A stretch of DNA of 64,000 nucleotides, taken from NCBI RefSeq assembly GCF_013409345.1, contig NZ_JACCBB010000001.1:1364001-1428000 (forward strand), written 5' to 3'. This document shows, in pieces, positions 1 to 64,000 of this stretch; the stretch's first letter is position 1, and every line of letters starts with the position of its first letter. The notes below the pieces were generated by a model, which worked only from the letters and a program-made list of their open reading frames with translations, was not told the origin of the DNA and did not search any database. Origin of the DNA: Kineococcus aurantiacus. GTDB taxonomy: Bacteria > Actinomycetota > Actinomycetes > Actinomycetales > Kineococcaceae. The translations under genes and the position numbers were made by a program.

Positions 1-2
1 TC

Positions 3-293
3 GCCGACCACGGCAGTTCCCGGCTGCAGGAGGTGGTGGGCACCCTGTCGGTGCGCGACGAGGACTTCCGCCGGTGGTGGGCCGGCCACGAGGTCGCCAC
101 GACCCCCCTGCTGGGGCGTTTCTCCGCCACGGTCGACGGGTTCGGGCAGGTCGACCTGGACTACGACAACCTCGCCGTCCCCGAGCACCCGGGGTACGTG
201 GTGACCATCCTGCGGGCCCGCGCCGGCACGGTGGCCGAGCGGGCCCTGGAAGCCCTCACCGCGCGCGTCGAGCGCAGTCCGCAACTGCTGTGA
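3..293 (+). CDS. MmyB-type XRE regulator, C-terminal fragment (cut by window start)
   Basis: The window opens inside this gene; 96 residues and the stop remain. They match the end of the MmyB-like ligand-binding domain that follows an XRE helix-turn-helix in many actinobacterial regulators. The DEDFRRWWAGHEV stretch (visible residues 19-31) is the family signature, followed by the LDYDNL strand and a short variable tail. Such proteins usually control neighbouring oxidoreductase or hydrolase genes. The DNA-binding half lies outside the window, so the target cannot be read here. It converges on the flavin reductase at 334, with a weak hairpin between. A separate MmyB domain without a DNA-binding part sits at 2774-3343. 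Confidence 0.8.
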   Translation, partial: ADHGSSRLQEVVGTLSVRDEDFRRWWAGHEVATTPLLGRFSATVDGFGQVDLDYDNLAVPEHPGYVVTILRARAGTVAERALEALTARVERSPQLL

Positions 294-297
294 GCAC

Positions 298-331
298 CGG
301 GTCGCCGGCGCGCGGTCCGGCCGGCTGCCCG
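298..331. terminator. Weak hairpin between convergent genes
   Basis: GCCGGC (304-309) and GCCGGC (320-325) pair around a 10-base loop, with outer CGGG/CCCG (298-301 and 328-331) after a 2-base bulge. It lies between two convergent stops, so it could end transcription both ways. There is no T-tract. Confidence 0.35.
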
Positions 332-333
332 CG

Positions 334-1092
334 TCAGGTGGTCCCGCCGAAGCGTTCGGTGCGGATGCGCCCGGGGTCGTGCCCCGCGTCCACGAGCAGG
401 TCGGCCACCACTTCGACGAACGCCGCGGGACCGCACACGAAGCAGTCGGCGCCGGACTCCGGCGGCCAGCCGTGCTCGGCGAGGGCCGCCGCGTCCAGCC
501 GCGCCGGCCGCCCGGGCCACCCCGGCGGCGCGGCCCGGGTGTAGGCGTAGTGCACGTCGAGGTCCGCGTCGCCGGACGCCAACCGCCGCAACTCCTCGCC
601 GTAGTACAGCTCGGCGGGGCTGCGCAGGGAGTAGACGAGGCGGAACGGGTGGCGGTCGCCCAGCACGGCGCGCGTGCGGATCATCGACATCAGCGGCACG
701 ACACCGGACCCGCCGGCCACCAGCAGCACCGGGGCGGTGCCCTGCGGGCGCCAGACGAAACGTCCCCCCACCGGTCCCCGCAGTTCGATCTGCCCCCCGA
801 GCGGCAGGTCGTCGGTGAGGTAGGGCGAGACCTCGCCGTCGCTGAGGCGCTGGACGGTCAGCTCGAGGCGGTCCCCGTCCGGCGTCGGCCAGGAGGAGGC
901 GATCGAGTAGCTGCGCTGGGCCTGGTACCCGTCCGGTGCCGTGAGGCGGACGTCGACGTGCTGCCCGGGCAGGTGACCGGGCCACCCGGGGACGTCCAGG
1001 ACGAGGGTCCGCGCCGAGGGGTTCTCCCACCTGGCCGCCGACAGGGTGGCGACCTGCCAGGTCAGTCGCCCTGGTACCGCTGCTCGCGCCAC
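334..1092 (-). CDS. FAD/NAD(P)-binding ferredoxin-reductase-like protein
   Basis: This is a flavin reductase of the ferredoxin-NADP reductase superfamily, 252 residues from the chosen GTG. It has an N-terminal FAD barrel with QRSYSIAS (RxYS flavin motif), a nucleotide fold with GGSGVVPLMSM, the late FVCGP loop, and a C-terminal RTERFGG. There is no 2Fe-2S domain. The GTG at 1092 overlaps the end of the molybdoenzyme gene by about 31 bases, and the resulting N-terminus (MARAAVPGRLTWQV) looks like family members I recall. An upstream in-frame start at 1173 would add unrelated residues. Coupling to the upstream gene suggests it passes NAD(P)H electrons to or from the sulfite-oxidase-like enzyme; that pairing is inference. 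Confidence 0.85.
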   Translation of the reverse strand: MARAAVPGRLTWQVATLSAARWENPSARTLVLDVPGWPGHLPGQHVDVRLTAPDGYQAQRSYSIASSWPTPDGDRLELTVQRLSDGEVSPYLTDDLPLGGQIELRGPVGGRFVWRPQGTAPVLLVAGGSGVVPLMSMIRTRAVLGDRHPFRLVYSLRSPAELYYGEELRRLASGDADLDVHYAYTRAAPPGWPGRPARLDAAALAEHGWPPESGADCFVCGPAAFVEVVADLLVDAGHDPGRIRTERFGGTT

Positions 1093-1661
1093 GGGTCTCC
1101 GTAGTTGTGGTATCCGACCGATTCCCAGAAACCCGGTTCGTCGGTCTCGGTGAGCTGCAGGCCGTTGACCCACTTGGCCGACTTCCAGAAGTACAGGTGC
1201 GGCACGAGGAGCCGCGCCGGGCCCCCGTGCGCGGGTTCGAGGTCCTCACCCCCGTAGGAGAAGGCGATCCACGCCTTGCCGTCCGTGAGGTCCTCCAGCG
1301 GGAGGTTCGTGGTGTACCCGCCGTAGCTGTGCGCCACCGCGTAGTCGGCGGTGGTCTCGGTGTCGGCGAGCAGGACGTCGAGCGAGACGCCCCGCCAGTC
1401 GGTCCCGAACTTCGACCACTTCGTGACGCAGTGGATGTCGACGGTGATGTCCTCGTGGGGCAGGGCCATGAGTTCCCGCCAGGTCCAGCGCTGCTGCGTC
1501 CCCGACTCGCTGGTGATGGTGAACCGCCACTCGTCCAGGGGGACGCGCGGGGTGGGTCCGTAGGACAGGACGGGGAAACCCTGCTCCTCGTACTGCCCGG
1601 GCGGCAGGTCCGCACGCGGGGTGCGCCGTCGACCGCCGAAGCCGGGGGAAACCGTCGCCAT
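1062..1661 (-). CDS. Sulfite-oxidase-like molybdopterin enzyme, cytoplasmic
   Basis: The 199-residue product is essentially one oxidoreductase molybdopterin-binding domain (SUOX/YedY-like fold). The expected molybdenum-ligand cysteine is in HCVTKWSKFGTDWRGV, and LLVPHLYFWKSAKW with WESVGYHNYGDPW near the end is typical of the short actinobacterial branch. No Tat or Sec signal is visible, unlike periplasmic YedY (MsrP), so it should act in the cytoplasm. It is first in a two-gene unit with the flavin reductase at 334-1092, whose start lies inside this gene. The substrate is unknown; reduction of an oxidised sulfur or nitrogen group is plausible. Confidence 0.88.
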   Translation of the reverse strand: MATVSPGFGGRRRTPRADLPPGQYEEQGFPVLSYGPTPRVPLDEWRFTITSESGTQQRWTWRELMALPHEDITVDIHCVTKWSKFGTDWRGVSLDVLLADTETTADYAVAHSYGGYTTNLPLEDLTDGKAWIAFSYGGEDLEPAHGGPARLLVPHLYFWKSAKWVNGLQLTETDEPGFWESVGYHNYGDPWREQRYQGD

Positions 1662-1743
1662 AGCCCGGTAGTCAAGCACACGGGCGAGCCGCCGGGAAGG
1701 AGTTCCCCCGCCGGCGGCCCACCCTCCCGCCGGTGGAGCCGGG

Positions 1744-2463
1744 TCAGCCGGCGAGTTCGCGCAACGCGCGCACGACGAGGTCGGCGACCTCCCGGGGGTG
1801 GGACAGGATGACCATGTGCGAGGAGTCGACCTCGATGGCCTCGATCCCCGCCCGGGAGTACCCGAACCGCTGCACCTCGGGGTTGATGGTGCGGTCCGCG
1901 CTCGAGACCAGGGCCCACGCCGGTCTGGTCCTCCACGCCGCGGCCGGGGCCTTCTCGCTGAACGCGGCGGCGGCCAGGGGGCGCTGGGAGACGGCCAGGA
2001 CCGCGACCAGGTCGGGGTCGACGTCGTGGGCGATGACCGTCCCGAACCGGGCAGGGTCGGCGTAGACGTCGGTACCCGTCGACCCGTCGTCGGCGGGGTA
2101 GTCGCGGTACACCAGCGCCGCCGGCAGCTGCGAGTCCGGGAAACCGCCCTGGAGCTCCCCCAGGCTCTCGCCCTCCTCCAGGGCGTACCCCGACAGGTAC
2201 ACCACGCCGGCGACGTTCTCCTCGACCCCGGCGACGGTGACGACCGCCCCGCCGTAGGAGTGCCCCACCAGCAGCACGGGGCCCTCGATCTGGCGGACCA
2301 CCGACGCCACGTAACGGGCGTCACCGATGAGGCTGCGGTTGGGCACCGCGGGCGCCTGGACGGCCACCCCCGCGACGAGGAGTTCGCGGACGACGGGTGC
2401 GTAGCTGGAGGCGTCGGCGAACGCTCCGTGGACCAGCACGACGGTCGGGGACGAGGACGACAT
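1744..2463 (-). CDS. Alpha/beta hydrolase (EstC/salicylate-esterase type)
   Basis: A 239-residue single-domain alpha/beta hydrolase without a signal peptide. LVHGAFADASSY near residue 10 supplies the oxyanion HG motif, GHSYGG near residue 78 carries the nucleophilic serine, and SSHMVILSHPREV near the C-terminus supplies the histidine. The length fits the family. It is monocistronic. About 160 bases upstream is a sequence (2621-2635) that matches 12 of 15 bases of one in front of the MmyB-domain gene at 3343, suggesting shared control. The substrate cannot be told from sequence; small esters or lactones are usual. Confidence 0.85.
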   Translation of the reverse strand: MSSSSPTVVLVHGAFADASSYAPVVRELLVAGVAVQAPAVPNRSLIGDARYVASVVRQIEGPVLLVGHSYGGAVVTVAGVEENVAGVVYLSGYALEEGESLGELQGGFPDSQLPAALVYRDYPADDGSTGTDVYADPARFGTVIAHDVDPDLVAVLAVSQRPLAAAAFSEKAPAAAWRTRPAWALVSSADRTINPEVQRFGYSRAGIEAIEVDSSHMVILSHPREVADLVVRALRELAG

Positions 2464-2773
2464 GCGTTTCCCCTTCGGGGGTGGGGTCGCGGAGCGCCGC
2501 CCCCTCGGAGCGGCTCACCCGCGTCGGCGCGCAGTCCCGACCTCGGGTCCGGCTGCGGGTCCGGCTGCGGGTACCGGGTACTGCGGGACCGTACGAGCGG
2601 GCCCGCCGGGGCAGCCAGGTCCTCGCAGGGTCAGGACCGGCGGGCGGTGCGGCGCACCGCGGAACACCCGCAGGCGGGTTTCTGCCGGTGACTGGTCCTC
2701 TCGCAGTGGGTTCCTGCCGGTGACGGTTTCTCCTCGTGGTGAGTTCTTCTCGTGCTGGGTTCCGGTGGGGTGA
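2464..2773. other. 310-base gap with candidate operator and short repeats
   Basis: No gene is supported here. It holds a 12-base direct repeat (GGGTCCGGCTGC, twice, about 2546-2570) and a dyad with arms GGTCCT (2618-2623) and AGGACC (2633-2638). The dyad core CCTCGCAGGGTCAGG (2621-2635) resembles CCTGACAGGGACAGG at 3382-3396. Two imperfect copies of a GGGTTyCTGCCGGTGAC phrase follow at about 2676-2730. It is the promoter side of the hydrolase gene starting at 2463. Confidence 0.5.
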
Positions 2774-3343
2774 TCAGCCGGGAACCGGGTCGCCGCCGGT
2801 GCGCAACCGTTCCAGGCGTTCGGCGGAGACGCCGTCGACGGGCCGCCACAGGACCAGCACCTCCCCGTCCTCCCCGCCGCGGGCCCGCAGTTCCTGGTAG
2901 GCCAGCGCCAGGCGGCCCACCACGGGGTGCTCCCAGCCGAACTGCCCGGTCCCCGGCGGTTCGGGCCGGGGCCCGGCCCAGGCCCGGTTGAAGTCGTCGC
3001 TGCGGGCGGCGAGCTCACCCACCAGGGCGCGGAACCTCGCGTCCTCCCGGTGCCTCTCGAGGGACGCGCGCAGCGTCTCCGCGACGAGGCGCGTGAACGT
3101 CACCCAGTCGGGTGTGAGGTCGGGGACGATGGGGTTGAGGAAGGCGAAGCGCGCGACGTTGACGCCCGGTTCGAACGCCGCGGTGAGACGACGGGCCAGC
3201 TGGTTGGAGGCCAGGACGTCGAGGTGACGGCTGCGCAGCACGGCCGGCACCTCGTGGAGGCAGTCCACCAACCGGTGCAACGGCCCGTCGGCCGGGCCGC
3301 CCCGTCCCTCACCCCGCCCCCCGTCGAGCCCTCCCCGGTCCAC
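2774..3343 (-). CDS. Stand-alone MmyB-like ligand-binding domain, no helix-turn-helix
   Basis: The 189-residue product is almost entirely an MmyB-like ligand-binding domain. LHRLVDCLHEVPAVLRSRHLDVLASN begins in the first 25-50 residues, FAFLNP and DWVTFTRLVAETLRASL follow, and GEVLVLWRPVDG lies near the end. Family proteins are normally about 270-290 residues with an XRE helix-turn-helix first. Here only some 22 glycine-rich residues precede the domain, and no HTH can be read upstream in any minus frame. It may be a remnant after deletion or a ligand-sensing partner of another regulator. It is divergent from the LacI gene at 3525. Confidence 0.7.
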   Translation of the reverse strand: MDRGGLDGGRGEGRGGPADGPLHRLVDCLHEVPAVLRSRHLDVLASNQLARRLTAAFEPGVNVARFAFLNPIVPDLTPDWVTFTRLVAETLRASLERHREDARFRALVGELAARSDDFNRAWAGPRPEPPGTGQFGWEHPVVGRLALAYQELRARGGEDGEVLVLWRPVDGVSAERLERLRTGGDPVPG

Positions 3344-3381
3344 CCGGTCGAGCCTAGGCAGGACCGGGCTGGCAGCCAGAC

Positions 3382-3396
3382 CCTGACAGGGACAGG
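3382..3396. promoter_or_regulatory. Palindromic CCCTGACAGGG candidate operator
   Basis: CCCTG-A-CAGGG (3381-3391) is a perfect dyad extended to CCTGACAGGGACAGG. It lies in the 181-base divergent gap between the MmyB-domain gene and the LacI gene. A 12/15 match (2621-2635) lies upstream of the hydrolase gene. Function is inferred from position and recurrence only. Confidence 0.4.
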
Positions 3397-3524
3397 TCCC
3401 ACGCCCACCGCACCGGGGTGCTGGGGATCCGGGCGTCCCCGCCCGGCCTCGGCGGCGGGACCGGGCGACCCGCCCTCTAGGATCGCCGACGTCGGGGCAG
3501 GAGGATCGGACGGCGGAGGCTGAG

Positions 3525-4556
3525 GTGCCGGGACGCGGGACGACCGCCGGCTCAGGCCGCTACCCGGGCCTGCGGGACGTCGCACGAGTCGCCGGCGTTT
3601 CCCACCAGACGGTCTCGCGGGTGCTGAACGACCTGCCCGACGTCGCTCCCGCCACGCGGTCGAAGGTGCTGGCCGCCGTCGAGGAGCTGGGGTACCGGCG
3701 CAACCTGACGGCACGGAACCTGGCGACGAACCGGTCCGGGACCCTGGGCATCGTCACCGACGCCTCCCCGCGCCTCGGTCCGGTCAACACGCTGATGGCG
3801 CTGGAGACGGCGGCGCGGACCCGGGGGCTCACCTGCGCCGTGGTGACGATCGGTGAGCCCTACGCCACGTCCGTCCCCGCCGCTCTGCGCGGCCTGGAGG
3901 AGATGGGGGTGCACGGCATCGTCGCCATCGCCCCGCTGGCCGCCGCGGCGGCGACGGTGCGCGCCTACCGCGCCCGGGTGCCGCTGGTCCTGATCGCCGC
4001 CGGGGAGGCCTCCACGCCCGGCGCGCCGGCTCTGGGCGAGAACCAGGAACTGGGCGCCCGGATGGCGACGCAGCACCTGATCCGATTGGGGCACAAGGAC
4101 GTCGTGCACATCGCGGGGTCGCTGGACTGGCTGGACGGGCGCGTCCGCCACCGCGGCTGGGCGGCGGAGATGGCCGAGGCCGGGCTGGCCGGCCACCGCT
4201 GGTTCGAGAGCGACTGGAGCCCCGCCTACGCCTACGACCTGGGGCGCACCCTGCTCGAGGAGGGGCTGCCCACCGCCGTCTTCGCCGCCAGCGACCACAT
4301 GGCGCTGGGACTGCTGCGGGTGTTCGCCGAGAACGGCGTGCGGGTCCCCGAGGACGTGAGCGTCATCGGGTACGACGACGTCGAGGGCTCGGACTTCTTC
4401 TTCCCGCCGCTGACCACCGTGCGCCAGGACTTCGCGGAACTGGCGCGCGACGCCCTCAGCCTGCTGGAGGACCCCGCGAGCGCCGAGCTGCGCGAGGAGC
4501 CCCCGAAGGCTCCCAGCCTCGTGGTCCGCAGCAGCACCGCGCCTCCGCGCGCCTGA
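3525..4556 (+). CDS. LacI-family transcriptional regulator of the adjacent sugar operon
   Basis: A 343-residue LacI/GalR repressor. The helix-turn-helix is at residues 15-40 (LRDVARVAGVSHQTVSRVLN), with the hinge near NLTARNLATNRSGTLG. The effector domain follows, with SDHMALGLLRVFAENGVRVPEDVSVIGYDDVEG in the usual place. The start is a GTG; about 15 residues precede the HTH. It lies just upstream of, and co-directional with, the ABC importer operon. The operator-like TGTTACCGGTCACG at 4672-4685 is its most likely target. The inducer is probably the sugar carried by that importer. Confidence 0.92.
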   Translation: MPGRGTTAGSGRYPGLRDVARVAGVSHQTVSRVLNDLPDVAPATRSKVLAAVEELGYRRNLTARNLATNRSGTLGIVTDASPRLGPVNTLMALETAARTRGLTCAVVTIGEPYATSVPAALRGLEEMGVHGIVAIAPLAAAAATVRAYRARVPLVLIAAGEASTPGAPALGENQELGARMATQHLIRLGHKDVVHIAGSLDWLDGRVRHRGWAAEMAEAGLAGHRWFESDWSPAYAYDLGRTLLEEGLPTAVFAASDHMALGLLRVFAENGVRVPEDVSVIGYDDVEGSDFFFPPLTTVRQDFAELARDALSLLEDPASAELREEPPKAPSLVVRSSTAPPRA

Positions 4557-4862
4557 CCCTCCTCCCCCGCTCGACCCGGTCCACCGGCGTGCGCCCGCTC
4601 CCGCCCGGCGGGGCGTGACGGCACCCCCAACCTCTCGATGTGACGTGCGTCACCCTGCTTGACACTGCCACTGTTACCGGTCACGGTAGGCGTCACACCG
4701 ACCGACGACCGGTCCCGGGGGCGCTACGACGAGCCCCCGGCACCCTCCGGGCGACCGCCAGCCGCCCGACCCGTCGACGGGCACGACCACCCCCACGAAC
4801 CACCGGGTACCCGCGCTCGCACCACCGCCCGAGCACCCGGCACGACACGAGGAGACGAGCCC
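4557..4862. other. 306-base promoter and leader region of the sugar ABC operon
   Basis: No gene is supported. It contains GTGACG-TG-CGTCAC (4640-4653), TTGACA (4659-4664) and the LacI-type operator (4672-4685), then about 170 bases of untranslated leader. The leader ends in an AGGAGA-like ribosome site before the ATG at 4863. Confidence 0.55.
4659..4685 (+). promoter_or_regulatory. -35 element with LacI-type operator in the spacer
   Basis: A consensus TTGACA (4659-4664) is followed by TGTTACCGGTCACG (4672-4685). The latter contains GTnACCGGTnAC, the symmetric central-CG layout of LacI-family sites, and sits where the spacer and -10 should be. A bound repressor would block polymerase. The -10 itself is poor. 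A second inverted repeat, GTGACG-TG-CGTCAC (4640-4653), lies just upstream. Confidence 0.55.
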
Positions 4863-6020
4863 ATGCCCAGGACGACGACGTCCGTCGCCGGACTGCTCAC
4901 CGCCGCAGCCCTGGTGCTGACCGGGTGCACCTCCGCCGGCGGCACCACCAGCCAGGCCGACCCCGCCGTCGCGGCCAAGGCCGACGAGGCGCTGGCGGCG
5001 GTGGCCGGGACGGTGCTTTCCAAGGGGCCGCACGGCGAGGACGCCGCGCCGGCCTCGGCCGCCGACCTCACCGACGCCCAGGTCCAGCAGGTCAGGGACC
5101 TGCACCTGAAGGCCGCCATCGTCATGCACTACGGCGGCAACGACTGGGCCAACGCGCAGATCGCCGGCCTGCGCCAGCGCTTCGCCGAGCTGGGCGTCGA
5201 GGTCGTGGCCGTCACCGACGCGAACTTCAAACCGGACAAGCAGGTCTCCGACCTGGAGACGGTCCTGACGAAGGACCCCGACATCATCGTCTCGATCCCC
5301 ACCGACCCGGTGGCGACGGCCGCGCAGTACGAGAAGGCCGCCCGGGCCGGCGTGAAGCTCGTGTTCATGGACAACGCGCCGCAGGGCCTGACCGCCGGGG
5401 AGGACTACGTCTCGGTCGTCTCCGCGGACAACCTCGGCAACGGCGTCATCTCCGCGCACCTGCTGGCCAAGGCCACGGGCGGCAAGGGGAAGATCGGCAT
5501 CATCCACCACGAGGCCGACTTCTTCGCCACGCAGCAGCGCTACAAGGGTTTCACCGACACCCTGGCCCAGGACTACCCCGACATGGAGGTCGTGGAGGAC
5601 CAGGGCATCGCCGGTCCCGACTTCGCCGGCGACGCCCAGGGCGCGGCCAACGCCATGCTGGCCAAGCACCCCGACCTGGCCGGGATCTGGGCCGTCTGGG
5701 ACGTCCCGGCCGAGGGCGTCCTGGCCGCCGCGCGCGCCTCCGGCCGCAGCGACCTCAAGATCGCCACCCAGGACCTGGGCACCAACGTCGCGATCGCCCT
5801 GGCCGAGGACGACCTCGTCGTCGGCCTCGGCGCGCAGGTCCCCTTCGACCAGGCCGTCACCGAGGCGAACCTGGCGGCGGGGTCGTTCGTCGGCCAGCAG
5901 GCCCCGCCGTACGTCGCCCTCAGCGGCCTGCCCGTCACGCACGAGAACGTCCTGGACGCCTGGAAGAAGGTCTACCACCAGGACGCCCCCCGGGAACTGC
6001 AGGACTCGGTGGAGGACTGA
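4863..6020 (+). CDS. Sugar ABC transporter substrate-binding lipoprotein
   Basis: A 385-residue periplasmic-binding protein of the ribose/xylose type (Peripla_BP_4 class). The signal peptide ends in a lipobox, LTGC, with the lipidated cysteine at residue 22. The mature protein starts with an Ala/Asp-rich linker, and the binding fold begins near HLKAAIVMHYGGNDW. PDIIVSIPTDPV and DVPAEGVLAAARASG lie in the two lobes. The ATG at 4863 was chosen because it gives a proper signal peptide; an upstream in-frame start would not. It is first in an ATGA-coupled operon with the ATPase and permease. The specific sugar is not evident. Confidence 0.92.
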   Translation: MPRTTTSVAGLLTAAALVLTGCTSAGGTTSQADPAVAAKADEALAAVAGTVLSKGPHGEDAAPASAADLTDAQVQQVRDLHLKAAIVMHYGGNDWANAQIAGLRQRFAELGVEVVAVTDANFKPDKQVSDLETVLTKDPDIIVSIPTDPVATAAQYEKAARAGVKLVFMDNAPQGLTAGEDYVSVVSADNLGNGVISAHLLAKATGGKGKIGIIHHEADFFATQQRYKGFTDTLAQDYPDMEVVEDQGIAGPDFAGDAQGAANAMLAKHPDLAGIWAVWDVPAEGVLAAARASGRSDLKIATQDLGTNVAIALAEDDLVVGLGAQVPFDQAVTEANLAAGSFVGQQAPPYVALSGLPVTHENVLDAWKKVYHQDAPRELQDSVED

Positions 6021-7570
6021 TGCGCGCGACCGGTCCGGAGAACTCCTCCGGGGCGGCCGGCACCCTCGACGCGCCGGCCATCCGGATGAGCGGCATCGAG
6101 AAGAGCTTCGACGGTGTCGCCGTGCTGCGCGGCGTCGACTTCGAGGTCGCGCGCGGGGAGGTGCACGCCCTCGCCGGGGGCAACGGCGCCGGCAAGTCGA
6201 CCCTCATGAAGATCCTCCAGGGCGTGTACACCCGGGACGCGGGGACCATCGAGATCGACGGGCGCCCCGTGGAGATCCGCTCGATCCAGGACGCCCGGGC
6301 CGCCGGGATCGGCATGGTCTTCCAGGAGTTCAGCCTGGTGCCCAGCCTCACCGTGGCCCAGAACATCTTCCTCGGCGCCGAACCCCTCGGTCGCGGTCGC
6401 CTCGTCGACGACCGCGCCGCGGTCCGTCAGGCGTCCGTGGTCTTCGAGGAGATGGGCGTGCAGGTCGACCCGCGCGCCGTCGTCGGGAACCTCAGCACCG
6501 CCTACTGGCAGCTCACCGAGATCGCCAAGGCCCTCGCCCGGGACGCCAAGGTCCTCGTCATGGACGAGCCGACCGCAAGCCTCGCCCGGCACGAGAGCGA
6601 GGCGCTGTTCGAGCTGATCGGGCGCCTCACGGCCCACGGCCTCGCGATCGTCTACATCTCCCACCGCATGGAGGAGGTGTACCGCATCGCCGACCGGATC
6701 ACCGTGCTGCGCGACGGGAACCGGTTGCTGACCCGGCCGCTGACCGGGATCACCCCCGCGCAGATCGTCGAGGGGATCGTCGGCAGGACGCTCGGGAACG
6801 AGATGGCCTACCGCCGGCGCGAAGGCGCCGGACCCGGCGAGGTGCTGCTGGAGGCCCGTTCCCTCAACGCCCCGCCGAAGGTCCGCGACGTCTCCTTCAC
6901 CCTGCGCGCCGGGGAGGTCATCGGCCTGGCCGGGCTGATGGGCAGCGGGCGCACGGAACTGGCCCGGGCCCTGTTCGGCATCGACAAGGTGACCTCCGGG
7001 AGCGTCAGCGTGCGGGGGCGGACCGTCGACCTGTCCTCACCCGCCAAGGCGATCGAGGCCGGTCTCGCGCTCATCCCCGAGGACCGCCGCGAGCAGGGTC
7101 TGGTGCTGGAGCACTCCGTGGCGGACAACCTGCTGCTGCCCCTGCTCGGCGAGGTCGGGCGCGGCCCGCTGCTCGACGGCCGCCGCGGGCGCGAACTGGC
7201 CGGAGACCTCATCCGCCGGTTCGCGGTGAAGGTCGCCCACCCGAACCGGCCCGTCCGGCTGCTGTCGGGCGGAAACCAGCAGAAGGTCGTGCTCGCCAAG
7301 TGGATGGGCACCGACCCCGACGTCCTCATCCTCGACGAACCCACCGCCGGGGTCGACATCGGCACCAAGAGCGAGATCGTGGAGATGATCCGGGGCCTCG
7401 CCGCCGACGGCAAGGGCGTCATCGTCATCTCCTCCGAGTACCCCGAACTCCTGGCGGTCAGCGACCGGGTCCTCATCGTGCGCGACGGGACCGTCGTCGC
7501 CGAGCACCCGCGCGACGCGATCGCCGACGAGGAGTTCCTCGAACTAGCCGTCCAGGGAGTGACCCGATGA
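6020..7570 (+). CDS. Sugar ABC transporter ATPase, RbsA/XylG type (two NBDs)
   Basis: A 516-residue fusion of two nucleotide-binding domains, typical of monosaccharide importers. The N-terminal domain has Walker A GGNGAGKSTLM near residue 60 and Walker B VLVMDEPTASL. The C-terminal domain has the usual degenerate P-loop (GLMGSGRTEL), a canonical LSGGNQQKVVLAKWM signature and VLILDEPTAGVD. Its ATG overlaps the upstream stop (ATGA), and its stop overlaps the permease start. It powers uptake through the permease at 7567. A shift to RbsA-like proteins with one active ATPase site is normal for this family. Confidence 0.95.
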   Translation: MRATGPENSSGAAGTLDAPAIRMSGIEKSFDGVAVLRGVDFEVARGEVHALAGGNGAGKSTLMKILQGVYTRDAGTIEIDGRPVEIRSIQDARAAGIGMVFQEFSLVPSLTVAQNIFLGAEPLGRGRLVDDRAAVRQASVVFEEMGVQVDPRAVVGNLSTAYWQLTEIAKALARDAKVLVMDEPTASLARHESEALFELIGRLTAHGLAIVYISHRMEEVYRIADRITVLRDGNRLLTRPLTGITPAQIVEGIVGRTLGNEMAYRRREGAGPGEVLLEARSLNAPPKVRDVSFTLRAGEVIGLAGLMGSGRTELARALFGIDKVTSGSVSVRGRTVDLSSPAKAIEAGLALIPEDRREQGLVLEHSVADNLLLPLLGEVGRGPLLDGRRGRELAGDLIRRFAVKVAHPNRPVRLLSGGNQQKVVLAKWMGTDPDVLILDEPTAGVDIGTKSEIVEMIRGLAADGKGVIVISSEYPELLAVSDRVLIVRDGTVVAEHPRDAIADEEFLELAVQGVTR

Positions 7571-8538
7571 GCACCGCCGCAGTCAGCAAGAGCACCTCGT
7601 CGACCGCCGCCGCGATCGGCCGACTCGACTGGCGCCGCTACGTCATCTACATCGGCTTCGCGGTCGTCTTCGCCTTCTTCGCCGTCCTCCTGCGCGACGA
7701 CGGCTTCCTGTCGCCGACCAACCTGCTGAACATCTTCCGGCAGACCGCCACCATCACCGTCATCGCGGTCGGCATGACCTTCGTCATCGCCTGCGCCCAG
7801 ATCGACCTCAGCGTGGGGTCGGTGGCGGGCCTGTCGTCGGTGTGCGCCGCCATGGCCATCGCCCACCACGGCCTGGTGGCCGGTGTCGTCGCCGGCCTGC
7901 TGGTGGGGCTCGTCATCGGCTCCCTCAACGGTGCCCTGGTCAGCCTGCTGGGCATCCCCTCGTTCCTCGTGACCCTGGGCATGCTCGGGGTGGCCGCCGG
8001 CCTGGCGCAGTGGATCACCGCCTCCGCGCCCCAGCCCATCCTCGACGACACCTTCAACCTGCTGTTCGGCGGCGGGAACTTCGGCCCCGTCCCCGGGCTG
8101 CTGCTGTGGAGCCTCGTGTTCGTCGTCGTCGGGGCGGTCGTGCTGGCCAAGACGCGGTTCGGCCGCCAGGTGCTGGCCACCGGCGGCAACCGGACCGCCG
8201 CGCAGTTCACGGGCGTGAACACCAGGCGCATCACCTTCACCGTGATGCTCCTGTCGGGCCTGGTCGCCTCGGTGGCCGGGATGCTCTACGCCGGGCGCCT
8301 GGAGTCCGGCCGGTTCCAGTGGGGCGCCGGTGACGAGCTGTCCGCCATCGCCGCGGTGATCCTCGGCGGCACCAGCCTCTTCGGCGGCGCCGGCTCCGTC
8401 GTCGGCACCCTCATGGGCGCCCTGCTCATCGGGCTGATCAACAACGGCCTCATCCTGGCCGGTCTGGACTCCAGCCAGCAGCAGGTCGTCCGCGGCGTGA
8501 TCATCATCCTCGCCGTCGCCCTGGCCCGCAAGAAGTGA
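7567..8538 (+). CDS. Sugar ABC transporter permease, RbsC type
   Basis: A 323-residue membrane protein with roughly eight to ten hydrophobic segments starting near residue 25. The family motif is AQIDLSVGSVAGLSS, followed later by GGNRTAAQFTGVN and VILGGTSLFGGAGSVVGTLMGALLIGLINNGL. The single permease would act as a homodimer with the double ATPase upstream. The start codon overlaps the ATPase stop. It is the last transporter gene before the two metabolic enzymes at 8586 and 9467, suggesting uptake and breakdown are co-expressed. Confidence 0.94.
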   Translation: MSTAAVSKSTSSTAAAIGRLDWRRYVIYIGFAVVFAFFAVLLRDDGFLSPTNLLNIFRQTATITVIAVGMTFVIACAQIDLSVGSVAGLSSVCAAMAIAHHGLVAGVVAGLLVGLVIGSLNGALVSLLGIPSFLVTLGMLGVAAGLAQWITASAPQPILDDTFNLLFGGGNFGPVPGLLLWSLVFVVVGAVVLAKTRFGRQVLATGGNRTAAQFTGVNTRRITFTVMLLSGLVASVAGMLYAGRLESGRFQWGAGDELSAIAAVILGGTSLFGGAGSVVGTLMGALLIGLINNGLILAGLDSSQQQVVRGVIIILAVALARKK

Positions 8539-8585
8539 CCGCGCCCCGGCGACGGGGCGGACCCACCACCACCTGAGGAACTGCA

Positions 8586-9413
8586 GTGCGACTCGCGTAC
8601 CACACCATCACCTGGGGCGGCGTCGTCGGTCACGCCACCGGCGTCACCAGCGTCAAGGACCTCTTCTACCGCACCAACGGCTCCATGGCCGAGGCCGTGC
8701 GCGACATCGGCGCCGCCGGCTACGAGGGCACCGAGATGTTCGACGGGAACCTCCTCGACTTCGCCGACGAACCCGGCACCCTGAAGGGTCTGCTCGACGA
8801 GGCCGGCCTGGAACTGGTCAGCGTCTACACCGGGGCGAACTTCGTCTACGCCGACGTCCTGCCCGACGAGCTGCACCGCGTCCGGCGGGCCGCGGAACTG
8901 GCCGCCACCTTCGGCGCCGGCCGGCTGGTCGTCGGCGGGGGCGCCACCCGCAGCGCCGGCATCCCCGGGGAGGACTACGACCGCCTCGGCGAGACCCTGG
9001 ACCGGGTCACCGCGATCGCCGAGGAGCACGGCCTGGAGGCCAGCTACCACCCGCACCTGTCCACCATCGTCGAGTCCCCCGAGCAGCTGGACCGCCTGAT
9101 GAGCCGGACCCGGATCGGTTTCTGCCCCGACACCGCGCACCTCGCCGCGGGCGGCGGCGACCCCGCCGCCCTCATCCGCCGCTACCCCGACCGGATCCGG
9201 CACGTCCACCTGAAGGACTTCCGCCCCGAACCCTTCGCCTTCCTCCCGCTGGGCGAAGGCACCCTCGACCTGCCCGACATCGTCGCGGCCGTGCGCGAGT
9301 CCGGCTACGACAGCTGGCTCGTGGTCGAGCTGGACGAGTACGCCGGGCACCCCGCCGAGGCCGCCCGGACCAGCAAGGCGTACCTGGACCGGCTGCTGGC
9401 CACCGGCCGCTGA
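8586..9413 (+). CDS. Sugar phosphate isomerase/epimerase (xylose-isomerase-like TIM barrel)
   Basis: A 275-residue AP-endonuclease-2-like TIM barrel. The N-terminal AYHTITWGG, the central EASYHPHLSTIVESPEQLDRL, CPDTAHLAAGGGD and RHVHLKDFRP carry the usual metal-binding His, Asp and Glu residues, and WLVVELDEYAG ends the barrel. It resembles the IolE/IolI and ketose-epimerase branches, but I cannot assign the reaction. It starts with GTG about 47 bases after the permease, behind TGAGGAACTGCA, and precedes a Gfo/Idh dehydrogenase. Epimerase plus dehydrogenase is a common pairing in inositol-like or rare-sugar breakdown. Confidence 0.87.
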   Translation: MRLAYHTITWGGVVGHATGVTSVKDLFYRTNGSMAEAVRDIGAAGYEGTEMFDGNLLDFADEPGTLKGLLDEAGLELVSVYTGANFVYADVLPDELHRVRRAAELAATFGAGRLVVGGGATRSAGIPGEDYDRLGETLDRVTAIAEEHGLEASYHPHLSTIVESPEQLDRLMSRTRIGFCPDTAHLAAGGGDPAALIRRYPDRIRHVHLKDFRPEPFAFLPLGEGTLDLPDIVAAVRESGYDSWLVVELDEYAGHPAEAARTSKAYLDRLLATGR

Positions 9414-9466
9414 ACCGGCCCGCCCCTCCCCCGCAACGACCCCCCACGAACTCCAGGAGCAGCACC

Positions 9467-10639
9467 GTGCGAACCCTCAACGTCGGCCTCATCGGCGGCG
9501 GTTTCATGGGCAAGGCCCACTCCCTGGCCTACGCGGCCATGCCCATGTTCTTCTGGCCCGCCCCCGCGCTGCCCGTGCGGTCCGTCATCGCCGAGTCGAA
9601 CGAGGAACTGGCCGCCGAAGCCGCGCGCCGCTTCGGCTTCGAGCGGTCCACCGGCGACTGGCGCCAGGTCGTCGAGGACCCGGACGTCGACGTCGTCGAC
9701 ATCGCCACGCCCAACCACCTGCACGCCGAGATCGCCGTCGCCGCCGCGCGCGCCGGCAAGCACATCATCTGCGAGAAGCCGCTGGCGCGCACCGCCCCCG
9801 AGGCCGCGCAGATGTGGAACGCCGTGAAGGACGCCGGGACCGTGCACATGGTGGCGTTCAACTACCGCCGCACCCCCGCCGTCGCCCTGGCGAAGAAGTA
9901 CCTCGAGGAGGGCGCCATCGGCCGCGTCCTGAACTTCCGCGGGACCTACCTGCAGGACTGGAGCGCCGACCCGGACTCCCCGCTGTCGTGGCGGTTCCAG
10001 AAGGACATCGCCGGTTCCGGCGCGCTGGGCGACATCGGCAGCCACGTCGTCGACCTGGCCCGCTACCTCGTCGGCGAGATCGCGAGCGTCAACGCGATGA
10101 CGTCGACCTTCATCCCCACCCGGCCCCTGCAGTCCGGCGGCGCCGACAGCCTCGGCACCACCAGGGGCGGCGACGGCCCCCGCGGTGACGTGGACGTCGA
10201 CGACGAGGTGATGACGATGCTGCGCTTCGCCGACGGCGCCGTCGGCTCCATCGAGGCGACCCGCAACGCCTGGGGCCGCAACAACCACATCACCTTCGAG
10301 ATCCACGGCACCGAGGGCTCCATCGTCTTCAACTACGAGCGCCGCGACGAGCTGCAGGTCTGCTTCGCGTCCGACGGCGGCGACCGCCGCGGCTTCCGCA
10401 CCGTCTACACCGGCCCCAACACCCCCTACGGGCACGGCTTGTGGCCGATCCCGGCCCTGGGCATCGGCTACGGTGAGACGAAGATCATCGAGGCGTACGA
10501 CTTCTTCAGCGCCATCGCCACCGGCGGGTCGGTCAGCCCGAACTTCAAGGACGGGTACCAGGCCACCCTCGTCGACGACGCCGTCCTGGCCTCGGCCGCC
10601 ACCGGTGCGTGGACCGACGTCCCCCAGGTCGACGGTTGA
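9467..10639 (+). CDS. Gfo/Idh/MocA-family NAD(P)-dependent dehydrogenase
   Basis: A 390-residue oxidoreductase. The Rossmann motif GLIGGGFMGKAHSLAY lies near the N-terminus, followed by DIATPNHLHAEIAVAAARAGKHIICEKPLAR, the classic EKP motif of the family, and FNYRRTPAVALAKK. The second half is the mixed-sheet domain with DIGSHVVDLARYLVGEI. It should oxidise a sugar or inositol hydroxyl using NAD(P). GTG start, preceded by CCAGGAG. It follows the isomerase gene, and its stop overlaps the TTG start of the small monooxygenase. Confidence 0.92.
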   Translation: MRTLNVGLIGGGFMGKAHSLAYAAMPMFFWPAPALPVRSVIAESNEELAAEAARRFGFERSTGDWRQVVEDPDVDVVDIATPNHLHAEIAVAAARAGKHIICEKPLARTAPEAAQMWNAVKDAGTVHMVAFNYRRTPAVALAKKYLEEGAIGRVLNFRGTYLQDWSADPDSPLSWRFQKDIAGSGALGDIGSHVVDLARYLVGEIASVNAMTSTFIPTRPLQSGGADSLGTTRGGDGPRGDVDVDDEVMTMLRFADGAVGSIEATRNAWGRNNHITFEIHGTEGSIVFNYERRDELQVCFASDGGDRRGFRTVYTGPNTPYGHGLWPIPALGIGYGETKIIEAYDFFSAIATGGSVSPNFKDGYQATLVDDAVLASAATGAWTDVPQVDG

Positions 10640-10962
10640 GCACCCCCACCGCCCCGGGCGGCCCCGACGGGACGAACACCTACGTCCTGGTCGTGGTGCT
10701 GCGGGCCCGGCCGGGGAGGGCAGGGCAGGTGCTGACCCGGCTGCACGAGCTGGCCGAGGTCAGCCTGGCCGAACCCGGCTGCCTGCAGTACCGGGTGCAC
10801 CGCGACGTGGACGACCCAGCCACCTTCGCGCTGTACGAGGAGTGGCAGGACGAGGCGGCGTGGCAGCGCCACGACACCGGGGCGCAGGTGGTCGAGCTGC
10901 TGGAGGCGCTGACCCCGGACCTCGCCGACCCGATCGCCGTGCGGCGGTTGCTGCCCAGCTGA
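10636..10962 (+). CDS. Antibiotic-biosynthesis-monooxygenase (ABM) domain protein
   Basis: A 108-residue ferredoxin-like ABM-domain protein from the TTG at 10636, which overlaps the upstream TGA in TTGA. Features are YVLVVVLRARPGRAGQV, EPGCLQYRVHRDVDDPATFALYE and a WQRHDTGAQV helix. Small dimeric members (YgiN/LsrG-like) act on quinones or signalling sugars, or have no known role. LsrG is an isomerase in AI-2 breakdown and also lies at the end of a sugar ABC operon, so a substrate-processing role is possible. It is the last gene of the operon. Confidence 0.8.
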   Translation: MSTPTAPGGPDGTNTYVLVVVLRARPGRAGQVLTRLHELAEVSLAEPGCLQYRVHRDVDDPATFALYEEWQDEAAWQRHDTGAQVVELLEALTPDLADPIAVRRLLPS

Positions 10963-11062
10963 CCGGGCGGACCCGGCAGTGCCTTGGGCCAGATCGCCGC
11001 TCAACCAGCCTTCCAGAGCTGGGTTGGTGGGAGCTCCCGCGGCCTGATCTCCGACAGCACGA

Positions 11063-11092
11063 AGCCCCCGACACCGTGAGGCGTCGGGGGCT
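11063..11092. terminator. Strong hairpin between convergent operons
   Basis: AGCCCCCGAC (11063-11072) and GTCGGGGGCT (11083-11092) form a perfect 10-base-pair stem with a 10-base loop. It lies 100 bases after the sugar operon and 21 bases from the stop of the convergent CARDB gene. It can serve both directions. Confidence 0.8.
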
Positions 11093-11113
11093 GGCGGCCG
11101 GGAGGCGCGAGCG

Positions 11114-12028
11114 TCACATGGGCAGGTCAGCGTTGGCGACGGCCGTGGCAGTCGCAAGCTGGGTCACTCCGGACCAGCCTCCGTCGTTGAGGGTCCACCT
11201 GCTCGTGGTGACCCTGGTGACGTGGAGCTTGGAGAACCCCGGGTACTGACCGTCGGCACAGGTGATCTTCAGTCCGGGATCGGGGTAGTGCCACTTGCGG
11301 ATCTCCGTCAGGCTCACGGGGACGCTGGTGGCGCTGGTCGCGCCCGCGGGGACTTCGGCGAGGCCGGAGTAGTTGAACGGCCCGCCGGTGTAGTAGTTGC
11401 CGGGTCCGGCGCTGTACTCGCCGAGGTAGGTCTCCGTACCGGGGACTGCTCCGGTGTCGGTGAAGCAGGAGCCGTAGCCGGAGCCGCTGATGGCACTGGC
11501 GACACCGGTCTTGACGGGCATCGCGGGGAAGGTGCTGTAGCTGCTGGCCCCGACCAACGTGGTGGTCAGCGTCGGCTTGGCGGTGACGGTGAAGGTGGTC
11601 TTGGTGCGGTTGTTCGACTCGTTGGACTCGGCGATGCGGCCGGCGTCGTCGACGTAGGCGAGGATCTCGTGGCCACCGAGAGTCGCGGTCCAGGTGCGGG
11701 AGCCGGTGGGTCCGCTGTTGGCGGTGAGAGTGCGGGTTTCGCCGGGCGCGAGGGGCGAGGTGGACAGGTCGGACCAGGTGCGGAGCTTCCCGTCGACCTG
11801 GAAGCCGATGCCGTGGATGACGCCGCTCGGAGTGGGCGCGTTGCCCTGGTTCTTGATGGTGGCGGTGAAGGCGAGCTGCTGCCCGACGGCGACCGACTGC
11901 GGAGCCCAGGTGACCTTCGTGACGACGAGGTCCGGCTTGGCCGTGGCGGCGTGCGCGGTGCCTGCCCCCAGCAGGCTGGCCGCGACCGCCGCCGTGGCGG
12001 CGAGCGTGGTGAAGCGTTTGGTGCGCAT
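11114..12028 (-). CDS. Secreted CARDB-domain protein
   Basis: The 304-residue product begins with a Sec signal peptide (MRTKRF, hydrophobic core, cleavage near AHA-A at about residue 30). A CARDB domain follows: KPDLVVTKVTWAPQSVAVGQ, IKNQGNAPT, LAPGETRTL, then YVDDAGRIAESNESNN, the typical end of a CARDB repeat. The remaining half is a Gly/Tyr/Ser-rich region (SSYSTFPAMPVKTG, GEYSAGPGNYYTGG) with two cysteines that I do not recognise. The ATG at 12028 is preceded by GGGGGGAA; an upstream in-frame start would put residues before the signal peptide. Probably an extracellular or wall-associated binding protein. Confidence 0.8.
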   Translation of the reverse strand: MRTKRFTTLAATAAVAASLLGAGTAHAATAKPDLVVTKVTWAPQSVAVGQQLAFTATIKNQGNAPTPSGVIHGIGFQVDGKLRTWSDLSTSPLAPGETRTLTANSGPTGSRTWTATLGGHEILAYVDDAGRIAESNESNNRTKTTFTVTAKPTLTTTLVGASSYSTFPAMPVKTGVASAISGSGYGSCFTDTGAVPGTETYLGEYSAGPGNYYTGGPFNYSGLAEVPAGATSATSVPVSLTEIRKWHYPDPGLKITCADGQYPGFSKLHVTRVTTSRWTLNDGGWSGVTQLATATAVANADLPM

Positions 12029-12099
12029 GGTTCCCCCCATGAGTGCTGGGCACTGGCTGTGCCCGCTGCGCACTGTAGGCCCATGTGGGTTACGCAGCG

Positions 12100-12120
12100 T
12101 GACCCCCGAAAGGGGGGTCA
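12100..12120. other. GAAA-capped hairpin in a divergent intergenic region
   Basis: TGACCCCC (12100-12107) pairs with GGGGGTCA (12113-12120) around GAAAG. It lies in the 175-base divergent gap between the CARDB and DUF4190 genes. It may be a leader hairpin of the DUF4190 mRNA or an operator. Confidence 0.4.
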
Positions 12121-12203
12121 GGGCGCGTGTGACGTTTCGGAGTTCAGCACCGATGTCACCTGCGGCTCTCAGCGACGACCCGCACCGACTTCAGGAGACG
12201 TCC

Positions 12204-12926
12204 ATGTCCACGCAGTACCCGACTGCGCCGCAGCACTCCCAGGTGACGAACCAGCCCGCTGGGATGGCCACCGCGAGCGTCGTCCTCGGCGCTGTCGGCT
12301 TCATCGTCGGCATCTGCTCGCTCATCGGCCTCGTCCTGGGCCTGGTGGCCCGCGGCAAGGCCAGGCGCGGCGAGATCAGCCCGGCCCGGGTGAAGGCCGG
12401 CATCATCGTCTCCTCCATCTCCTTGGCGCTGGGCATCATCGGCTGGATCGTCCTCTTCGCCGCGATCGGCGCCGGCACCGACGCAGCCAGCACCGCCATC
12501 AGTTCCGCAGCCGCCTCTGCTTCAGCGGCCGCGGAGGTCGCCACGCCGTCCGAGCCTGCTGCTGTCGAGACGTCCGCCCCCGCGCAGGCGGCGCCGGCCC
12601 CCGCGCCCGCGGAGACCACCGAGGCCCTCACGGGCGGTTCGGTCTCCCAGAAGAACGCGGTGCGGAAGGCGGAGAGCTACCTCGAGCTCAGCGCCTTCTC
12701 CCGGTCCGGCCTGATCCAGCAGCTGACCTTCGAGGGGTTCTCCCCGGAGGATGCGGCCTACGGCGTGGACCAGACTGGCGCGGACTGGAACGAGCAGGCC
12801 GCGAAGAAGGCGGCCAGCTACCTGGAGATGTCGGGTTTCTCGCGCCAGGGCCTGACCGATCAGCTCACCTTCGAGGGCTTCAGCGCCGCTGAGGCCGACT
12901 ACGGAGTGTCCAAGGTCGGCCTCTGA
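12204..12926 (+). CDS. DUF4190 membrane protein with two C-terminal Ltp repeats
   Basis: A 240-residue protein. About 20 polar residues are followed by a DUF4190 module, two transmembrane helices (MATASVVLGAVGFIVGICSL and IIVSSISLALGIIGWIVL) around the charged loop RGKARRGEISPARVK. An Ala/Ser/Pro/Glu-rich linker (residues about 95-145) leads to two repeats of the host cell surface-exposed lipoprotein (Ltp) type: NAVRKAESYLELSAFSRSGL and KKAASYLEMSGFSRQGL, each followed by QLTFEGF. No lipobox is seen. Ltp proteins of some lactic-acid phages block superinfecting DNA entry; in actinobacteria the repeat is a common surface domain of unknown role. Confidence 0.85.
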   Translation: MSTQYPTAPQHSQVTNQPAGMATASVVLGAVGFIVGICSLIGLVLGLVARGKARRGEISPARVKAGIIVSSISLALGIIGWIVLFAAIGAGTDAASTAISSAAASASAAAEVATPSEPAAVETSAPAQAAPAPAPAETTEALTGGSVSQKNAVRKAESYLELSAFSRSGLIQQLTFEGFSPEDAAYGVDQTGADWNEQAAKKAASYLEMSGFSRQGLTDQLTFEGFSAAEADYGVSKVGL

Positions 12927-12975
12927 CCTGGGCCCGTGTCCACACGCGCCGCAGGGACCAGCGGTTCGGGCCCAT

Positions 12976-13013
12976 CCGCTGGGCCCGCGACGACGTCGTC
13001 GCGGGCCCAGCGG
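12976..13013. terminator. Perfect 38-base loopless palindrome
   Basis: Two 19-base arms meet with no spacer at 12994/12995; the centre reads CGCGACGACGTCGTCGCG. It begins 50 bases after the DUF4190 stop, so termination is the simplest role. The length and absence of a loop are unusual for a terminator. Confidence 0.5.
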
Positions 13014-13254
13014 GCGGCGACCTGCTCCCCGGCGTCGTCGTCGGCCCCGATGTACCCGGTGGTCCGGATCTCGGTCTCCACGAGGATGCGCTGGGGTGGG
13101 TGGCGCCTCTGAGGGTCCGGGACGTGCACTCCGTGCGCCGGCCGTGGGCCCGACGGGCTCGTCTGCACGGCACCGACGGGTGTGCTGCTCCCTCTGCGCG
13201 ACTGGCGGGCCCGAGGTCTTCGTGGCGGCCACTGATCGGGTGGAGCGTGAGGGC

Positions 13255-13450
13255 TTCACCGTGCACGGGTCGAGACACACGGCGGCATCGCTGGCGGCCC
13301 CGGCCGGCGCGCGCGTCCGTCACCTCCAGGTGCTCCTCGGGCACACGTCGCCAGCGCTGGAGCTGTCGACGTGCCAGCACCCCTTCGACGACGACGTGGG
13401 CGCGGTCACGGACCGGCTGGACCCGGACGCTGAGGCGACCTGGAAGGCGC
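13255..13450 (+). pseudogene. Tyrosine recombinase/integrase, C-terminal relic
   Basis: Only the end of the catalytic domain is recognisable. HGSRHTAAS replaces the usual HxLRHTAAS, LLGHTS keeps the second histidine, and HPFDDDVGAVTDRLDP matches the usual tail. The nucleophilic tyrosine, expected where STCQH reads, is a cysteine, and the N-terminal and core-binding domains are missing. The open frame then runs antisense into tRNA-Lys. Orientation toward a tRNA 3' end is standard for elements that integrate at tRNA genes. I see no second copy of the tRNA end in this window. Confidence 0.7.
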
Positions 13451-13521
13451 GTGCGGGCCGAGTGCGGACTGAAGCGACGGTGACGGGGGCTGGACGACCC
13501 GAGAAACCGTTGCGCGGTGGG

Positions 13522-13594
13522 TGGGCCCCCAGGGGATCGAACCCTGAACCCGCGGATTAAAAGTCCGCTGCTCTGCCGATTGAGCTAGAGGCCC
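13522..13594 (-). tRNA. tRNA-Lys, anticodon TTT
   Basis: A 73-base cloverleaf. The acceptor GGGCCTC pairs with GGGGCCC with one G-T, then TA and GCTC open the D arm. The anticodon stem GCGGA/TCCGC holds loop CTTTTAA, giving anticodon TTT (13559-13561). The T arm CAGGG-TTCGATC-CCCTG is perfect and A is the discriminator. CCA is not encoded. An integrase relic lies just beyond its 3' end. Confidence 0.95.
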
Positions 13595-13726
13595 CGGGCC
13601 CTCGGACCCGCGCCCATCATCGCAGACGTGCCCGCGGGCCTCCACCACCCCTGCGGGCTGCGTCCCCCGGCCGGGCGCTCCCCCGCGCGGCGGCGGCATC
13701 CCGCCCCCGGCGGCAGAATCGGCAGG

Positions 13727-14368
13727 GTGACCGCACAGGGATTCCTGCTCCTGCTCGAGCTGGTGGGGGTGTTCGCCTTCGCCCTGGACGGGGCGCTGGT
13801 GGCGATGCGCTCCACCCACCTGGACCTGTTCGGGGTGGTGACGCTGGGGATCGTGACGGCCGTGGGCGGCGGGATCGCGCGGGACGTGCTGCTGGGTGAG
13901 CTGCCGCCGGCGACGTTCCGGACCTGGTACTACCTGGCGACGGCCACGGCGGGGGCGCTGGCGGCGTTCTGGGGGCAGCGGCTGCTGGTGCGGGTGTACC
14001 GGCCGATCCTGGTGTTCGACACGATCGGGTTGTCGTTGTTCTCCGTGACCGGGGCCCAGCTGGCCGTCGACGCGGGGGCCGGGGCGGGGCAGGCGATCCT
14101 GCTCGGGGGGCTGACGGGTGTGGGCGGGGGGACGCTGCGGGACGTCCTGGTGCGCAAGGTGCCCAGCATCCTCACCGGCGGCCTGTACGCGGTGCCGGCG
14201 CTGCTGGGGGCTTGTGTCGCCGTGGCCGGTCCCCTGCTGGGGGTGGAGTCGGGGGTGGCCGCGTTCGCCGGCGGGGTGGTGTGCGCGGGGTTGCGCACGG
14301 GCGGGGTGCTGCGCGGCTGGCAGGCACCGCGCGCGCCCCGCCCGGCGCCCGGCGAGCTGGACGGCTAG
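13727..14368 (+). CDS. TRIC-family (UPF0126, YicG-like) membrane protein
   Basis: A 213-residue protein made of two glycine-rich repeats of three helices. The paired motifs are GIVTAVGGGIARDVLLGELPP and GGLTGVGGGTLRDVLVRKVPSIL, each GGG-x3-RDV. Prokaryotic TRIC proteins with this repeat form trimeric potassium-permeable channels; the physiological role here is unknown. The GTG at 13727 was chosen because the first helix (FLLLLELVGVFAFALDGALV) follows at once. It converges on the GAF-ANTAR gene, and both stops come from one CTAG at 14365-14368. Confidence 0.9.
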   Translation: MTAQGFLLLLELVGVFAFALDGALVAMRSTHLDLFGVVTLGIVTAVGGGIARDVLLGELPPATFRTWYYLATATAGALAAFWGQRLLVRVYRPILVFDTIGLSLFSVTGAQLAVDAGAGAGQAILLGGLTGVGGGTLRDVLVRKVPSILTGGLYAVPALLGACVAVAGPLLGVESGVAAFAGGVVCAGLRTGGVLRGWQAPRAPRPAPGELDG

Positions 14369-15075
14369 GCGGTCCGGACGAGCTCGTCGACGACCTCCTG
14401 CGCCACGTCGCGCAGGCGGCGGCGTTCGGCCCGGGCCCGGGCGCGCAGCCGCTGGAAGGCGTCGTCGGGGTGGACGCGGTAGCGCTGGGCGAGGGCGCCC
14501 TTGGCCTGCTCGAGGACGATGCGGCTGTCGAGGGCCTCCTGCAGCTGGGCCTGGACGCGCGCGCCCTCGGCGACGTGCTCGAGCTGGGTGATGCCGACGG
14601 CCCCGAAGGACGCCATGGCGTGCGCGACGTCGGACTCGACGGCGGAGAAGGCGCCCTCGTGGTCGCGGAAGAGGTTGAGGGCGCCGATGGTGCGGCCGCC
14701 GCTGTGCACGGGGACGGTGTGCACGGCGACGATGCCGACCTGGGCGGCCTGGGCGGCGAACTCGGGCCAGCGGGCGGCGAGGGCGGTGGCCGTGTCGACG
14801 GAGACGACCTGACCGGTGCGGTAGGCCTCGATGCAGGGCCCTTGGAGGGTGCGCACCTGGAACAGCTCGACGACGCGCACGTCGGTGGGGGTGCAGGCCA
14901 GCACCTGCAGCTCCTGGTCGGCGTCCTCGACGAAGAGCCCGACGGCGGAGGCGGACAGCAGGTCGGCGCAGTGCTCCACGAGCCGGTGCGCCAGGTCGAG
15001 CGGCTCACCGCGCCGGGCGAGCACTTGTGCGATGTCGTTCACGGCAGCAGCCACCGCGTCGGCGCGCACGCTCAC
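14365..15075 (-). CDS. GAF-ANTAR domain protein (RNA-binding antiterminator)
   Basis: A 236-residue regulator. A GAF domain spans about residues 20-160 (LVEHCADLLSASAVGLFV, LQGPCIEAYRTGQVVSV, GALNLFRDHEGAFS). An ANTAR domain spans about 175-232 (ALDSRIVLEQAKGALAQRY, DDAFQRLRARARAERRRLRD). ANTAR domains bind paired RNA hairpins and stop transcription termination; the GAF part would sense a ligand or redox state. Such proteins are abundant in actinobacteria and their targets are usually elsewhere. It is monocistronic, and its stop overlaps that of the convergent TRIC gene. Confidence 0.92.
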   Translation of the reverse strand: MSVRADAVAAAVNDIAQVLARRGEPLDLAHRLVEHCADLLSASAVGLFVEDADQELQVLACTPTDVRVVELFQVRTLQGPCIEAYRTGQVVSVDTATALAARWPEFAAQAAQVGIVAVHTVPVHSGGRTIGALNLFRDHEGAFSAVESDVAHAMASFGAVGITQLEHVAEGARVQAQLQEALDSRIVLEQAKGALAQRYRVHPDDAFQRLRARARAERRRLRDVAQEVVDELVRTA

Positions 15076-15188
15076 GCAGCCCTCCCACGGAGCCGGCCCC
15101 CTGGCCGGCTGGTCGTCCCCACGTCACCGTCGGCACGCCCTGGGCTGCACGTGCGGGTCCATTGTGGAGGATCACGGGCCGTGCTCGT

Positions 15189-15219
15189 GCCACCCCGGGC
15201 GGTGCGCGCCCGGGGTGGC
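15189..15219 (-). terminator. Hairpin downstream of the siderophore-binding gene
   Basis: GCCACCCCGGGCG (15189-15201) and CGCCCGGGGTGGC (15207-15219) form a perfect 13-base-pair stem with a 5-base loop. It lies 6 bases past the stop of the lipoprotein gene. Confidence 0.8.
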
Positions 15220-15224
15220 GGGGG

Positions 15225-16241
15225 TCAGAGGTCGGCGGGGACGGTGGCGGGGTCGCCGTCGGCGGCGGCCGCGAGCGCCGGGACGGCCCGTTCGATGGCG
15301 AACGGCAGCGACAGGGGGCTGGAGAACCCCAGGGCGCCGGCGAAGTCGTCGGCGAAGGTGGGGACGTAGACGGTGCGGTTCTCGGTGACGACCGCCAGGC
15401 GGGCGGCGGCGGCGTTCTGGGCGAAGTCGGCCCTGCTGAGCCCGAGGACCACGAGGACGTCGGTGTCGAGCTGGACGACCTGCTCCTCGCTGAGGGAGCC
15501 GGTCGCGCTGTTGGCGTCGAACCCGAACTGCAGGAAGAAGTCGCCGCGGGGGTCGGTGGCGTCGAGGGCGTAGTAGCCCTGGTTGTAGAGGACGACGCTG
15601 ACGGTCTTGCCGGCGAAGCCGGGGTTGGCGTCGGCGGCGTCGGTGAACTGCGCTTCGACGTCGTCGGTGAGCGAGCTCGCCTCGGTCTCCTTGCCCAGCG
15701 CCTTGCCGATCGCGGCGAGCTCCTCCTGCCAGGTGGCCGCGGCGGTGGTGGAGGCGTCCTGCCCGGCGGGGATGACGTCGGCGATGGTGGGGGCGATGGC
15801 GGTGAGCTTGTCGTAGTCCTCCTGCGTCATGTAGGAGTACGCGCCGATGATGAGGTCGGGCTGCAGCGCGGCGATCTGCTCGAAGTTCAGCTCCGCCTGC
15901 CCCACGGAGGGGATGCCGCCGGCGGGCAGCAGGTCCGCGGCCCACGGCCGCTTCGTGGAGTCGTAGTCGCCGAGGGGGGTGCGGGTGCCGACGGGCGTCA
16001 CGCCGAGCGCGAGGACGAAGTCCTGCTCGTTGTAGCCGACGGTGACGACCTTGGTGGGGGCGGCGGCGACGGTGGTGGAGCCGAGCTTGTGCTCGATGGT
16101 CACGGGGAAGGACCCGGGGGCGGCCGACGTCGTCGGGGACGTCGCCGACCCCCCGGTGGCGGTGTCGTCCCCGCCGCAGGCGGCGAGGGTGGTGAGGGCG
16201 CCGGAGGCGGCCAGGGCGGCGAGGACGGAGCGACGGTTCAC
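15225..16241 (-). CDS. Iron-siderophore ABC transporter substrate-binding lipoprotein
   Basis: A 338-residue FecB/FepB-type binding protein. The signal peptide starts MNRRSVLAAL and ends in a lipobox with the lipidated cysteine at residue 22 (LAACGG). The fold carries VVTVGYNEQDFVLALGV, LNFEQIAALQPDLIIGAYS and FADDFAGALGFSSP, as in ferri-hydroxamate or catecholate binders. The GTG at 16241 is the natural start for that signal. No permease or ATPase is next to it, so it must work with a transporter encoded elsewhere. The iron box just before the start indicates repression when iron is plentiful. Confidence 0.92.
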   Translation of the reverse strand: MNRRSVLAALAASGALTTLAACGGDDTATGGSATSPTTSAAPGSFPVTIEHKLGSTTVAAAPTKVVTVGYNEQDFVLALGVTPVGTRTPLGDYDSTKRPWAADLLPAGGIPSVGQAELNFEQIAALQPDLIIGAYSYMTQEDYDKLTAIAPTIADVIPAGQDASTTAAATWQEELAAIGKALGKETEASSLTDDVEAQFTDAADANPGFAGKTVSVVLYNQGYYALDATDPRGDFFLQFGFDANSATGSLSEEQVVQLDTDVLVVLGLSRADFAQNAAAARLAVVTENRTVYVPTFADDFAGALGFSSPLSLPFAIERAVPALAAAADGDPATVPADL

Positions 16242-16242
16242 G

Positions 16243-16261
16243 AGCCAAGGCTAGCCTCACC
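16243..16261 (-). promoter_or_regulatory. IdeR/DmdR-type iron box
   Basis: A 19-base site with the perfect core AGGCTAGCCT (16248-16257) and TnAGG-like flanks, read on the minus strand as GGTGAGGCTAGCCTTGGCT. It lies directly before the siderophore-binding gene, where an iron-dependent DtxR/IdeR repressor would block initiation. Gene function and site agree. Confidence 0.7.
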
Positions 16262-16368
16262 AAAGGTGTGGTAGGTCGCTCCACCGGTTGAGGTGCTGAT
16301 CACACCCGCCGAGGTCCGGCGAGGGACGACAGCCGGGCCGGTGACGGCGTTTCCGGTACGTTGACGGC

Positions 16369-17115
16369 GTGCCGGCCTTCCGCAGCGACGACCCCGCTCT
16401 GGCGCGGATGGAGCTCACGGCCGTGCCCCGCGGCAGCGCCGTCTCCGAGGTCGTCCGTCAGCTCACGAACCTGCTGTCCTCGGGGCAGTTCGCCCCCGGC
16501 TCCCGGCTGCCGCCCGAGCGCCAGCTCGCCGAGGAGCTGGGTGTGGGCCGTTCCGCCGTGCGCGAGGCGCTGGCCGCCCTCGACGTGCTCGGCATCGTCA
16601 CCGTCCGCCCCGGGTCGGGCACCTACCTGCGCGACAGCATGTCCGACCTGCTGCCGACCACCCTCAGCTGGGGCCTGATGCTCTCGGCCGAGCACACGGC
16701 GCAGCTGTCGGAGGTCCGCAGCGCCCTGGAGGTGCACGCCGCGGTCCTGGCCGCCGAGCGCGTCGACGAGGCCGGCGCCGAGGCGCTGGGCGCTTCCCTC
16801 GCGGCCATGGACGCCACGCTCGACGACCTGACCGCGTTCATCGAGGCCGATGCGCAGTTCCACGTCGTCCTCGCCCGCACGTCGGGCAACGAGGTCCTCG
16901 CCGACCTGCTGGAGACGACCCGCACCCTGCTGCGGCTGTGGGTGGGCCGCGGGCTGCGTCGCCGCGAGCAGGCCGAGGTGGCCTGCGCGGAGCACCGGGC
17001 CGTCTTCGACGCCGTCGTGGCCCGCGACCCGGCGGCGGCCGAGGCAGCCATGCGCTCGCACATGCGCACCGCGGGCGACCGGGTCGAGCACGCGGGCGGG
17101 CCCGACACCCCCTGA
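16369..17115 (+). CDS. GntR-family regulator, FadR/FCD subgroup
   Basis: A 248-residue regulator. The winged helix lies at about residues 25-90 (LLSSGQFAPGSRLPPERQLAEELGVGRSAVREALAALD is the family hallmark in pieces), followed by VRPGSGTYL. The all-helical FCD domain follows, with RSALEVHAAVLAAER, DAQFHVVLARTSGNEVL and EHRAVFDAV supplying the usual metal-binding Asp and His residues. The ligand should be an organic acid or sugar acid. The gene is divergent from the siderophore-binding gene and converges on nrdF; no obvious target is adjacent. Confidence 0.9.
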   Translation: MPAFRSDDPALARMELTAVPRGSAVSEVVRQLTNLLSSGQFAPGSRLPPERQLAEELGVGRSAVREALAALDVLGIVTVRPGSGTYLRDSMSDLLPTTLSWGLMLSAEHTAQLSEVRSALEVHAAVLAAERVDEAGAEALGASLAAMDATLDDLTAFIEADAQFHVVLARTSGNEVLADLLETTRTLLRLWVGRGLRRREQAEVACAEHRAVFDAVVARDPAAAEAAMRSHMRTAGDRVEHAGGPDTP

Positions 17116-17125
17116 GACGCGACGG

Positions 17126-17153
17126 ACCCCTCCGCGCGCGTGCACGGAGGGGT
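17126..17153. terminator. Bidirectional terminator between GntR gene and nrdF
   Basis: ACCCCTCCG (17126-17134) and CGGAGGGGT (17145-17153) make a 9-base-pair stem with a 10-base loop. It sits between the two convergent stops. Confidence 0.75.
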
Positions 17154-17175
17154 TCGCCGGGTCAGGCCGGGCGGG

Positions 17176-20331
<3,156 letters not shown>

Positions 20332-20335
<4 letters not shown>

Positions 20336-20730
20336 AGCGAGTCCAATCCTTCGCGCACGCGGCGCACGTCGTCGGGGGTCCCGAAGAGTTCGAAGCGGTA
20401 GAGGTGGGGCACGTGGCACTTGGCGGCGATGACGTCGCCGGCCGCGGCGTAGTGCTCACCGAAGTTGGTGTTCCCCGCCCCGATGACACCCCGGAGGTGG
20501 GCCCGGTTGGCGGGGTCGTTGAGGAAGCGGATGACCTGCTTGGGCACGGCACCCGCGCCGTTGCCCCCGCCGTAGGTGGGCACGACGAGGACGAACGGCT
20601 CGCTCACGTGCAGCGGCTCGTCCCGCGCGTGCAGCGGGATGCGCAGGGCCGGCCGCTCCAGGCCGAGCTTGCCCACGAAGCGGTGCGTGTTGCCCGAGAC
20701 GCTGGAGAAGTAGACGACGCCGGGTGCCAC
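20332..20730 (-). CDS. nrdI: NrdI flavodoxin-like protein
   Basis: A 132-residue flavoprotein that helps build the manganese cofactor of Nrd[20 protein letters not shown] at the N-terminus is the FMN phosphate loop, [21 protein letters not shown] the second loop, and [25 protein letters not shown] the third. The GTG at 20730 was chosen because GGAGG lies six bases upstream and the fold starts at once; an open frame extending further upstream is arginine-rich shadow. It is coupled to nrdE by GTGA. Confidence 0.95.
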
Positions 20731-20753
20731 GGGAACCCTCCGGGGGGAGCGGG

Positions 20754-20993
20754 TCAGACGGAGACGGCGGCCTTGGCCAGCGCGTCGATGCGGTCGGGGC
20801 GGAAGCCCGACCAGTGGTCCTCGCCCGCGACGACGACGGGCGCCTGGACGTACCCGAGCGAGCGGACCAGCGCGAGCGCGTCCGCGTCGACCGTCACGTC
20901 GACGACCTCGTAGGCCAGGCCCTTGCGGTCCAGGGCGCGGTAGGTCGCCTTGCACTGCACGCAGGAGGGCGTGCTGTAGACGGTGATGCTCAT
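20754..20993 (-). CDS. nrdH: NrdH glutaredoxin-like redoxin
   Basis: A 79-residue redoxin that reduces NrdE. The active-site motif is CVQC at residues 11-14, within [40 protein letters not shown] carries the cis-proline and the typical WSGFRPD segment that lets thioredoxin reductase, not glutathione, recharge it. It is the first gene of the nrd operon, behind a long upstream region with paired NrdR boxes. Confidence 0.97.
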
Positions 20994-21533
20994 CGGGTGT
21001 TCCTTCTTCCCTCGGGTCCTGTCGTGCAGGTTCAGCGTCGCCGGGGCTCCGGGGAGTCTCGGCTCGGGTTCCCGTCCTGCTGGGGTACTACGACACTACC
21101 CCTGGGGGGCGGTGTGGAAAACCACCACTACATGGTGTGTGACACGGTTGTGATTCGCCACCCGGGGCGAGTCGGGGACCGGGGTCCGGCCCGCAAGCCC
21201 CTGACCTGCGGCGACACCCTCGGCGGGGCCGTCTGGGTGACACTCGTCGTCATTAACGGACCACGGAGCGTGATCGGCGTGTCGTGTCGCGTCGGCGTGT
21301 CCTCCACAGCCGCTCCACCGCCGCACGGGCCTCGTCCACACACTCATCCACAACACCTGGGGGTCCCGGGCTCATCCCGACCCCAGATGTCGGGGTGCCC
21401 CGCACGGGGCGGCCGCCCGCTCCCTGGGCCCCGCGCGCCCGGTCGCCGCGCAGGGGTGCGGCACCTAGGCTCGGTGGTGGTTCAAGGACGGAGCCGCTCC
21501 AGGCGCCCAGCGCCCTCCCCGCGGAGGTACCCC
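20994..21533. other. 540-base region upstream of nrdH with NrdR boxes
   Basis: No gene is supported. An AT-richer stretch at about 21080-21145 carries the two NrdR boxes and is probably the nrd promoter, with about 100 bases of leader to nrdH. The part from 21160 to 21533 is also non-coding and precedes the small gene at 21534. Confidence 0.6.
21093..21140 (-). promoter_or_regulatory. Two NrdR boxes, 32 bases apart
   Basis: CCACTACATGGTGTGT (21125-21140) matches 11 of 16 bases of ACACTATATATAGTGT; ACACTACCCCTGGGGG (21093-21108) matches nine. Their starts are 32 bases apart, three helical turns, the spacing reported for NrdR pairs. The pair sits upstream of nrdH, so NrdR repression of the operon is expected. 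Confidence 0.65.
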
Positions 21534-21869
21534 GTGACCAGCGACCGCGAGCACCTGCCGGTGCCGGACTACGACCACCTGCCCCTGGCGTCGCTGACGC
21601 ACCGGATCCGCTCGCTCGACGCCCCCGGCCTGCAGGCCCTCCTCGAGCACGAGGAGGCGCACGGCCGGCGCGAACCGGTGCTGACGGTGCTGCGCGCGCG
21701 GGCTCAGCAGCTGGCCGACGGCGCCGTCCCCAGCGGTGGCGACCCGGCCGGGGCCCAGCCCGAGCACGCCCCCGCCCCGGACGCCCAGGGCCCCTCGGTG
21801 GTGACCGGCCCGCCGGTCAACCCGCCCTCGCAGGGCGTGCCCACCAACCCCGCCCAGCCGCGGACCTGA
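21534..21869 (+). CDS. Small conserved actinobacterial protein, function unknown
   Basis: A 111-residue protein from a GTG preceded by GGAGGTACCCC. Residues about 6-60 form a charged helical domain: LPVPDYDHLPLASLTHRIRS, then LDAPGLQALLEHEEAHGRR and VLTVLRARAQQL. I recall this short domain at the ends of several actinobacterial proteins, without known function. The remaining 45 residues are a Pro/Gly/Ala-rich disordered tail. No signal peptide or membrane segment. It is monocistronic, followed by a hairpin at 21879-21902. Confidence 0.75.
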   Translation: MTSDREHLPVPDYDHLPLASLTHRIRSLDAPGLQALLEHEEAHGRREPVLTVLRARAQQLADGAVPSGGDPAGAQPEHAPAPDAQGPSVVTGPPVNPPSQGVPTNPAQPRT

Positions 21870-21878
21870 CCCCGGACG

Positions 21879-21902
21879 GGCCCGGGACTCCGATCCCGGG
21901 CC
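21879..21902. terminator. Hairpin between convergent genes
   Basis: GGCCCGGGA (21879-21887) and TCCCGGGCC (21894-21902) pair with a 6-base loop, between the stops at 21869 and 21925. Confidence 0.7.
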
Positions 21903-21924
21903 TCAGACCCTCAGGCCCCGGGCC

Positions 21925-22350
21925 TCAGGCCGGGACGGCGACGTCGAAGACCAGGACGTCGGCCAGCAGGGGCCCGACGAACTCCTTGAACCGGGCGTGC
22001 TCGGGGTCGGAGAACGCCGGGTCCTCGACCACGGGGGTGCCGACGTAGTGGTTGCGGTCCCCCTCGGAGGCGAACGTCACGACGATGCCGTGGTCGAACC
22101 CGCCGTCCACGCCCTCCCCGCTGGTCTGGGGCCCGGCCTCGATCGAGACGATGTACGGCGCCCCGTCGCGCGGGGAGTCGGCCAGGGCCCGGAACCGCCG
22201 CAGCACCTCCTCGCGCTGGTCGGCGTCGACCTCGGGGCGGTAGCGGAAGAGGACGACGTGCCGGACGAGGCCGGGGCGGAAGTCGCGGGCGGTGAAGGCG
22301 GCCACGCCGACCTCGGCGAGCAGCTGCTGGACGGGCGCGGGAACGGTCAC
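21925..22350 (-). CDS. Dabb (stress-responsive alpha/beta-barrel) family protein
   Basis: A 141-residue Dabb protein. The signature is VRHVVLFRYRPEVDADQREEVLRRF at about residue 27, YIVSIEAGPQTSGEGVDGGFDHGIVVTFASEGDRNHYVGTPVVEDP, seen here in order, and FVGPLLADVLVFDV at the end. The fold is a dimeric ferredoxin-like barrel; members are either enzymes on polyketide-like molecules or of unknown role. GTG start at 22350, inside a region otherwise shadowing the next gene. It lies 45 bases from the LacI gene stop on the same strand and may be co-transcribed. Confidence 0.87.
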   Translation of the reverse strand: MTVPAPVQQLLAEVGVAAFTARDFRPGLVRHVVLFRYRPEVDADQREEVLRRFRALADSPRDGAPYIVSIEAGPQTSGEGVDGGFDHGIVVTFASEGDRNHYVGTPVVEDPAFSDPEHARFKEFVGPLLADVLVFDVAVPA

Positions 22351-22394
22351 GCGGCCATGCTGCCACCCGCCGCGCCGCGACCGGCCGGAGGACC

Positions 22395-23396
22395 TCAGGG
22401 GCTGACGCGCCGCCCGGTCGAGCGCCGCACCACGAGCTCGGGCTCGAAGACGATCTGCTGCGGCGCGCGCCCCTCCACCTGGGCCAGCAGGAGCTCCACG
22501 GCCGTGCGGCCGAGCATCTCCCGCGGCTGGCGCACCGACGTCAGCGGCACCGTGGCGGTCGCGGCGAACCCGATGTCGTCGTAGCCGACCACGGCCAGCT
22601 CCTCGGGCACCCGCACCCCGCGGCGGACGCACTCGTTGAGGACGCCGAGGGCCAGCAGGTCGTTGGCGCAGAACACGGCGGTGGGACGCTCGTGCGCCGG
22701 GGAGGCCAGCAGCTGCGCCGCGGCCTGCGACCCGGCCCGCACCGACAGCCCCGTCGCCTCCACGACCCGCACCGTCCCCGCCGCCCCGACCGCCTCCCGC
22801 ACGCCGCGCAGCCGGTCCTGCACCTGCCGCAGCGGCGCGGCGACCCCGACGTAGGCGATGTCGCGGTGGCCGGCCCCCACGAGGTGCTGCCCCGCCAGCC
22901 GTCCCCCCAGGACGTCGTCGACGGCGACCGAGGCCTGCCCGCCGCGGCCGGCGCCGCGGTCGACGAGGATCACCGGGGTGCCGTGGTCGCGCACCTCGGT
23001 CAGCGCCGGGCCGGGGGTGTCGTGCACCGGGGTCAGCAGGACCCCCAGGACGCGCTGCTGGTCCAGCCGGCGCAGGTGCCGGGCCTCGCGGTCGGCGGAG
23101 TTGGCGCTGTTGCACATGACCACGAGGCAGTCGTGCTGCTCGGCCAGTTCCTCGGCCCCGGCGATGACGTCGGTGAAGAAGGGGTTGGCCACGTCCAGCA
23201 CCACCATCGCGATGGTGCGGCTGACCCCGGCCCGCAGCTGGCGCGCGGACTCGTTGCGCACGAAACCCAGCTCGGCGATCGCGTCCTGCACCCGGGTGCG
23301 CAGCGCCTCCGAGACCACCTCGGGGCGGTTCAGCACGTTGCTGACCGTGCCCAGCGACACCCCTGCCCGCTGGGCGACTTCCTTGACCGTCGCCAT
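22395..23396 (-). CDS. LacI-family transcriptional regulator
   Basis: A 333-residue repressor. The HTH is at residues 3-25 (VKEVAQRAGVSLGTVSNVLN), with the hinge near ESARQLRAGVSRTI, then the effector fold with DVANPFFTDVIAGAEELA, VILVDRGAG and FCANDLLALGVLNECVRRG. The C-terminal part has VPLTSVRQPREMLG. No sugar genes are adjacent, so it may regulate a distant operon or itself. A weakly symmetric GTGACACGGTTCAC lies 85 bases upstream (23481-23494). Confidence 0.92.
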   Translation of the reverse strand: MATVKEVAQRAGVSLGTVSNVLNRPEVVSEALRTRVQDAIAELGFVRNESARQLRAGVSRTIAMVVLDVANPFFTDVIAGAEELAEQHDCLVVMCNSANSADREARHLRRLDQQRVLGVLLTPVHDTPGPALTEVRDHGTPVILVDRGAGRGGQASVAVDDVLGGRLAGQHLVGAGHRDIAYVGVAAPLRQVQDRLRGVREAVGAAGTVRVVEATGLSVRAGSQAAAQLLASPAHERPTAVFCANDLLALGVLNECVRRGVRVPEELAVVGYDDIGFAATATVPLTSVRQPREMLGRTAVELLLAQVEGRAPQQIVFEPELVVRRSTGRRVSP

Positions 23397-23480
23397 GTCC
23401 TCAACGTCCCACAGGTCCAGCGCGCGTCCGGTCCCCCGTCCGGCCGCGGGGCCGTCGCCGGGGGGACTGCCCGGGCCACC

Positions 23481-23494
23481 GTGACACGGTTCAC
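23481..23494. promoter_or_regulatory. LacI-like imperfect operator
   Basis: GTGACACGGTTCAC matches its reverse complement at 10 of 14 positions with a central CG, as expected for LacI-family sites. It lies upstream of the LacI gene that starts at 23396. Assignment is tentative. Confidence 0.35.
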
Positions 23495-23636
23495 CGCGGC
23501 GCTGCGAGTGTGGGACCGCGCCCCGGGGACGTCAAGCACACCGCTGCGGCCCCGCGCGGGGCCCGCGACACCCGTCCGGGGGACAGACCGGCACCGATCG
23601 ATCAAGCTCGGGCTCGTGGCCGCCGATCAGCCGGGT

Positions 23637-24563
23637 GTGAGCGACACCTTCCGCCTCGTGACCCGCAGCGACTTCGACGGGCTGGTCTGCGCCGTGCTGC
23701 TGCGCCAGCTCGACCTCGTCGACGAGATCACCTTCGTGCACCCCAAGGACGTGCAGGACGGGGCCGTGGAGATCACCGGCCGTGACATCCTCACGAACCT
23801 GCCCTACGACCCGCGGGCGCACCTCGTCTTCGACCACCACCACTCCGAGACGCTGCGCAACGCCGGCGCCGCCAACCACGTCATCGACCCCGAGGCGCCC
23901 TCGGCGGCCCGGGTCGTCTACGACCACTTCGGGGGTGCGGCGCGGTTCCCGAAGATCTCCGACGAGCTCATGCGCGCCGTCGACCAAGCCGACGCGGCGC
24001 AGTACGACGTCAGCGAGATCCTCGAGCCGACCGGCTGGACGCTGCTGAACTTCCTCATGGACTCGCGCACGGGCCTGGGCCGCTTCCGCGACTTCCGCAT
24101 CTCGAACTACCAGCTGATGATGCAGCTGATCGACGCCTGCATCGACTACCAGGACGTCGAGGAGATCCTGGCGCTGCCCGACGTCGCCGAGCGCGTCGAC
24201 CTCTTCCACGCGCAGGCGGCCCTGTTCAAGGCGCAGCTGGAGCGCGTCACGACCCTGCACGGCGACGTCGCGGTGCTGGACCTGCGCGAGGAGGAGACGA
24301 TCCACGCCGGCAACCGGTTCTTCGTCTACGCCCTGTTCCCGCAGGCCCGCGTCTCGATGCACGTCATGTGGGGCCGCGCGAAGCTGAACACCGTCTTCGC
24401 CATCGGCAAGTCCATCGTGGACCGCACCTCCCCCGTCGACGTCGGCGCGGTCTGCCTGGAGCACGGCGGCGGCGGGCACGTGGCCGCCGGCACCTGCCAG
24501 GTCCCGCACGAGGACGCCGAACGGGTGCTCGGCGAGCTGATCGGGCAGCTGCGCAGCCGCTGA
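23637..24563 (+). CDS. DHH-family phosphoesterase (exopolyphosphatase-like)
   Basis: A 308-residue protein. The catalytic DHH domain has RSDFDGLVCAVLL (DxD) near the N-terminus, FDHHHSETLRNAG (the DHH motif) and AVDQADAAQYD. A DHHA1-type C-terminal domain ends with LEHGGGGHVAAGTCQVP, the GGGH substrate motif. These proteins cleave phosphodiester or phosphoanhydride bonds in nucleotides or polyphosphate; the exact substrate is unclear. GTG at 23637 is chosen from homology of the first residues; another in-frame GTG lies 24 bases upstream. It is monocistronic. Confidence 0.88.
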   Translation: MSDTFRLVTRSDFDGLVCAVLLRQLDLVDEITFVHPKDVQDGAVEITGRDILTNLPYDPRAHLVFDHHHSETLRNAGAANHVIDPEAPSAARVVYDHFGGAARFPKISDELMRAVDQADAAQYDVSEILEPTGWTLLNFLMDSRTGLGRFRDFRISNYQLMMQLIDACIDYQDVEEILALPDVAERVDLFHAQAALFKAQLERVTTLHGDVAVLDLREEETIHAGNRFFVYALFPQARVSMHVMWGRAKLNTVFAIGKSIVDRTSPVDVGAVCLEHGGGGHVAAGTCQVPHEDAERVLGELIGQLRSR

Positions 24564-24767
24564 AGGTTTACCGTGATCGCTGCCGCGGTACCTGGTGGGT
24601 GCGGTGGGGCCGGGCGCCTGGAGGGGCGAGCGGAGTGGTGAAGACCGCTACGGCGGCGACCCGGGGTGACACCCAGACCGCCGGAACGCGCACCCGACCC
24701 CACCGCCCCCGGGGTTCCCCGGGCCGGGAGAGGTCCTCGACGTCGAGCACTCTCGCCGTCGTCCACC

Positions 24768-24803
24768 CACGTGGAACCGTCCACGCACGTGGAACCGTCC
24801 ACG
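24768..24803. promoter_or_regulatory. Tandem 18-base operator before an IclR gene
   Basis: CACGTGGAACCGTCCACG occurs twice head to tail (24768-24785 and 24786-24803), perfectly. Each copy contains the dyad CGTGGA-ACCG-TCCACG. It ends 27 bases before the IclR start at 24831. Two adjacent dyads suit an IclR tetramer acting as autoregulator. Confidence 0.6.
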
Positions 24804-24830
24804 TGCGTGCCCGGCGTCTAAGCTCGTCGG

Positions 24831-25643
24831 GTGGCGACCCAGGAGGACACCCCGGAGGCGGAGACCGGCCGGGGACCGGTGAAGTCGGCCGAGCGCACCG
24901 TGCACATCCTGCAGGCCCTGGCCCAGCCGCCCTACGTGCTCACGGTCGCCCAGCTGCAGGAACGCACCGGGTACCCCCGCTCCAGCCTGCACGCGCTGCT
25001 GCGCACCCTCGTGGACCTGCACTGGATCGAACCGCCCGCGACGTCCGGGCCCGGCGCCGGCGGGTACGGCATCGGGTCGCGGGCCCTGCTCACCGGGACC
25101 GCCTACCTGGACCGCGACCCCGCGCTGCCGCTGGCCCTGGCGGCCGTCGAGGCCGTGCGCGACGAGACCCGCTGCACCACCCACGTCGCCCGCCTCGACG
25201 GCCCCAACGTCGTCTACCTCGCCACCCGCGAGGCCGCCGACGCCCACCGCGCGCACTCGCGGGTCGGGCGGTACCTGCCGGCCTACGCCACTTCCCTCGG
25301 CAAGGCCCTGCTGGCCGAGCGGACGGCCGCCGAGCTCGACGCGCTGCTGCCCGCCGGGCCCTTCCCGCAGCTGACCCCCGACACCGTCGCCGACCGGGCG
25401 GCCCTCGACGCCGAGCTGCACGACGTGCGCACCCGCGGGTGGGCCGTGGAGCGCGGGCAGAACCTGCCCGGCACCGTCTGCGTCGGCGTGCGCGTGGAGT
25501 ACCGCATCCCCGCGACGGACGCCCTGTCCTGCAGCCTGCCCGCCGCCCTCGCCACCGACGAGGAGGTCGAGCGCGTCGCCGGCGTCCTCACCCGGCACGC
25601 CGCCCGGCTGGCGCGGGAACTGCGCGCCGCGGGAATCCGGTAG
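24831..25643 (+). CDS. IclR-family transcriptional regulator
   Basis: A 270-residue regulator. The winged HTH is at about residues 18-75 (SAERTVHILQALAQPPYVLT, ERTGYPRSSLHALLRTLVDL). The effector domain carries DETRCTTHVARLDGPNVVYLATREAAD, YLPAYATSLGKALLAE and VERGQNLPGTVCVGVRVEYR, read in pieces. Typical ligands are small carboxylic acids. It is convergent with the SDR gene at 25792; a divergent target is not evident. The tandem dyads just upstream suggest autoregulation. Confidence 0.92.
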   Translation: MATQEDTPEAETGRGPVKSAERTVHILQALAQPPYVLTVAQLQERTGYPRSSLHALLRTLVDLHWIEPPATSGPGAGGYGIGSRALLTGTAYLDRDPALPLALAAVEAVRDETRCTTHVARLDGPNVVYLATREAADAHRAHSRVGRYLPAYATSLGKALLAERTAAELDALLPAGPFPQLTPDTVADRAALDAELHDVRTRGWAVERGQNLPGTVCVGVRVEYRIPATDALSCSLPAALATDEEVERVAGVLTRHAARLARELRAAGIR

Positions 25644-25685
25644 GGCACCACCGGCCCCGACCGCTCCGGGTCCCCGACCCCGGCC

Positions 25686-25722
25686 GTGCTCGAGCACTTC
25701 AGTGACCGAGCACTCCGGTGAC
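25686..25722. repeat. Intergenic repeat, GAGCACT/GTGAC type
   Basis: The palindrome GTGCTCGAGCAC (25686-25697) overlaps two tandem 16-base units, CGAGCACTTCAGTGAC (25691-25706) and CGAGCACTCCGGTGAC (25707-25722). It lies between the convergent IclR and SDR genes. A related block occurs at 62936-62989. Confidence 0.6.
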
Positions 25723-25791
25723 CGGGTCCGGCGGCGGTCAGCGACCGGTGCCCGGCCCACGGGCCCGCCCCGGGCGGGGACGCCTCCGCCC

Positions 25792-26544
25792 TCACCGGCG
25801 CGCGCGGCTCGGGATCTGCGTCGCGAGCTTGCCGCCGGAGACGTCCAGGAGCGTGCCGGTGATGTAGCCCGCGGCGTCGCTGGCGAGGAACACGAGCAGG
25901 TCGGCGATGTCGTCGGCGCGGCCCCAGCGCCGCAGCGAGAGGGTGTCGAGCAGTTCGTCGGCCTGGTCGGCGGGCAGGTCGGCGAACCCGTTCATGGCGG
26001 TGGGGACCATGCCGGGGGCGTAGGCGTTCACGGTGATGTCGTACGGGCCGAGCTCGGAGGCCAGGACGCGGGTGAACTGCACCACGGCGGCCTTGGACGC
26101 GGCGTAGGCGGCGCTGCCGACGCTGGGGACGATCGCGGCGAACGACGCGGCGTTGAGGATGCGGCCCCGGCGGCGGGGTTTCACGACCTCCGCGACGGCC
26201 TGGCTGACGAGGAAGACCCCTCCGACGTTGACGTCGAGGCACTGCCGGAACCGCTCCCAGGTGAGGTCCGCGACGCGGCCGTCGACGTTGACCCCGGCGT
26301 TGTTGACGAGGACGTCGATCGTCCCGAACTCCGCGACCGTCGCCTCGACCGCGCGCCGGACCGAGTCCGGGTCGGTGACGTCGCACGCGGTCTGGCGGAC
26401 ACCGGGTTCCCCGGGGTCCTCGAAGGCGCGGTCGAGGGCGACGACGTGCGCGCCCTCCCCGGCGAACCGGTGGGCCAGCGTGCGGCCGATCCCGCGCCCC
26501 GCCCCGGTGACGACGACGACGCGCTCGGTCAGGTCCAGGTGCAC
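25792..26544 (-). CDS. Short-chain dehydrogenase/reductase (SDR)
   Basis: A 250-residue classical SDR. TGAGRGIGR near residue 14 binds the nucleotide, NNAGV near 88 is the structural motif, and Tyr-Lys in YAASKAAVVQF is catalytic with the preceding serine. The aspartate in ALDRAF after beta-2 suggests NAD preference. The C-terminus ends with GYITGTLLDVSGGKLATQ. GTG at 26544 is preceded by GAGGAG. It is divergent from a second SDR followed by an FCD regulator, hinting at a sugar-acid or alcohol pathway. Confidence 0.92.
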   Translation of the reverse strand: MHLDLTERVVVVTGAGRGIGRTLAHRFAGEGAHVVALDRAFEDPGEPGVRQTACDVTDPDSVRRAVEATVAEFGTIDVLVNNAGVNVDGRVADLTWERFRQCLDVNVGGVFLVSQAVAEVVKPRRRGRILNAASFAAIVPSVGSAAYAASKAAVVQFTRVLASELGPYDITVNAYAPGMVPTAMNGFADLPADQADELLDTLSLRRWGRADDIADLLVFLASDAAGYITGTLLDVSGGKLATQIPSRARR

Positions 26545-26617
26545 GGGTGAACTCCTCGGTGAGCGTACCGTCAATGAGCATACTGTTGAGTCAGAACCTA
26601 CGACCGAGGAGACCGAC
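26545..26617. promoter_or_regulatory. Compact divergent promoter of the two SDR genes
   Basis: The 73-base gap has a low-GC core (about 26565-26600) with CATACT (26579-26584) as a plus-strand -10 candidate, and its complement TATG-like on the minus strand. Short TCAA/TTGA arms (26571 and 26585 area) bracket it. It is the natural target for the FCD regulator at 27322. Confidence 0.4.
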
Positions 26618-27325
26618 GTGCAACGAGTCCTGTGGATCACCGGCGCCGGGTCCGGCATGGGCCGGGCCGTGGCCCGGTCCGCCGCGGCGGCCGGGTGGAC
26701 GGTCGTCCTGTCGGGACGGCGCGCGGAGGCGTTGCGGGACACGGCGTCCGGCATCGACGGGACGACCCTGCAGATCCCGCTGGACGTGCGCGACCGGGAC
26801 GCCGTCCGCGCCGCGCGGGACCGCGTCGTGGCGGAGTTCGGCCGCCTCGACGCCCTCGTGCTCGCCGCGGGGCGGAACACGCCGCAGCGGCAGTGGGACG
26901 ACCAGGACGTGGACACCTTCCAGGACGTCGTGGCCGTGAACCTGAACGCCGTCGTCACCGTGGTCGACGCCGCCCTGCCCGACCTGCGCGCCAGTTCCGG
27001 GCTCGTGGTCGTCGTCTCCTCGTACGCGGGCTGGGCCTTCCACCCCAACGCCGGGGTCGCCTACTCCGCCAGCAAGAGCGCCCTGTCCTCCGTCGTGCGC
27101 ACCCTGAACGCCGGCGAGGCCGCGCACGGGGTCCGGGCGACCCACCTGTGCCCCGGCGACGTCGCCACCGACTTCCTCGACCAGCGCCCCGTCGTCCCCG
27201 ACGCCGCGGCCCGCGAGCACATGCTCACCCCCGACGACGTCGCGCGCACCGTGCAGTTCGTCCTGGACTCCCCCGCGCACGTGCGGATCGACGAGCTCGT
27301 CGTCTCCCCCGTGCCCCGGCGGTGA
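26618..27325 (+). CDS. Short-chain dehydrogenase/reductase (SDR)
   Basis: A 235-residue SDR. TGAGSGMGRAVARS binds the nucleotide; the serine of VVSSYAGW and YSASKSALSSV carry the catalytic Ser, Tyr and Lys. SGRRAEALRD after beta-2 has arginines, pointing to NADPH rather than NADH. The usual NNAG motif is replaced by LAAGRN, seen in some divergent SDRs. GTG at 26618 follows CGAGGAG. Its stop overlaps the GTG of the FCD regulator (GTGA), so the two are coupled. Confidence 0.9.
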   Translation: MQRVLWITGAGSGMGRAVARSAAAAGWTVVLSGRRAEALRDTASGIDGTTLQIPLDVRDRDAVRAARDRVVAEFGRLDALVLAAGRNTPQRQWDDQDVDTFQDVVAVNLNAVVTVVDAALPDLRASSGLVVVVSSYAGWAFHPNAGVAYSASKSALSSVVRTLNAGEAAHGVRATHLCPGDVATDFLDQRPVVPDAAAREHMLTPDDVARTVQFVLDSPAHVRIDELVVSPVPRR

Positions 27326-27963
27326 GGAGCCCGGCGTTCCAGCGGGTCCTCGACGACGTCGGTTCCGCGGTCGTCGACGGGCGGCTCCCGGCGGGTTCGC
27401 GCACGTCGGTCGAGGCGCTCGTCGACCGGACCCTGGCCTCGCGCAGCGTCGTGCGCGAGGCCACCCGCGTCCTGGCCTCCCTGGGGCTGCTGACCGCCTC
27501 CCCCCGGGTCGGGCTGGTGGTCCGGCCGGCCGCGCAGTGGAACCTGCTGGACCCGCAGGTGGTCCGCTGGCGGTTGTCCGGACCGGACCGGGAAACCCAG
27601 ACCCGGGAACTGCGTGAACTCCGGCAGGTCCTGGAACCGGCTGCCGCGCAGGCCGCCGCGCGCAACGCCGACGACGCCACCCGCACCCGGCTGCGGGGGC
27701 TGGCGCGGGAACTGCGGGCCCCGGGCGGGCTCGCGCGCGCCGACGCCGAGCTGCACGACCTCCTGCTGCGCGCGTCGGGGAACGCGACGTTCGCCGCGCT
27801 CGGCGCGGTCGTGGGCCTGGCGGTGGCCGACCGCGCCGGCGTGCGCCCGGCCGCCCACGACGTGCGGCTGCACACCGCGCTGGCCGGTGCCGTCGCCGAC
27901 GGCGAGGCCGCCGCGGCCGGTGACCTCGCGCGCGAGATCGTCGCCCGGACCTCGGCCCGGTGA
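27322..27963 (+). CDS. GntR/FCD-family regulator (sugar-acid type)
   Basis: A 213-residue regulator. The winged helix (VDGRLPAGSRTSVEALVDRT, SRSVVREATRVLASLGLL) is followed by WNLLDPQVVRWRL, a linker typical of FCD regulators of hexonate metabolism such as DgoR. The helical FCD domain has LRQVLEPAAAQAAARNA and DAELHDLLLRASGNATF. It is shorter than average (usually about 230-240). It is coupled to the SDR gene by GTGA, so it probably controls the SDR pair in response to a sugar acid or related compound. Confidence 0.87.
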   Translation: MRSPAFQRVLDDVGSAVVDGRLPAGSRTSVEALVDRTLASRSVVREATRVLASLGLLTASPRVGLVVRPAAQWNLLDPQVVRWRLSGPDRETQTRELRELRQVLEPAAAQAAARNADDATRTRLRGLARELRAPGGLARADAELHDLLLRASGNATFAALGAVVGLAVADRAGVRPAAHDVRLHTALAGAVADGEAAAAGDLAREIVARTSAR

Positions 27964-27965
27964 GT

Positions 27966-28496
27966 TCACGCCAGCGAGTCGACGACCGTGACGAGCGGGG
28001 CGTACAGCCGCAGGGCGTCCAGCGCGCGGTCGTGGTCGGCGTCGCTGGCCCCGGCGCACGCGTCCGCGACGACCGTGACGGCGATGCCGTCGTCGGCGGC
28101 CGGCAGCACCGTGGACAGCACGCAGCAGTCGGTGGAGACCCCGCCGACGACCAGCGGCGACGACCCGGTGACGGCCGCCAGTTCCGGGCCCCACTTGCCG
28201 AACGTGGGGCGGGTGACGACGGGGAACCCCCGGCCGGTGAAACCGTCGACGACCTCGTACAGCGGGTCGTCGTCGGGGACGAGGGCGAACGGGAACTGCT
28301 CGTAGTACGCCGCCCAGGCCCCCTGCGGCGCGGCGGGGGCGACGAAGCGGGTGAGCACGACGTTCGGCGCGAAGCGCTCGGCGAGCCGGGCGCACGCAGC
28401 CGCCGCGGCGTCGAACCGCGGCGCGGCCCACGGGCTGCCGGGCGCGCCGAAGATGCGCTGCAGGTCGACGAGGACGAGCCACGGCGTCTGGGTCAC
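27966..28496 (-). CDS. Isochorismatase-family cysteine hydrolase
   Basis: A 176-residue single-domain hydrolase of the nicotinamidase/isochorismatase fold. The catalytic triad can be read: Asp in LVLVDLQRIF near residue 10, Lys in RPTFGKWGPEL, and Cys in GGVSTDCCVLSTV. A cis-peptide GG-V precedes the cysteine as expected. The substrate is unknown; amides of nicotinamide or carbamoyl type are usual. It is divergent from the RidA gene (51 bases between starts), a frequent pairing in nitrogen-compound breakdown. Its stop faces the FCD regulator stop only three bases away. Confidence 0.88.
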   Translation of the reverse strand: MTQTPWLVLVDLQRIFGAPGSPWAAPRFDAAAAACARLAERFAPNVVLTRFVAPAAPQGAWAAYYEQFPFALVPDDDPLYEVVDGFTGRGFPVVTRPTFGKWGPELAAVTGSSPLVVGGVSTDCCVLSTVLPAADDGIAVTVVADACAGASDADHDRALDALRLYAPLVTVVDSLA

Positions 28497-28547
28497 CGTC
28501 CGGACGCTACGGCACCGCGGGCCGCCCGGGTGCGGCAGAGTCCTCCC

Positions 28548-28937
28548 GTGAGCACTCGTCAGCTCGTCTCCAGCGGCGGCACCTGGGAACCCCTCGTGGG
28601 CTACTCGCGCGCGGTGCGCGTCGGCGACCACGTCGCCGTGGCCGGCACGACGGCCGCCTCGCCGCAGGGCCCCGTCGGCGGCGACGACATCGCCGAGCAG
28701 ACCCGCACCTGCCTCGTCCGGATCCGCGCCGCCCTGCTGGAGGCCGGGGCGACGCTCGAGGACGTCGTGCGCACGCGGCTGTTCGTCACCGACATCTCCC
28801 GCTGGGAGGAGGTGGGCCGCGTGCACGGGGAGTTCCTCGGGCACGTGCGGCCCGCCGCCACGATGGTCGAGGTGAGCCGGCTCATCGAACCCGGGCTGCT
28901 CGTGGAGGTCGAGGCCGACGCGATCGTCACCCGGTGA
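28548..28937 (+). CDS. RidA-family (YjgF/UK114) protein
   Basis: A 129-residue RidA homologue. VGYSRAVRVGDHVAVAGTTA is the N-terminal strand set, EQTRTCLVRIRAALLEAGATLEDVVRTRLFVTD the central helix region, and RPAATMVEVSRLIEPGLLVEVEADA carries the arginine that binds carboxylates in active RidA. RidA deaminates reactive enamine/imine intermediates made by PLP enzymes; this subgroup could have another role. GTG start. Its last codons overlap the convergent small gene at 28927 by 11 bases. Confidence 0.92.
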   Translation: MSTRQLVSSGGTWEPLVGYSRAVRVGDHVAVAGTTAASPQGPVGGDDIAEQTRTCLVRIRAALLEAGATLEDVVRTRLFVTDISRWEEVGRVHGEFLGHVRPAATMVEVSRLIEPGLLVEVEADAIVTR

Positions 28938-29193
28938 CGGGGCGCAGGTGCTCGGCCTCGACCCACGCCTCGACGAGCACGGGCTCGTCCCCGGGCACCA
29001 CGTAGACGACGCGACCCCGCCACCCGCCCGGGTCCCGGACCCAGGACACGACGATGCCCGGCCACGGGTCCCCGCCCTCGGGTGAGCGGACCCAGCAGTG
29101 GCGCACGGCCGGTTCCTCCCGCCGGGCCCGCTGCTCGCGGACGACCTCGTACAGCGGGCGCTGCCCGTCCCTGCGCAGCTGGCCACCGGACAC
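28927..29193 (-). CDS. Small SOS-controlled protein, function unknown
   Basis: An 88-residue protein I cannot assign. Readable motifs are RHCWVRSPEGGDPWPGIVV, then WRGRVVYVV and VLVEAWVEAEHLRPV; the composition suggests a small beta-barrel. No signal peptide or helix span. A perfect actinobacterial SOS box lies 22 bases upstream of the GTG, so LexA repression and DNA-damage induction are expected. From memory, small proteins with RHCWV/WPG/EAW motifs occur beside error-prone polymerase genes in actinobacteria; no polymerase gene is in this window. It overlaps the RidA gene tail to tail. Confidence 0.75.
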   Translation of the reverse strand: MSGGQLRRDGQRPLYEVVREQRARREEPAVRHCWVRSPEGGDPWPGIVVSWVRDPGGWRGRVVYVVPGDEPVLVEAWVEAEHLRPVTG

Positions 29194-29214
29194 CCCACGA
29201 GGATGCCACGGGAT

Positions 29215-29228
29215 CGAACAGGTGTTCG
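29215..29228 (-). promoter_or_regulatory. LexA (SOS) box
   Basis: CGAACAGGTGTTCG matches the actinobacterial/mycobacterial SOS consensus CGAACRNRYGTTYG at every position and is symmetric out to 16 bases (TCGAACA-GG-TGTTCGA). It lies just upstream of the 88-residue gene starting at 29193 and downstream of arsR. Confidence 0.8.
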
Positions 29229-29268
29229 ACCGGAACCGCGAGGAGGTGCCGCCGGTCGGCGGCGAGGC

Positions 29269-29631
29269 TCAGGGGGTCGGCGCGAGGGCGCGGGCGAGGT
29301 CTTCCAGCCGCCCGCGCACGAGCCGGTAGTACGCCCACACGCCGCGCTTCTCCCGCTCCAGCAGGCCGGCGTCGACGAGCACCTTCAGGTGGTGCGACAC
29401 CGTCGGCTGGGACAGGCCGACGGGCTCGGTGAGGTCGCACACGCACGCCTCCTGCCCCTCGTGGGCGGCGACCAGCGACAGCAGCCGCAGCCGGGTCGGC
29501 TCGGCCACCGCCTTCAGCGCGGCCGCCAGCCGCTCCGCCTCCTGCAGCGAGAGCGGCACCCCGGTCACCGGTGCGCAGCAGCCGGTCGTCCCCGGGGCCG
29601 TCCGCTCGGTCAGGGGCAGCGCCGTCGTCAT
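29269..29631 (-). CDS. arsR: ArsR-family metalloregulator
   Basis: A 120-residue winged-helix repressor. AVAEPTRLRLLSLVAAHEG starts the HTH, VCDLTEPVGLSQPTVSHHLKVL contains the recognition helix, and GLLEREKRGVWAYYRL the wing. Cysteines that could bind As(III) are TTGCCAP near residue 14 and ACVC near residue 60, the second close to the classical ELCVCDL position. The ATG at 29631 is chosen; an earlier in-frame start would overlap one operator. It is divergent from arsM, with two matching palindromes between them. Confidence 0.9.
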   Translation of the reverse strand: MTTALPLTERTAPGTTGCCAPVTGVPLSLQEAERLAAALKAVAEPTRLRLLSLVAAHEGQEACVCDLTEPVGLSQPTVSHHLKVLVDAGLLEREKRGVWAYYRLVRGRLEDLARALAPTP

Positions 29632-29650
29632 GGCCCCAGCATGCCCCAGA

Positions 29651-29668
29651 CATTGACGGGTGTCGATG
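29651..29668. promoter_or_regulatory. ArsR operator 1
   Basis: CATTGACGGGTGTCGATG is an imperfect dyad of the form CATYGAC-N4-GTCRATG. It lies 20 bases upstream of arsR and shares its sequence with operator 2 at 29695-29714. Confidence 0.6.
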
Positions 29669-29673
29669 TCCGA

Positions 29674-29686
29674 GTCCACAGTGGAC
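29674..29686. promoter_or_regulatory. GTCCAC-A-GTGGAC dyad between the ars operators
   Basis: A perfect 6+1+6 palindrome centred between the two ArsR-type sites. It may contribute to promoter structure or bind another regulator; no assignment is possible. Confidence 0.35.
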
Positions 29687-29694
29687 CCACGTAC

Positions 29695-29714
29695 GCATCG
29701 ACGCCCGTCGATGC
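29695..29714. promoter_or_regulatory. ArsR operator 2
   Basis: GCATCGACG-CC-CGTCGATGC is a perfect 9-base inverted repeat, 18 bases before the arsM start. It shares the CATyGAC/GTCrATG arms with operator 1, so one ArsR could control both directions. Confidence 0.7.
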
Positions 29715-29732
29715 CCAGGAGCAGGGGGAGCG

Positions 29733-30602
29733 ATGGTGGACCAGCACGCGCACGAGGCTCCGGAGCAGCTCCGGGAAGAGGTCCGGCAGCGGTACGCCGC
29801 CGCCGCCCGGGTGGTCACCGCCGGCGGACAGGGCTCGTGCGGGAGCGCGGACGCCCTGGAGCAGACCGACGTCTTCGGCGCCGCCCGCTACGGCGCCCGG
29901 GAGCTGGACGGGCTGCCCGCCGGCGCGGTCGCCGCCTCGCTCGGGTGCGGCAACCCGCTGGTCGTGGCCGACCTGCAGCCCGGCGACCGGGTCCTGGACC
30001 TCGGCTCCGGCGGCGGGATCGACGTGCTGCTCTCGGCCGAGCGCGTCGGCCCCACCGGCAAGGCCTACGGCCTGGACATGACCGAGGAGATGCTCGCCCT
30101 GGCCCGGGCGAACGCCGCCGAGGCCGGCGCGGAGAACGTGGAGTTCCTCCTGGGCCGCATCGAGGCCGTCCCGCTGCCCGCGGGCACCGTCGACGTGGTC
30201 ATCTCCAACTGCGTCGTCAACCTGTCCACCGACAAGCCCGCCGTCCTGGCCGAGGTGTTCCGGGTCCTGACCCCCGGCGGCCGGATCGGGATCTCCGACG
30301 TCGTCGCCGAGGACCACCTCACCCCCGCCCAGCGCGCCGAACGCGGCAGCTACGCCGGCTGCATCGCCGGGGCGCTCTCCCGCAGCGAGTACCTCCACGG
30401 CCTGGCCGCCGCGGGTTTCACCGACGCCAGCGTCGAGTTCACCCACGAGGTCGCCGAGGGCCTGCACGGCGCGGTCGTCCGCGCGACCAAGCCCATCGCC
30501 GACCCGGCCGGGGCGGTCGCCGCGGCAGGGGTCGCGGAGTGCTGCGCGGCGCAGGCGCAGGGCGGCGGCACGCACCCGACCGGCTCGTGCGGGTGCCGGT
30601 GA
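29733..30602 (+). CDS. arsM: Arsenite methyltransferase
   Basis: A 289-residue SAM-dependent methyltransferase. Motif I is VLDLGSGGGIDVLLSAERVG, then GLDMTEEMLALARANA and ISNCVVNLSTDKPAVLAEVFRVLTPGGRI. Cysteines in GQGSCGS, SNCVV and YAGCIAG match the conserved As(III)-binding set of ArsM. The C-terminus is cysteine-rich (ECCAAQAQ and SCGCR). It methylates As(III) to methylated, partly volatile forms. ATG at 29733 is preceded by GCAGGGGGAG. It is coupled to the aquaglyceroporin gene by GTGA. Confidence 0.92.
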   Translation: MVDQHAHEAPEQLREEVRQRYAAAARVVTAGGQGSCGSADALEQTDVFGAARYGARELDGLPAGAVAASLGCGNPLVVADLQPGDRVLDLGSGGGIDVLLSAERVGPTGKAYGLDMTEEMLALARANAAEAGAENVEFLLGRIEAVPLPAGTVDVVISNCVVNLSTDKPAVLAEVFRVLTPGGRIGISDVVAEDHLTPAQRAERGSYAGCIAGALSRSEYLHGLAAAGFTDASVEFTHEVAEGLHGAVVRATKPIADPAGAVAAAGVAECCAAQAQGGGTHPTGSCGCR

Positions 30603-31381
30603 CCGTCCCGCTGCCCCGCCGCCTGCTCGCCGAGTTCCTGGGCACCGGCCTGCTGGTCGCGGTCGTCGTCGGCTCCGGCACCGCCGCCCAGCGGCTGTCC
30701 CCGGACGACGTCGGGCTGCAGCTGCTGGAGAACTCCACCGCCACCGTCCTGGGCCTGGCCGTGCTGATCCTGCTGTTCGGGCCCGTCTCCGGCGCCCACT
30801 TCAACCCCGTGGTCACCCTGGCCGACTGGGCGCTGGGGCGGCGCGCCGGGACGGGCCTGCGCGGGCAGGACGTGCTGCCCTACCTCGCGGCGCAGACCGC
30901 CGGGGCCGTCGGCGGCAGCCTGCTGGCCAACGCGATGTTCGACCTGCCCGTGCTGCAGACCTCGGACGAGGACCGGACCACCAGCGGGCACCTGCTCGCC
31001 GAGGTCGTCGCCACCGCCGTCCTGGTGCTCCTGGTCTTCGCCCTGGCCCGCACCGGGCGGGCCGCGATCGCCGCCCCCGCCGTCGGCGCCTACGTCGGCG
31101 CCGCGTACTGGTTCACCAGCTCCACCTCGTTCGCCAACCCCGCCGTGACGGTCGGCCGCGTCTTCACCGACACCTTCGCCGGCATCGCCCCGGCCTCCGC
31201 GGCCGCGTTCACCGCCGCCCAGCTGGTCGGCGGCGTGGTCGGCGCGGGGGTCCTGCTCGCGCTGCACCCCACGGCCGGCGCCGCCGCCGGTGACGTCCTC
31301 GTGCCCCACCCCCAGACCGACCCCGATACCCAGCCCGACACCCAGCCCGACCCCCACCCCGATGCGGAGACCACCCGGTGA
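30599..31381 (+). CDS. MIP-family channel (aquaglyceroporin-like) in an ars operon
   Basis: A 260-residue major intrinsic protein with six hydrophobic segments. The two half-helix loops carry GAHFNPVVT (NPV instead of NPA) and SFANPAVT (NPA). The C-terminal tail is hydrophilic and repetitive (DPDTQPDTQPDPHPD). The GTG at 30599 overlaps the arsM stop, and the gene is coupled to arsC by GTGA. In Sinorhizobium meliloti, AqpS in an ars operon lets As(III) made by ArsC leave the cell by diffusion; the same role is inferred here. No ArsB or Acr3 pump is nearby. Confidence 0.88.
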   Translation: MTVPLPRRLLAEFLGTGLLVAVVVGSGTAAQRLSPDDVGLQLLENSTATVLGLAVLILLFGPVSGAHFNPVVTLADWALGRRAGTGLRGQDVLPYLAAQTAGAVGGSLLANAMFDLPVLQTSDEDRTTSGHLLAEVVATAVLVLLVFALARTGRAAIAAPAVGAYVGAAYWFTSSTSFANPAVTVGRVFTDTFAGIAPASAAAFTAAQLVGGVVGAGVLLALHPTAGAAAGDVLVPHPQTDPDTQPDTQPDPHPDAETTR

Positions 31382-31794
31382 ACCAGAGCAAGCCCAGCGT
31401 CCTGTTCGTCTGCGTCCACAACGCCGGCCGGTCCCAGATGGCCGCCGGCTGGCTGACCCACCTCGCCGGGGACGCCGTCGAGGTCCGCTCCGCCGGCTCA
31501 GCGCCGAAGGACTCCGTCAACCCCTCCGCGGTGGCGGCGATGGGTGAGGTCGGCATCGACATCTCCGACCAGAGCCCGAAGGTCCTCACCCCCGAAGCCG
31601 TCGAGGCCTCCGACGTCGTCATCACCATGGGCTGCGGCGACGCCTGCCCCTTCTACCCCGGCAAGCGGTACCTGGACTGGCAGCTGGAGGACCCCGCCGG
31701 CAAGGGCGTGGAGGCCGTGCGCCCCATCCGCGACCGGATCCGCACCCTCGTCGAGCAGCTCCTCGCGGAACTGGTGCCCGCCGGGGACCGCTGA
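31378..31794 (+). CDS. arsC: Arsenate reductase, low-molecular-weight-phosphatase type
   Basis: A 138-residue LMW-PTP-fold arsenate reductase. The P-loop FVCVHNAGRSQMA has the CX5R nucleophile cysteine and arginine at the N-terminus. MGCGDACPFYPGKRYLDWQLEDPAGK supplies a second cysteine pair region and the conserved Asp loop. It reduces As(V) to As(III), probably with thioredoxin or mycothiol/mycoredoxin; the thiol partner is uncertain. GTG start in GTGA with the channel gene, so reduction and channel export are translated together. Last gene of the operon. Confidence 0.93.
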   Translation: MNQSKPSVLFVCVHNAGRSQMAAGWLTHLAGDAVEVRSAGSAPKDSVNPSAVAAMGEVGIDISDQSPKVLTPEAVEASDVVITMGCGDACPFYPGKRYLDWQLEDPAGKGVEAVRPIRDRIRTLVEQLLAELVPAGDR

Positions 31795-31878
31795 CCCACC
31801 GGCCGCGGACCGGGACCGGTCCACGCCGGGGCGGGACCGGTGCAGTCGTCGGCGACGACGAACACCCGCGGTGCGCCC

Positions 31879-31904
31879 CGCCCGGCGTCCCGGGACGCCG
31901 GGCG
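31879..31904. terminator. Perfect 26-base loopless palindrome
   Basis: Arms CGCCCGGCGTCCC and GGGACGCCGGGCG abut at 31891/31892, ending directly at the stop of the convergent stress-protein gene. It lies between arsC and that gene and can terminate both ways. A longer palindrome of the same design is at 12976-13013. Confidence 0.65.
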
Positions 31905-32786
31905 TCAGGCGCCGGTGAGCGCCGGGTGCCCCACCGGGGGGACCTGCACGCGCTGCCGGTCGCCGGGCTCACCGGTGGGCACGGGGGGCCGTGTCGAGGG
32001 TGGGGGCACCAGCACGACGGGTGAGCGCAGCGTCCGCACCGGCAGGTCCGGCACCGCCCCGGCCGCGACCACGAGCAGGTCCCCCACGCTCAGCCGCCGC
32101 GGGACGACGTCGGCGAGCGGGCCCTCGACCACGTCGGCGTGCACGGGGCGGTGGGTGGCCGCCGACAGCCGCGCCCGGGCGGCGTGGTGCCGGCCGGCGG
32201 CGAGCAGGTGGGCGTGCCGCCGCTCCGCCTCGGCGGACCCCGGCTCCGGTGGACGCGCCCGCCACGTGGTCAGCAGCCGCAGCGGCAGCTCCCGGTCCGC
32301 GGCCCAGGCCGCGACGGCCCCGTCGGTCGCGGTGTCGGCGGCGTCGGCGGTACCGGTGGCGTCAGCGGTGTCGGTGGCGTCGGTGGCGACGACGACGCGG
32401 CGGGCCGGGGTCAGGACGGCCTGCGGCCCCACGAGGACCACGGGCACGGGGCAGCGGGGCAGCACCGCGCCCAGGACCGGGCCGGTCCCCGGGCCCAGGG
32501 GTGCGACGTCGCGCCCGCAGCCCAGGACGAGCTGGGTGCTGTCGGCGGCGGCCACGAGCAGCGCGCGGGCGGTGTCGTCGGTCGTCAGGGTCACGTCGAA
32601 CCGCGGTTCGCGGCCGGCGACCCGCAGCAGCTCCTCCCCCAGCACCGCGTCGAGGTCGCGGTGCCCGGCGGCGGGCCCCAGCAGGACGTGCAGGGGCCGC
32701 CCGGTCGCGGCGCAGTCCTGCACGGTCCAGCGCAGGGCCCGCCGCGAGGCGCCCGAACCGGAGAAACCCACCGTCGTCGCGCGCAC
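31905..32786 (-). CDS. Tandem universal stress protein (two Usp domains)
   Basis: A 293-residue protein with two Usp domains. The first starts VRATTVGFSGSGASRRALRW and ends near GAVLPRCPVPVVLVGP with an ATP-loop-like glycine run. The second starts at RRVVVATDATD and ends SPVVLVPPPSTRPP. Between beta-1 and helix-1 of the second domain lies a low-complexity Asp/Thr/Ala stretch (ATDATDTADATGTADAADTA), from an imperfect short DNA repeat near 32330-32395. That insert may spoil nucleotide binding by the second half. The GTG at 32786 starts the fold; earlier residues are arginine-rich shadow. Confidence 0.8.
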   Translation of the reverse strand: MRATTVGFSGSGASRRALRWTVQDCAATGRPLHVLLGPAAGHRDLDAVLGEELLRVAGREPRFDVTLTTDDTARALLVAAADSTQLVLGCGRDVAPLGPGTGPVLGAVLPRCPVPVVLVGPQAVLTPARRVVVATDATDTADATGTADAADTATDGAVAAWAADRELPLRLLTTWRARPPEPGSAEAERRHAHLLAAGRHHAARARLSAATHRPVHADVVEGPLADVVPRRLSVGDLLVVAAGAVPDLPVRTLRSPVVLVPPPSTRPPVPTGEPGDRQRVQVPPVGHPALTGA

Positions 32787-32897
32787 GCCGCCTCCTCGCG
32801 GTCGGGACCGGGAGCCGCGGTCGTCCCGGTGCTCCCCGATCCTCCCCCCGCGACGGCGGTCGCACAACGGGACGCCGGGGCGGTGACGGTCAGCGCG

Positions 32898-33365
32898 TCA
32901 GCGGGTGCCCCAGTCGTACAGCTGCTTGCGCAGCTTGAGGTAGACGAACGTCTCGGTCGCCTGCACCCCCGGGATGGTCCGGATCCGCGTGTTCACGATC
33001 TCCAGCAGCCCGTCGTCGTCCTCGCAGACCACCTCCGCGAGGACGTCGAAGGACCCCGCCGTCACCACGACGTAGTCGACCTCGGGCAGTTCGGCGAGCC
33101 GGTCGGCGACGACGCGGGTGTCCCCGTCGGCCCGGATCCCGATCATCGCCTGGCGGGCGAAACCCACCTGGACCGGGTCGGTGACCGCGACGATCTGCAC
33201 GACGCCGCCGTCCAGCAACCGCTGGACGCGCTGCCGGACCGCCGCCTCGGACAGCCCGACGGCCTTGCCGATGGCGGCGTAGGACATCCGGCCGTCCACC
33301 TGCAGGACCTCGATGATCCGCTTCGCGACGTCGTCGAGGGTGGAGGTGGGCTGGCGGCCCGGCAC
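32898..33365 (-). CDS. Lrp/AsnC-family regulator of amine catabolism
   Basis: A 155-residue Lrp-type regulator. The HTH is at about residues 10-55 (LDDVAKRIIEVLQVDGRMSY, GKAVGLSEAAVRQRVQRLLD). The RAM ligand domain follows (MIGIRADGDTRVVADRLAEL, YVVVTAGSFDVLAEVVC, TIPGVQATETFVYLKL). It lies directly downstream of the aldehyde dehydrogenase on the same strand with 11 bases between, so it belongs to the amine operon. The strong palindrome at 36805-36831, before the amine oxidase, is its most likely target. Confidence 0.9.
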   Translation of the reverse strand: MPGRQPTSTLDDVAKRIIEVLQVDGRMSYAAIGKAVGLSEAAVRQRVQRLLDGGVVQIVAVTDPVQVGFARQAMIGIRADGDTRVVADRLAELPEVDYVVVTAGSFDVLAEVVCEDDDGLLEIVNTRIRTIPGVQATETFVYLKLRKQLYDWGTR

Positions 33366-33376
33366 GCGCCCCGTCC

Positions 33377-34813
33377 TCAGGAGTCGAGGTTGGCCATGAC
33401 GTGCTTGACCCGGGTGTAGTCCTCGAACCCGTACATCGACAGGTCCTTGCCGTACCCGGACTGCTTGAACCCCCCGTGCGGCATCTCCGCGACGATCGGG
33501 ATGTGGGTGTTGATCCACACGCAGCCGAAGTCTAGCGCGGCCGACATGCGCATGGCGCGGCCGAAGTCCTTCGTCCACACGCTGGAGGCCAGCCCGTACT
33601 TCGTGCCGTTGGCCCAGCGCAGCGCCTCGTCCTCGTCGGTGAACCGCTGCACCGTGATGACCGGGCCGAAGATCTCGTTCTGCACGACCTCGTCGTCCTG
33701 CGCCAGCCCGGACACGACGGTCGGCTGGTAGTAGAACCCGTTCGCCAGGTCACCGGTGCCCCGCGACCCGCCTGCGCCCAGGACGGCGTGGTCGGGCAGC
33801 CGGTCGACGAAGCCGGAGACCTGGGCGAGCTGGTTCGGGTTGTTCACCGGGCCCACCGCGGTGTCGGGGTCGTCCGGCAGGCCGATCTTCGTGTTGCGCG
33901 CCTGCTCGGACAGGGCGGCCACGAAGTCGTCGTGCACGCGGGGGGCGACGAGGACACGGGTGGCGGCGGTGCAGTCCTGACCGGCGTTGAAGTACCCGGC
34001 CGCGGCGATGGCCTCCGAGGCCGCGGCGACGTCGGCGTCGTCGAACACCACGACGGGGGCCTTGCCGCCCAGTTCGAGGTGGACGCGCTTGACCTGCTTG
34101 GAGGCCGACTCCGCGACCTGCATCCCGGCCCGGATGGACCCGGTGATGGCGACCAGGCCCGGGGTCGGGTGCTCGACGAGAGCGCGGCCGGTGTCCCGGT
34201 CGCCGCAGACGACGTTGAGCACACCGGGCGGCAGGATCTCGTTGGCGATCCTGCCCAGCAGGACGGTGGAGGCCGGCGTCGTGTCCGAGGGCTTGAGGAC
34301 GACGGTGTTCCCCGCGGCCAGGGCCGGGCCGATCTTCCAGATGGCCATCATGAACGGGTAGTTCCAGGGCGTGACCTGGCCGACGACGCCGATGGGCTCG
34401 CGGCGGATCCACGACGTGTGCCCGGCGAGGTACTCCCCCGCCGACCGGCCCTCCAGGACGCGCGCCGCGCCGGCGAAGAACCGGAGCTGGTCGACCCCCG
34501 GCGGGATCTCGTCGCTGCGGGTCAGCGAGACGGGCTTGCCGGTGTTCTCCACCTCGGCGGCGACGAACTCCTCGGCGCGGTCCTCGATGGCGTCGGCGAG
34601 GTCGAGCAGGAACTTCTGCCGCTCGGCCGGGGTGGTGCGCCCCCACGAGCTGAAGGCCTTCTCCGCTGCGGCGTAGGCGGTCTGGACGTCCTGCGCGGAC
34701 GAGCGCGGTGCCGTGGCGTACACGGCGCCGGTCGCGGGGTTCACGACGTCGGTCGTGGCGCCGTCCGCTGCGGGGACGGACTCGCCGTCGACGACGTTGA
34801 GGAGCGTCTCCAT
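33377..34813 (-). CDS. Aminobutyraldehyde dehydrogenase (PatD/PuuC-like ALDH)
   Basis: A 478-residue NAD-dependent aldehyde dehydrogenase. Catalytic residues are Asn151 in TPWNYPF, Glu247 in HLELGGKAP and Cys281 in [20 protein letters not shown] marks the nucleotide fold. The [20 protein letters not shown] end resembles gamma-aminobutyraldehyde dehydrogenases. It should oxidise the aldehyde made by the copper amine oxidase upstream to an amino acid or acid. ATG at 34813 overlaps the upstream stop (ATGA-type), so the two enzymes are made in balance. Confidence 0.92.
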
Positions 34814-36744
34814 CAGTTCTTCTTCCCTCCGGTGGGCGGTCGGTGGCAGTGCGCCGCCGGGTTCGGCGGCAGGTCCAGGGCGGGGTTCCGGTCGAAGAAC
34901 CCCGACGGTTTGAGCCGGAACACCACGGCGTCGGACGGCATGACGGGCCAGTCCTCCGGCCGCGGCACGTGGTGGATGCCGAACACGTGCCACAGCACGG
35001 TGTCGGTGTCCTCCAGCGGTTCGTCGTCGGCGGTCCAGCGGGTGATCCCCAGGTCCTCCGAGCTCTGGGTGGGGTGGTCCCCCGCGGGCCACAGCTCGTC
35101 GTCGTGGTGCCGGGTGACCCACACGTCGTGCCCGATGACGGGAGCCCGCAGGAACTGCGGGGCGTCGGGGGCGAACAGGTGCGGGATCGCGTCGGGCGTC
35201 ACGAGCTTGTAGGCCGTCGGCGTGCCCCACGCGTTGGTGCGCCGGGTGCTGGCGACCTTCCAGACCCGCTGCCGCTGCTGGTCCACGTCGCGGCCGGACT
35301 CGCGCTCGGAGCGGACCGGGGTCGAGGTCGTCGCCAGCGCCAGCCCGTGCGGGTTGTCCGGTCCGGTGGGGACGACGTGGGTGTCGACCTCGTGGACGGT
35401 GGTGCGCGGTCCGTCGACGTCCAGGTCGAGCCGGGCGACGATGAAGTGCTGGTGGATCGGGGCGTAGGTGCGCTCGTCGACGAGCACCCCGGTGGCCGGG
35501 GTGGGCGCCCCCTCCGCGATCGGGGTGGTCACCATGATCCCCGTCGCGCGCACCTCGCACTCGATCGTGCCGTCGAGGTAGAGGCGCCAGTAGACGAGGT
35601 ACTCGTAGTTGGCGACCGTGGCGTGGAAGGAGACCACCATCCGCCGCGAGCGCCGGACCTGGGTCCCGGCGTGCTCGTCGACGTGCTTCCACAGCACGGC
35701 GTCGTCCTCCTCGTGCAGGCAGACCGCCTGCGGGACGACGTACGGCTCGCCGCGGGAGTCGGCCAGGACGGCGTCGAGGTAGCGGATCTCGCCGAGGCAG
35801 TCGCAGCCCAGTTCCAGGGACGTCGTCATGTACCCCAGGCCCCACTCGCCGATGTCGTAGGCGGTGCGGCGGCGGTGCTCGAAGGAGGGGTCGCGGTAGG
35901 GGACGACCATCTCGGCGAAGGACATCCGGTAGCCGATCTCGCGGCGCTCGTCCCCGTCCACCCAGGCGAGCTGGTGCAGCACGAGCCCCTCGCGGTGGGT
36001 GAAGCCGATCCGCACCGACCAGTTCCGCCAGCGCAGCTCCCCGTCGTCGGTGACCGTGAACGACGGGCCCTCGGGCTGGGTGATCTCCAGGGGGCGCAGC
36101 GGCGGGGCGGGTTCGAGGCCGGTGAGCGCGGGGTCGTACTCCCCGCGCGTCGGGGCGTCGGGCACCACGGGGCCGTCCTCGACGTCGAGGAGCTCGAGGG
36201 TGTTGACGTCGACGACGAACTTCAGGCCGTTGACGGGGTGGGCGTAGGGGTTGCCGCCGGGTGTCCCGCGGCGCCAGACGTCGACCCACCCGAGGCGGCG
36301 GTCGCGCCACTGCGGGGGCATGAGCGCGGCGCCGTAGGTCCAGGTGTCCAGGAGCACCAGGTCGAGGTCGGTGATGCCGCGCGCGGCGAGGGCCTGCACG
36401 ACGCGGGGCTCGGTGCGCAGGACGCGGTCGACCTCGTGGAACTCGTCGAGGGTGAAGTTGGGCGTGGCCCCGGGCAGCGGCTCGAAGCGTTCGACGGTCC
36501 CGGCGACGAGGTCGACGACGACGTCGTGGGCGCGGTTGTCGGCGCGGTCCCACACCACCGAGCGGGCCCGCCGGGGCACCGGGTCGCCGGGGGCCCAGGC
36601 CAGGACGTCGGCCTTGGGCGGCTCGGCCAGGACGACCCCCGCGAAGCGCGTCGTCGGCGTCAGCCGGCCGCTCGCGCGGAGGACGTCGAGGTTGCGGCGG
36701 AACTCCTCCCCGCTCAGCGGGACCAGCGGGTGGTCGGGCACCAC
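34813..36744 (-). CDS. Copper-containing primary-amine oxidase
   Basis: A 643-residue copper amine oxidase. The quinone cofactor TPQ arises from Tyr380 in the NYEY motif ([10 protein letters not shown]). The catalytic base is Asp297 in [12 protein letters not shown]. Copper ligands are His431 and His433 in HQHF and His592 in [12 protein letters not shown]. No signal peptide is visible, as in Arthrobacter enzymes. It oxidises a primary amine to an aldehyde, with ammonia and peroxide. Its partner dehydrogenase overlaps the stop. A permease gene is divergent, giving uptake, oxidation and aldehyde removal in one module. Confidence 0.95.
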
Positions 36745-36804
36745 GGACCTCCTCCTTCGGTGGGCTCTGGGGTCAGTGTGTCGTCAACCTGAGCCTCGAG
36801 CAAG

Positions 36805-36859
36805 GGTGGACGACGGAAACCGTCGTCCACCACCCGGTAGACGACGGAATCCGCGAGCC
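36805..36859. promoter_or_regulatory. Palindromic operator of the amine module
   Basis: GGTGGACGACGG (36805-36816) and CCGTCGTCCACC (36820-36831) form a perfect 12-base inverted repeat around AAA. A degenerate second copy, GACGACGGAATCCG, starts at 36841, 32 bases (three turns) from the same phrase in the first. It lies in the divergent gap between amine oxidase and permease, suiting an Lrp-type oligomer. Confidence 0.65.
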
Positions 36860-36920
36860 TATCGCCGGCCGCTGCTAGTGTCTCCGAGTTCTGCACCCCC
36901 ACCCGCGCACAGGAGGTCCC

Positions 36921-38465
36921 GTGCCCCGGACCGACCACCCCCCCGACGGACCCGTCACCTCCGGCCCCGCCGCCGGCAAGGGCCTGCAGCCCGGCGCCCT
37001 CGGCCTGTGGGGCAACACCGTCATCGGCCTGGGCGCGACCGCGCCCGCGTACAGCCTCGCCGCCACCCTCGGGTACGTCGTCCTCGCCGTCCACGACAAG
37101 GCCCCGGCGATGTTCCTCGTCGCCTTCGTCCCGATGCTCCTGGTCGCCGTCGCCTACCGCGAGCTCAACCGCGCGGCCCCCGACTGCGGCACCACGTTCA
37201 CGTGGGGCACCAAGGCCTTCGGGCCGTGGGTCGGCTGGATGGGCGGCTGGGGGGTGGCCGTGTCGGCCGTCATCGTCCTGGCCAACGTCGCGGAGATCTC
37301 CGCGGTCTACACGCTGCGCTTCCTCGGCTTCGACGGCGCGGCCGAGGACCTCCTGCTGCGGACCGGCCTCGGGCTGGTCTTCATCGTCGCCATGACGTAC
37401 GTCAGCTACCGCGGGATCACGATCTCCGAGCGCATCCAGAACGTCCTGGTCGTCGTGCAGTTCGCGGTGCTGGGGATCATCTCGGTCGGCGCCCTGTGGC
37501 TGGTGCGCTCCGGCGACGCCGGCGCGCAGGCCGTGCAGCCGCGGTGGGACTGGTTCTCCCCGTTCGGCGTGAGCGGGTCGGCGCTGGCCGAGGCCGTCAT
37601 CCTCTGCATCTTCATCTACTGGGGCTGGGACGCCTGCCTGGCGGTGAGCGAGGAGACGCGGGACGCCGACCGGACGCCCGGCCGCGCGGCCCTGCTGGCC
37701 ACCGTGATCCTCGTCGTGACGTACGTCCTGGTCGCCGTCGCCGTGCAGGCCTACGCCGGGTTCGGCACCACGGGCATCGGGCTGAACAACCCCGACAACG
37801 CCGACGACGTGCTGTCCACGCTGGGCGACCCCGTGGGCGGCGCCGTGCTGTCGGGGCTGCTGCTGGTCACCGTCGCGATCTCGGCGGCGTCCTCGACCCA
37901 GACGACGATCCTGCCCACGGCCCGCGGGACCCTGTCGATGGCCGTCTACGGCGCGCTGCCGCAACGGTTCGCGAACGTCCACCCCAGGTACCGGACGCCC
38001 TCCTTCGGGACGGTCGTCATGGGCGCGGCGGCCGTCGCGTTCTACCTCGTGCTGAGCCTGGTGAGCCAGAACGCGTTGCAGGACTCCATCGCCTCCCTCG
38101 GCCTGGCCGTCGCGTTCTACTACGGGATCACGGCGTTCTCGTGCGTCTGGTACTTCCGCCGGACGCTGACCCGCTCGGTCCGCGACTTCCTGCTGCGCGG
38201 GCTGTTCCCCGTCCTGGGCGGGGCCGCGATGCTGTGGGCGTTCGCCCGGAGCAGCGTCGACATGCTGGAGCCCGACTACGGTTTCACGACCTTCGGCCCG
38301 CTCGGCGGCGTGTTCGTCATCGGCATCGGGATGCTGGTGCTGGGGGTGCCGCTGATGCTGCTGTGCGCGGCGCGGCTGCGACCGTTCTTCCGGGGCCGGA
38401 CGCTGGACGCGGACACGCCCGTCCTGGTGCCCGAGACGGGTGAGCCGCCCGTCGGCGGTCTCTGA
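36921..38465 (+). CDS. APC-superfamily amine/amino-acid permease
   Basis: A 514-residue transporter with about 12 hydrophobic segments. GLWGNTVIGLGATAPAYSLA near residue 35 is the consensus glycine-rich first helix, followed by PDCGTTFTWGTKAFGPWVGW and SSTQTTILPTARGTLSMAVYGALP, both typical of the APC family (YfnA/SteT-like branches). The first 25 residues are hydrophilic. Divergent from the amine oxidase and sharing its operator, it probably imports the amine. GTG start behind CAGGAGG. Confidence 0.9.
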   Translation: MPRTDHPPDGPVTSGPAAGKGLQPGALGLWGNTVIGLGATAPAYSLAATLGYVVLAVHDKAPAMFLVAFVPMLLVAVAYRELNRAAPDCGTTFTWGTKAFGPWVGWMGGWGVAVSAVIVLANVAEISAVYTLRFLGFDGAAEDLLLRTGLGLVFIVAMTYVSYRGITISERIQNVLVVVQFAVLGIISVGALWLVRSGDAGAQAVQPRWDWFSPFGVSGSALAEAVILCIFIYWGWDACLAVSEETRDADRTPGRAALLATVILVVTYVLVAVAVQAYAGFGTTGIGLNNPDNADDVLSTLGDPVGGAVLSGLLLVTVAISAASSTQTTILPTARGTLSMAVYGALPQRFANVHPRYRTPSFGTVVMGAAAVAFYLVLSLVSQNALQDSIASLGLAVAFYYGITAFSCVWYFRRTLTRSVRDFLLRGLFPVLGGAAMLWAFARSSVDMLEPDYGFTTFGPLGGVFVIGIGMLVLGVPLMLLCAARLRPFFRGRTLDADTPVLVPETGEPPVGGL

Positions 38466-38526
38466 CCCCCACCCCCGCGCCGCGGGGACCGGGCGGCGGC
38501 CGGGGTCCCTCCCGGCCGCCGCCCTC

Positions 38527-38582
38527 GTCGTCGGCGGGGTGTCGTCGGCGGGGTGTCGTCGGCGGGGTGTCGTCGGCGGGGT
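38527..38582. repeat. Four perfect 14-base tandem repeats
   Basis: GTCGTCGGCGGGGT is repeated four times without change (38527-38582), ending two bases before the nagA stop, between convergent genes. The unit is not a multiple of three, so copy-number change would not matter for coding. Confidence 0.85.
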
Positions 38583-38583
38583 G

Positions 38584-39681
38584 TCAGGTGAGGACGCGGT
38601 GCACGGTGAGGTCGTCGGTGAGGACGACCGCCCCGCCGCGGGCGCCGGGTTCGAGGTGGCCGACGTCGGTGCGGCCGAGCCCGCGGGCGGGCGTGGACGT
38701 GACCGCCGCGAGGGCGTCGTCGAGCTCCAGCCCCGCCCGCGTCACCGCGAACCGCAGCGCCCGGTCCAGCGTCAGGGTGCTCCCGGCGATCGAACCGCCC
38801 TCGACGAGGCGGGCCACTCCCCCCACGACGTCCACGTCCAGGTCGCCGAGCCGGTACCGGCCGTCCGCGGAGCCCGTGGCGGCCATCGCGTCGGTGACGA
38901 GGGCGACCCGCCCCGGCCCGGCCCGGTGCGCGGCGAGGGAGACCGTCAGCGGGTGCAGGTGGACCCCGTCGGCGATGAGCTCGACCGTCACCCGCTCGTC
39001 CTCCAGCAGCGCCGCGACCGGCCCGGGGTCGCGGTGGTGCAGCGGGGGCATGGCGTTGAACAGGTGGGTCGCCCACGTCGCGCCGGCCTCGACCGCCTCG
39101 CGGACGACGTCGGCGCCGGCCCCGGTGTGCCCGACCGCGGCGACCGCGCCGGCGGCGGCGGTGCGCCGCACGGCGTCCAGCCCCCCGGGCAGCTCGGGGG
39201 CGATCGTGACCACCCGCACGAGGCCGGTGCCGAGCAGCCGGTCGAGGTCGGCGGGGTCGGGGGTGCGCAGCAGCGCGGGGTCGTGGGCCCCGCGGTGGTC
39301 CGGGCTCAGCCACGGGCCCTCGAGGTGGACGCCGGCCAGGACGCCGTCGGCGACGAGGTCGGCGTAGGCGTCGAGGGTCGCGGCCAGCTCCTCGACGGGG
39401 CGGGTGACCAGGCTGGCGACGAGGGTGGTCGTGCCGTGGGCGCGGTGGGTGGCGACGACGGTGGCGGCGTCCTCGACGGGTCCCCCGAAGCTCGCCCCGC
39501 CCCCGCCGTGGCAGTGGACGTCGACGAAGCCCGGGACGACGTGGGCTCCCTCGACGGTCTCGTCGGCGGCGGGCGCCGGGCCCGTCCCGACCCGCAGCAC
39601 CTCACCGCGCTCGAGCAGCGCCCAGCCGCCGGGCAGCACGCGCGCGCCGGTGCGGACGGTGCCCCGCGCCAGGACGGTCAC
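38584..39681 (-). CDS. nagA: N-acetylglucosamine-6-phosphate deacetylase
   Basis: A 365-residue amidohydrolase. VPGFVDVHCHGGGGASF is the metal-site entry, HLEGPWLSPDHRGAHDP the Glu-containing metal motif, and GHTGAGADVVREAVEAG, THLFNAMPPLHHRDPG and IADGVHLHPL the remaining histidine loops. VTDAMAATG has the catalytic Asp. It removes acetate from GlcNAc-6-P. GTG at 39681 overlaps the stop of the SIS-domain gene (GTGA), forming an amino-sugar operon. Confidence 0.94.
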   Translation of the reverse strand: MTVLARGTVRTGARVLPGGWALLERGEVLRVGTGPAPAADETVEGAHVVPGFVDVHCHGGGGASFGGPVEDAATVVATHRAHGTTTLVASLVTRPVEELAATLDAYADLVADGVLAGVHLEGPWLSPDHRGAHDPALLRTPDPADLDRLLGTGLVRVVTIAPELPGGLDAVRRTAAAGAVAAVGHTGAGADVVREAVEAGATWATHLFNAMPPLHHRDPGPVAALLEDERVTVELIADGVHLHPLTVSLAAHRAGPGRVALVTDAMAATGSADGRYRLGDLDVDVVGGVARLVEGGSIAGSTLTLDRALRFAVTRAGLELDDALAAVTSTPARGLGRTDVGHLEPGARGGAVVLTDDLTVHRVLT

Positions 39682-40718
39682 CGGGTCTCCGTGACCTTGC
39701 GCAGACCCCGGGGGGCGTCGGGGTCCAGCCCCCGGGCCACGGCCATCTCCAGGGCCAGCCGTTGCAGCGGCACGATCTGCACGACGGGCGCGAGGTCCTC
39801 GGGGATCCCCGACGGCAGCGCGAGCCGGACGGTGGCCTGGGGGGCCAGCCCCGCGGGGGCCACCGCGCACACGTCCGCGCCGCGCTCGTGCAGGGCGGCC
39901 AGGACGGGGGTCACCGCCTCCCCGCCGGGCCCCTCGGGCACCACCGCGATGACGGGGCGGTCGGCGTCGACCATCGCCAGCGGCCCGTGCATGAGGTCGG
40001 CCGCCGAGAACGCCTGCGCCGACAGGTAGGAGGTCTCCATGAGCTTGAGCGCCGCCTCGCGCGCCGTGGGGTAGGAGTACCCGCGCGCGGTCAGCACGAG
40101 CCGGTCCACGAACCGGTACCGGGCGGCCACGTCCGGGACGTCGGGCGCGGCGACCGCCTGCGCCAGGAACCCCGGCACCGCGTGGGCGGGGGTGAGGTCC
40201 CCGCCGCGCCAGGCGGTGACCAGCAGCCACAGGGTCAGCAGCTGGGCGGTGTAGCTCTTGGTCGCGGCCACGGCCAGCTCGGGGCCGGCGTGGACGTCGA
40301 GGTGGTGCTCGGCGGCGGCGGCCAGCGGCGAGGACGGGTTGTTCGTCACGGCCAGGGTGGTGGCCCCGGCGCGGCGGGCCGCGGCGGTGGACTCCACGAG
40401 GTCCGGGGACCCCCCGGACTGGCTGACGGCGATCCACAGCACCCCGCGCAGGTCCGGGGTGGCGCCGTAGACGGTGAGGGTGGAGGTGGACGTCAGCCCG
40501 CACGGCAGCCCCAGGCCGACCTCCAGGAGGTACTTGGCGTACAGGGCGGCGTGGTCGCTGGTGCCGCGCGCGGTGAGCAGCACCGCGCGGGGGGCGGCCT
40601 CGCGCAGCAGGCGGGCGGTGCGGGCCAGGTCCCCGCCGGCGGCGGACAGCACCCGGTCGGCGACGGCGGGCTGTTCGGCGATCTCGGAGCGGACGAGGTG
40701 TCCGCGGGGGGTGCTCAC
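39678..40718 (-). CDS. SIS-domain aminosugar-phosphate deaminase/isomerase (NagB-II/AgaS type)
   Basis: A 346-residue protein with two SIS domains, like the isomerase half of GlmS. The first contains LLTARGTSDHAALYAKYLLE and SQSGGSPDLVESTAAARRAGA. The second contains LVLTARGYSYPTAREAALKLMET and HGPLAMVDADRPV. Proteins of this kind, coupled to nagA, deaminate glucosamine-6-P (NagB-II) or galactosamine-6-P (AgaS). No glutamine amidotransferase domain is present, so it is not GlmS. It is the first gene of the operon, divergent from the RpiR gene. Confidence 0.9.
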   Translation of the reverse strand: MSTPRGHLVRSEIAEQPAVADRVLSAAGGDLARTARLLREAAPRAVLLTARGTSDHAALYAKYLLEVGLGLPCGLTSTSTLTVYGATPDLRGVLWIAVSQSGGSPDLVESTAAARRAGATTLAVTNNPSSPLAAAAEHHLDVHAGPELAVAATKSYTAQLLTLWLLVTAWRGGDLTPAHAVPGFLAQAVAAPDVPDVAARYRFVDRLVLTARGYSYPTAREAALKLMETSYLSAQAFSAADLMHGPLAMVDADRPVIAVVPEGPGGEAVTPVLAALHERGADVCAVAPAGLAPQATVRLALPSGIPEDLAPVVQIVPLQRLALEMAVARGLDPDAPRGLRKVTETR

Positions 40719-40737
40719 GGCTGCTCCAGACGTCGAG

Positions 40738-40783
40738 TGGCGGAAGTTGACATGAAACTAGCCTTCGACGAAAAATTCCGCCA
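40738..40783. promoter_or_regulatory. Divergent amino-sugar promoter with inverted repeat
   Basis: TGGCGGAA (40738-40745) and TTCCGCCA (40776-40783) flank a low-GC core with TTGACA (40747-40752) and GACGAAAAA. It is the only AT-rich spot between the SIS-domain and RpiR genes. The arms may be RpiR-type half-sites, with both promoters inside. Confidence 0.5.
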
Positions 40784-40804
40784 GACCCTCCCGGACGGAG
40801 CCCC

Positions 40805-41683
40805 GTGACCGCACCCGACCCCGCGTCCCTGCGCGCGCACCTGCTCGCCGCCGTGCCCTCGGCCACCGCCTCGGCCGCGCGCGTCCTGGCCGAGCTCCTC
40901 GACGACCCCGCCGGGGCCGCCCAGCTCACCGTCACCGACCTCGCCGCCCGGACCGGCACCAGCGAGGCCACCGTCGTGCGCACCGCCCGGTCGCTGGGGT
41001 TCGCCGGGTACCCCCAGCTGCGGCTCGCCCTGGCCGCCTCCGGGCCCCCGGCCGAACCGGCCGCCCTCCTCACCGGTTCCCCCGAGGACGCCGACGACCT
41101 CGCCGGGGTCGTCGCCCGGCTGGCCGCCCTGGAGAGCGAGGCGGTCCACGCCACCGCCCGCACCCTCGACCTCGACGCCCTCGACGCCGCCGCGCGGGCC
41201 GTCCACGCCGCCCGGCTGACCGACTGCTACGGGATCGGGACCTCCGGCCTGCTGGCCGCCGACTTCGACCACAAGGCCGTCCGCGTCGGTCTGACCACCC
41301 GCCTGCGGACCGAGGGGCACGCCGCCCTGGTCAGCTCCGAGACCCTGCACCCGGGGGACGTCGCGCTGGTCGTGAGCCACTCCGGCACCACCCCCGACGT
41401 GGTCGCCGCCGCCCGCCGCGCTCGCGAGCGCGGCGCCACCGTCGTGGCCGTGACGAGCGCGGCGGGGGCGGCGCTGGCGACCACCGCCGACCACGTCCTG
41501 CTCGCCACCGGGCGCGAGACCGCGTACCGCGCGGGAGCCACGGCCAGCCGCGCGGGAGCCACCCTGGTCCTGGACTCCCTGTACGTGGCCGTGGCCCAGC
41601 GGCTCGGGGAGGCGGCCACCGGGACCCTGCGCCGCACGTACCGCGCCGTGGAGGAACCCCGCCCGCGCCGCCGCACCCCCTGA
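40805..41683 (+). CDS. MurR/RpiR-family regulator of amino-sugar genes
   Basis: A 292-residue regulator. The N-terminal HTH_6 domain (residues about 5-80) has LTVTDLAARTGTSEATVVRTARSLGFAGYPQLRLAL. The C-terminal SIS domain (about 115-260) has CYGIGTSGLLAADFDHKAVRVG and LVVSHSGTTPDVVAAARRARERGA, a fold that binds phosphosugars. It is divergent from the nagA operon, so GlcNAc-6-P or glucosamine-6-P is the likely effector. GTG start. The C-terminus is arginine/proline-rich. Confidence 0.92.
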   Translation: MTAPDPASLRAHLLAAVPSATASAARVLAELLDDPAGAAQLTVTDLAARTGTSEATVVRTARSLGFAGYPQLRLALAASGPPAEPAALLTGSPEDADDLAGVVARLAALESEAVHATARTLDLDALDAAARAVHAARLTDCYGIGTSGLLAADFDHKAVRVGLTTRLRTEGHAALVSSETLHPGDVALVVSHSGTTPDVVAAARRARERGATVVAVTSAAGAALATTADHVLLATGRETAYRAGATASRAGATLVLDSLYVAVAQRLGEAATGTLRRTYRAVEEPRPRRRTP

Positions 41684-41706
41684 CCGGCCGCCGGGGAGGG
41701 CAGGGC

Positions 41707-42198
41707 TCAGGAGCCTCGCCCTCCCCGCGGGAGCGGGCCCGCGCAGGCGGCGACGACCTCGGCGCGCAGGGCCGCCGCAGCCGGTCCGGGCCCCAGGGCC
41801 AGGCAGGTGCTGCCCCGTTCGCTCCCCCCGCGCCAGGTGGCGGTGAGCAGCAGGCTCGTCCCGTCCGGCGCAGGAGCCGCCTCGACGTCGGCCGCGCGGG
41901 CGCTGAGCGCGGCACCGCCCGCGGGACCCGCCACCGCCAGGTGGAGTTCCCCGCCGTGGACGAACGCGGTGGAGACGGAGGCCGGCACGGGCGGCCGCGC
42001 CCGCCACCGGCTGCCGGCGACCCCCGGGGTGCGGGTCTGCACGAAACGGCGTCCCCGCAGTTCCCCCACCTGGTCACCGCGCTGCGCCCACGCGCGCGCC
42101 AGGGCCTCGCGCAGGGGCGCGTCGAGCCGGTCCCACCCGACGTCCTCGCTGGTCCGGGTCCCTGTCCCCGTCGTCGTCCCCGGTGTCCGTGCCGGCAC
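41707..42198 (-). CDS. Hypothetical protein, function unknown
   Basis: A 163-residue protein I do not recognise. Hydrophilic Thr/Gly-rich start, then a helical stretch LDAPLREALARAWAQRG, a beta-type middle (FVQTRTPG, FVHGGELHLAVAG, GTSLLLTATWRG) and a C-terminal helix LRAEVVAACAG. No signal peptide or motif. Alternative frames are arginine-rich, and this frame has the expected third-position GC bias and ordinary composition, which is why I call it coding. It lies 60 bases before the FG-GAP gene stop end, on the same strand. Confidence 0.55.
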   Translation of the reverse strand: MPARTPGTTTGTGTRTSEDVGWDRLDAPLREALARAWAQRGDQVGELRGRRFVQTRTPGVAGSRWRARPPVPASVSTAFVHGGELHLAVAGPAGGAALSARAADVEAAPAPDGTSLLLTATWRGGSERGSTCLALGPGPAAAALRAEVVAACAGPLPRGGRGS

Positions 42199-42258
42199 GG
42201 GCGCACCTCCTCACGGGTCGGGACGCCCGCCCGGCGTGGCGCCGGAGGGGCGTCGTGG

Positions 42259-43833
42259 TCAGCGGCTCAGACCGCGGCCGTAGTGCACCGACGGGGAGTT
42301 CAGCGCGTTCGCGACGTTCGGGAACAGGCCCTGGTGCCACGTCGTGCGGGCGTGCGAGTTGCTCACCGCGCCGTCCTGGCCCGCGAACACCTCCACCGAC
42401 CCGGCCGCCTGGAGCCCCCCGACGCGGTCGCCGGGGGCGCCGACGAGGACCTCGTCCCGGCCGTCGCCGTTCAGGTCCGCCCGTCCCAGGGACGTGCCGA
42501 ACCAGTCGTTGGTGTTCCCCGCGTTCCGGTAGCCGTCCGCGGTGGAGGACAGGACGGTCCGGTCGGCCTCGTAGAAGGACTCGGCCCCGCCGTAGAAGAC
42601 GTAGGCCGCGCCGGCGTCGCGGCCGAGGTCGACGTCCTGGCCCTCGGACCCGATGACGAGGTCCTCCTCGCCGCCGTGGCCGAAGGAACCGGCCACGAGG
42701 GCGGAGCCGAAACCGTCGCGGGCCCGCATGTCCCCGCCCGGGACCGCTCCCTCGACGAGGACCTGCGGCCGCGTCGTGTCGACGCCCCAGGCGTCGCCGC
42801 GCAGGACGGTGACGACCCCGGCACCCGGTTCGGAGACCACGGAAGCCTGCGGCGCCCCGATGGCGACGTCCTCGTGGTGGCTGCCCACGAAACGCCCGAC
42901 GGCCAGGGTGACCCCGAAGCTCGGACGGGGTGCGCCGCCCGGCAGGTCGGTCGGGGTGACGGTGCGGCCGTTCACGGAGGTGATCCCGTCCTCGCCACCG
43001 TGCAGGAGGGTGATCCGTTGCGTCCCGGGGGATCCGGCGACGAGGTCGTCGAAACCGTTCCCCGTGACGTCGCCGGTCGCGACCGCGCGGCCGAACTGCG
43101 AGCCGTTCGCGGGGAAACCCTGCCCGACCTGCCCGTCGGTCCAGACGGAGTCCGGTTCGAGCACGGTGGAGTTCCCGTTCCACTCGTCCACCCCGCGCAG
43201 GACGCTGACGCTGCCGCCGCGGATCCCGCCGCTGGTGTCGCCGGGGGCGCCGACGGCCAGGTCGGCGCGGCCGTCGCGGTCGAAGTCGCCCGCGGCCAGG
43301 GCCCAGCCGAAGTCCTCGGACGTGCCCGCGGTGCCGGGGACCCCGGCACCCTGCCGGTACTCGCGGCTGCCGGTGGCGGTGAGACCGCCCGGGCCGCCCT
43401 TGAGGACGACGACGCTGCCGGCGCCGGTGGCACCGGAGCCGTTGCCCGGGACACCGACGGCGAGGTCGGCGTACCCGTCGCCGTCGAAGTCGGCCGCGGC
43501 CAGGGCGGTGCCGAAGAACTCGTGGTCCGAGGCGCTGCCGTCCAGCTGCGGGCTGTCGCCGTGCCACAGCTGGGTGCCGCCGGCGGACACGCCACCGAAA
43601 CCGCCGTAGGAGACGGTCACGGTGCCGGCGTCGGCCTTGCCCCGGACGGCCTGGTAGGGCGAGCCGATGGCGAGGTCCTCGTACCCGTCGCCGTTGAAGT
43701 CGCTGGAGATGCCGACCCCGCCGTCGGCGTGCGCGGCGGGGGCACCGGCCACGGCACCGAGGCAGGTGGCCAGGACCCCGGCGGTCACCGCGGGGACGAA
43801 GCGTGATCGGGTCGTGGACGTGTTGCGCTGCAT
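42259..43833 (-). CDS. Secreted seven-bladed FG-GAP (integrin-alpha-like) propeller
   Basis: A 524-residue secreted protein. The signal peptide ends near AHA-D at residue 36. Seven FG-GAP-type repeats follow, each with a calcium-loop motif: FNGDGYEDLAIGSP (about 45), FDGDGYADLAVGVP (117), FDRDGRADLAVGAP (185), VTGNGFDDLVAGSP (256), SHHEDVAIGAP (318), GHGGEEDLVIGS (385) and LNGDGRDEVLVGAP (454). Repeats 5 and 6 have lost part of the DxDxDG loop. Seven blades match the integrin alpha propeller. No anchor is seen. ATG at 43833 gives the proper signal peptide. Confidence 0.9.
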   Translation of the reverse strand: MQRNTSTTRSRFVPAVTAGVLATCLGAVAGAPAAHADGGVGISSDFNGDGYEDLAIGSPYQAVRGKADAGTVTVSYGGFGGVSAGGTQLWHGDSPQLDGSASDHEFFGTALAAADFDGDGYADLAVGVPGNGSGATGAGSVVVLKGGPGGLTATGSREYRQGAGVPGTAGTSEDFGWALAAGDFDRDGRADLAVGAPGDTSGGIRGGSVSVLRGVDEWNGNSTVLEPDSVWTDGQVGQGFPANGSQFGRAVATGDVTGNGFDDLVAGSPGTQRITLLHGGEDGITSVNGRTVTPTDLPGGAPRPSFGVTLAVGRFVGSHHEDVAIGAPQASVVSEPGAGVVTVLRGDAWGVDTTRPQVLVEGAVPGGDMRARDGFGSALVAGSFGHGGEEDLVIGSEGQDVDLGRDAGAAYVFYGGAESFYEADRTVLSSTADGYRNAGNTNDWFGTSLGRADLNGDGRDEVLVGAPGDRVGGLQAAGSVEVFAGQDGAVSNSHARTTWHQGLFPNVANALNSPSVHYGRGLSR

Positions 43834-43971
43834 GTGTTCTCCCCCTGAGAACGTGGGCGCGCGACCGCAGGGCGATGCGCCGGACCCCCTGTCCGGTGCA
43901 TCGCGGGTGGTACGTGGCGGGGTGGTGCGTTCCGCTCGGGCGGGCGCGCTCGGCGAGTGCCGTGACCGCAA

Positions 43972-43986
43972 CCTAATGCTGTTAGG
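43972..43986. promoter_or_regulatory. CCTAA-TGCTG-TTAGG dyad
   Basis: A 5+5+5 inverted repeat containing CTAATGCTGTTAG, the kind of site bound by small TetR repressors. It lies 139 bases upstream of the FG-GAP start and 46 bases past the TetR stop. It may be the TetR target, linking the two genes. Confidence 0.4.
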
Positions 43987-44031
43987 AAGAGCGGGTCAAG
44001 GGTTTCCGCGCCTCCGCCGCGCGGGACGTCC

Positions 44032-44643
44032 TCAGCCCGCGGCGCGGGCGGCCACCGCCTCCACCAGGTGCGCGAGCCCGGCCTCGAAACCCTCCTGGTC
44101 GATGGTCCGGCGGTCGCAGGCGCGCAGGGCCGCGACCAGCGCCGGGTACCTGCCCTCGTACTCCTCGGTCCGCCCGAAACCCCCGATGAAGGTCTCCACC
44201 GCCGACCCCAGCACCAGGTAGTCCAGGACGACGACGCTGCGCAGCGCCTCCTCCGGCGCGAGGCCGTGACGCAGCAGGGTGGCGAGCACCGCGTCGTAGA
44301 CCCGCGGCGCCGACTCGGTGCCGATGGGGCGGCGCACGATGAGGACCGCGGCGCGGGGGTGCCGGGCGTAGGCGGCCCGGTAGGAGCGCGCGAAGGCGGT
44401 CAGCGCGCTCCGCAGGTCCGGGGCCTGCAGGGTCTCCAGGTCGATCTCGTCGTTGATGAGCTCGTGGACGGCGTCGACGATCTCCTCCTGCGAGGAGACG
44501 TGGCTGTAGAGGGAGGGGGCCCGCACGCCCAGGCGGTCACCGAGGGCCCGCATCGTCCAGCCCGGGCCGTTCTCGTCGATGAGTTCCAGCGCCGCCCGGG
44601 CGATGGTCGCGCGGTCGAGGGGGGCGGTCGAGGACCTGGGCAT
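44032..44643 (-). CDS. TetR-family regulator (TetR_C-type effector domain)
   Basis: A 203-residue repressor. The HTH is at about residues 10-55 (LDRATIARAALELIDENGPG, GDRLGVRAPSLYSHVSSQEE). The C-terminal part (LRSALTAFARSYRAAYARHPRAAVL, EEALRSVVVLDYLVLGSAVE) resembles the tetracycline-repressor-like C-domain. No drug-efflux gene is adjacent. Candidate sites are the CTAATGCTGTTAG dyad (43972-43986) near the FG-GAP gene and CCTGACGC/GCGTCAGG (44676-44712) upstream of its own ATG. Confidence 0.88.
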   Translation of the reverse strand: MPRSSTAPLDRATIARAALELIDENGPGWTMRALGDRLGVRAPSLYSHVSSQEEIVDAVHELINDEIDLETLQAPDLRSALTAFARSYRAAYARHPRAAVLIVRRPIGTESAPRVYDAVLATLLRHGLAPEEALRSVVVLDYLVLGSAVETFIGGFGRTEEYEGRYPALVAALRACDRRTIDQEGFEAGLAHLVEAVAARAAG

Positions 44644-44675
44644 GGCGACTCCGTCCGGAGGGTTCCCCCTCACCT

Positions 44676-44712
44676 CCTGACGCCCCCGGTTCCCGGCGTC
44701 CGAAGCGTCAGG
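44676..44712. promoter_or_regulatory. Wide inverted repeat upstream of TetR gene
   Basis: CCTGACGC (44676-44683) and GCGTCAGG (44705-44712) are perfect 8-base arms 21 bases apart, 33 to 69 bases before the TetR ATG. They may be autoregulatory half-sites or a terminator for the upstream aminopeptidase gene, whose stop is at 44754. Confidence 0.4.
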
Positions 44713-44753
44713 TTACGTCGGCCCGCCGGGACCGCGGGAGCGCCCCGCCCGGT

Positions 44754-45527
44754 TCAGGGCGCGGTGAGGACGACCGGCCCGTCGGCCGTCACCGCGACGG
44801 TGTGCTCCTCGTGGGCGCCGCGGCTGCCGTCGACGCTCCGCATCGTCCAGCCGTCGTCGTCGGTGCGGTAGGCGGGGTTCCCGCCGGCGGTGAACCACGG
44901 CTCGATGGCGATGACGAGGCCGGCCTGCAGCTTCAGGCCGCGGCCGGCCTTGCCGTCGTTGGGCACCGAGGGGTCCTCGTGCATCGTGTGCCCGACCCCG
45001 TGACCGCCGAACTCGGTGTTCACGCCGCAGCCGTGGGCGTGGCCGACGGCGCCGATGGCGGCGGAGACGTCGCCGACCCGGTTCCCCACCACGGCGGCGG
45101 CGATGCCGGCGGCGAGCGCCTCCCGGGTCGCGGCGACGAGTTCGGCGTCGCCGGGCCGGGGGGTGCCGACGCTGAAGGTCGTCGCGGAGTCCCCGGCCCA
45201 GCCGTCGAGCACGGCGCCGCAGTCGACGCTGAGCAGGTCGCCGTCGCGCAGGACGTAGGGGCCGGGGATGCCGTGCAGCACGGCGTCGTTGACGGAGGCG
45301 CAGATGACGCCGGGGAAGGGGGTGTCGGCGAACCGGGGCTGGTAGTTCAGGAAGGGCGACGTGGCACCCGCACCGAAGATCACCTCGCGGGCGACGGCGT
45401 CGAGCTCGTCGAGCCGCACCCCGGGCGCGGCGTGCTCGCGCACGGCGGCGAGCGCCCGCGCCACGACCCGGCCCGCGGCGCGCATGGCCTCGAGTTCGCC
45501 GGGCGTCTTGAGTTCCACCATCGCCAT
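44754..45527 (-). CDS. map: Methionine aminopeptidase, type I
   Basis: A 257-residue metalloprotease that removes the initiator methionine. Metal ligands can be read in LLSVDCGAVLDGWAGDSATTF (two Asp), GGHGVGHTMHEDPSVPN (His), VIAIEPWFTAGG (Glu) and EEHTVAVT (Glu). No N-terminal zinc finger. The second ATG (45521) has AAGGGG at better spacing than the first, so the mature protein may start MVELKTP. Actinobacteria usually have more than one map gene. This copy is divergent from an XRE regulator across three 14-base repeats, so it looks specially regulated. Confidence 0.93.
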   Translation of the reverse strand: MAMVELKTPGELEAMRAAGRVVARALAAVREHAAPGVRLDELDAVAREVIFGAGATSPFLNYQPRFADTPFPGVICASVNDAVLHGIPGPYVLRDGDLLSVDCGAVLDGWAGDSATTFSVGTPRPGDAELVAATREALAAGIAAAVVGNRVGDVSAAIGAVGHAHGCGVNTEFGGHGVGHTMHEDPSVPNDGKAGRGLKLQAGLVIAIEPWFTAGGNPAYRTDDDGWTMRSVDGSRGAHEEHTVAVTADGPVVLTAP

Positions 45528-45534
45528 CCCCTTC

Positions 45535-45576
45535 GGTATTCTTATCCCGGTACTTCTATCCCGGTATTAGTATCAC
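45535..45576. promoter_or_regulatory. Three tandem 14-base repeats between map and XRE gene
   Basis: GGTATTCTTATCCC, GGTACTTCTATCCC and GGTATTAGTATCAC run head to tail (45535-45548, 45549-45562, 45563-45576) and fill most of the 53-base gap. The sequence is strikingly AT-rich. TAGTAT (45568-45573) can serve as -10 with the XRE ATG only 7 bases on, implying a leaderless message. The repeats are probable operators of the XRE protein. Confidence 0.65.
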
Positions 45577-45580
45577 GTCC

Positions 45581-45862
45581 ATGGTCCGGCCCCCGCTGCC
45601 CGAAGAGGTGCGCGCCCGCGGGCGCCGCCTCGGCGAACTCCTGCGCACCGCCCGCGGCGAGCGCACCGTCCCGCAGGTCTCCGCGCTGTCCGGCGTCCCC
45701 GCCGAGACGCTGCGCAAGATCGAGGCCGGCCGCATCCCCACCCCGGCGTTCTTCACCGTCGTCGCGCTCGCCGACGCGCTCGACCTGCCGCTGGTGCAGG
45801 TCGTCGAGCACTGCACGCCACCGGCGATCCCCGTCGAGGGCCCCGCGGAGGGGGTGGCGTGA
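45581..45862 (+). CDS. Small XRE-family HTH regulator
   Basis: A 93-residue protein, nearly all helix-turn-helix. RRLGELLRTARGERTVPQVS, ALSGVPAETLRKIEAGRIPT and FTVVALADALDLPLVQVVEH form the five-helix Cro/C1 fold; the PAETLRKIEAGRIP recognition region is distinctive. No sensor domain. It is coupled to the FAD oxidase by GTGA and divergent from map, with three repeats between. It likely regulates both directions. Confidence 0.9.
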   Translation: MVRPPLPEEVRARGRRLGELLRTARGERTVPQVSALSGVPAETLRKIEAGRIPTPAFFTVVALADALDLPLVQVVEHCTPPAIPVEGPAEGVA

Positions 45863-47178
45863 AGCTGCTGGAGGACCTCGCCGCGCGCGAGGCCGCGGCG
45901 ACCGACCGCTCCGGCCACCGCCCCGACACCCTCCCCGACGGCGTCGTGCGGGCGACGTGCGTCGACGACGTCGTCGAGACGCTGCGCTGGGCCAGCGCCC
46001 ACCGCACCCCCGTCGTGCCCCGCGGCGCCGGGACCGGGCTGGCCGCCGGGGCCAGCGCGCGGGCCGGGGAGGTCGTCCTCGACCTGTCCGGCCTGGACCG
46101 CATCGTGCAGCTCCGGCCCGACGACCAGGTCGCCGTCGTCGAACCGGGCGTGCTGACCGCCGACCTCGACGCCGCCGCGGGCGAGCACGGCCTGTTCTAC
46201 GCCCCCGACCCCGCCAGCGCCGCGATCTCCACCGTCGGCGGGAACATCGCCACCAACGCCGGCGGCCTGCGCTGCGCCAAGTACGGCGTGACGCGCGAGT
46301 CCGTGCTGGGCCTGGACCTCGTGCTCGCCGACGGGCGGCGGCTGTCCACGGGCCGGCAGACCGTCAAGGGCGTCGCCGGGTACGACCTGACGAGCCTGGT
46401 CGTCGGTTCCGAGGGCACGCTCGCGGTCGTCGTCGGCGCCACCCTGCGGCTGCGGCCCCGGCCCGCCGAGACCGCCACCCTCGCAGCGCACTTCGACGAC
46501 GTCGTCGCAGCCGCCGCCGCGGCCTCGGCGATCACGTCGGCCCGGCTGCAGCCGTCCGTGCTCGAACTCGTCGACGCCGTGACGCTCGAGGCCGTCGACG
46601 CGGCGCGGGGTTCGTCGCTGCGCTCGCGGGGAGCCGCGGTGCTCGTCGTGCAGTGCGACGGCCGGGGCGCGGTCGCGGACACCGCGGCCGTCGGCGAGGT
46701 CGTCGCCCCCTTCGCCACGTCGTGGAGCTCGACGACCGACCCCGCCGAGGCCGAGGAGCTGCTCGCCGCCCGCCGCGCCGGGCTGCCCGCGCTGGAGGCC
46801 ACCGGCGACGTGTTCATCGAGGACGTCTCGGTGCCCCGCTCGAAGCTGGCCGAAGCGGTCTCCGGCGTCCAGGCCATCTCGGCCCGCACCGGCGTGCGGA
46901 TCGCGACCATCGCCCACGCCGGCGACGGCAACCTGCACCCGATCGTCGTCGTCGAGCGCGGCGCGACGGTGACCGAGGGCCCGCCGTGGGAGGCCGCGTG
47001 CGCGGTGTTCGACCTGGCGCTGAGCCTCGGCGGCACCCTGACCGGCGAGCACGGCGTGGGGCTGCTGAAGCGGACGTGGCTGCGGGCCGAGCTCGGGCAG
47101 GACAGCCTGGACCTGCAGCGCGGCCTCAAGGCCGTCTTCGACCCGCTGGGCATCCTCAACCCCGGCAAGGCGATCTGA
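45859..47178 (+). CDS. FAD-linked oxidase, GlcD/D-lactate-dehydrogenase type
   Basis: A 439-residue flavoenzyme of the VAO/PCMH superfamily. The FAD domain has VVPRGAGTGLAAGASARAGEVVLDL, STVGGNIATNAGGLRCAKYG and TVKGVAGYDLTSLVVGSEGT. The C-terminal FAD-oxidase_C part ends TIAHAGDGNLHPIVVVE and GGTLTGEHGVGLLKRTW, with the metal/hydroxyacid histidines. It oxidises a 2-hydroxyacid such as glycolate or D-lactate. GlcE/GlcF partners are not adjacent. GTG overlaps the XRE stop. Confidence 0.92.
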   Translation: MKLLEDLAAREAAATDRSGHRPDTLPDGVVRATCVDDVVETLRWASAHRTPVVPRGAGTGLAAGASARAGEVVLDLSGLDRIVQLRPDDQVAVVEPGVLTADLDAAAGEHGLFYAPDPASAAISTVGGNIATNAGGLRCAKYGVTRESVLGLDLVLADGRRLSTGRQTVKGVAGYDLTSLVVGSEGTLAVVVGATLRLRPRPAETATLAAHFDDVVAAAAAASAITSARLQPSVLELVDAVTLEAVDAARGSSLRSRGAAVLVVQCDGRGAVADTAAVGEVVAPFATSWSSTTDPAEAEELLAARRAGLPALEATGDVFIEDVSVPRSKLAEAVSGVQAISARTGVRIATIAHAGDGNLHPIVVVERGATVTEGPPWEAACAVFDLALSLGGTLTGEHGVGLLKRTWLRAELGQDSLDLQRGLKAVFDPLGILNPGKAI

Positions 47179-50490
<3,312 letters not shown>

Positions 50491-50500
50491 CCCGGCGCAC

Positions 50501-50536
50501 GCGCAGGCCCGGCGGGGTTCCCCGCCGGGCCTGCGC
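50501..50536. terminator. 17-base-pair terminator between argG and the hydrolase
   Basis: GCGCAGGCCCGGCGGGG (50501-50517) and CCCCGCCGGGCCTGCGC (50520-50536) pair perfectly around TT, between two convergent stops. Confidence 0.85.
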
Positions 50537-50565
50537 GCTGTCCGGACCCGTTGCCGCGCAGCCGG

Positions 50566-51474
50566 TCAGTACGGGCAGTTGCTGCGGTACTCGCTGATGG
50601 TCGTGGTGATCGACGGCGCCGGGCACAGGAACTGGCTGTACCGGGTGTCGTCGTCCACGAACCGCTTGAGCCAGGAGATGCTGTACGAGGCGATGGTGGT
50701 GTTGGACGAGTTCGGGGCGAAGTGGCTCGCGCCGCGCAGTTCCAGGTACGCCTTCTCGGTCGTCGAGGGCAGCGACTGGTAGAACGGCTCCGAGTGCGAG
50801 GTCACCGGGGCGACGGTGTCGTCCTGCGCCCCCACGATGAACGTCGGGGTGGTGATCTCCGGCCACGTCTTGTCGAGGTTCCACGGGGTCAGGCCGATCG
50901 CCGCGCGCAGCGACGGGCGGTCCTTGGCGGCCTCCAGGGTGCCGCCGCCACCCATCGAGTGACCCACCACCGCGATCCGGCTCGCGTCGACCCGGCTGCG
51001 GACGCTGCTGCTGCCGGTGAGGTAGTCGGCGGCCGCGAGCAGCTCGTCGCCGCGGGTGGCCGGCTGGTCGTAGCGGCTCAGGGTGTCGATGGTGAACACC
51101 ACGAAACCCTGGGACGCCAGCCGCGGCCCCAGCCAGGCGATGCTGGACTGGGTGGCCGTGTAGCCGGGGGCGATGACGACCCCGCCGAACGTGCCGGCCG
51201 TCGTGGAGGTCGGGTAGTAGATCGTGCCGCCGCCGAAACCCCGGGCCGAGAAGCTCGAGACGGTGGTCTGCGCCGTGGCGAACGAGCCGCGGGTGGCCTG
51301 GATGCTGGACGTCGTGGGCGCCGGGCCGCGCTCGTAGGGGTTGTCCGCGGCCTGCGCGGGCTGCGCGGCGAGCAGCGGCAGGGTCAGGGCGAACGTGGTC
51401 GCGGCGAGCGAGGCACGCACGCGGCGGGTGCCGCGGCGCGGGGTGCGGTCGCTGGTGGGGGTGGTGCGCGGCAT
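50566..51474 (-). CDS. Secreted cutinase/polyester hydrolase (PET-hydrolase family)
   Basis: A 302-residue secreted alpha/beta hydrolase closely resembling the Thermobifida cutinases that degrade PET. After a Sec-type signal peptide (cleavage near AQA-AD, residue 42) comes [10 protein letters not shown], as in those enzymes. Catalytic Ser173 is in GHSMGGGG, Asp219 in AQDDTVAP and His251 in ASHFAPN. Oxyanion Tyr105 (PGYT) and Met174, the substrate-stacking Trp198 (LTPWNL) and the disulfide Cys284-Cys300 are all present. It cleaves esters of cutin-like or synthetic polyesters; activity on PET is untested. ATG at 51474 follows AGAGGAAA. Divergent from a TetR gene. Confidence 0.93.
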
Positions 51475-51589
51475 CGGGGTTTCCTCTCGGGGACCGACGG
51501 GGGGTACGGGCCCGCGCGGACGGAGCCGCCGGGGACGCGACGTCGTGACCCCGAGCACCTCCACCGGGCCGGCCGGGCTCACGCTAACT

Positions 51590-51613
51590 TTGCCTCACCA
51601 CGTGGTCAAGCAA
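51590..51613. promoter_or_regulatory. 24-base TetR-type operator of the polyester hydrolase
   Basis: The site equals its own reverse complement at 20 of 24 positions, with a perfect core ACCACGTGGT (51597-51606) and outer TTGC/GCAA arms. It lies in the 187-base divergent gap, 116 bases upstream of the hydrolase and 49 upstream of the TetR start. Confidence 0.7.
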
Positions 51614-51661
51614 GTCCTGCGCGCCGCCCGGCGACCTCCCCGCCGCGGCTACCCTTCCCCC

Positions 51662-52273
51662 GTGCCACCCCCCGCAGACGACGGCCCGCCGGCCGAGGAC
51701 GGCCGCCGGCTGCGCTACCGGCACCGCCGCGAGGAACTCCTGCAGGCGGCCACCGAGCACGTCGTCGAGCAGGGCCTGGCCCACGCCTCGCTGCGCCGCG
51801 TCGCCGAGGGGGTCGGCGTCAGCCACGCCGCGCTGCTGCACCACTTCGGCTCCCGCGAGGGGCTGCTCGCCGAGATCGTCGAGCGCGTCCTGACCCGCGC
51901 CTTCAGCGCCCCGGGCCTGCACGAGGGCGACCCCGAGGGCGGGCCGCTGCGGGCGCTGTGGCACCACGCCACCGCCGAGCCGGGCGAGCGCCACGTCCGG
52001 CTGTTCCTGGCCATCACCGGCCAGGCGCTCTACGACGACGGCCTCGCCGCGACGGTGCGGCGGTCCGTGCGCGAGCGCAGCGACCTCGTCGCCGCCGGGT
52101 TCGCGGCCGCCGGCGCGGACCCCGCGACGGCCCGGTCGCTGGGCACCCTCGTCCTGTCGACCATGCGCGGGCTGCTGCTGGACCGCCTGGTCACCGGCGA
52201 CACCGCCCGCGTCGACGCCGCGTTCGAGGGGTTCGTGCGCGGCCTGGAGGCGGCGTACCCGCGCCGCCCCTGA
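51662..52273 (+). CDS. TetR-family regulator, probable polyester-hydrolase regulator
   Basis: A 203-residue repressor. The HTH is at about residues 20-65 (RREELLQAATEHVVEQGLAH, GVSHAALLHHFGSREGLLAE). The helical ligand domain (HVRLFLAITGQALYDDGLAA, GTLVLSTMRGLLLDRLVTGD) follows. GTG at 51662 is preceded by a proline-rich codon run. It is divergent from the secreted hydrolase and separated from it by a long palindrome, so local control is likely. The ligand may be a fatty or hydroxy acid released from polyester. Confidence 0.9.
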   Translation: MPPPADDGPPAEDGRRLRYRHRREELLQAATEHVVEQGLAHASLRRVAEGVGVSHAALLHHFGSREGLLAEIVERVLTRAFSAPGLHEGDPEGGPLRALWHHATAEPGERHVRLFLAITGQALYDDGLAATVRRSVRERSDLVAAGFAAAGADPATARSLGTLVLSTMRGLLLDRLVTGDTARVDAAFEGFVRGLEAAYPRRP

Positions 52274-52305
52274 CGCCCCCGGGAGCAGCGGGAGCCCCCG
52301 AACCG

Positions 52306-52350
52306 CGCGTCCCCCCGGACGGGCCGGTGCCGGCCGTCCGGGGGGACGCG
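52306..52350. terminator. Long hairpin after the TetR gene
   Basis: CGCGTCCCCCCGGACGG (52306-52322) and CCGTCCGGGGGGACGCG (52334-52350) form a perfect 17-base-pair stem with an 11-base loop, between convergent stops. Three GGTGGGAC units follow. Confidence 0.85.
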
Positions 52351-52382
52351 GGTGGGACGCGGGTGGGACTGGGTGGGACGGC

Positions 52383-53063
52383 TCAGCGGATGGAGCGGTC
52401 CGCCTCCTCGAGCCGGGCCTGCAGCTCCTCGCGGGTGCGCCGACGCGGCTCGGCGGGGTCCCCGCTCTCGGTGTAGACCCCCGCGTACGCGGGCTGGTCG
52501 CGCTGGAAGCGCCAGCTGTCGGCCAGGCTCCCGGTGTCGAAGACGTCGTAGCCGATGGCGTCGAGGAACTCGGCGACCACGCGCTCGGCCTCCTCGTCGT
52601 CCCCGGCGATCGTCAGGGTCGTGCGGTCCGCCGCGCCCGCGGGGCGCTGCAGCTCCCCGAGGTTCTGGGCGAAGATGTTGTTGAACGCCTTGACGACGCG
52701 GGCCCCCGCGAAGTGGCGCTGCACGAGCTCGCTGGTGGTCAGCTCGTGGCTGTCCAGGACGGCGATGTCGCCGTCGCGCTCGGGGTAGTAGTTGCAGGTG
52801 TCGATGACGACCTTGCCGTCCAGCAGCCCGGCCGGCAGGTCCTGGACGCGGCCCAGGGGGATGGTGACGACGACGAGGTCCCCCGCCTCGGCGGCCTCGG
52901 CGGTCGTCGCGGCGCGCGCCCGGGGGCCCAGCTCTCCGACGAGGCCGGCCAGCGACTCCGGGCCGCGGGAGTTGGCGATGACGACGTCGTGACCGGCGTC
53001 CACCGCGAGTCGCGCGAGGACGCTGCCGATGTTGCCGCTGCCGATGATTCCGATGACGCTCAT
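52383..53063 (-). CDS. NADPH-dependent F420 reductase-like oxidoreductase
   Basis: A 226-residue Rossmann protein. GIIGSGNIGSVLARLAVDAGHDVVIANSRGPESL is the dinucleotide site; the SRG after beta-2 suggests NADP. VVVTIPLGRVQDLPAGLL and VIDTCNYYPERDG follow, then RVVKAFNNIFAQNL. It resembles F420H2:NADP oxidoreductase (Fno) and the related NAD(P)-binding proteins used in actinobacteria. A true F420 role is not proven from sequence. ATG at 53063. It stands alone. Confidence 0.88.
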   Translation of the reverse strand: MSVIGIIGSGNIGSVLARLAVDAGHDVVIANSRGPESLAGLVGELGPRARAATTAEAAEAGDLVVVTIPLGRVQDLPAGLLDGKVVIDTCNYYPERDGDIAVLDSHELTTSELVQRHFAGARVVKAFNNIFAQNLGELQRPAGAADRTTLTIAGDDEEAERVVAEFLDAIGYDVFDTGSLADSWRFQRDQPAYAGVYTESGDPAEPRRRTREELQARLEEADRSIR

Positions 53064-53131
53064 GACTGCTGCAAGGCGCACCGCGCGGGGAGCATTCCGG
53101 CACCTCACCCGGACGGGTGGGCCGGGACCGC

Positions 53132-53632
53132 TCAGGCGACCCGCACGGGCTCGGCGTCGCACATCCGCACGAGCTCGGCGAAGGTCGTGGGGAACACCGC
53201 GTGCGGGGTCCCGGCCGCGGCCCACACGACGTCGTAGCGCAGCAGGTCGACGTCGATGACGGTGCGCAGGTGCTGCGGGTGCCCCACGGGGGAGACCCCG
53301 CCGACGGGCTGCCCCGTCGCGGCCCGGACCACGGGCGCGCGGGGCCGGGTGAGCTCGCGCGCGCCGAGCGCGGCGGCCGTGGCGGTCACGTCGACGCGGT
53401 GCTCGCCGCTGGTCAGCACGAGGACCGGTTCGTCGTCGGCGAGGAACACGAGGCTGTTCGCGATCGCGCCGACCGGGCAGCCGAGGACCTCGGCCGCCTG
53501 GGCGGCGGTGCGCGCCGGGCTCGTCAGCTCGACGACCTCGCCCCGGGCCCCGGCCTCGCGCAGCGCCCGGGCGACGACGACAGCGTTGCGGTGCACCAGG
53601 ACTCCTCGGGTCGCGGGGTGGCTCGGCGTCAC
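53132..53632 (-). CDS. YbaK/EbsC-family aminoacyl-tRNA deacylase
   Basis: A 166-residue editing-domain protein. VAGRALREAGARGEVVELTS-like N-terminus, then RTAAQAAEVLGCPVGAIANSLVFLADDEPVLVLTSGEHRVD and GQPVGGVSPVGHPQHLRTVIDVDLLRYD, read in order, are the family core; the lysine of typical YbaK is not where I expect it, as in many YeaK-type members. It should hydrolyse mischarged tRNA. GTG overlaps the stop of the LuxR gene (GTGA), so the two are coupled. Confidence 0.88.
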   Translation of the reverse strand: MTPSHPATRGVLVHRNAVVVARALREAGARGEVVELTSPARTAAQAAEVLGCPVGAIANSLVFLADDEPVLVLTSGEHRVDVTATAAALGARELTRPRAPVVRAATGQPVGGVSPVGHPQHLRTVIDVDLLRYDVVWAAAGTPHAVFPTTFAELVRMCDAEPVRVA

Positions 53633-56526
53633 CCGTCGTGGTGGTCCCGGTCGGCCAGGAGCCCGCTGCGCAGCCCGATCGAGACCGCCTCGGCGCGGGA
53701 CGACGCTCCGAGCTTGGCGAAGATCCGGGAGACGTGCACGCTGGCGGTCTTCTCGGCCATGAACAGCTGCTCCCCCACCTGCCGGTTGGTGCGCCCGGCG
53801 GCCAGGAGGTCCAACACCTGCAGCTCCCGGGCCGTCAGCGGCCCGCGCCCGGGTTCGGAGCGCGCCCGCACCCTGCGCGCCAGGTCCTCCAGGGCCGCGG
53901 CGAGCGGGACGGCCCGCAGCCGCGCCGCCGTCCGGCGGGCCTGGTCGAGCAGCAGCAGACCCTCCTCCCGCAGGCCGGCGGCGACGCTGGCCTCGGCCAG
54001 CCGCCACCGGGCGCGGGCCAGGTCGTAGACGTCGCCGTAGGAGAACTCCTCCACGACCTGCCGCCAGGCCGCGACCTGGTCCAGCGGCGGCGCGCCCCGG
54101 AACCGGGCCGCCTCGGCGCGCAGGACCGCCGCCCAGGCCCGGCCCTCGGGCCCCAGCTGCCCCGCCCGCGGCTGGCCGTCCCGCAGCAGCCCGGCGACGC
54201 GGTCCTCCACGCGCCGCACGAGGGCCTCGTCGGCCGACCCGGCGTCGGCGAGCGCGCCCACGGCCTGCGCCCCCAGCCGGATCCCCAGCAGGTGCAGGGG
54301 GTGCTCGATGCCGGGGTAGCTGAACAGGGCGCCGACGAGGGCGTCGGCCGCGGCGGCGGGCCGGCCCTCCCAGCGCAGGGCCTCGGCGTGGGCCGCGACC
54401 GCGTGCAGCCCCTCCTCGGCGTCGTCGAACCAGGCGGGGTCCAGGACGGCGGCGACCTCCTCGAACGCGCCGCGGGCCGCGAGGACCTCCGCGGCGACGA
54501 CCCCCACGGCGACGGCGGCCAGGTGCGGGGCCTGCGGGCCGACGGCGCGGGCCTGCTCCAGGGCGCGGTCGAACTCGCCGGTGACGAAGCTGGTGGTGGC
54601 CTGCAGGGACAGCAGCTGCAACCCGTACGGCGACCACGACAGCCCCAGCTGGGCCGCCCACGCGCAGGACTCGTCGAGGACCTCCCGGGCCCCGGCGAGG
54701 TCGCCGCGGTCGTAGCGGTCCGCGGCCAGGTTGTAGCGGGCTCGCAGCGCGGTGCCGAGGTGGCCGCCGGCCTCGGCGGCCGCGGCGGCCCGGGCGAACA
54801 GCGCGTCGGCGTCGGCGAGCTGGCCGGCGAGGTTGTCCAGCCCGGCCAGGGTGATGAGGACGTCGGCCTCGCCCCCGGCGAACTCCCGGCCCCCGGTCAT
54901 GGCCAGCGCGCGGTGGGCCTCGGCGGCGGACTCGGCGAAGCGGTCCAGGCCCAGGTAGCAGCGGGCGGCCACGGCCGTGGCCCAGAACACCGCCGACCAC
55001 GCCTCGGGGTCGTCGCCGCCGAGCTCCTGCGCGCGCCGGGCGTGGGCGATGGCCTCCTCGTCGCGGTCGGCGGCCCACAGCGCCGACGCGCACTGGGAGT
55101 GGACCTCCGCGGCCGTCGCGGGGCTCGCCCCGGCGGGCACGAGGTCGACGGCCTCCTGGGCCAGCAGCGCCGAGCGCGCGACCTCCCCGGCGCTGGAGGC
55201 CAGCTGGGAGGCGCGCAGCGTCAGGGCCAGCAGCGTCGTGCCGGTGCGCTCGGCGGCGTCGGGGACGGCCGTCCACAGCGGCAGCGCCGCCTCCAGGTGC
55301 CGCCACGCCTGCGCGGGCGCCCGCAGCCGCTGGGCCTCGTCGGCGGCGGCGATGCCCGCCTCCAGGGCGCGGGGCAGGTCGTTGCTCTGCCGGGCGTGGT
55401 GGGCCAGCTGCGCCGCCGACGCCCGGCCCCCCGCGGCGATGGCGGCGGCGATGGCGTCGGCGTAGGCGGCGTGCAGGCGCACGCGCTCACCCGGCAGGAG
55501 GTCGCCGTAGACGGCCTCGTGCAGCAGGGCGTGCCGGAAGGAGTAGCCCTCGTCGCCGTCGGGTTCGAGGACCCGCAGGGCGATGGCGTCGCGGATGCGG
55601 TGCTCGAGGTCCTCGTCGGCCAGGCCCGTCACCGTGCGCAGCAGGTCGTGCGGGACGCGGCGGCCGCCGACGGAGGCGGTCCGCACCAGGTCCGAGACGG
55701 GGCCCGGGAGGGTCTCCAGCCGGGTCAGGACGGCGTCGGCCAGGCCGTCGGGCAGCCGGCCGCCGCGGCCCACCCCGGCCAGCAGCAGCTCGGCGCAGTA
55801 GTAGGCGTTGCCCTCGGCGCGGGCGTGGATCCGCCGGACTGTCGCGGGCGGGACGTCGCCGCCGGCGAGCTCGCGCAGGAACTGGGCGGTCTCCTCGGTG
55901 GTGAAGGGGTCCAGGACGATGCGCTGGACCCCCGGCAGGCGGCTCAGCTCGGCCAGCACCGGGCGCAGCGGGTGCCGGCGGTGCAGGTCGTCGGTGCGGA
56001 CGGTGGCCACGACGAGCAGCCGCTCGCCGCGCAGCCGCCGCAGCAGGAACGTCAGCAGGTCGCGGCTGGCGCCGTCGGCCCAGTGCAGGTCCTCCACGAC
56101 GAGCAGCACGGGCTGCTCGCGGGCCGCGGCGGCCAGGGCCGCGGCGACGGCGTCGAACAGCTGCACCTGCGAGACGTCGGCCGCGGGTTCCCCCGGGGCC
56201 TGCACGGCCCAGAACGACGGCGAGCGGCCGCGGTCGCGCAGCGGTTCGAGGGCCTCGACGAACGGCAGGTAGGGCAGGGCCTCCCCGCCGGCGGAGGCGC
56301 AGTGCCCGAGCAGGACGGTGTCCCCGGCCGCCCGGGCGTGCGCGGCGAGCTCGGCGACCAGCCGCGACTTGCCCACCCCGGCGTCGGCCTCGACGAGGAC
56401 CCCGGCCGAGGTGCCGGCGCGGGCGGCGGCCAGGGCGGCCTCGAGCGCGCCGAGCTCGACCGCCCGCCCGACGAGGGCCGGGGGCGGGCCGGGGGCGACG
56501 GGCGGCAGGACGGGCACGTGCGTCAT
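53629..56526 (-). CDS. Large LuxR-type (LAL) ATPase regulator
   Basis: A 965-residue regulator of the MalT/LAL type. An AAA-like ATPase lies at the N-terminus (LVGRAVELGALEAAL, Walker A ADAGVGKSRLVAEL, Walker B LLVVEDLHWAD). A long TPR-like helical region covers about residues 400-870. A C-terminal LuxR HTH ends it (LTARELQVLDLLAAGRTNRQ, EKTASVHVSRIFAKLGASSR). Such proteins integrate an inducer with ATP to activate genes. ATG at 56526; a small gene lies just upstream. No obvious target is adjacent. Confidence 0.92.
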   Translation of the reverse strand: MTHVPVLPPVAPGPPPALVGRAVELGALEAALAAARAGTSAGVLVEADAGVGKSRLVAELAAHARAAGDTVLLGHCASAGGEALPYLPFVEALEPLRDRGRSPSFWAVQAPGEPAADVSQVQLFDAVAAALAAAAREQPVLLVVEDLHWADGASRDLLTFLLRRLRGERLLVVATVRTDDLHRRHPLRPVLAELSRLPGVQRIVLDPFTTEETAQFLRELAGGDVPPATVRRIHARAEGNAYYCAELLLAGVGRGGRLPDGLADAVLTRLETLPGPVSDLVRTASVGGRRVPHDLLRTVTGLADEDLEHRIRDAIALRVLEPDGDEGYSFRHALLHEAVYGDLLPGERVRLHAAYADAIAAAIAAGGRASAAQLAHHARQSNDLPRALEAGIAAADEAQRLRAPAQAWRHLEAALPLWTAVPDAAERTGTTLLALTLRASQLASSAGEVARSALLAQEAVDLVPAGASPATAAEVHSQCASALWAADRDEEAIAHARRAQELGGDDPEAWSAVFWATAVAARCYLGLDRFAESAAEAHRALAMTGGREFAGGEADVLITLAGLDNLAGQLADADALFARAAAAAEAGGHLGTALRARYNLAADRYDRGDLAGAREVLDESCAWAAQLGLSWSPYGLQLLSLQATTSFVTGEFDRALEQARAVGPQAPHLAAVAVGVVAAEVLAARGAFEEVAAVLDPAWFDDAEEGLHAVAAHAEALRWEGRPAAAADALVGALFSYPGIEHPLHLLGIRLGAQAVGALADAGSADEALVRRVEDRVAGLLRDGQPRAGQLGPEGRAWAAVLRAEAARFRGAPPLDQVAAWRQVVEEFSYGDVYDLARARWRLAEASVAAGLREEGLLLLDQARRTAARLRAVPLAAALEDLARRVRARSEPGRGPLTARELQVLDLLAAGRTNRQVGEQLFMAEKTASVHVSRIFAKLGASSRAEAVSIGLRSGLLADRDHHDG

Positions 56527-56549
56527 CGTGGCACCGGGTCCGGACAACC

Positions 56550-56753
56550 TCAGCCCGCCGCGCGGAACTCCTTGCGCGGCAGCCGGTGCCGCGCCCACCA
56601 GCCTCGCCCGGCGGGCCATGCGGCCCGGCGCGCGGCCCGGCGCGCGGCGCGCAGCCGGCGCACGAGCCGCTCGCGCTCGGCGACGGCCAGCGCCTCGTCC
56701 ACGCGCAGGGCCAGGCCCTCACGCAGTTCCCAGTCCATCCCGTAGGTGTTCAC
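56550..56753 (-). CDS. Small basic protein, function unknown
   Basis: A 67-residue helical, arginine-rich protein. MDWELREGLALRVDEALAVA and RERLVRRLRAARRAARRAAW suggest one long amphipathic helix, followed by GRGWWARHRLPRKEF. Small proteins beginning like this are common in actinobacteria and unassigned. It lies 23 bases upstream of the LuxR gene on the same strand and may be in the same transcript. Confidence 0.6.
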   Translation of the reverse strand: MNTYGMDWELREGLALRVDEALAVAERERLVRRLRAARRAARRAAWPAGRGWWARHRLPRKEFRAAG

Positions 56754-56848
56754 GGTGACGACGCTGCCGCTGAGGGACCGCCGGTCACGTCAGGCGTTCG
56801 CGCCGTCTCAGCGGGCCCCGCACGCCTTAGTTACCTAGAGTCGATGAG

Positions 56849-57202
56849 GTGCGACCCGACGTGAAGACGCGTGGACCGCGGCGGTGGAGTTCGGCCGCCC
56901 GTCGTGCCCGGGGAGCGAGCGGGGGCCACCATCGTGCGGTGGCCACCTGGCGCTCCTTCATCGACCTCGTGCACCTCATCGGTGCCCTGGGCTGCCTGGT
57001 GCTGACCGGGGGGTTCGCCGCCCAGGGCCAGCTCGCGCGCGCCGTCTTCTACGGCCTGTGCACCATGGCCTTCGCCGTCGCCCTGGCCCACCGGGTGCAC
57101 GAGCGCCACCAGCACGCCCGCCCCTCCCCCACCGTCGTGGACCTGCGCGAGCGCACCCGCGCCGGCGAGGTCCCCCGGCCGCCGCGGGGGGCGGCTCGGT
57201 AG
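56849..57202 (+). CDS. Small two-helix membrane protein
   Basis: A 117-residue protein with two hydrophobic segments, FIDLVHLIGALGCLVLTGGF and LARAVFYGLCTMAFAVALAH. The C-terminal tail is charged (ERHQHARPSPTVVDLRERTR). The first 30 residues are basic. The GTG at 56939 would give a shorter, more normal N-terminus (MATWRSFIDL); the upstream GTG at 56849 is equally possible. No family recognised. It is followed 9 bases later by the MBL hydrolase gene. Confidence 0.6.
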   Translation: MRPDVKTRGPRRWSSAARRARGASGGHHRAVATWRSFIDLVHLIGALGCLVLTGGFAAQGQLARAVFYGLCTMAFAVALAHRVHERHQHARPSPTVVDLRERTRAGEVPRPPRGAAR

Positions 57203-57211
57203 CGTCGCGCC

Positions 57212-57829
57212 ATGGCTCCCACGACGACCGCGACGGCCACCCTCGACGAGGCCCACGTCGGCCCGATGGACAACGTCGCCTACGCCGTCCGCTGCCGCAG
57301 CACCGGGCGGCGGCTGCTCGTCGACGCCGCCGCCGAACCCGAGACGCTGCTGGCCCTGGTCGACGGCGAGCTCGACGTCGTCGTCACCACCCACCGCCAC
57401 CACGACCACGTCGGCGCGCTCGCGGCCGTCGTGGAGGCCACCGGCGCGCGCACCGCCGCCGGGGCCGACGACGCCGACGACCTCCCCCTGCCCGTGCAGC
57501 AGCGCCTCGAGCACGGCGACGTCGTGCGCGTGGGGGACGTCCTGCTGGAGGTCGTCCACCTGCGCGGCCACACCCCCGGCTCCGTCGCCCTGCTCCTGCG
57601 CGACCCCGACGGGCCCGACCACGTCTTCACGGGCGACTCGCTGTTCCCCGGCGGCGTCGGGAACACCTCCGGGGACCCCGAGCGGTTCACCTCGCTGCTC
57701 GACGACGTCACCGCCCGCCTGTTCGACGTGCTCGACGACGACACCGTCGTCCACCCCGGCCACGGGGCGCCGACCACCCTCGGCGCGGAACGACCCCACC
57801 TGGACGAGTGGCGCGCCCGCGGCTGGTGA
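57212..57829 (+). CDS. Metallo-beta-lactamase-fold hydrolase
   Basis: A 205-residue MBL-fold protein. The metal motif is THRHHDHVGAL (HxHxDH), with further ligands in LRGHTPGSVAL, TGDSLFPGG and VHPGHGAPTTL. The pattern resembles glyoxalase-II-like and persulfide-dioxygenase-like hydrolases; the substrate is not assignable. ATG at 57212, close behind the small membrane protein gene. It converges on the AlkZ-like gene with 4 bases between stops. Confidence 0.9.
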   Translation: MAPTTTATATLDEAHVGPMDNVAYAVRCRSTGRRLLVDAAAEPETLLALVDGELDVVVTTHRHHDHVGALAAVVEATGARTAAGADDADDLPLPVQQRLEHGDVVRVGDVLLEVVHLRGHTPGSVALLLRDPDGPDHVFTGDSLFPGGVGNTSGDPERFTSLLDDVTARLFDVLDDDTVVHPGHGAPTTLGAERPHLDEWRARGW

Positions 57830-57833
57830 CCGC

Positions 57834-58997
57834 TCAGGCGACGGGCTCCTTCATGGCCGGCGACGGGTAGACCGTCCCCACCCGCACCCCGTCCAGCCAC
57901 GCCGTCAGCCGGTCCGCCTCGGCCTCCAGCGCCTCGCGCGCCGGCGCGGCCACCTCCTCCAGCGACCGCACGCGCACGCGGCCCCCGCCGTCCTGCACCC
58001 AGCAGCCCACGACCCGCCCGTCGACCCACGCGGTCGTGCCCGCGTTGCCGTTGCGGTCGAACAACCGCTCCCGGTGCGGGCCGAGGAGGAACCCCCGCGA
58101 CCTCCACCCCATGACGGTCGGGTCGAGCACCGGCAGCAGCGCGACCCACGGGCCGGGGTCGGGGACCTCCTCGACGTCGTCGGGCAGCAGCCACCCCGTC
58201 GACCCGTCGTCCAGGGACACCGGCACCGCCGCGAGGTCGGCCAGGGCCGCGCGCACGACCCCCTTCGTCGCGCCCAGCCACCACACGACGTCGTCCTCCG
58301 TGCCGGGCCCGAACGTCGTCAGCCAGCGCCGCACGAGCTCGGTGCACCCGTGCTCGGCGCTCAGCGGTCCCGGCGGGGTGATCCAGTCCCGCGTCAGCGT
58401 CCACGCCGGCCGCGACACCCGCCAGTGCCCGGCGTTCGCGCCGCGCACCACGTCCCCCGTGAGCCCCAGGTGGGTCAGGACCCGCGAGGCCGACCACTGC
58501 GACCCGGCGCTGACCGAGACCTTCACGTCGATCAGCGGGACGGCCTCCCGGACGGCGCGGGCCGACAGGCCCCCGGGGGCCTCGGCGAGGACGGCCAGGA
58601 CCGCGGCGCGCGCGGTGTCGAGCCAGGCGTCCCCGTCGGCGGCCAACCCGGCCTTCACGACGTCCTTGGCGATCGCGGCGCGCTCGGTGCGCGCGACCCG
58701 GGCCGACGCGCTGGGCAGGGCCGCGGGCAGCAGGTCGCGCGGGAAGACGAACAGGGTGCGCCGCATCGCGAGCTGCTTGACGAGGGTGCGGTCGACGGTC
58801 AGCGCCCGCTCCACGTCGGTCGTCCGCAGGCCCGGCACGCGCGCCCAGCAGGACAGGTGGACGGTCGCGGGCTCGGTGGCGTGCAGGACCGTCATGGCCC
58901 GCGTCGCCGCCTCGGGGGACGCGACGCGGTGGGCGGGGGCCAGCGCGTGGCGGACCGCGAGCCGGGCGCGGCGTTCGGCGTCGGTGACGTGGCGCAC
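57834..58997 (-). CDS. Winged-helix protein of the AlkZ-like (HTH_42) family
   Basis: A 387-residue protein of PF06224. The N-terminal part has VASPEAATRAMTVLHATEPATVHLSCWARVPGL, the middle repeats winged-helix units (SAGSQWSASRVLTHLGLTGD, TEDDVVWWLGATKGVVRAAL), and the end has VDGRVVGCWVQDGGGRVRV. Relatives AlkZ/AlkX are DNA glycosylases that remove crosslinked bases. The QxQ catalytic motif of AlkZ is not seen; LHATEPATVHL occupies that place, so activity is uncertain. GTG at 58997 is chosen because residues upstream are shadow. Confidence 0.8.
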   Translation of the reverse strand: MRHVTDAERRARLAVRHALAPAHRVASPEAATRAMTVLHATEPATVHLSCWARVPGLRTTDVERALTVDRTLVKQLAMRRTLFVFPRDLLPAALPSASARVARTERAAIAKDVVKAGLAADGDAWLDTARAAVLAVLAEAPGGLSARAVREAVPLIDVKVSVSAGSQWSASRVLTHLGLTGDVVRGANAGHWRVSRPAWTLTRDWITPPGPLSAEHGCTELVRRWLTTFGPGTEDDVVWWLGATKGVVRAALADLAAVPVSLDDGSTGWLLPDDVEEVPDPGPWVALLPVLDPTVMGWRSRGFLLGPHRERLFDRNGNAGTTAWVDGRVVGCWVQDGGGRVRVRSLEEVAAPAREALEAEADRLTAWLDGVRVGTVYPSPAMKEPVA

Positions 58998-59071
58998 GGG
59001 GGCATCGTGGCAGCCACCGCCGACACCGGGCCCGCGGTCACCGACCGGACCGGACCTGGGACCCTGGGGCC

Positions 59072-59680
59072 ATGGGACTGGGCGGCGCACCCGGCGAGTA
59101 CGCCGACTACGAGTGGTTCGACCTCGCCGACGCGCCCTCCCCCGAGGTCGTCCGGCCCGGGCCGGACCCCCTCAGCGACGCCCTGCGCGACCTGGTGGCG
59201 GGGTACCCCGTCTGGGCGGGACAGGGCGCCACCCGCGTGCTGCTGGTCGACCTGGACAACCTGCGCGCCGGGCCCACCCGGCTGCGGGCCCGGCTCTCGG
59301 TCGTCCTCGACCTGGCCCGGCAGGCCGACCGGGTGGCGCTGGCGGGGCAGGTGGGGGCCGTGGCCCGGTCCCGGCCGTGGCTGGAGGAGTTCGCCGACCG
59401 GGCCCAGGCCGTCCCCGACGGGGCCGACGTCGCCGACCTGGCCCTGCTGGCCGCCGCGCAGGAGGTCCCCGACCCCGTCGAGTTCGTCGTCGTCAGCAAC
59501 GACGGCATCTTCGCCGACCTCGCCGACCGCGGTGACCTCACGCTGCTGTCCCCCGGCGTCGACGCCCTCAGCGACCGGCTGCACGGCGCGGCGAGCCTGC
59601 TCGTCGACCTCGCCGCGCTGGAGGTCGAGGCCGCCGCCGAGCTGGTGCGGCGGGACCGCCGGGGACCGCGCCGCGGCTAG
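59072..59680 (+). CDS. NYN/PIN-like domain protein
   Basis: A 202-residue protein with a probable NYN (PIN-like RNase) fold. RVLLVDLDNLRAGP supplies the first acidic site, DVADLALLAAAQEV the second, and VEFVVVSNDGIFADLADRGD the third (SnDgxF). The N-terminal 50 residues are acidic and unassigned. NYN proteins cleave RNA; this one is divergent and could be inactive. It is divergent from the AlkZ-like gene and converges on the ECF gene, both stops sharing one CTAG at 59677-59680. Confidence 0.72.
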   Translation: MGLGGAPGEYADYEWFDLADAPSPEVVRPGPDPLSDALRDLVAGYPVWAGQGATRVLLVDLDNLRAGPTRLRARLSVVLDLARQADRVALAGQVGAVARSRPWLEEFADRAQAVPDGADVADLALLAAAQEVPDPVEFVVVSNDGIFADLADRGDLTLLSPGVDALSDRLHGAASLLVDLAALEVEAAAELVRRDRRGPRRG

Positions 59681-61014
59681 GGCGCGTCCCGCGGCTCACC
59701 GGGGTCCGGTGGCGCGGGCTCGGCGGCGCGGCCGACTTCAGCCAGGCGCTGCTCCAGGAAGGCGCGCTCCGCGGCGTTCGCCGTGAGCTCCAGCGCGCGC
59801 CGGTAGGACTCAGCCGCGCCGGCGGCGTCGCCGACGCGGCGCAGCAGGTCGGCGCGGGTGGCGGGCAGGTAGGGGTAGCCGGCGAGCCGGGGATCGCCCG
59901 CCAGCTCGTCCAGGAGCGGCAGGGCGGCGGCCGGGCCGTCGGCGAACGCCACGGCGGCGGCCCGGTTGAGCGCGACCACCGGGGTGTCCCACACCGCCAG
60001 CAGCCGGTCGTAGAGGTGCACGACGCGCGGCCAGTCGGTCCGCTCCAGGGACGGGGCCACCGCGTGCACGCCGGCGATCGCCGCCTGCAGGGTGAACCGC
60101 CCCGGTGGGCCGGACGCCAGCGCCCCGGCCGTCACCGTGAGCCCCTCCAGGACCGCGCGCTGGTCCCAGCGCGTCCGGTCCTGGTCGGCGAGCAGGAGCA
60201 GCCGTCCCTGCTCGTCGGTCCGGGTGGCCCGGCGCGCGTCGGTGAGGAGCAGCAGGCCCAGCAGGCCGCGGGTCTCGGCCTGCTCGGGCAGCAGCGCGGC
60301 CAGGGTGCGCGCGAGGTGCAGGGCCCGGTCGCACAGCTCCGCGCGGACGAGGGCGTCCCCCTCACCGGCCGTGTGGCCGGTGCTGAAGAGCAGGTGGACG
60401 GCGGTGAGCACGCTGTCCAGGCGCTCGGGCAGCTCCGCCCGGCCCGGGACCCGGTAGGGGATCCGCGCTGCGGAGATCTTCTTCTTGGCCCGGGTGATCC
60501 GGGCCGCCATCGTCGGCTCGGGCACCAGGAAGGCCCGGGCGACGTCGGGCGTGGGGACGCCGCAGACCAGGCGCAGGGTGAGGGCGACGCGGGCCTCGGG
60601 GGCGAGGGCGGGGTGGCAGCAGGTGAACACCAGCCGGAGCCGGTCGTCCGGCACCGCGGCCTCGGGCCGGTCCGGGTCGGTCGGGTCGTGCGGGTCGACG
60701 GTCGCCGGCTCCACGAGCAGCGGGAGCTTGCGCCGGAGGGTGACCTCGCGACGCGACCGGTCCACCGCGTGGTTCCGCGCCGCCGTGGTCAGCCACGCGC
60801 CGGGCCGCTGCGGGACGCCGTCGCGGGTCCAGGTCCGCAGCGCGCTGACGTACGCCTCCTGCGCGCACTCCTCCGCGACGTCCAGGTCGCCCGTGACGCG
60901 CACCGTGGCGGCCAGCACGAAGGCCCACTCGCAGCGGTGGGCCTGCGCCAGCGCGGCGGCGACCGCGTCCGCCCGCTCGGCGGACGCGGCCGGCTCGTCG
61001 CGGGGAGCGGTCAG
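59677..61014 (-). CDS. ECF42-type sigma factor with TPR extension
   Basis: About 445 residues. Sigma region 2 (VTGDLDVAEECAQEAYVSALRTW) and region 4 (LRLVCGVPTPDVARAFLVPEPTMAARI) are followed by a long helical/TPR-like C-terminus (RAELCDRALHLARTLAALLPEQ, VVALNRAAAVAFADGPAAAL). ECF42 sigma factors carry this extension and pair with DGPF proteins; no anti-sigma is present. Start choice is difficult: no ATG, GTG or TTG lies where region 2 needs it. CTG at 61014 in CTGA with the DGPF stop is my best guess; GTG at 60918 would remove part of region 2. Confidence 0.87.
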   Translation of the reverse strand: MTAPRDEPAASAERADAVAAALAQAHRCEWAFVLAATVRVTGDLDVAEECAQEAYVSALRTWTRDGVPQRPGAWLTTAARNHAVDRSRREVTLRRKLPLLVEPATVDPHDPTDPDRPEAAVPDDRLRLVFTCCHPALAPEARVALTLRLVCGVPTPDVARAFLVPEPTMAARITRAKKKISAARIPYRVPGRAELPERLDSVLTAVHLLFSTGHTAGEGDALVRAELCDRALHLARTLAALLPEQAETRGLLGLLLLTDARRATRTDEQGRLLLLADQDRTRWDQRAVLEGLTVTAGALASGPPGRFTLQAAIAGVHAVAPSLERTDWPRVVHLYDRLLAVWDTPVVALNRAAAVAFADGPAAALPLLDELAGDPRLAGYPYLPATRADLLRRVGDAAGAAESYRRALELTANAAERAFLEQRLAEVGRAAEPAPPDPGEPRDAP

Positions 61015-61367
61015 GACGGACCTGCCGTCGGGTCCATGACCGGACGCACCTCGACGCCGCCGCCGGGGGCCGGGCAGAGCCTGGCGATCTCGACGGCGTG
61101 GTCGAGGTCGCGCGCCTCGACGACGTAGAAGCCGCCGAAGGCCTCCTTGGTCTCGACGAACGGGCCGTCCGTCACCGGGCCGCCACCCTTGATCGTGGTG
61201 GCCGTCGTCGTGGGCGCGAGCGCCTCCCCGGCCTCCAGGGACCCACCGAGCTCGACGACCTGCTCGGCGAACGCGTTGTGCGCGTCGAGCACCGCGCCCC
61301 ACACCTCGGGCGACGCGTTCGCGTAGAAGGCCTGGTCTTCGTAGATGAGGATCGCGTACTTGGCCAT
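61011..61367 (-). CDS. DGPF (YCII-related) protein, ECF42 partner
   Basis: A 118-residue DGPF protein. MAKYAILIYEDQAFYANASP starts it, then TDGPFVETKEAFGGFYVVEARDLDHAVEIA is the family core with the TDGPF motif, and VRPVMDP ends it. DGPF proteins are the standard neighbours of ECF42 sigma factors and are strong targets of them; their own function is unknown. ATG at 61367 follows AGGAGG. It is upstream of, and coupled to, the sigma gene. Confidence 0.93.
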   Translation of the reverse strand: MAKYAILIYEDQAFYANASPEVWGAVLDAHNAFAEQVVELGGSLEAGEALAPTTTATTIKGGGPVTDGPFVETKEAFGGFYVVEARDLDHAVEIARLCPAPGGGVEVRPVMDPTAGPS

Positions 61368-61423
61368 GGCGCTGCCTCCTGCACCGGTTCGCGGGCCGGC
61401 CTGTCCGGCTCCGTCATCGAGAC

Positions 61424-61450
61424 GACGAACACCCTGCCGCCGGATCGACA
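61424..61450 (-). promoter_or_regulatory. ECF42 promoter upstream of the DGPF gene
   Basis: On the minus strand, TGTCGA (61450-61445), 17 bases, then CGTC (61427-61424). This matches the ECF42 target motif described in Streptomyces (TGTCGA, about 16-17 bases, CGA/TC). It would start a transcript about 50 bases before the DGPF ATG, giving an autoregulated operon. Confidence 0.75.
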
Positions 61451-61557
61451 GCCACGTCCGGTCTTCTCGGAGATCCTCCCGCCGCCGACGGCGCGCAGGG
61501 GCAGGTGGCACGGGCCGGGCCGGGCGGACCCGACCCCGGTGATCCGCGGGACGCGCC

Positions 61558-62868
61558 CTAGTCGAGGGCCACCCCGCGCCGCTCCGGCAGCAGGAAGCTC
61601 GCCGACGCGGCGACGGCGAACGCGACGCCGAACACCACGAACACCAGCCCCGTGCCGCCCGACCCCGACAGGAACGGCACCGACAGCGGCGCGAGGATCG
61701 AGGCGATCCGGCCGAAACCGGCGGCCGCCCCGGCGCCCCGGCCGCGCACCGTCGTCGGGTACACCTCCGGCGTCACGGCGTACAGCGCGCCCCACGCGCC
61801 GAGGTTGAAGAAGGACAGCGCCATGCCCGCGGCCAGCAGCGTCCCCTCCGACCCGGCCGCCGAGTACGCCAGCGCCGACAGCGCGGACCCGACGAGGAAC
61901 GCCGACAGGGTCCGCCGCCGCCCCCACGCCTCGACGAGCACGGCCGCCAGCGCGTACCCGGGCAACTGCGCGAGGGTGATGAACAGCGTGAACTCCAGGG
62001 AGCGGACGACGGTGAAACCGTCCTTCACCAGCAGGCTCGGGATCCACGTGAACGCGCCGTAGTAGCTGAAGTTCACGAAGAACCACACCAGCCACAACCC
62101 GGCGGTCCGCGACCGCAGCCCCGCCGACCAGATCCCCCGGGTGGGTGCGGTCGCGGTGTCCGGGACCACGTCGTCGGCGGTCGGGGTCACCCCCGCCGAC
62201 ACCTCGAACTCCCGCACGACCCGCGTCGCCTCCTGCACCCGGCCGCGCGAGAGCAGGAACCGCGCCGACTCCGGCAGCCCCCAGCGCACGACGACGGCGT
62301 AGACGGCGGGCAGGGCCCCGATGGCCAGCGCCCAGCGCCACCCGTCGGCCGAGCCGGGGACCAGCAGGAAACCCACGAGGGCCGCGACGGTCCAGCCGAC
62401 CGCCCAGAACGCCTCCAGCACGACCACGACGCGGCCGCGGACCCGGCGCGGTGCGAACTCGCTGACGAGGGTGGAGGCGACGGGCAGTTCCGCGCCCAGC
62501 CCCAGGCCGACGAGGAAGCGGAACACCAGCAGCGCACCGAGGGACCAGGACAGCGCGGCGGCGCCGGTGGCCAGGCCGTACAGCAGCAGGGTGAGCGCGA
62601 AGACCTGCCGGCGGCCCACGCGGTCGGCCAGCAGCCCGCCGAGGGTCGCCCCGACCGCCATCCCGGCGAACCCCACCGAGGCGATCCACGACAGCTGCCC
62701 CTCGGACAGCTCCCACTGCGTGCGCAGCGCGACGAGGACGTAGGCGACGAGCCCGACGTCGAGCGCGTCCAGCGCCCAGCCGACCCCGGACCCGAGGAGC
62801 AGCCGCCGGTGCCGGGCGGTGAAGGGCAGCGCGTCGAGGCGCTGCGAGAGGGTGCGCGGGTCGTCCAC
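61558..62868 (-). CDS. MFS transporter (sugar/aromatic-acid porter type)
   Basis: A 436-residue, 12-helix MFS protein. GWALDALDVGLVAYVLVAL is helix 1 (DxxD), GGLLADRVGRRQVFALTLLL the loop 2-3 signature (GxLaDrxGRR), RFLVGLGLGAELPVASTLVSEFAP helix 4, and AVTPEVYPTTVRGRGAGAAAGFGRI the PExxPTxxR motif after helix 10. PESARFLLSRGR ends helix 6. These fit SHS/AAHS or SP porters; the substrate is unknown. GTG at 62868. Confidence 0.92.
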   Translation of the reverse strand: MDDPRTLSQRLDALPFTARHRRLLLGSGVGWALDALDVGLVAYVLVALRTQWELSEGQLSWIASVGFAGMAVGATLGGLLADRVGRRQVFALTLLLYGLATGAAALSWSLGALLVFRFLVGLGLGAELPVASTLVSEFAPRRVRGRVVVVLEAFWAVGWTVAALVGFLLVPGSADGWRWALAIGALPAVYAVVVRWGLPESARFLLSRGRVQEATRVVREFEVSAGVTPTADDVVPDTATAPTRGIWSAGLRSRTAGLWLVWFFVNFSYYGAFTWIPSLLVKDGFTVVRSLEFTLFITLAQLPGYALAAVLVEAWGRRRTLSAFLVGSALSALAYSAAGSEGTLLAAGMALSFFNLGAWGALYAVTPEVYPTTVRGRGAGAAAGFGRIASILAPLSVPFLSGSGGTGLVFVVFGVAFAVAASASFLLPERRGVALD

Positions 62869-62935
62869 GCGTCCGGAGCCTAGAGGGTGGTGACCCCGTG
62901 ACCCGCCACCATCGCCCCCCTCCGCTCGCCCCCCC

Positions 62936-62989
62936 GTGATCAAACACTCCGGTGATCAAGCACTCCTGTCCACAAGTGCTTGATCACCG
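62936..62989. repeat. GTGATCAAGCACT intergenic repeat with terminator hairpin
   Basis: GTGATCAAACACTCC (62936-62950) is followed by CGGTGATCAAGCACT (62950-62964), a 10-base loop and AGTGCTTGATCACCG (62975-62989), a perfect 15-base-pair hairpin. It lies 23 bases beyond the stop of the dprE2-like gene and can terminate it. A related sequence is at 25686-25722. Confidence 0.7.
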
Positions 62990-63011
62990 CGGGGAGGGAG
63001 GGAGGAAGGGG

Positions 63012-63755
63012 TCAGCGGGGCGCGCGCCGCCACACCGGGCGCGGGGTGACGGCCATCGCGGCGGCCAGCGCCCGCAACGTCCCGGGGACCCAGACCTCCC
63101 CGCGGCCGGCGGCCAGCGCGGCGGCGACGGCGTCGGCGACCTGGGCGGGGGTGCTGGCCAGCGGCGCCGGGGACATGCCCGTGGTCATGCGGCCCACGAC
63201 GAACCCGGGCCGCACGAGCAGCAGCCGCACACCGCTGCCGTGCAGGGCGTCGGCCAGGCCGGAGGCGAACCCGTCGAGCCCGGCCTTGGCCGACCCGTAC
63301 ACGTAGTTCGCCCGCCGCACCCGCGCCCCGGCGATGGAGGAGAACACCACGACCCGGCCCGCGCGCAGCGGCCGCAGCAGGTTCGCCAGGTGCGACAGGA
63401 CGCTGACCTGGGCGACGAAGTCGGTGTGGACGACGGCGAGCGCGTGCGCGACGTCGTGCTCGGCGCGGGCCTGGTCCCCCAGGACCCCGAAGGCGACGAC
63501 GGCGTCCACGGCCCCGTGCCGGGCGACGACCCCGGCGAGGAACCCCTCGTGGGCGCCGACGTCGTCGGCGTCGAACTCGGCGGTCTCGACGTCGGCGCCG
63601 AGCGCGGTCAGCCGCGCGGTCTCGCCGGCGAGGTCGTGGGACCGGCGCGCGGCCAGGACGACCGTGCGGGCCCCGGCGCGGACGAGGCGCTCGGCCACCT
63701 CCAGGCCGATCTCGCTGCGTCCGCCGAGCACCAGCACGGGGTTGGGGTGCGCCAT
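63012..63755 (-). CDS. dprE2: Decaprenylphospho-2-keto-ribose reductase (DprE2-like SDR)
   Basis: A 247-residue SDR. VLVLGGRSEIGLEVAERLV is the nucleotide site, with the distinctive GGRSEIG, then AAFDADDVGAHEGF-like FDADD, VAFGVLGDQARAEHD, FSSIAGARVRRANYVYGSAKAGLDGFA with catalytic Tyr-Lys, and LLVRPGFVVGRMTTGM. All match DprE2, which with DprE1 makes decaprenylphosphoryl-arabinose for cell-wall arabinan. DprE1 is not in the window; in non-mycolate actinobacteria the final product may differ. ATG at 63755. Confidence 0.88.
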   Translation of the reverse strand: MAHPNPVLVLGGRSEIGLEVAERLVRAGARTVVLAARRSHDLAGETARLTALGADVETAEFDADDVGAHEGFLAGVVARHGAVDAVVAFGVLGDQARAEHDVAHALAVVHTDFVAQVSVLSHLANLLRPLRAGRVVVFSSIAGARVRRANYVYGSAKAGLDGFASGLADALHGSGVRLLLVRPGFVVGRMTTGMSPAPLASTPAQVADAVAAALAAGRGEVWVPGTLRALAAAMAVTPRPVWRRAPR

Positions 63756-63910
63756 CGGGTCCGGTCCACCTCTCCTGGGGGCGGCCTCGTGCCGCGCGCC
63801 GCGCCCAGTCTCCCCGACGGCGGGCGCGTCCCGGCCGGGTCGGGGGCGGGAAGTGTGCGTTCCCCGTGTGGGGGCCGGGTCCGCGCCGCTCGCGGCCGTA
63901 CCGTGGGGCA

Positions 63911-64000
63911 ATGCCCGCTGAACCGCCCCAGCCGGACCACCCCACCCCCGCGGGGGACGACGCTCAGCGCTGGCACTCCACCACGTACGGCAGGCCCGGC
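63911..64000 (+). CDS. Start of a gene running off the window end
   Basis: An ATG at 63911 opens 30 codons without a stop up to the window end: a Pro/Gly-rich start (PAEPPQPDHPTPAGDD) and then RWHSTTYGRPG. Too short to identify. It is divergent from dprE2, so a cell-envelope glycosyltransferase or GtrA-like protein is possible but unproven. Confidence 0.5.
   Translation, partial: MPAEPPQPDHPTPAGDDAQRWHSTTYGRPG

Follow-up and report, generated by a model that had tools for sequence, protein, structure and literature searches.

The PETase-type cutinase gene in the 64,000-nucleotide stretch of Kineococcus aurantiacus DNA analysed here (the window) probably has a dedicated local repressor, a TetR-family protein that, judging from sequence comparison, would sit as a dimer on a 24-base operator at the cutinase promoter and be released by a small molecule. 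The regulator is encoded divergently from the cutinase across an intergenic gap of 187 bp, and the predicted operator lies in that gap. Comparison across genomes brings out the gene pair, the putative operator and its overlap with promoter-like sequence, and ties the operator to genomes that have the TetR. This comparison, which includes divergent pairs, the operator itself and a species in which the two genes lie in trans, strongly supports the control of the cutinase by a local TetR and operator that an earlier note on this DNA had proposed.

The cutinase and its divergent regulator

The cutinase gene (50566..51474, minus strand) encodes 302 residues with a catalytic S173-D219-H251. The protein matches the Pfam model PF12740 "PETase" with 401.6 bits (cut-off 28) over residues 41-301, and it is the sole full-length match to this model in its genome (5.03 Mb, two contigs), the second match being partial at 31.8 bits. 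It reaches 519.2 bits with NF051441, the bis(hydroxyethyl) terephthalate hydrolase equivalog, and the cut-off there is 520; being 0.8 bits short, it is not filed under that model. The three catalytic residues, Y105, M174, W198 and the cysteines 284 and 300 are found where the earlier note had placed them. Across 24 aligned homologues S173, M174, D219, H251, C284 and C300 are invariant and W198 almost so. The mature enzyme can be read from the sequence as starting at NPYERGP, also as proposed. Residues 1-43, before DNPYERGP (51346..51474, minus strand), are likely the export signal: read by eye, the N-terminus is basic, continues with a hydrophobic stretch and ends in AQA-A, and the AF2 model has a pLDDT below 50 at residues 9-39.

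The best solved relatives of the cutinase are PET40 and the Streptomyces exfoliatus lipase (1JFR). The AF2 model superposes on PET40 (8a2c) with an rmsd of 0.8 at 75% identity, and on the Thermobifida cutinases at 57-61% identity. Over the actinobacterial PET hydrolases compared (PET40, 1JFR, Cut190, Thermobifida cutinases, PHL7 and S. flava 611) the rmsd is 0.8-1.4 and the identity 57-75%, and all have the same fold, triad and C-terminal cysteines as the window cutinase. Structure model and identities together uphold the suggested kinship to proven PET hydrolases, and hydrolysis of polyester or PET by the window enzyme is plausible by homology. The flanking genes examined encode argininosuccinate synthase, an F420_oxidored-domain protein and a tRNA-editing-domain protein, among which a link to polyesters is not evident. 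Between the argininosuccinate synthase gene and the converging cutinase gene lies a GC-rich palindrome with 22 of 24 matching bases (50507-50530), possibly a shared terminator; it is not among the terminators reported by the terminator scan.

The divergent neighbour (51662..52273, plus strand; 203 residues from a GTG start at 51662) is indeed a TetR-family regulator, with 42.2 bits for PF00440 (cut-off 24) and an all-helical TetR fold in its AF2 model (pLDDT 85). Scores for the C-terminal domain fall below cut-off with both PF17940 (26.6 against 27.4) and PF21993 (21.6 against 27). The structures closest to the model are uncharacterised Rhodococcus regulators, EilR and FasR, all at about 20-25% identity; 2g3b, for example, aligns over 178 residues with Z 16.1 and rmsd 3.4. 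FasR of M. tuberculosis is the top Foldseek match by E-value (2.1e-05), roughly equalled by 2np5, 2g3b and EilR, and these nearest solved relatives have no ligand class in common. A putative recognition helix, GVSHA(A/T)L(L/V)HHF, is common to the cutinase-linked TetRs and to sister TetRs, with few changes.

When related genomes are searched, as the earlier note had suggested, the cutinase, the TetR and the palindrome block recur together. Both genes are present at 26 of the 39 loci examined, divergent in every case, while 12 of the remaining 13 loci have the TetR only and one has no TetR match. These loci are the window, G005, G008, G059 and 35 more from a species scan, in which the TetR alignment was set against 84,980 species, each represented by a single genome; that scan works by two short peptide patterns and so covers close relatives only. 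The pairs come from Kineococcus, Kineosporia, Rhodococcus, Clavibacter, Promicromonospora, Saccharopolyspora, Sciscionella, Nocardioides and Brachybacterium, with further pairs in G059, from one more genus, and in a MAG. The 24 scan loci L064-L087, with TetR identities of 43-71% across >150 residues, include 22 pairs, the two exceptions being L065, at a contig end, and L082, from K. xinjiangensis; the cutinase is absent from the other 11 loci of the scan. Five scan loci (L064, L065, L070, L082 and L087) correspond to G010, G003, G009, G011 and G098, and each is counted once. The 26 pairs contain near-copies, such as L069 and L085, both Promicromonospora iranensis, and the degenerate Clavibacter L067. 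At this last locus (Clavibacter sp. VKM Ac-2873) the pair lacks the operator region, the start of the TetR and a portion of the cutinase N-terminus, and the same genome carries a second pair, L072.

The cutinase is found at E <1e-60 in 18 of the 99 genomes searched, its own included, and a TetR orthologue lies beside it in seven (G000, G005, G008, which we take to be K. radiotolerans, G009, G010, G059 and G098). G003 is counted as adjacent solely because its cutinase and TetR are at contig ends, in G011 the two genes are apart, and in the other nine no TetR is seen beside the cutinase (in G004 the contig stops there). Within the window's genus, six of 11 genomes have both genes, four have neither and one, G004, has the cutinase only, at a contig end of an assembly of about 1060 contigs and without a TetR orthologue. 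A phylum sample of 396 genomes contains nine with the cutinase (E <=1e-60) and three with the TetR (E <=1e-20), and the window's own genome alone has both. PETase-type cutinases do not all have the TetR.

In a tree of 33 TetRs one branch, with support 100/99, separates the 26 cutinase-linked rows, among them K. vitellinus and K. xinjiangensis, from all others, and a branch at 100/99 does so again in a later tree of 35 rows to which L138 and L139 were added. The trees leave out L067, L086, L091, L095, L097 and L098, and the long branches of L084, L088, L138 and L139 make their positions unsure. The TetR of L138 (G265) is 46% identical over 174 residues and comes from a genome without the cutinase and a locus without such an operator; TetR identity is no clean border of the cutinase-linked group. 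A mirror test for co-evolution, correlating TetR with cutinase identities, was dropped as support because the correlation is weak (Spearman 0.24 over 24 loci).

A predicted operator that follows the TetR

The earlier note had singled out a palindrome at 51590-51613, and its count of 20 matching bases in 24 is correct. Of 1000 first-order resamplings of this gap of 187 bp, 44 also contain a palindrome of at least 20/24, as do 21 of 342 window tiles, so the count is insufficient for an operator claim, and the palindrome score by itself, equalled in 4-6% of gaps and tiles, was rejected as proof. It is conservation that sets this palindrome apart from chance. With a matrix derived from 20 sites in other genomes the window site scores 29.9 bits, the reverse complement of that site 24.3, and the best unrelated 24-mer of the 64-kb window 7.0. 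The gap has another palindrome of 20/24, CGGGGTCACGACGTCGCGTCCCCG, within the cutinase leader around 51541-51564, whose only counterpart among seven intergenic regions is in G005, the nearest relative.

Around TTGACC the intergenic regions contain a conserved block, from -4 to +19, that in the window corresponds to 51590-51613, the same 24 bases as in the earlier note; this is the predicted operator (TTGCTTGACCACGTGGTGAGGCAA on the minus strand), called from the block and the matrix score. The conservation profile was made from 25 sites, 21 after removal of near-copies, with Clavibacter L067 left out. In the 21 sites all positions from -4 to +19 apart from the central two have a high information content; it is far lower outside, with a second, smaller peak at the cutinase -10. 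The most frequent bases spell TTGCTTGACCA-nn-TGGTAGAGCTA. Every one of the 21 non-redundant sites has ACC and GGT, an invariance that weighs less than the flanks and the controls because sites were chosen by likeness to the core. Part of the conservation of the left arm is due to the conserved -35. Arm symmetry is lower elsewhere, with 12-18 of 24 bases matching in the remaining 20 non-redundant sites; compensatory changes from one arm to the other were considered and rejected, since the complementarity equals the expectation from column make-up.

Scored over 11 core positions, 13 of the 26 pairs reach 11, eight reach 10, four reach 9 and one reaches 8, compared with a mean of 6.8 for resampled gaps. 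The observed score is reached by at least one of 300 resampled gaps in seven pairs, most often at the Brachybacterium site L084 (12 of 300), which is diverged, does not outscore the controls and has no recognisable -10. L067 is among the scores of 9, yet the operator region is deleted there and the match is not a real operator. No second copy of the 20-base core TTGACCAnnTGGT with up to three mismatches occurs in the 5.03-Mb window genome. A looser operator pattern has three matches in this genome against five for a reversed control; one extra match falls within a long open frame and is found again, letter for letter, in the TetR-less genomes G001 and G007, so it has no tie to the TetR.

The predicted operator overlaps promoter-like sequence of the cutinase. 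A putative -35, TTGACC (51604..51609, minus strand), lies within it, recognised by its spacing to TANNNT, and a putative -10, TAGCGT (51581..51586, minus strand), follows after a spacer of 17, marked by this spacing and by the small conservation peak, and matches at only three of six positions. With spacers of 15-19 allowed, TANNNT is found 17-18 bases after TTGACC or its local variant in 24 of the 26 pairs. A bound dimer would thus cover the cutinase -35 and most of the spacer. Under its strict rule, a sigma-70 scan finds neither promoter nor terminator at the locus. On the side of the regulator, TANNN(T/C) stands 4-9 bases before the GTG or ATG start in 21 of the 26 pairs, and this conservation marks a putative tetR -10 in the window, TACCCT (51650..51655, plus strand), six bases before the GTG. 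The tetR transcript is probably leaderless.

Does the block belong to the cutinase or to the regulator? A control scan covered 20 cutinase loci without an adjacent TetR, on the cutinase strand and over up to 450 upstream bases. At all 18 loci (15 genomes) that have no TetR orthologue and a visible upstream region the operator is absent, with best core scores of 6-8. The other two loci of the scan are L009, with only 85 bases visible, and K. xinjiangensis, with a core score of 10. In K. xinjiangensis (G011; L012, L040/L082) the two genes are on different contigs and far from the ends: a contig of 154 kb has tetR at 75.7 kb, and one of 124 kb has the cutinase at 48 kb. The pattern TTGACCNNNNGGTNNNNCNA has only two matches in this genome, one upstream of each gene. 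Sister TetRs without a cutinase, at five Micromonospora loci, have the same operator at 20-24 of 24, one site being the perfect palindrome TAGCTTGACCACGTGGTCAAGCTA.

The Micromonospora palindromes (L089, L091, L093, L094 and L095) precede the TetR match by about 50 bases, and the gene divergent from the sister TetR encodes a Glyoxalase_3 protein where this was checked (L089, L091 and L093). Another sister TetR, at L088 (Actinomycetes MAG P_S1_bin.2, 3721-4854), adjoins a PF03583 secretory-lipase-like gene, and the gap there contains a related dyad, TATACCGATTGGTATA.

The proposed switch and its alternatives

We propose that a TetR dimer binds the predicted operator at 51590-51613, with its core TTGACCAnnTGGT, and in doing so covers the cutinase -35 and much of the spacer, which would keep RNA polymerase off. 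A small molecule entering the C-terminal pocket would then make the TetR let go, and the secreted cutinase would be made. We infer binding by the TetR, repression over activation, and release by a ligand. Control of a divergent enzyme gene by a TetR repressor is an established type of system, and the window has the layout of a local repressor, its target divergent and 187 bp away. In the available text of PMC3511530, all five Streptomyces TetR regulators tested that have a divergent gene less than 200 bp away acted as its repressors. Given this precedent and the 187-bp gap, repression is the likely direction and activation a minority reading.

What might the TetR sense? An ester-hydrolysis product, such as a hydroxy acid or a fatty acid, is our guess for the inducer, a tentative one that we would place a little below an even chance. 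The wider proposal, that this TetR clade is the native sensor of PET-hydrolase-type cutinases in at least nine actinobacterial genera, with a polyester-hydrolysis product (a cutin hydroxy acid or a PET fragment) as inducer, is put forward with the same reserve. That the TetR answers some other signal, be it a general lipid, an acyl-CoA, a stress or a drug-like molecule, stands at about even. Sister TetRs with the operator adjoin Glyoxalase_3 genes (L089, L091, L092 and L093), another sister, at L088, adjoins the PF03583 secretory lipase, and the lack of a common ligand class among the nearest solved relatives points the same way. Against another signal stands the uniqueness of the operator core in the genome: the regulator seems dedicated to the cutinase, which favours a signal tied to the cutinase substrate.

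It is unlikely that the TetR activates the cutinase, or that it mainly represses its own gene with the cutinase as a secondary target. Activation could be read from the top Foldseek match, FasR, which NCBIfam names an activator; that match is about as good as those to 2np5, 2g3b and EilR. Self-repression would suit the lone tetR of K. xinjiangensis, which keeps the operator while the cutinase is elsewhere. An operator that covers the cutinase -35 and spacer fits repression of the cutinase, however, and in the window it is upstream of the likely tetR -10. This position, upstream of an apparent leaderless tetR promoter, makes autoregulation less clear.

Less probable still is a block that is merely a conserved cutinase promoter beside an unrelated, inherited TetR. 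TTGACC and TANNNT do look like a promoter, but the block is absent from all 18 TetR-less cutinases with upstream sequence visible, stands before the lone tetR of K. xinjiangensis and is kept by sister TetRs that have no cutinase, and its right arm has an invariant GGT that does not belong to a promoter. The idea of a chance palindrome in GC-rich DNA, for which the 44 resampled gaps and 21 tiles speak, is negligible given that the palindrome coincides with the cross-species block and scores 29.9 against 7.0 bits.

Related regulators and what the pair means for PET hydrolases

The E. coli RutR operator, which we take to be TTGACCAnnTGGTCAA, resembles the core of the window site, and the window TetR has similarity to RutR in its HTH. 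The RutR operator is a palindrome of about 16 bp, according to the available text of PMC10891134. Against the RutR model the window TetR scores 26.3 bits where the cut-off is 368, and no pyrimidine genes are present among its neighbours examined. FasR of mycobacteria, solved with C20-CoA, has the TetR fold in common with the window protein, and at 22% identity and 28.4 bits (cut-off 330) the likeness is one of shared fold only. TetR/tetA and the divergent TetR regulators of enzyme genes, as described in the available text of PMC3511530, are likewise divergent within less than 200 bp and have a palindromic operator in the gap. Unlike the TetR/tetA type, the window module has a single operator, over the target promoter, and its target is a secreted polyester hydrolase. 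No TetR regulator or repressor-operator of a PETase-type cutinase came up in the literature searches, which covered open-licence papers, including the available portions of PMC11239401, PMC9039725, PMC3511530 and PMC9736018.

One of the pairs contains an enzyme of demonstrated activity. In Saccharopolyspora flava (L078) the cutinase is divergent from a TetR with an operator core of 9 of 11 between them, and this cutinase is identical to PDB 7QJP over 260 aligned residues. 7QJP is enzyme 611 of a PET hydrolase survey, which, in the available text of PMC9772341, is active on PET, with near-optimal activity at pH 6.0 and detectable activity below, and is selective for crystalline PET powder. A cutinase relative from Brachybacterium, BgP, hydrolyses polycaprolactone according to the accessible part of PMC9039725; the Brachybacterium locus in the pair set is from a species other than the BgP source. 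With the activities of 611 and BgP, the putative switch belongs to a gene family of demonstrated polyester activity, shown outside the window strain.

PET hydrolases are heavily engineered, and to our knowledge little is known of how they are naturally switched or of the natural polyester in their hosts. With a probable dedicated regulator and a defined operator of 24 bases, the natural induction of this family becomes testable. The TetR-operator pair offers a way of finding the natural inducer and might serve as a biosensor for the breakdown of polyesters. If the TetR does sense a polyester product, knowing its ligand would show which substrate these enzymes have in nature.
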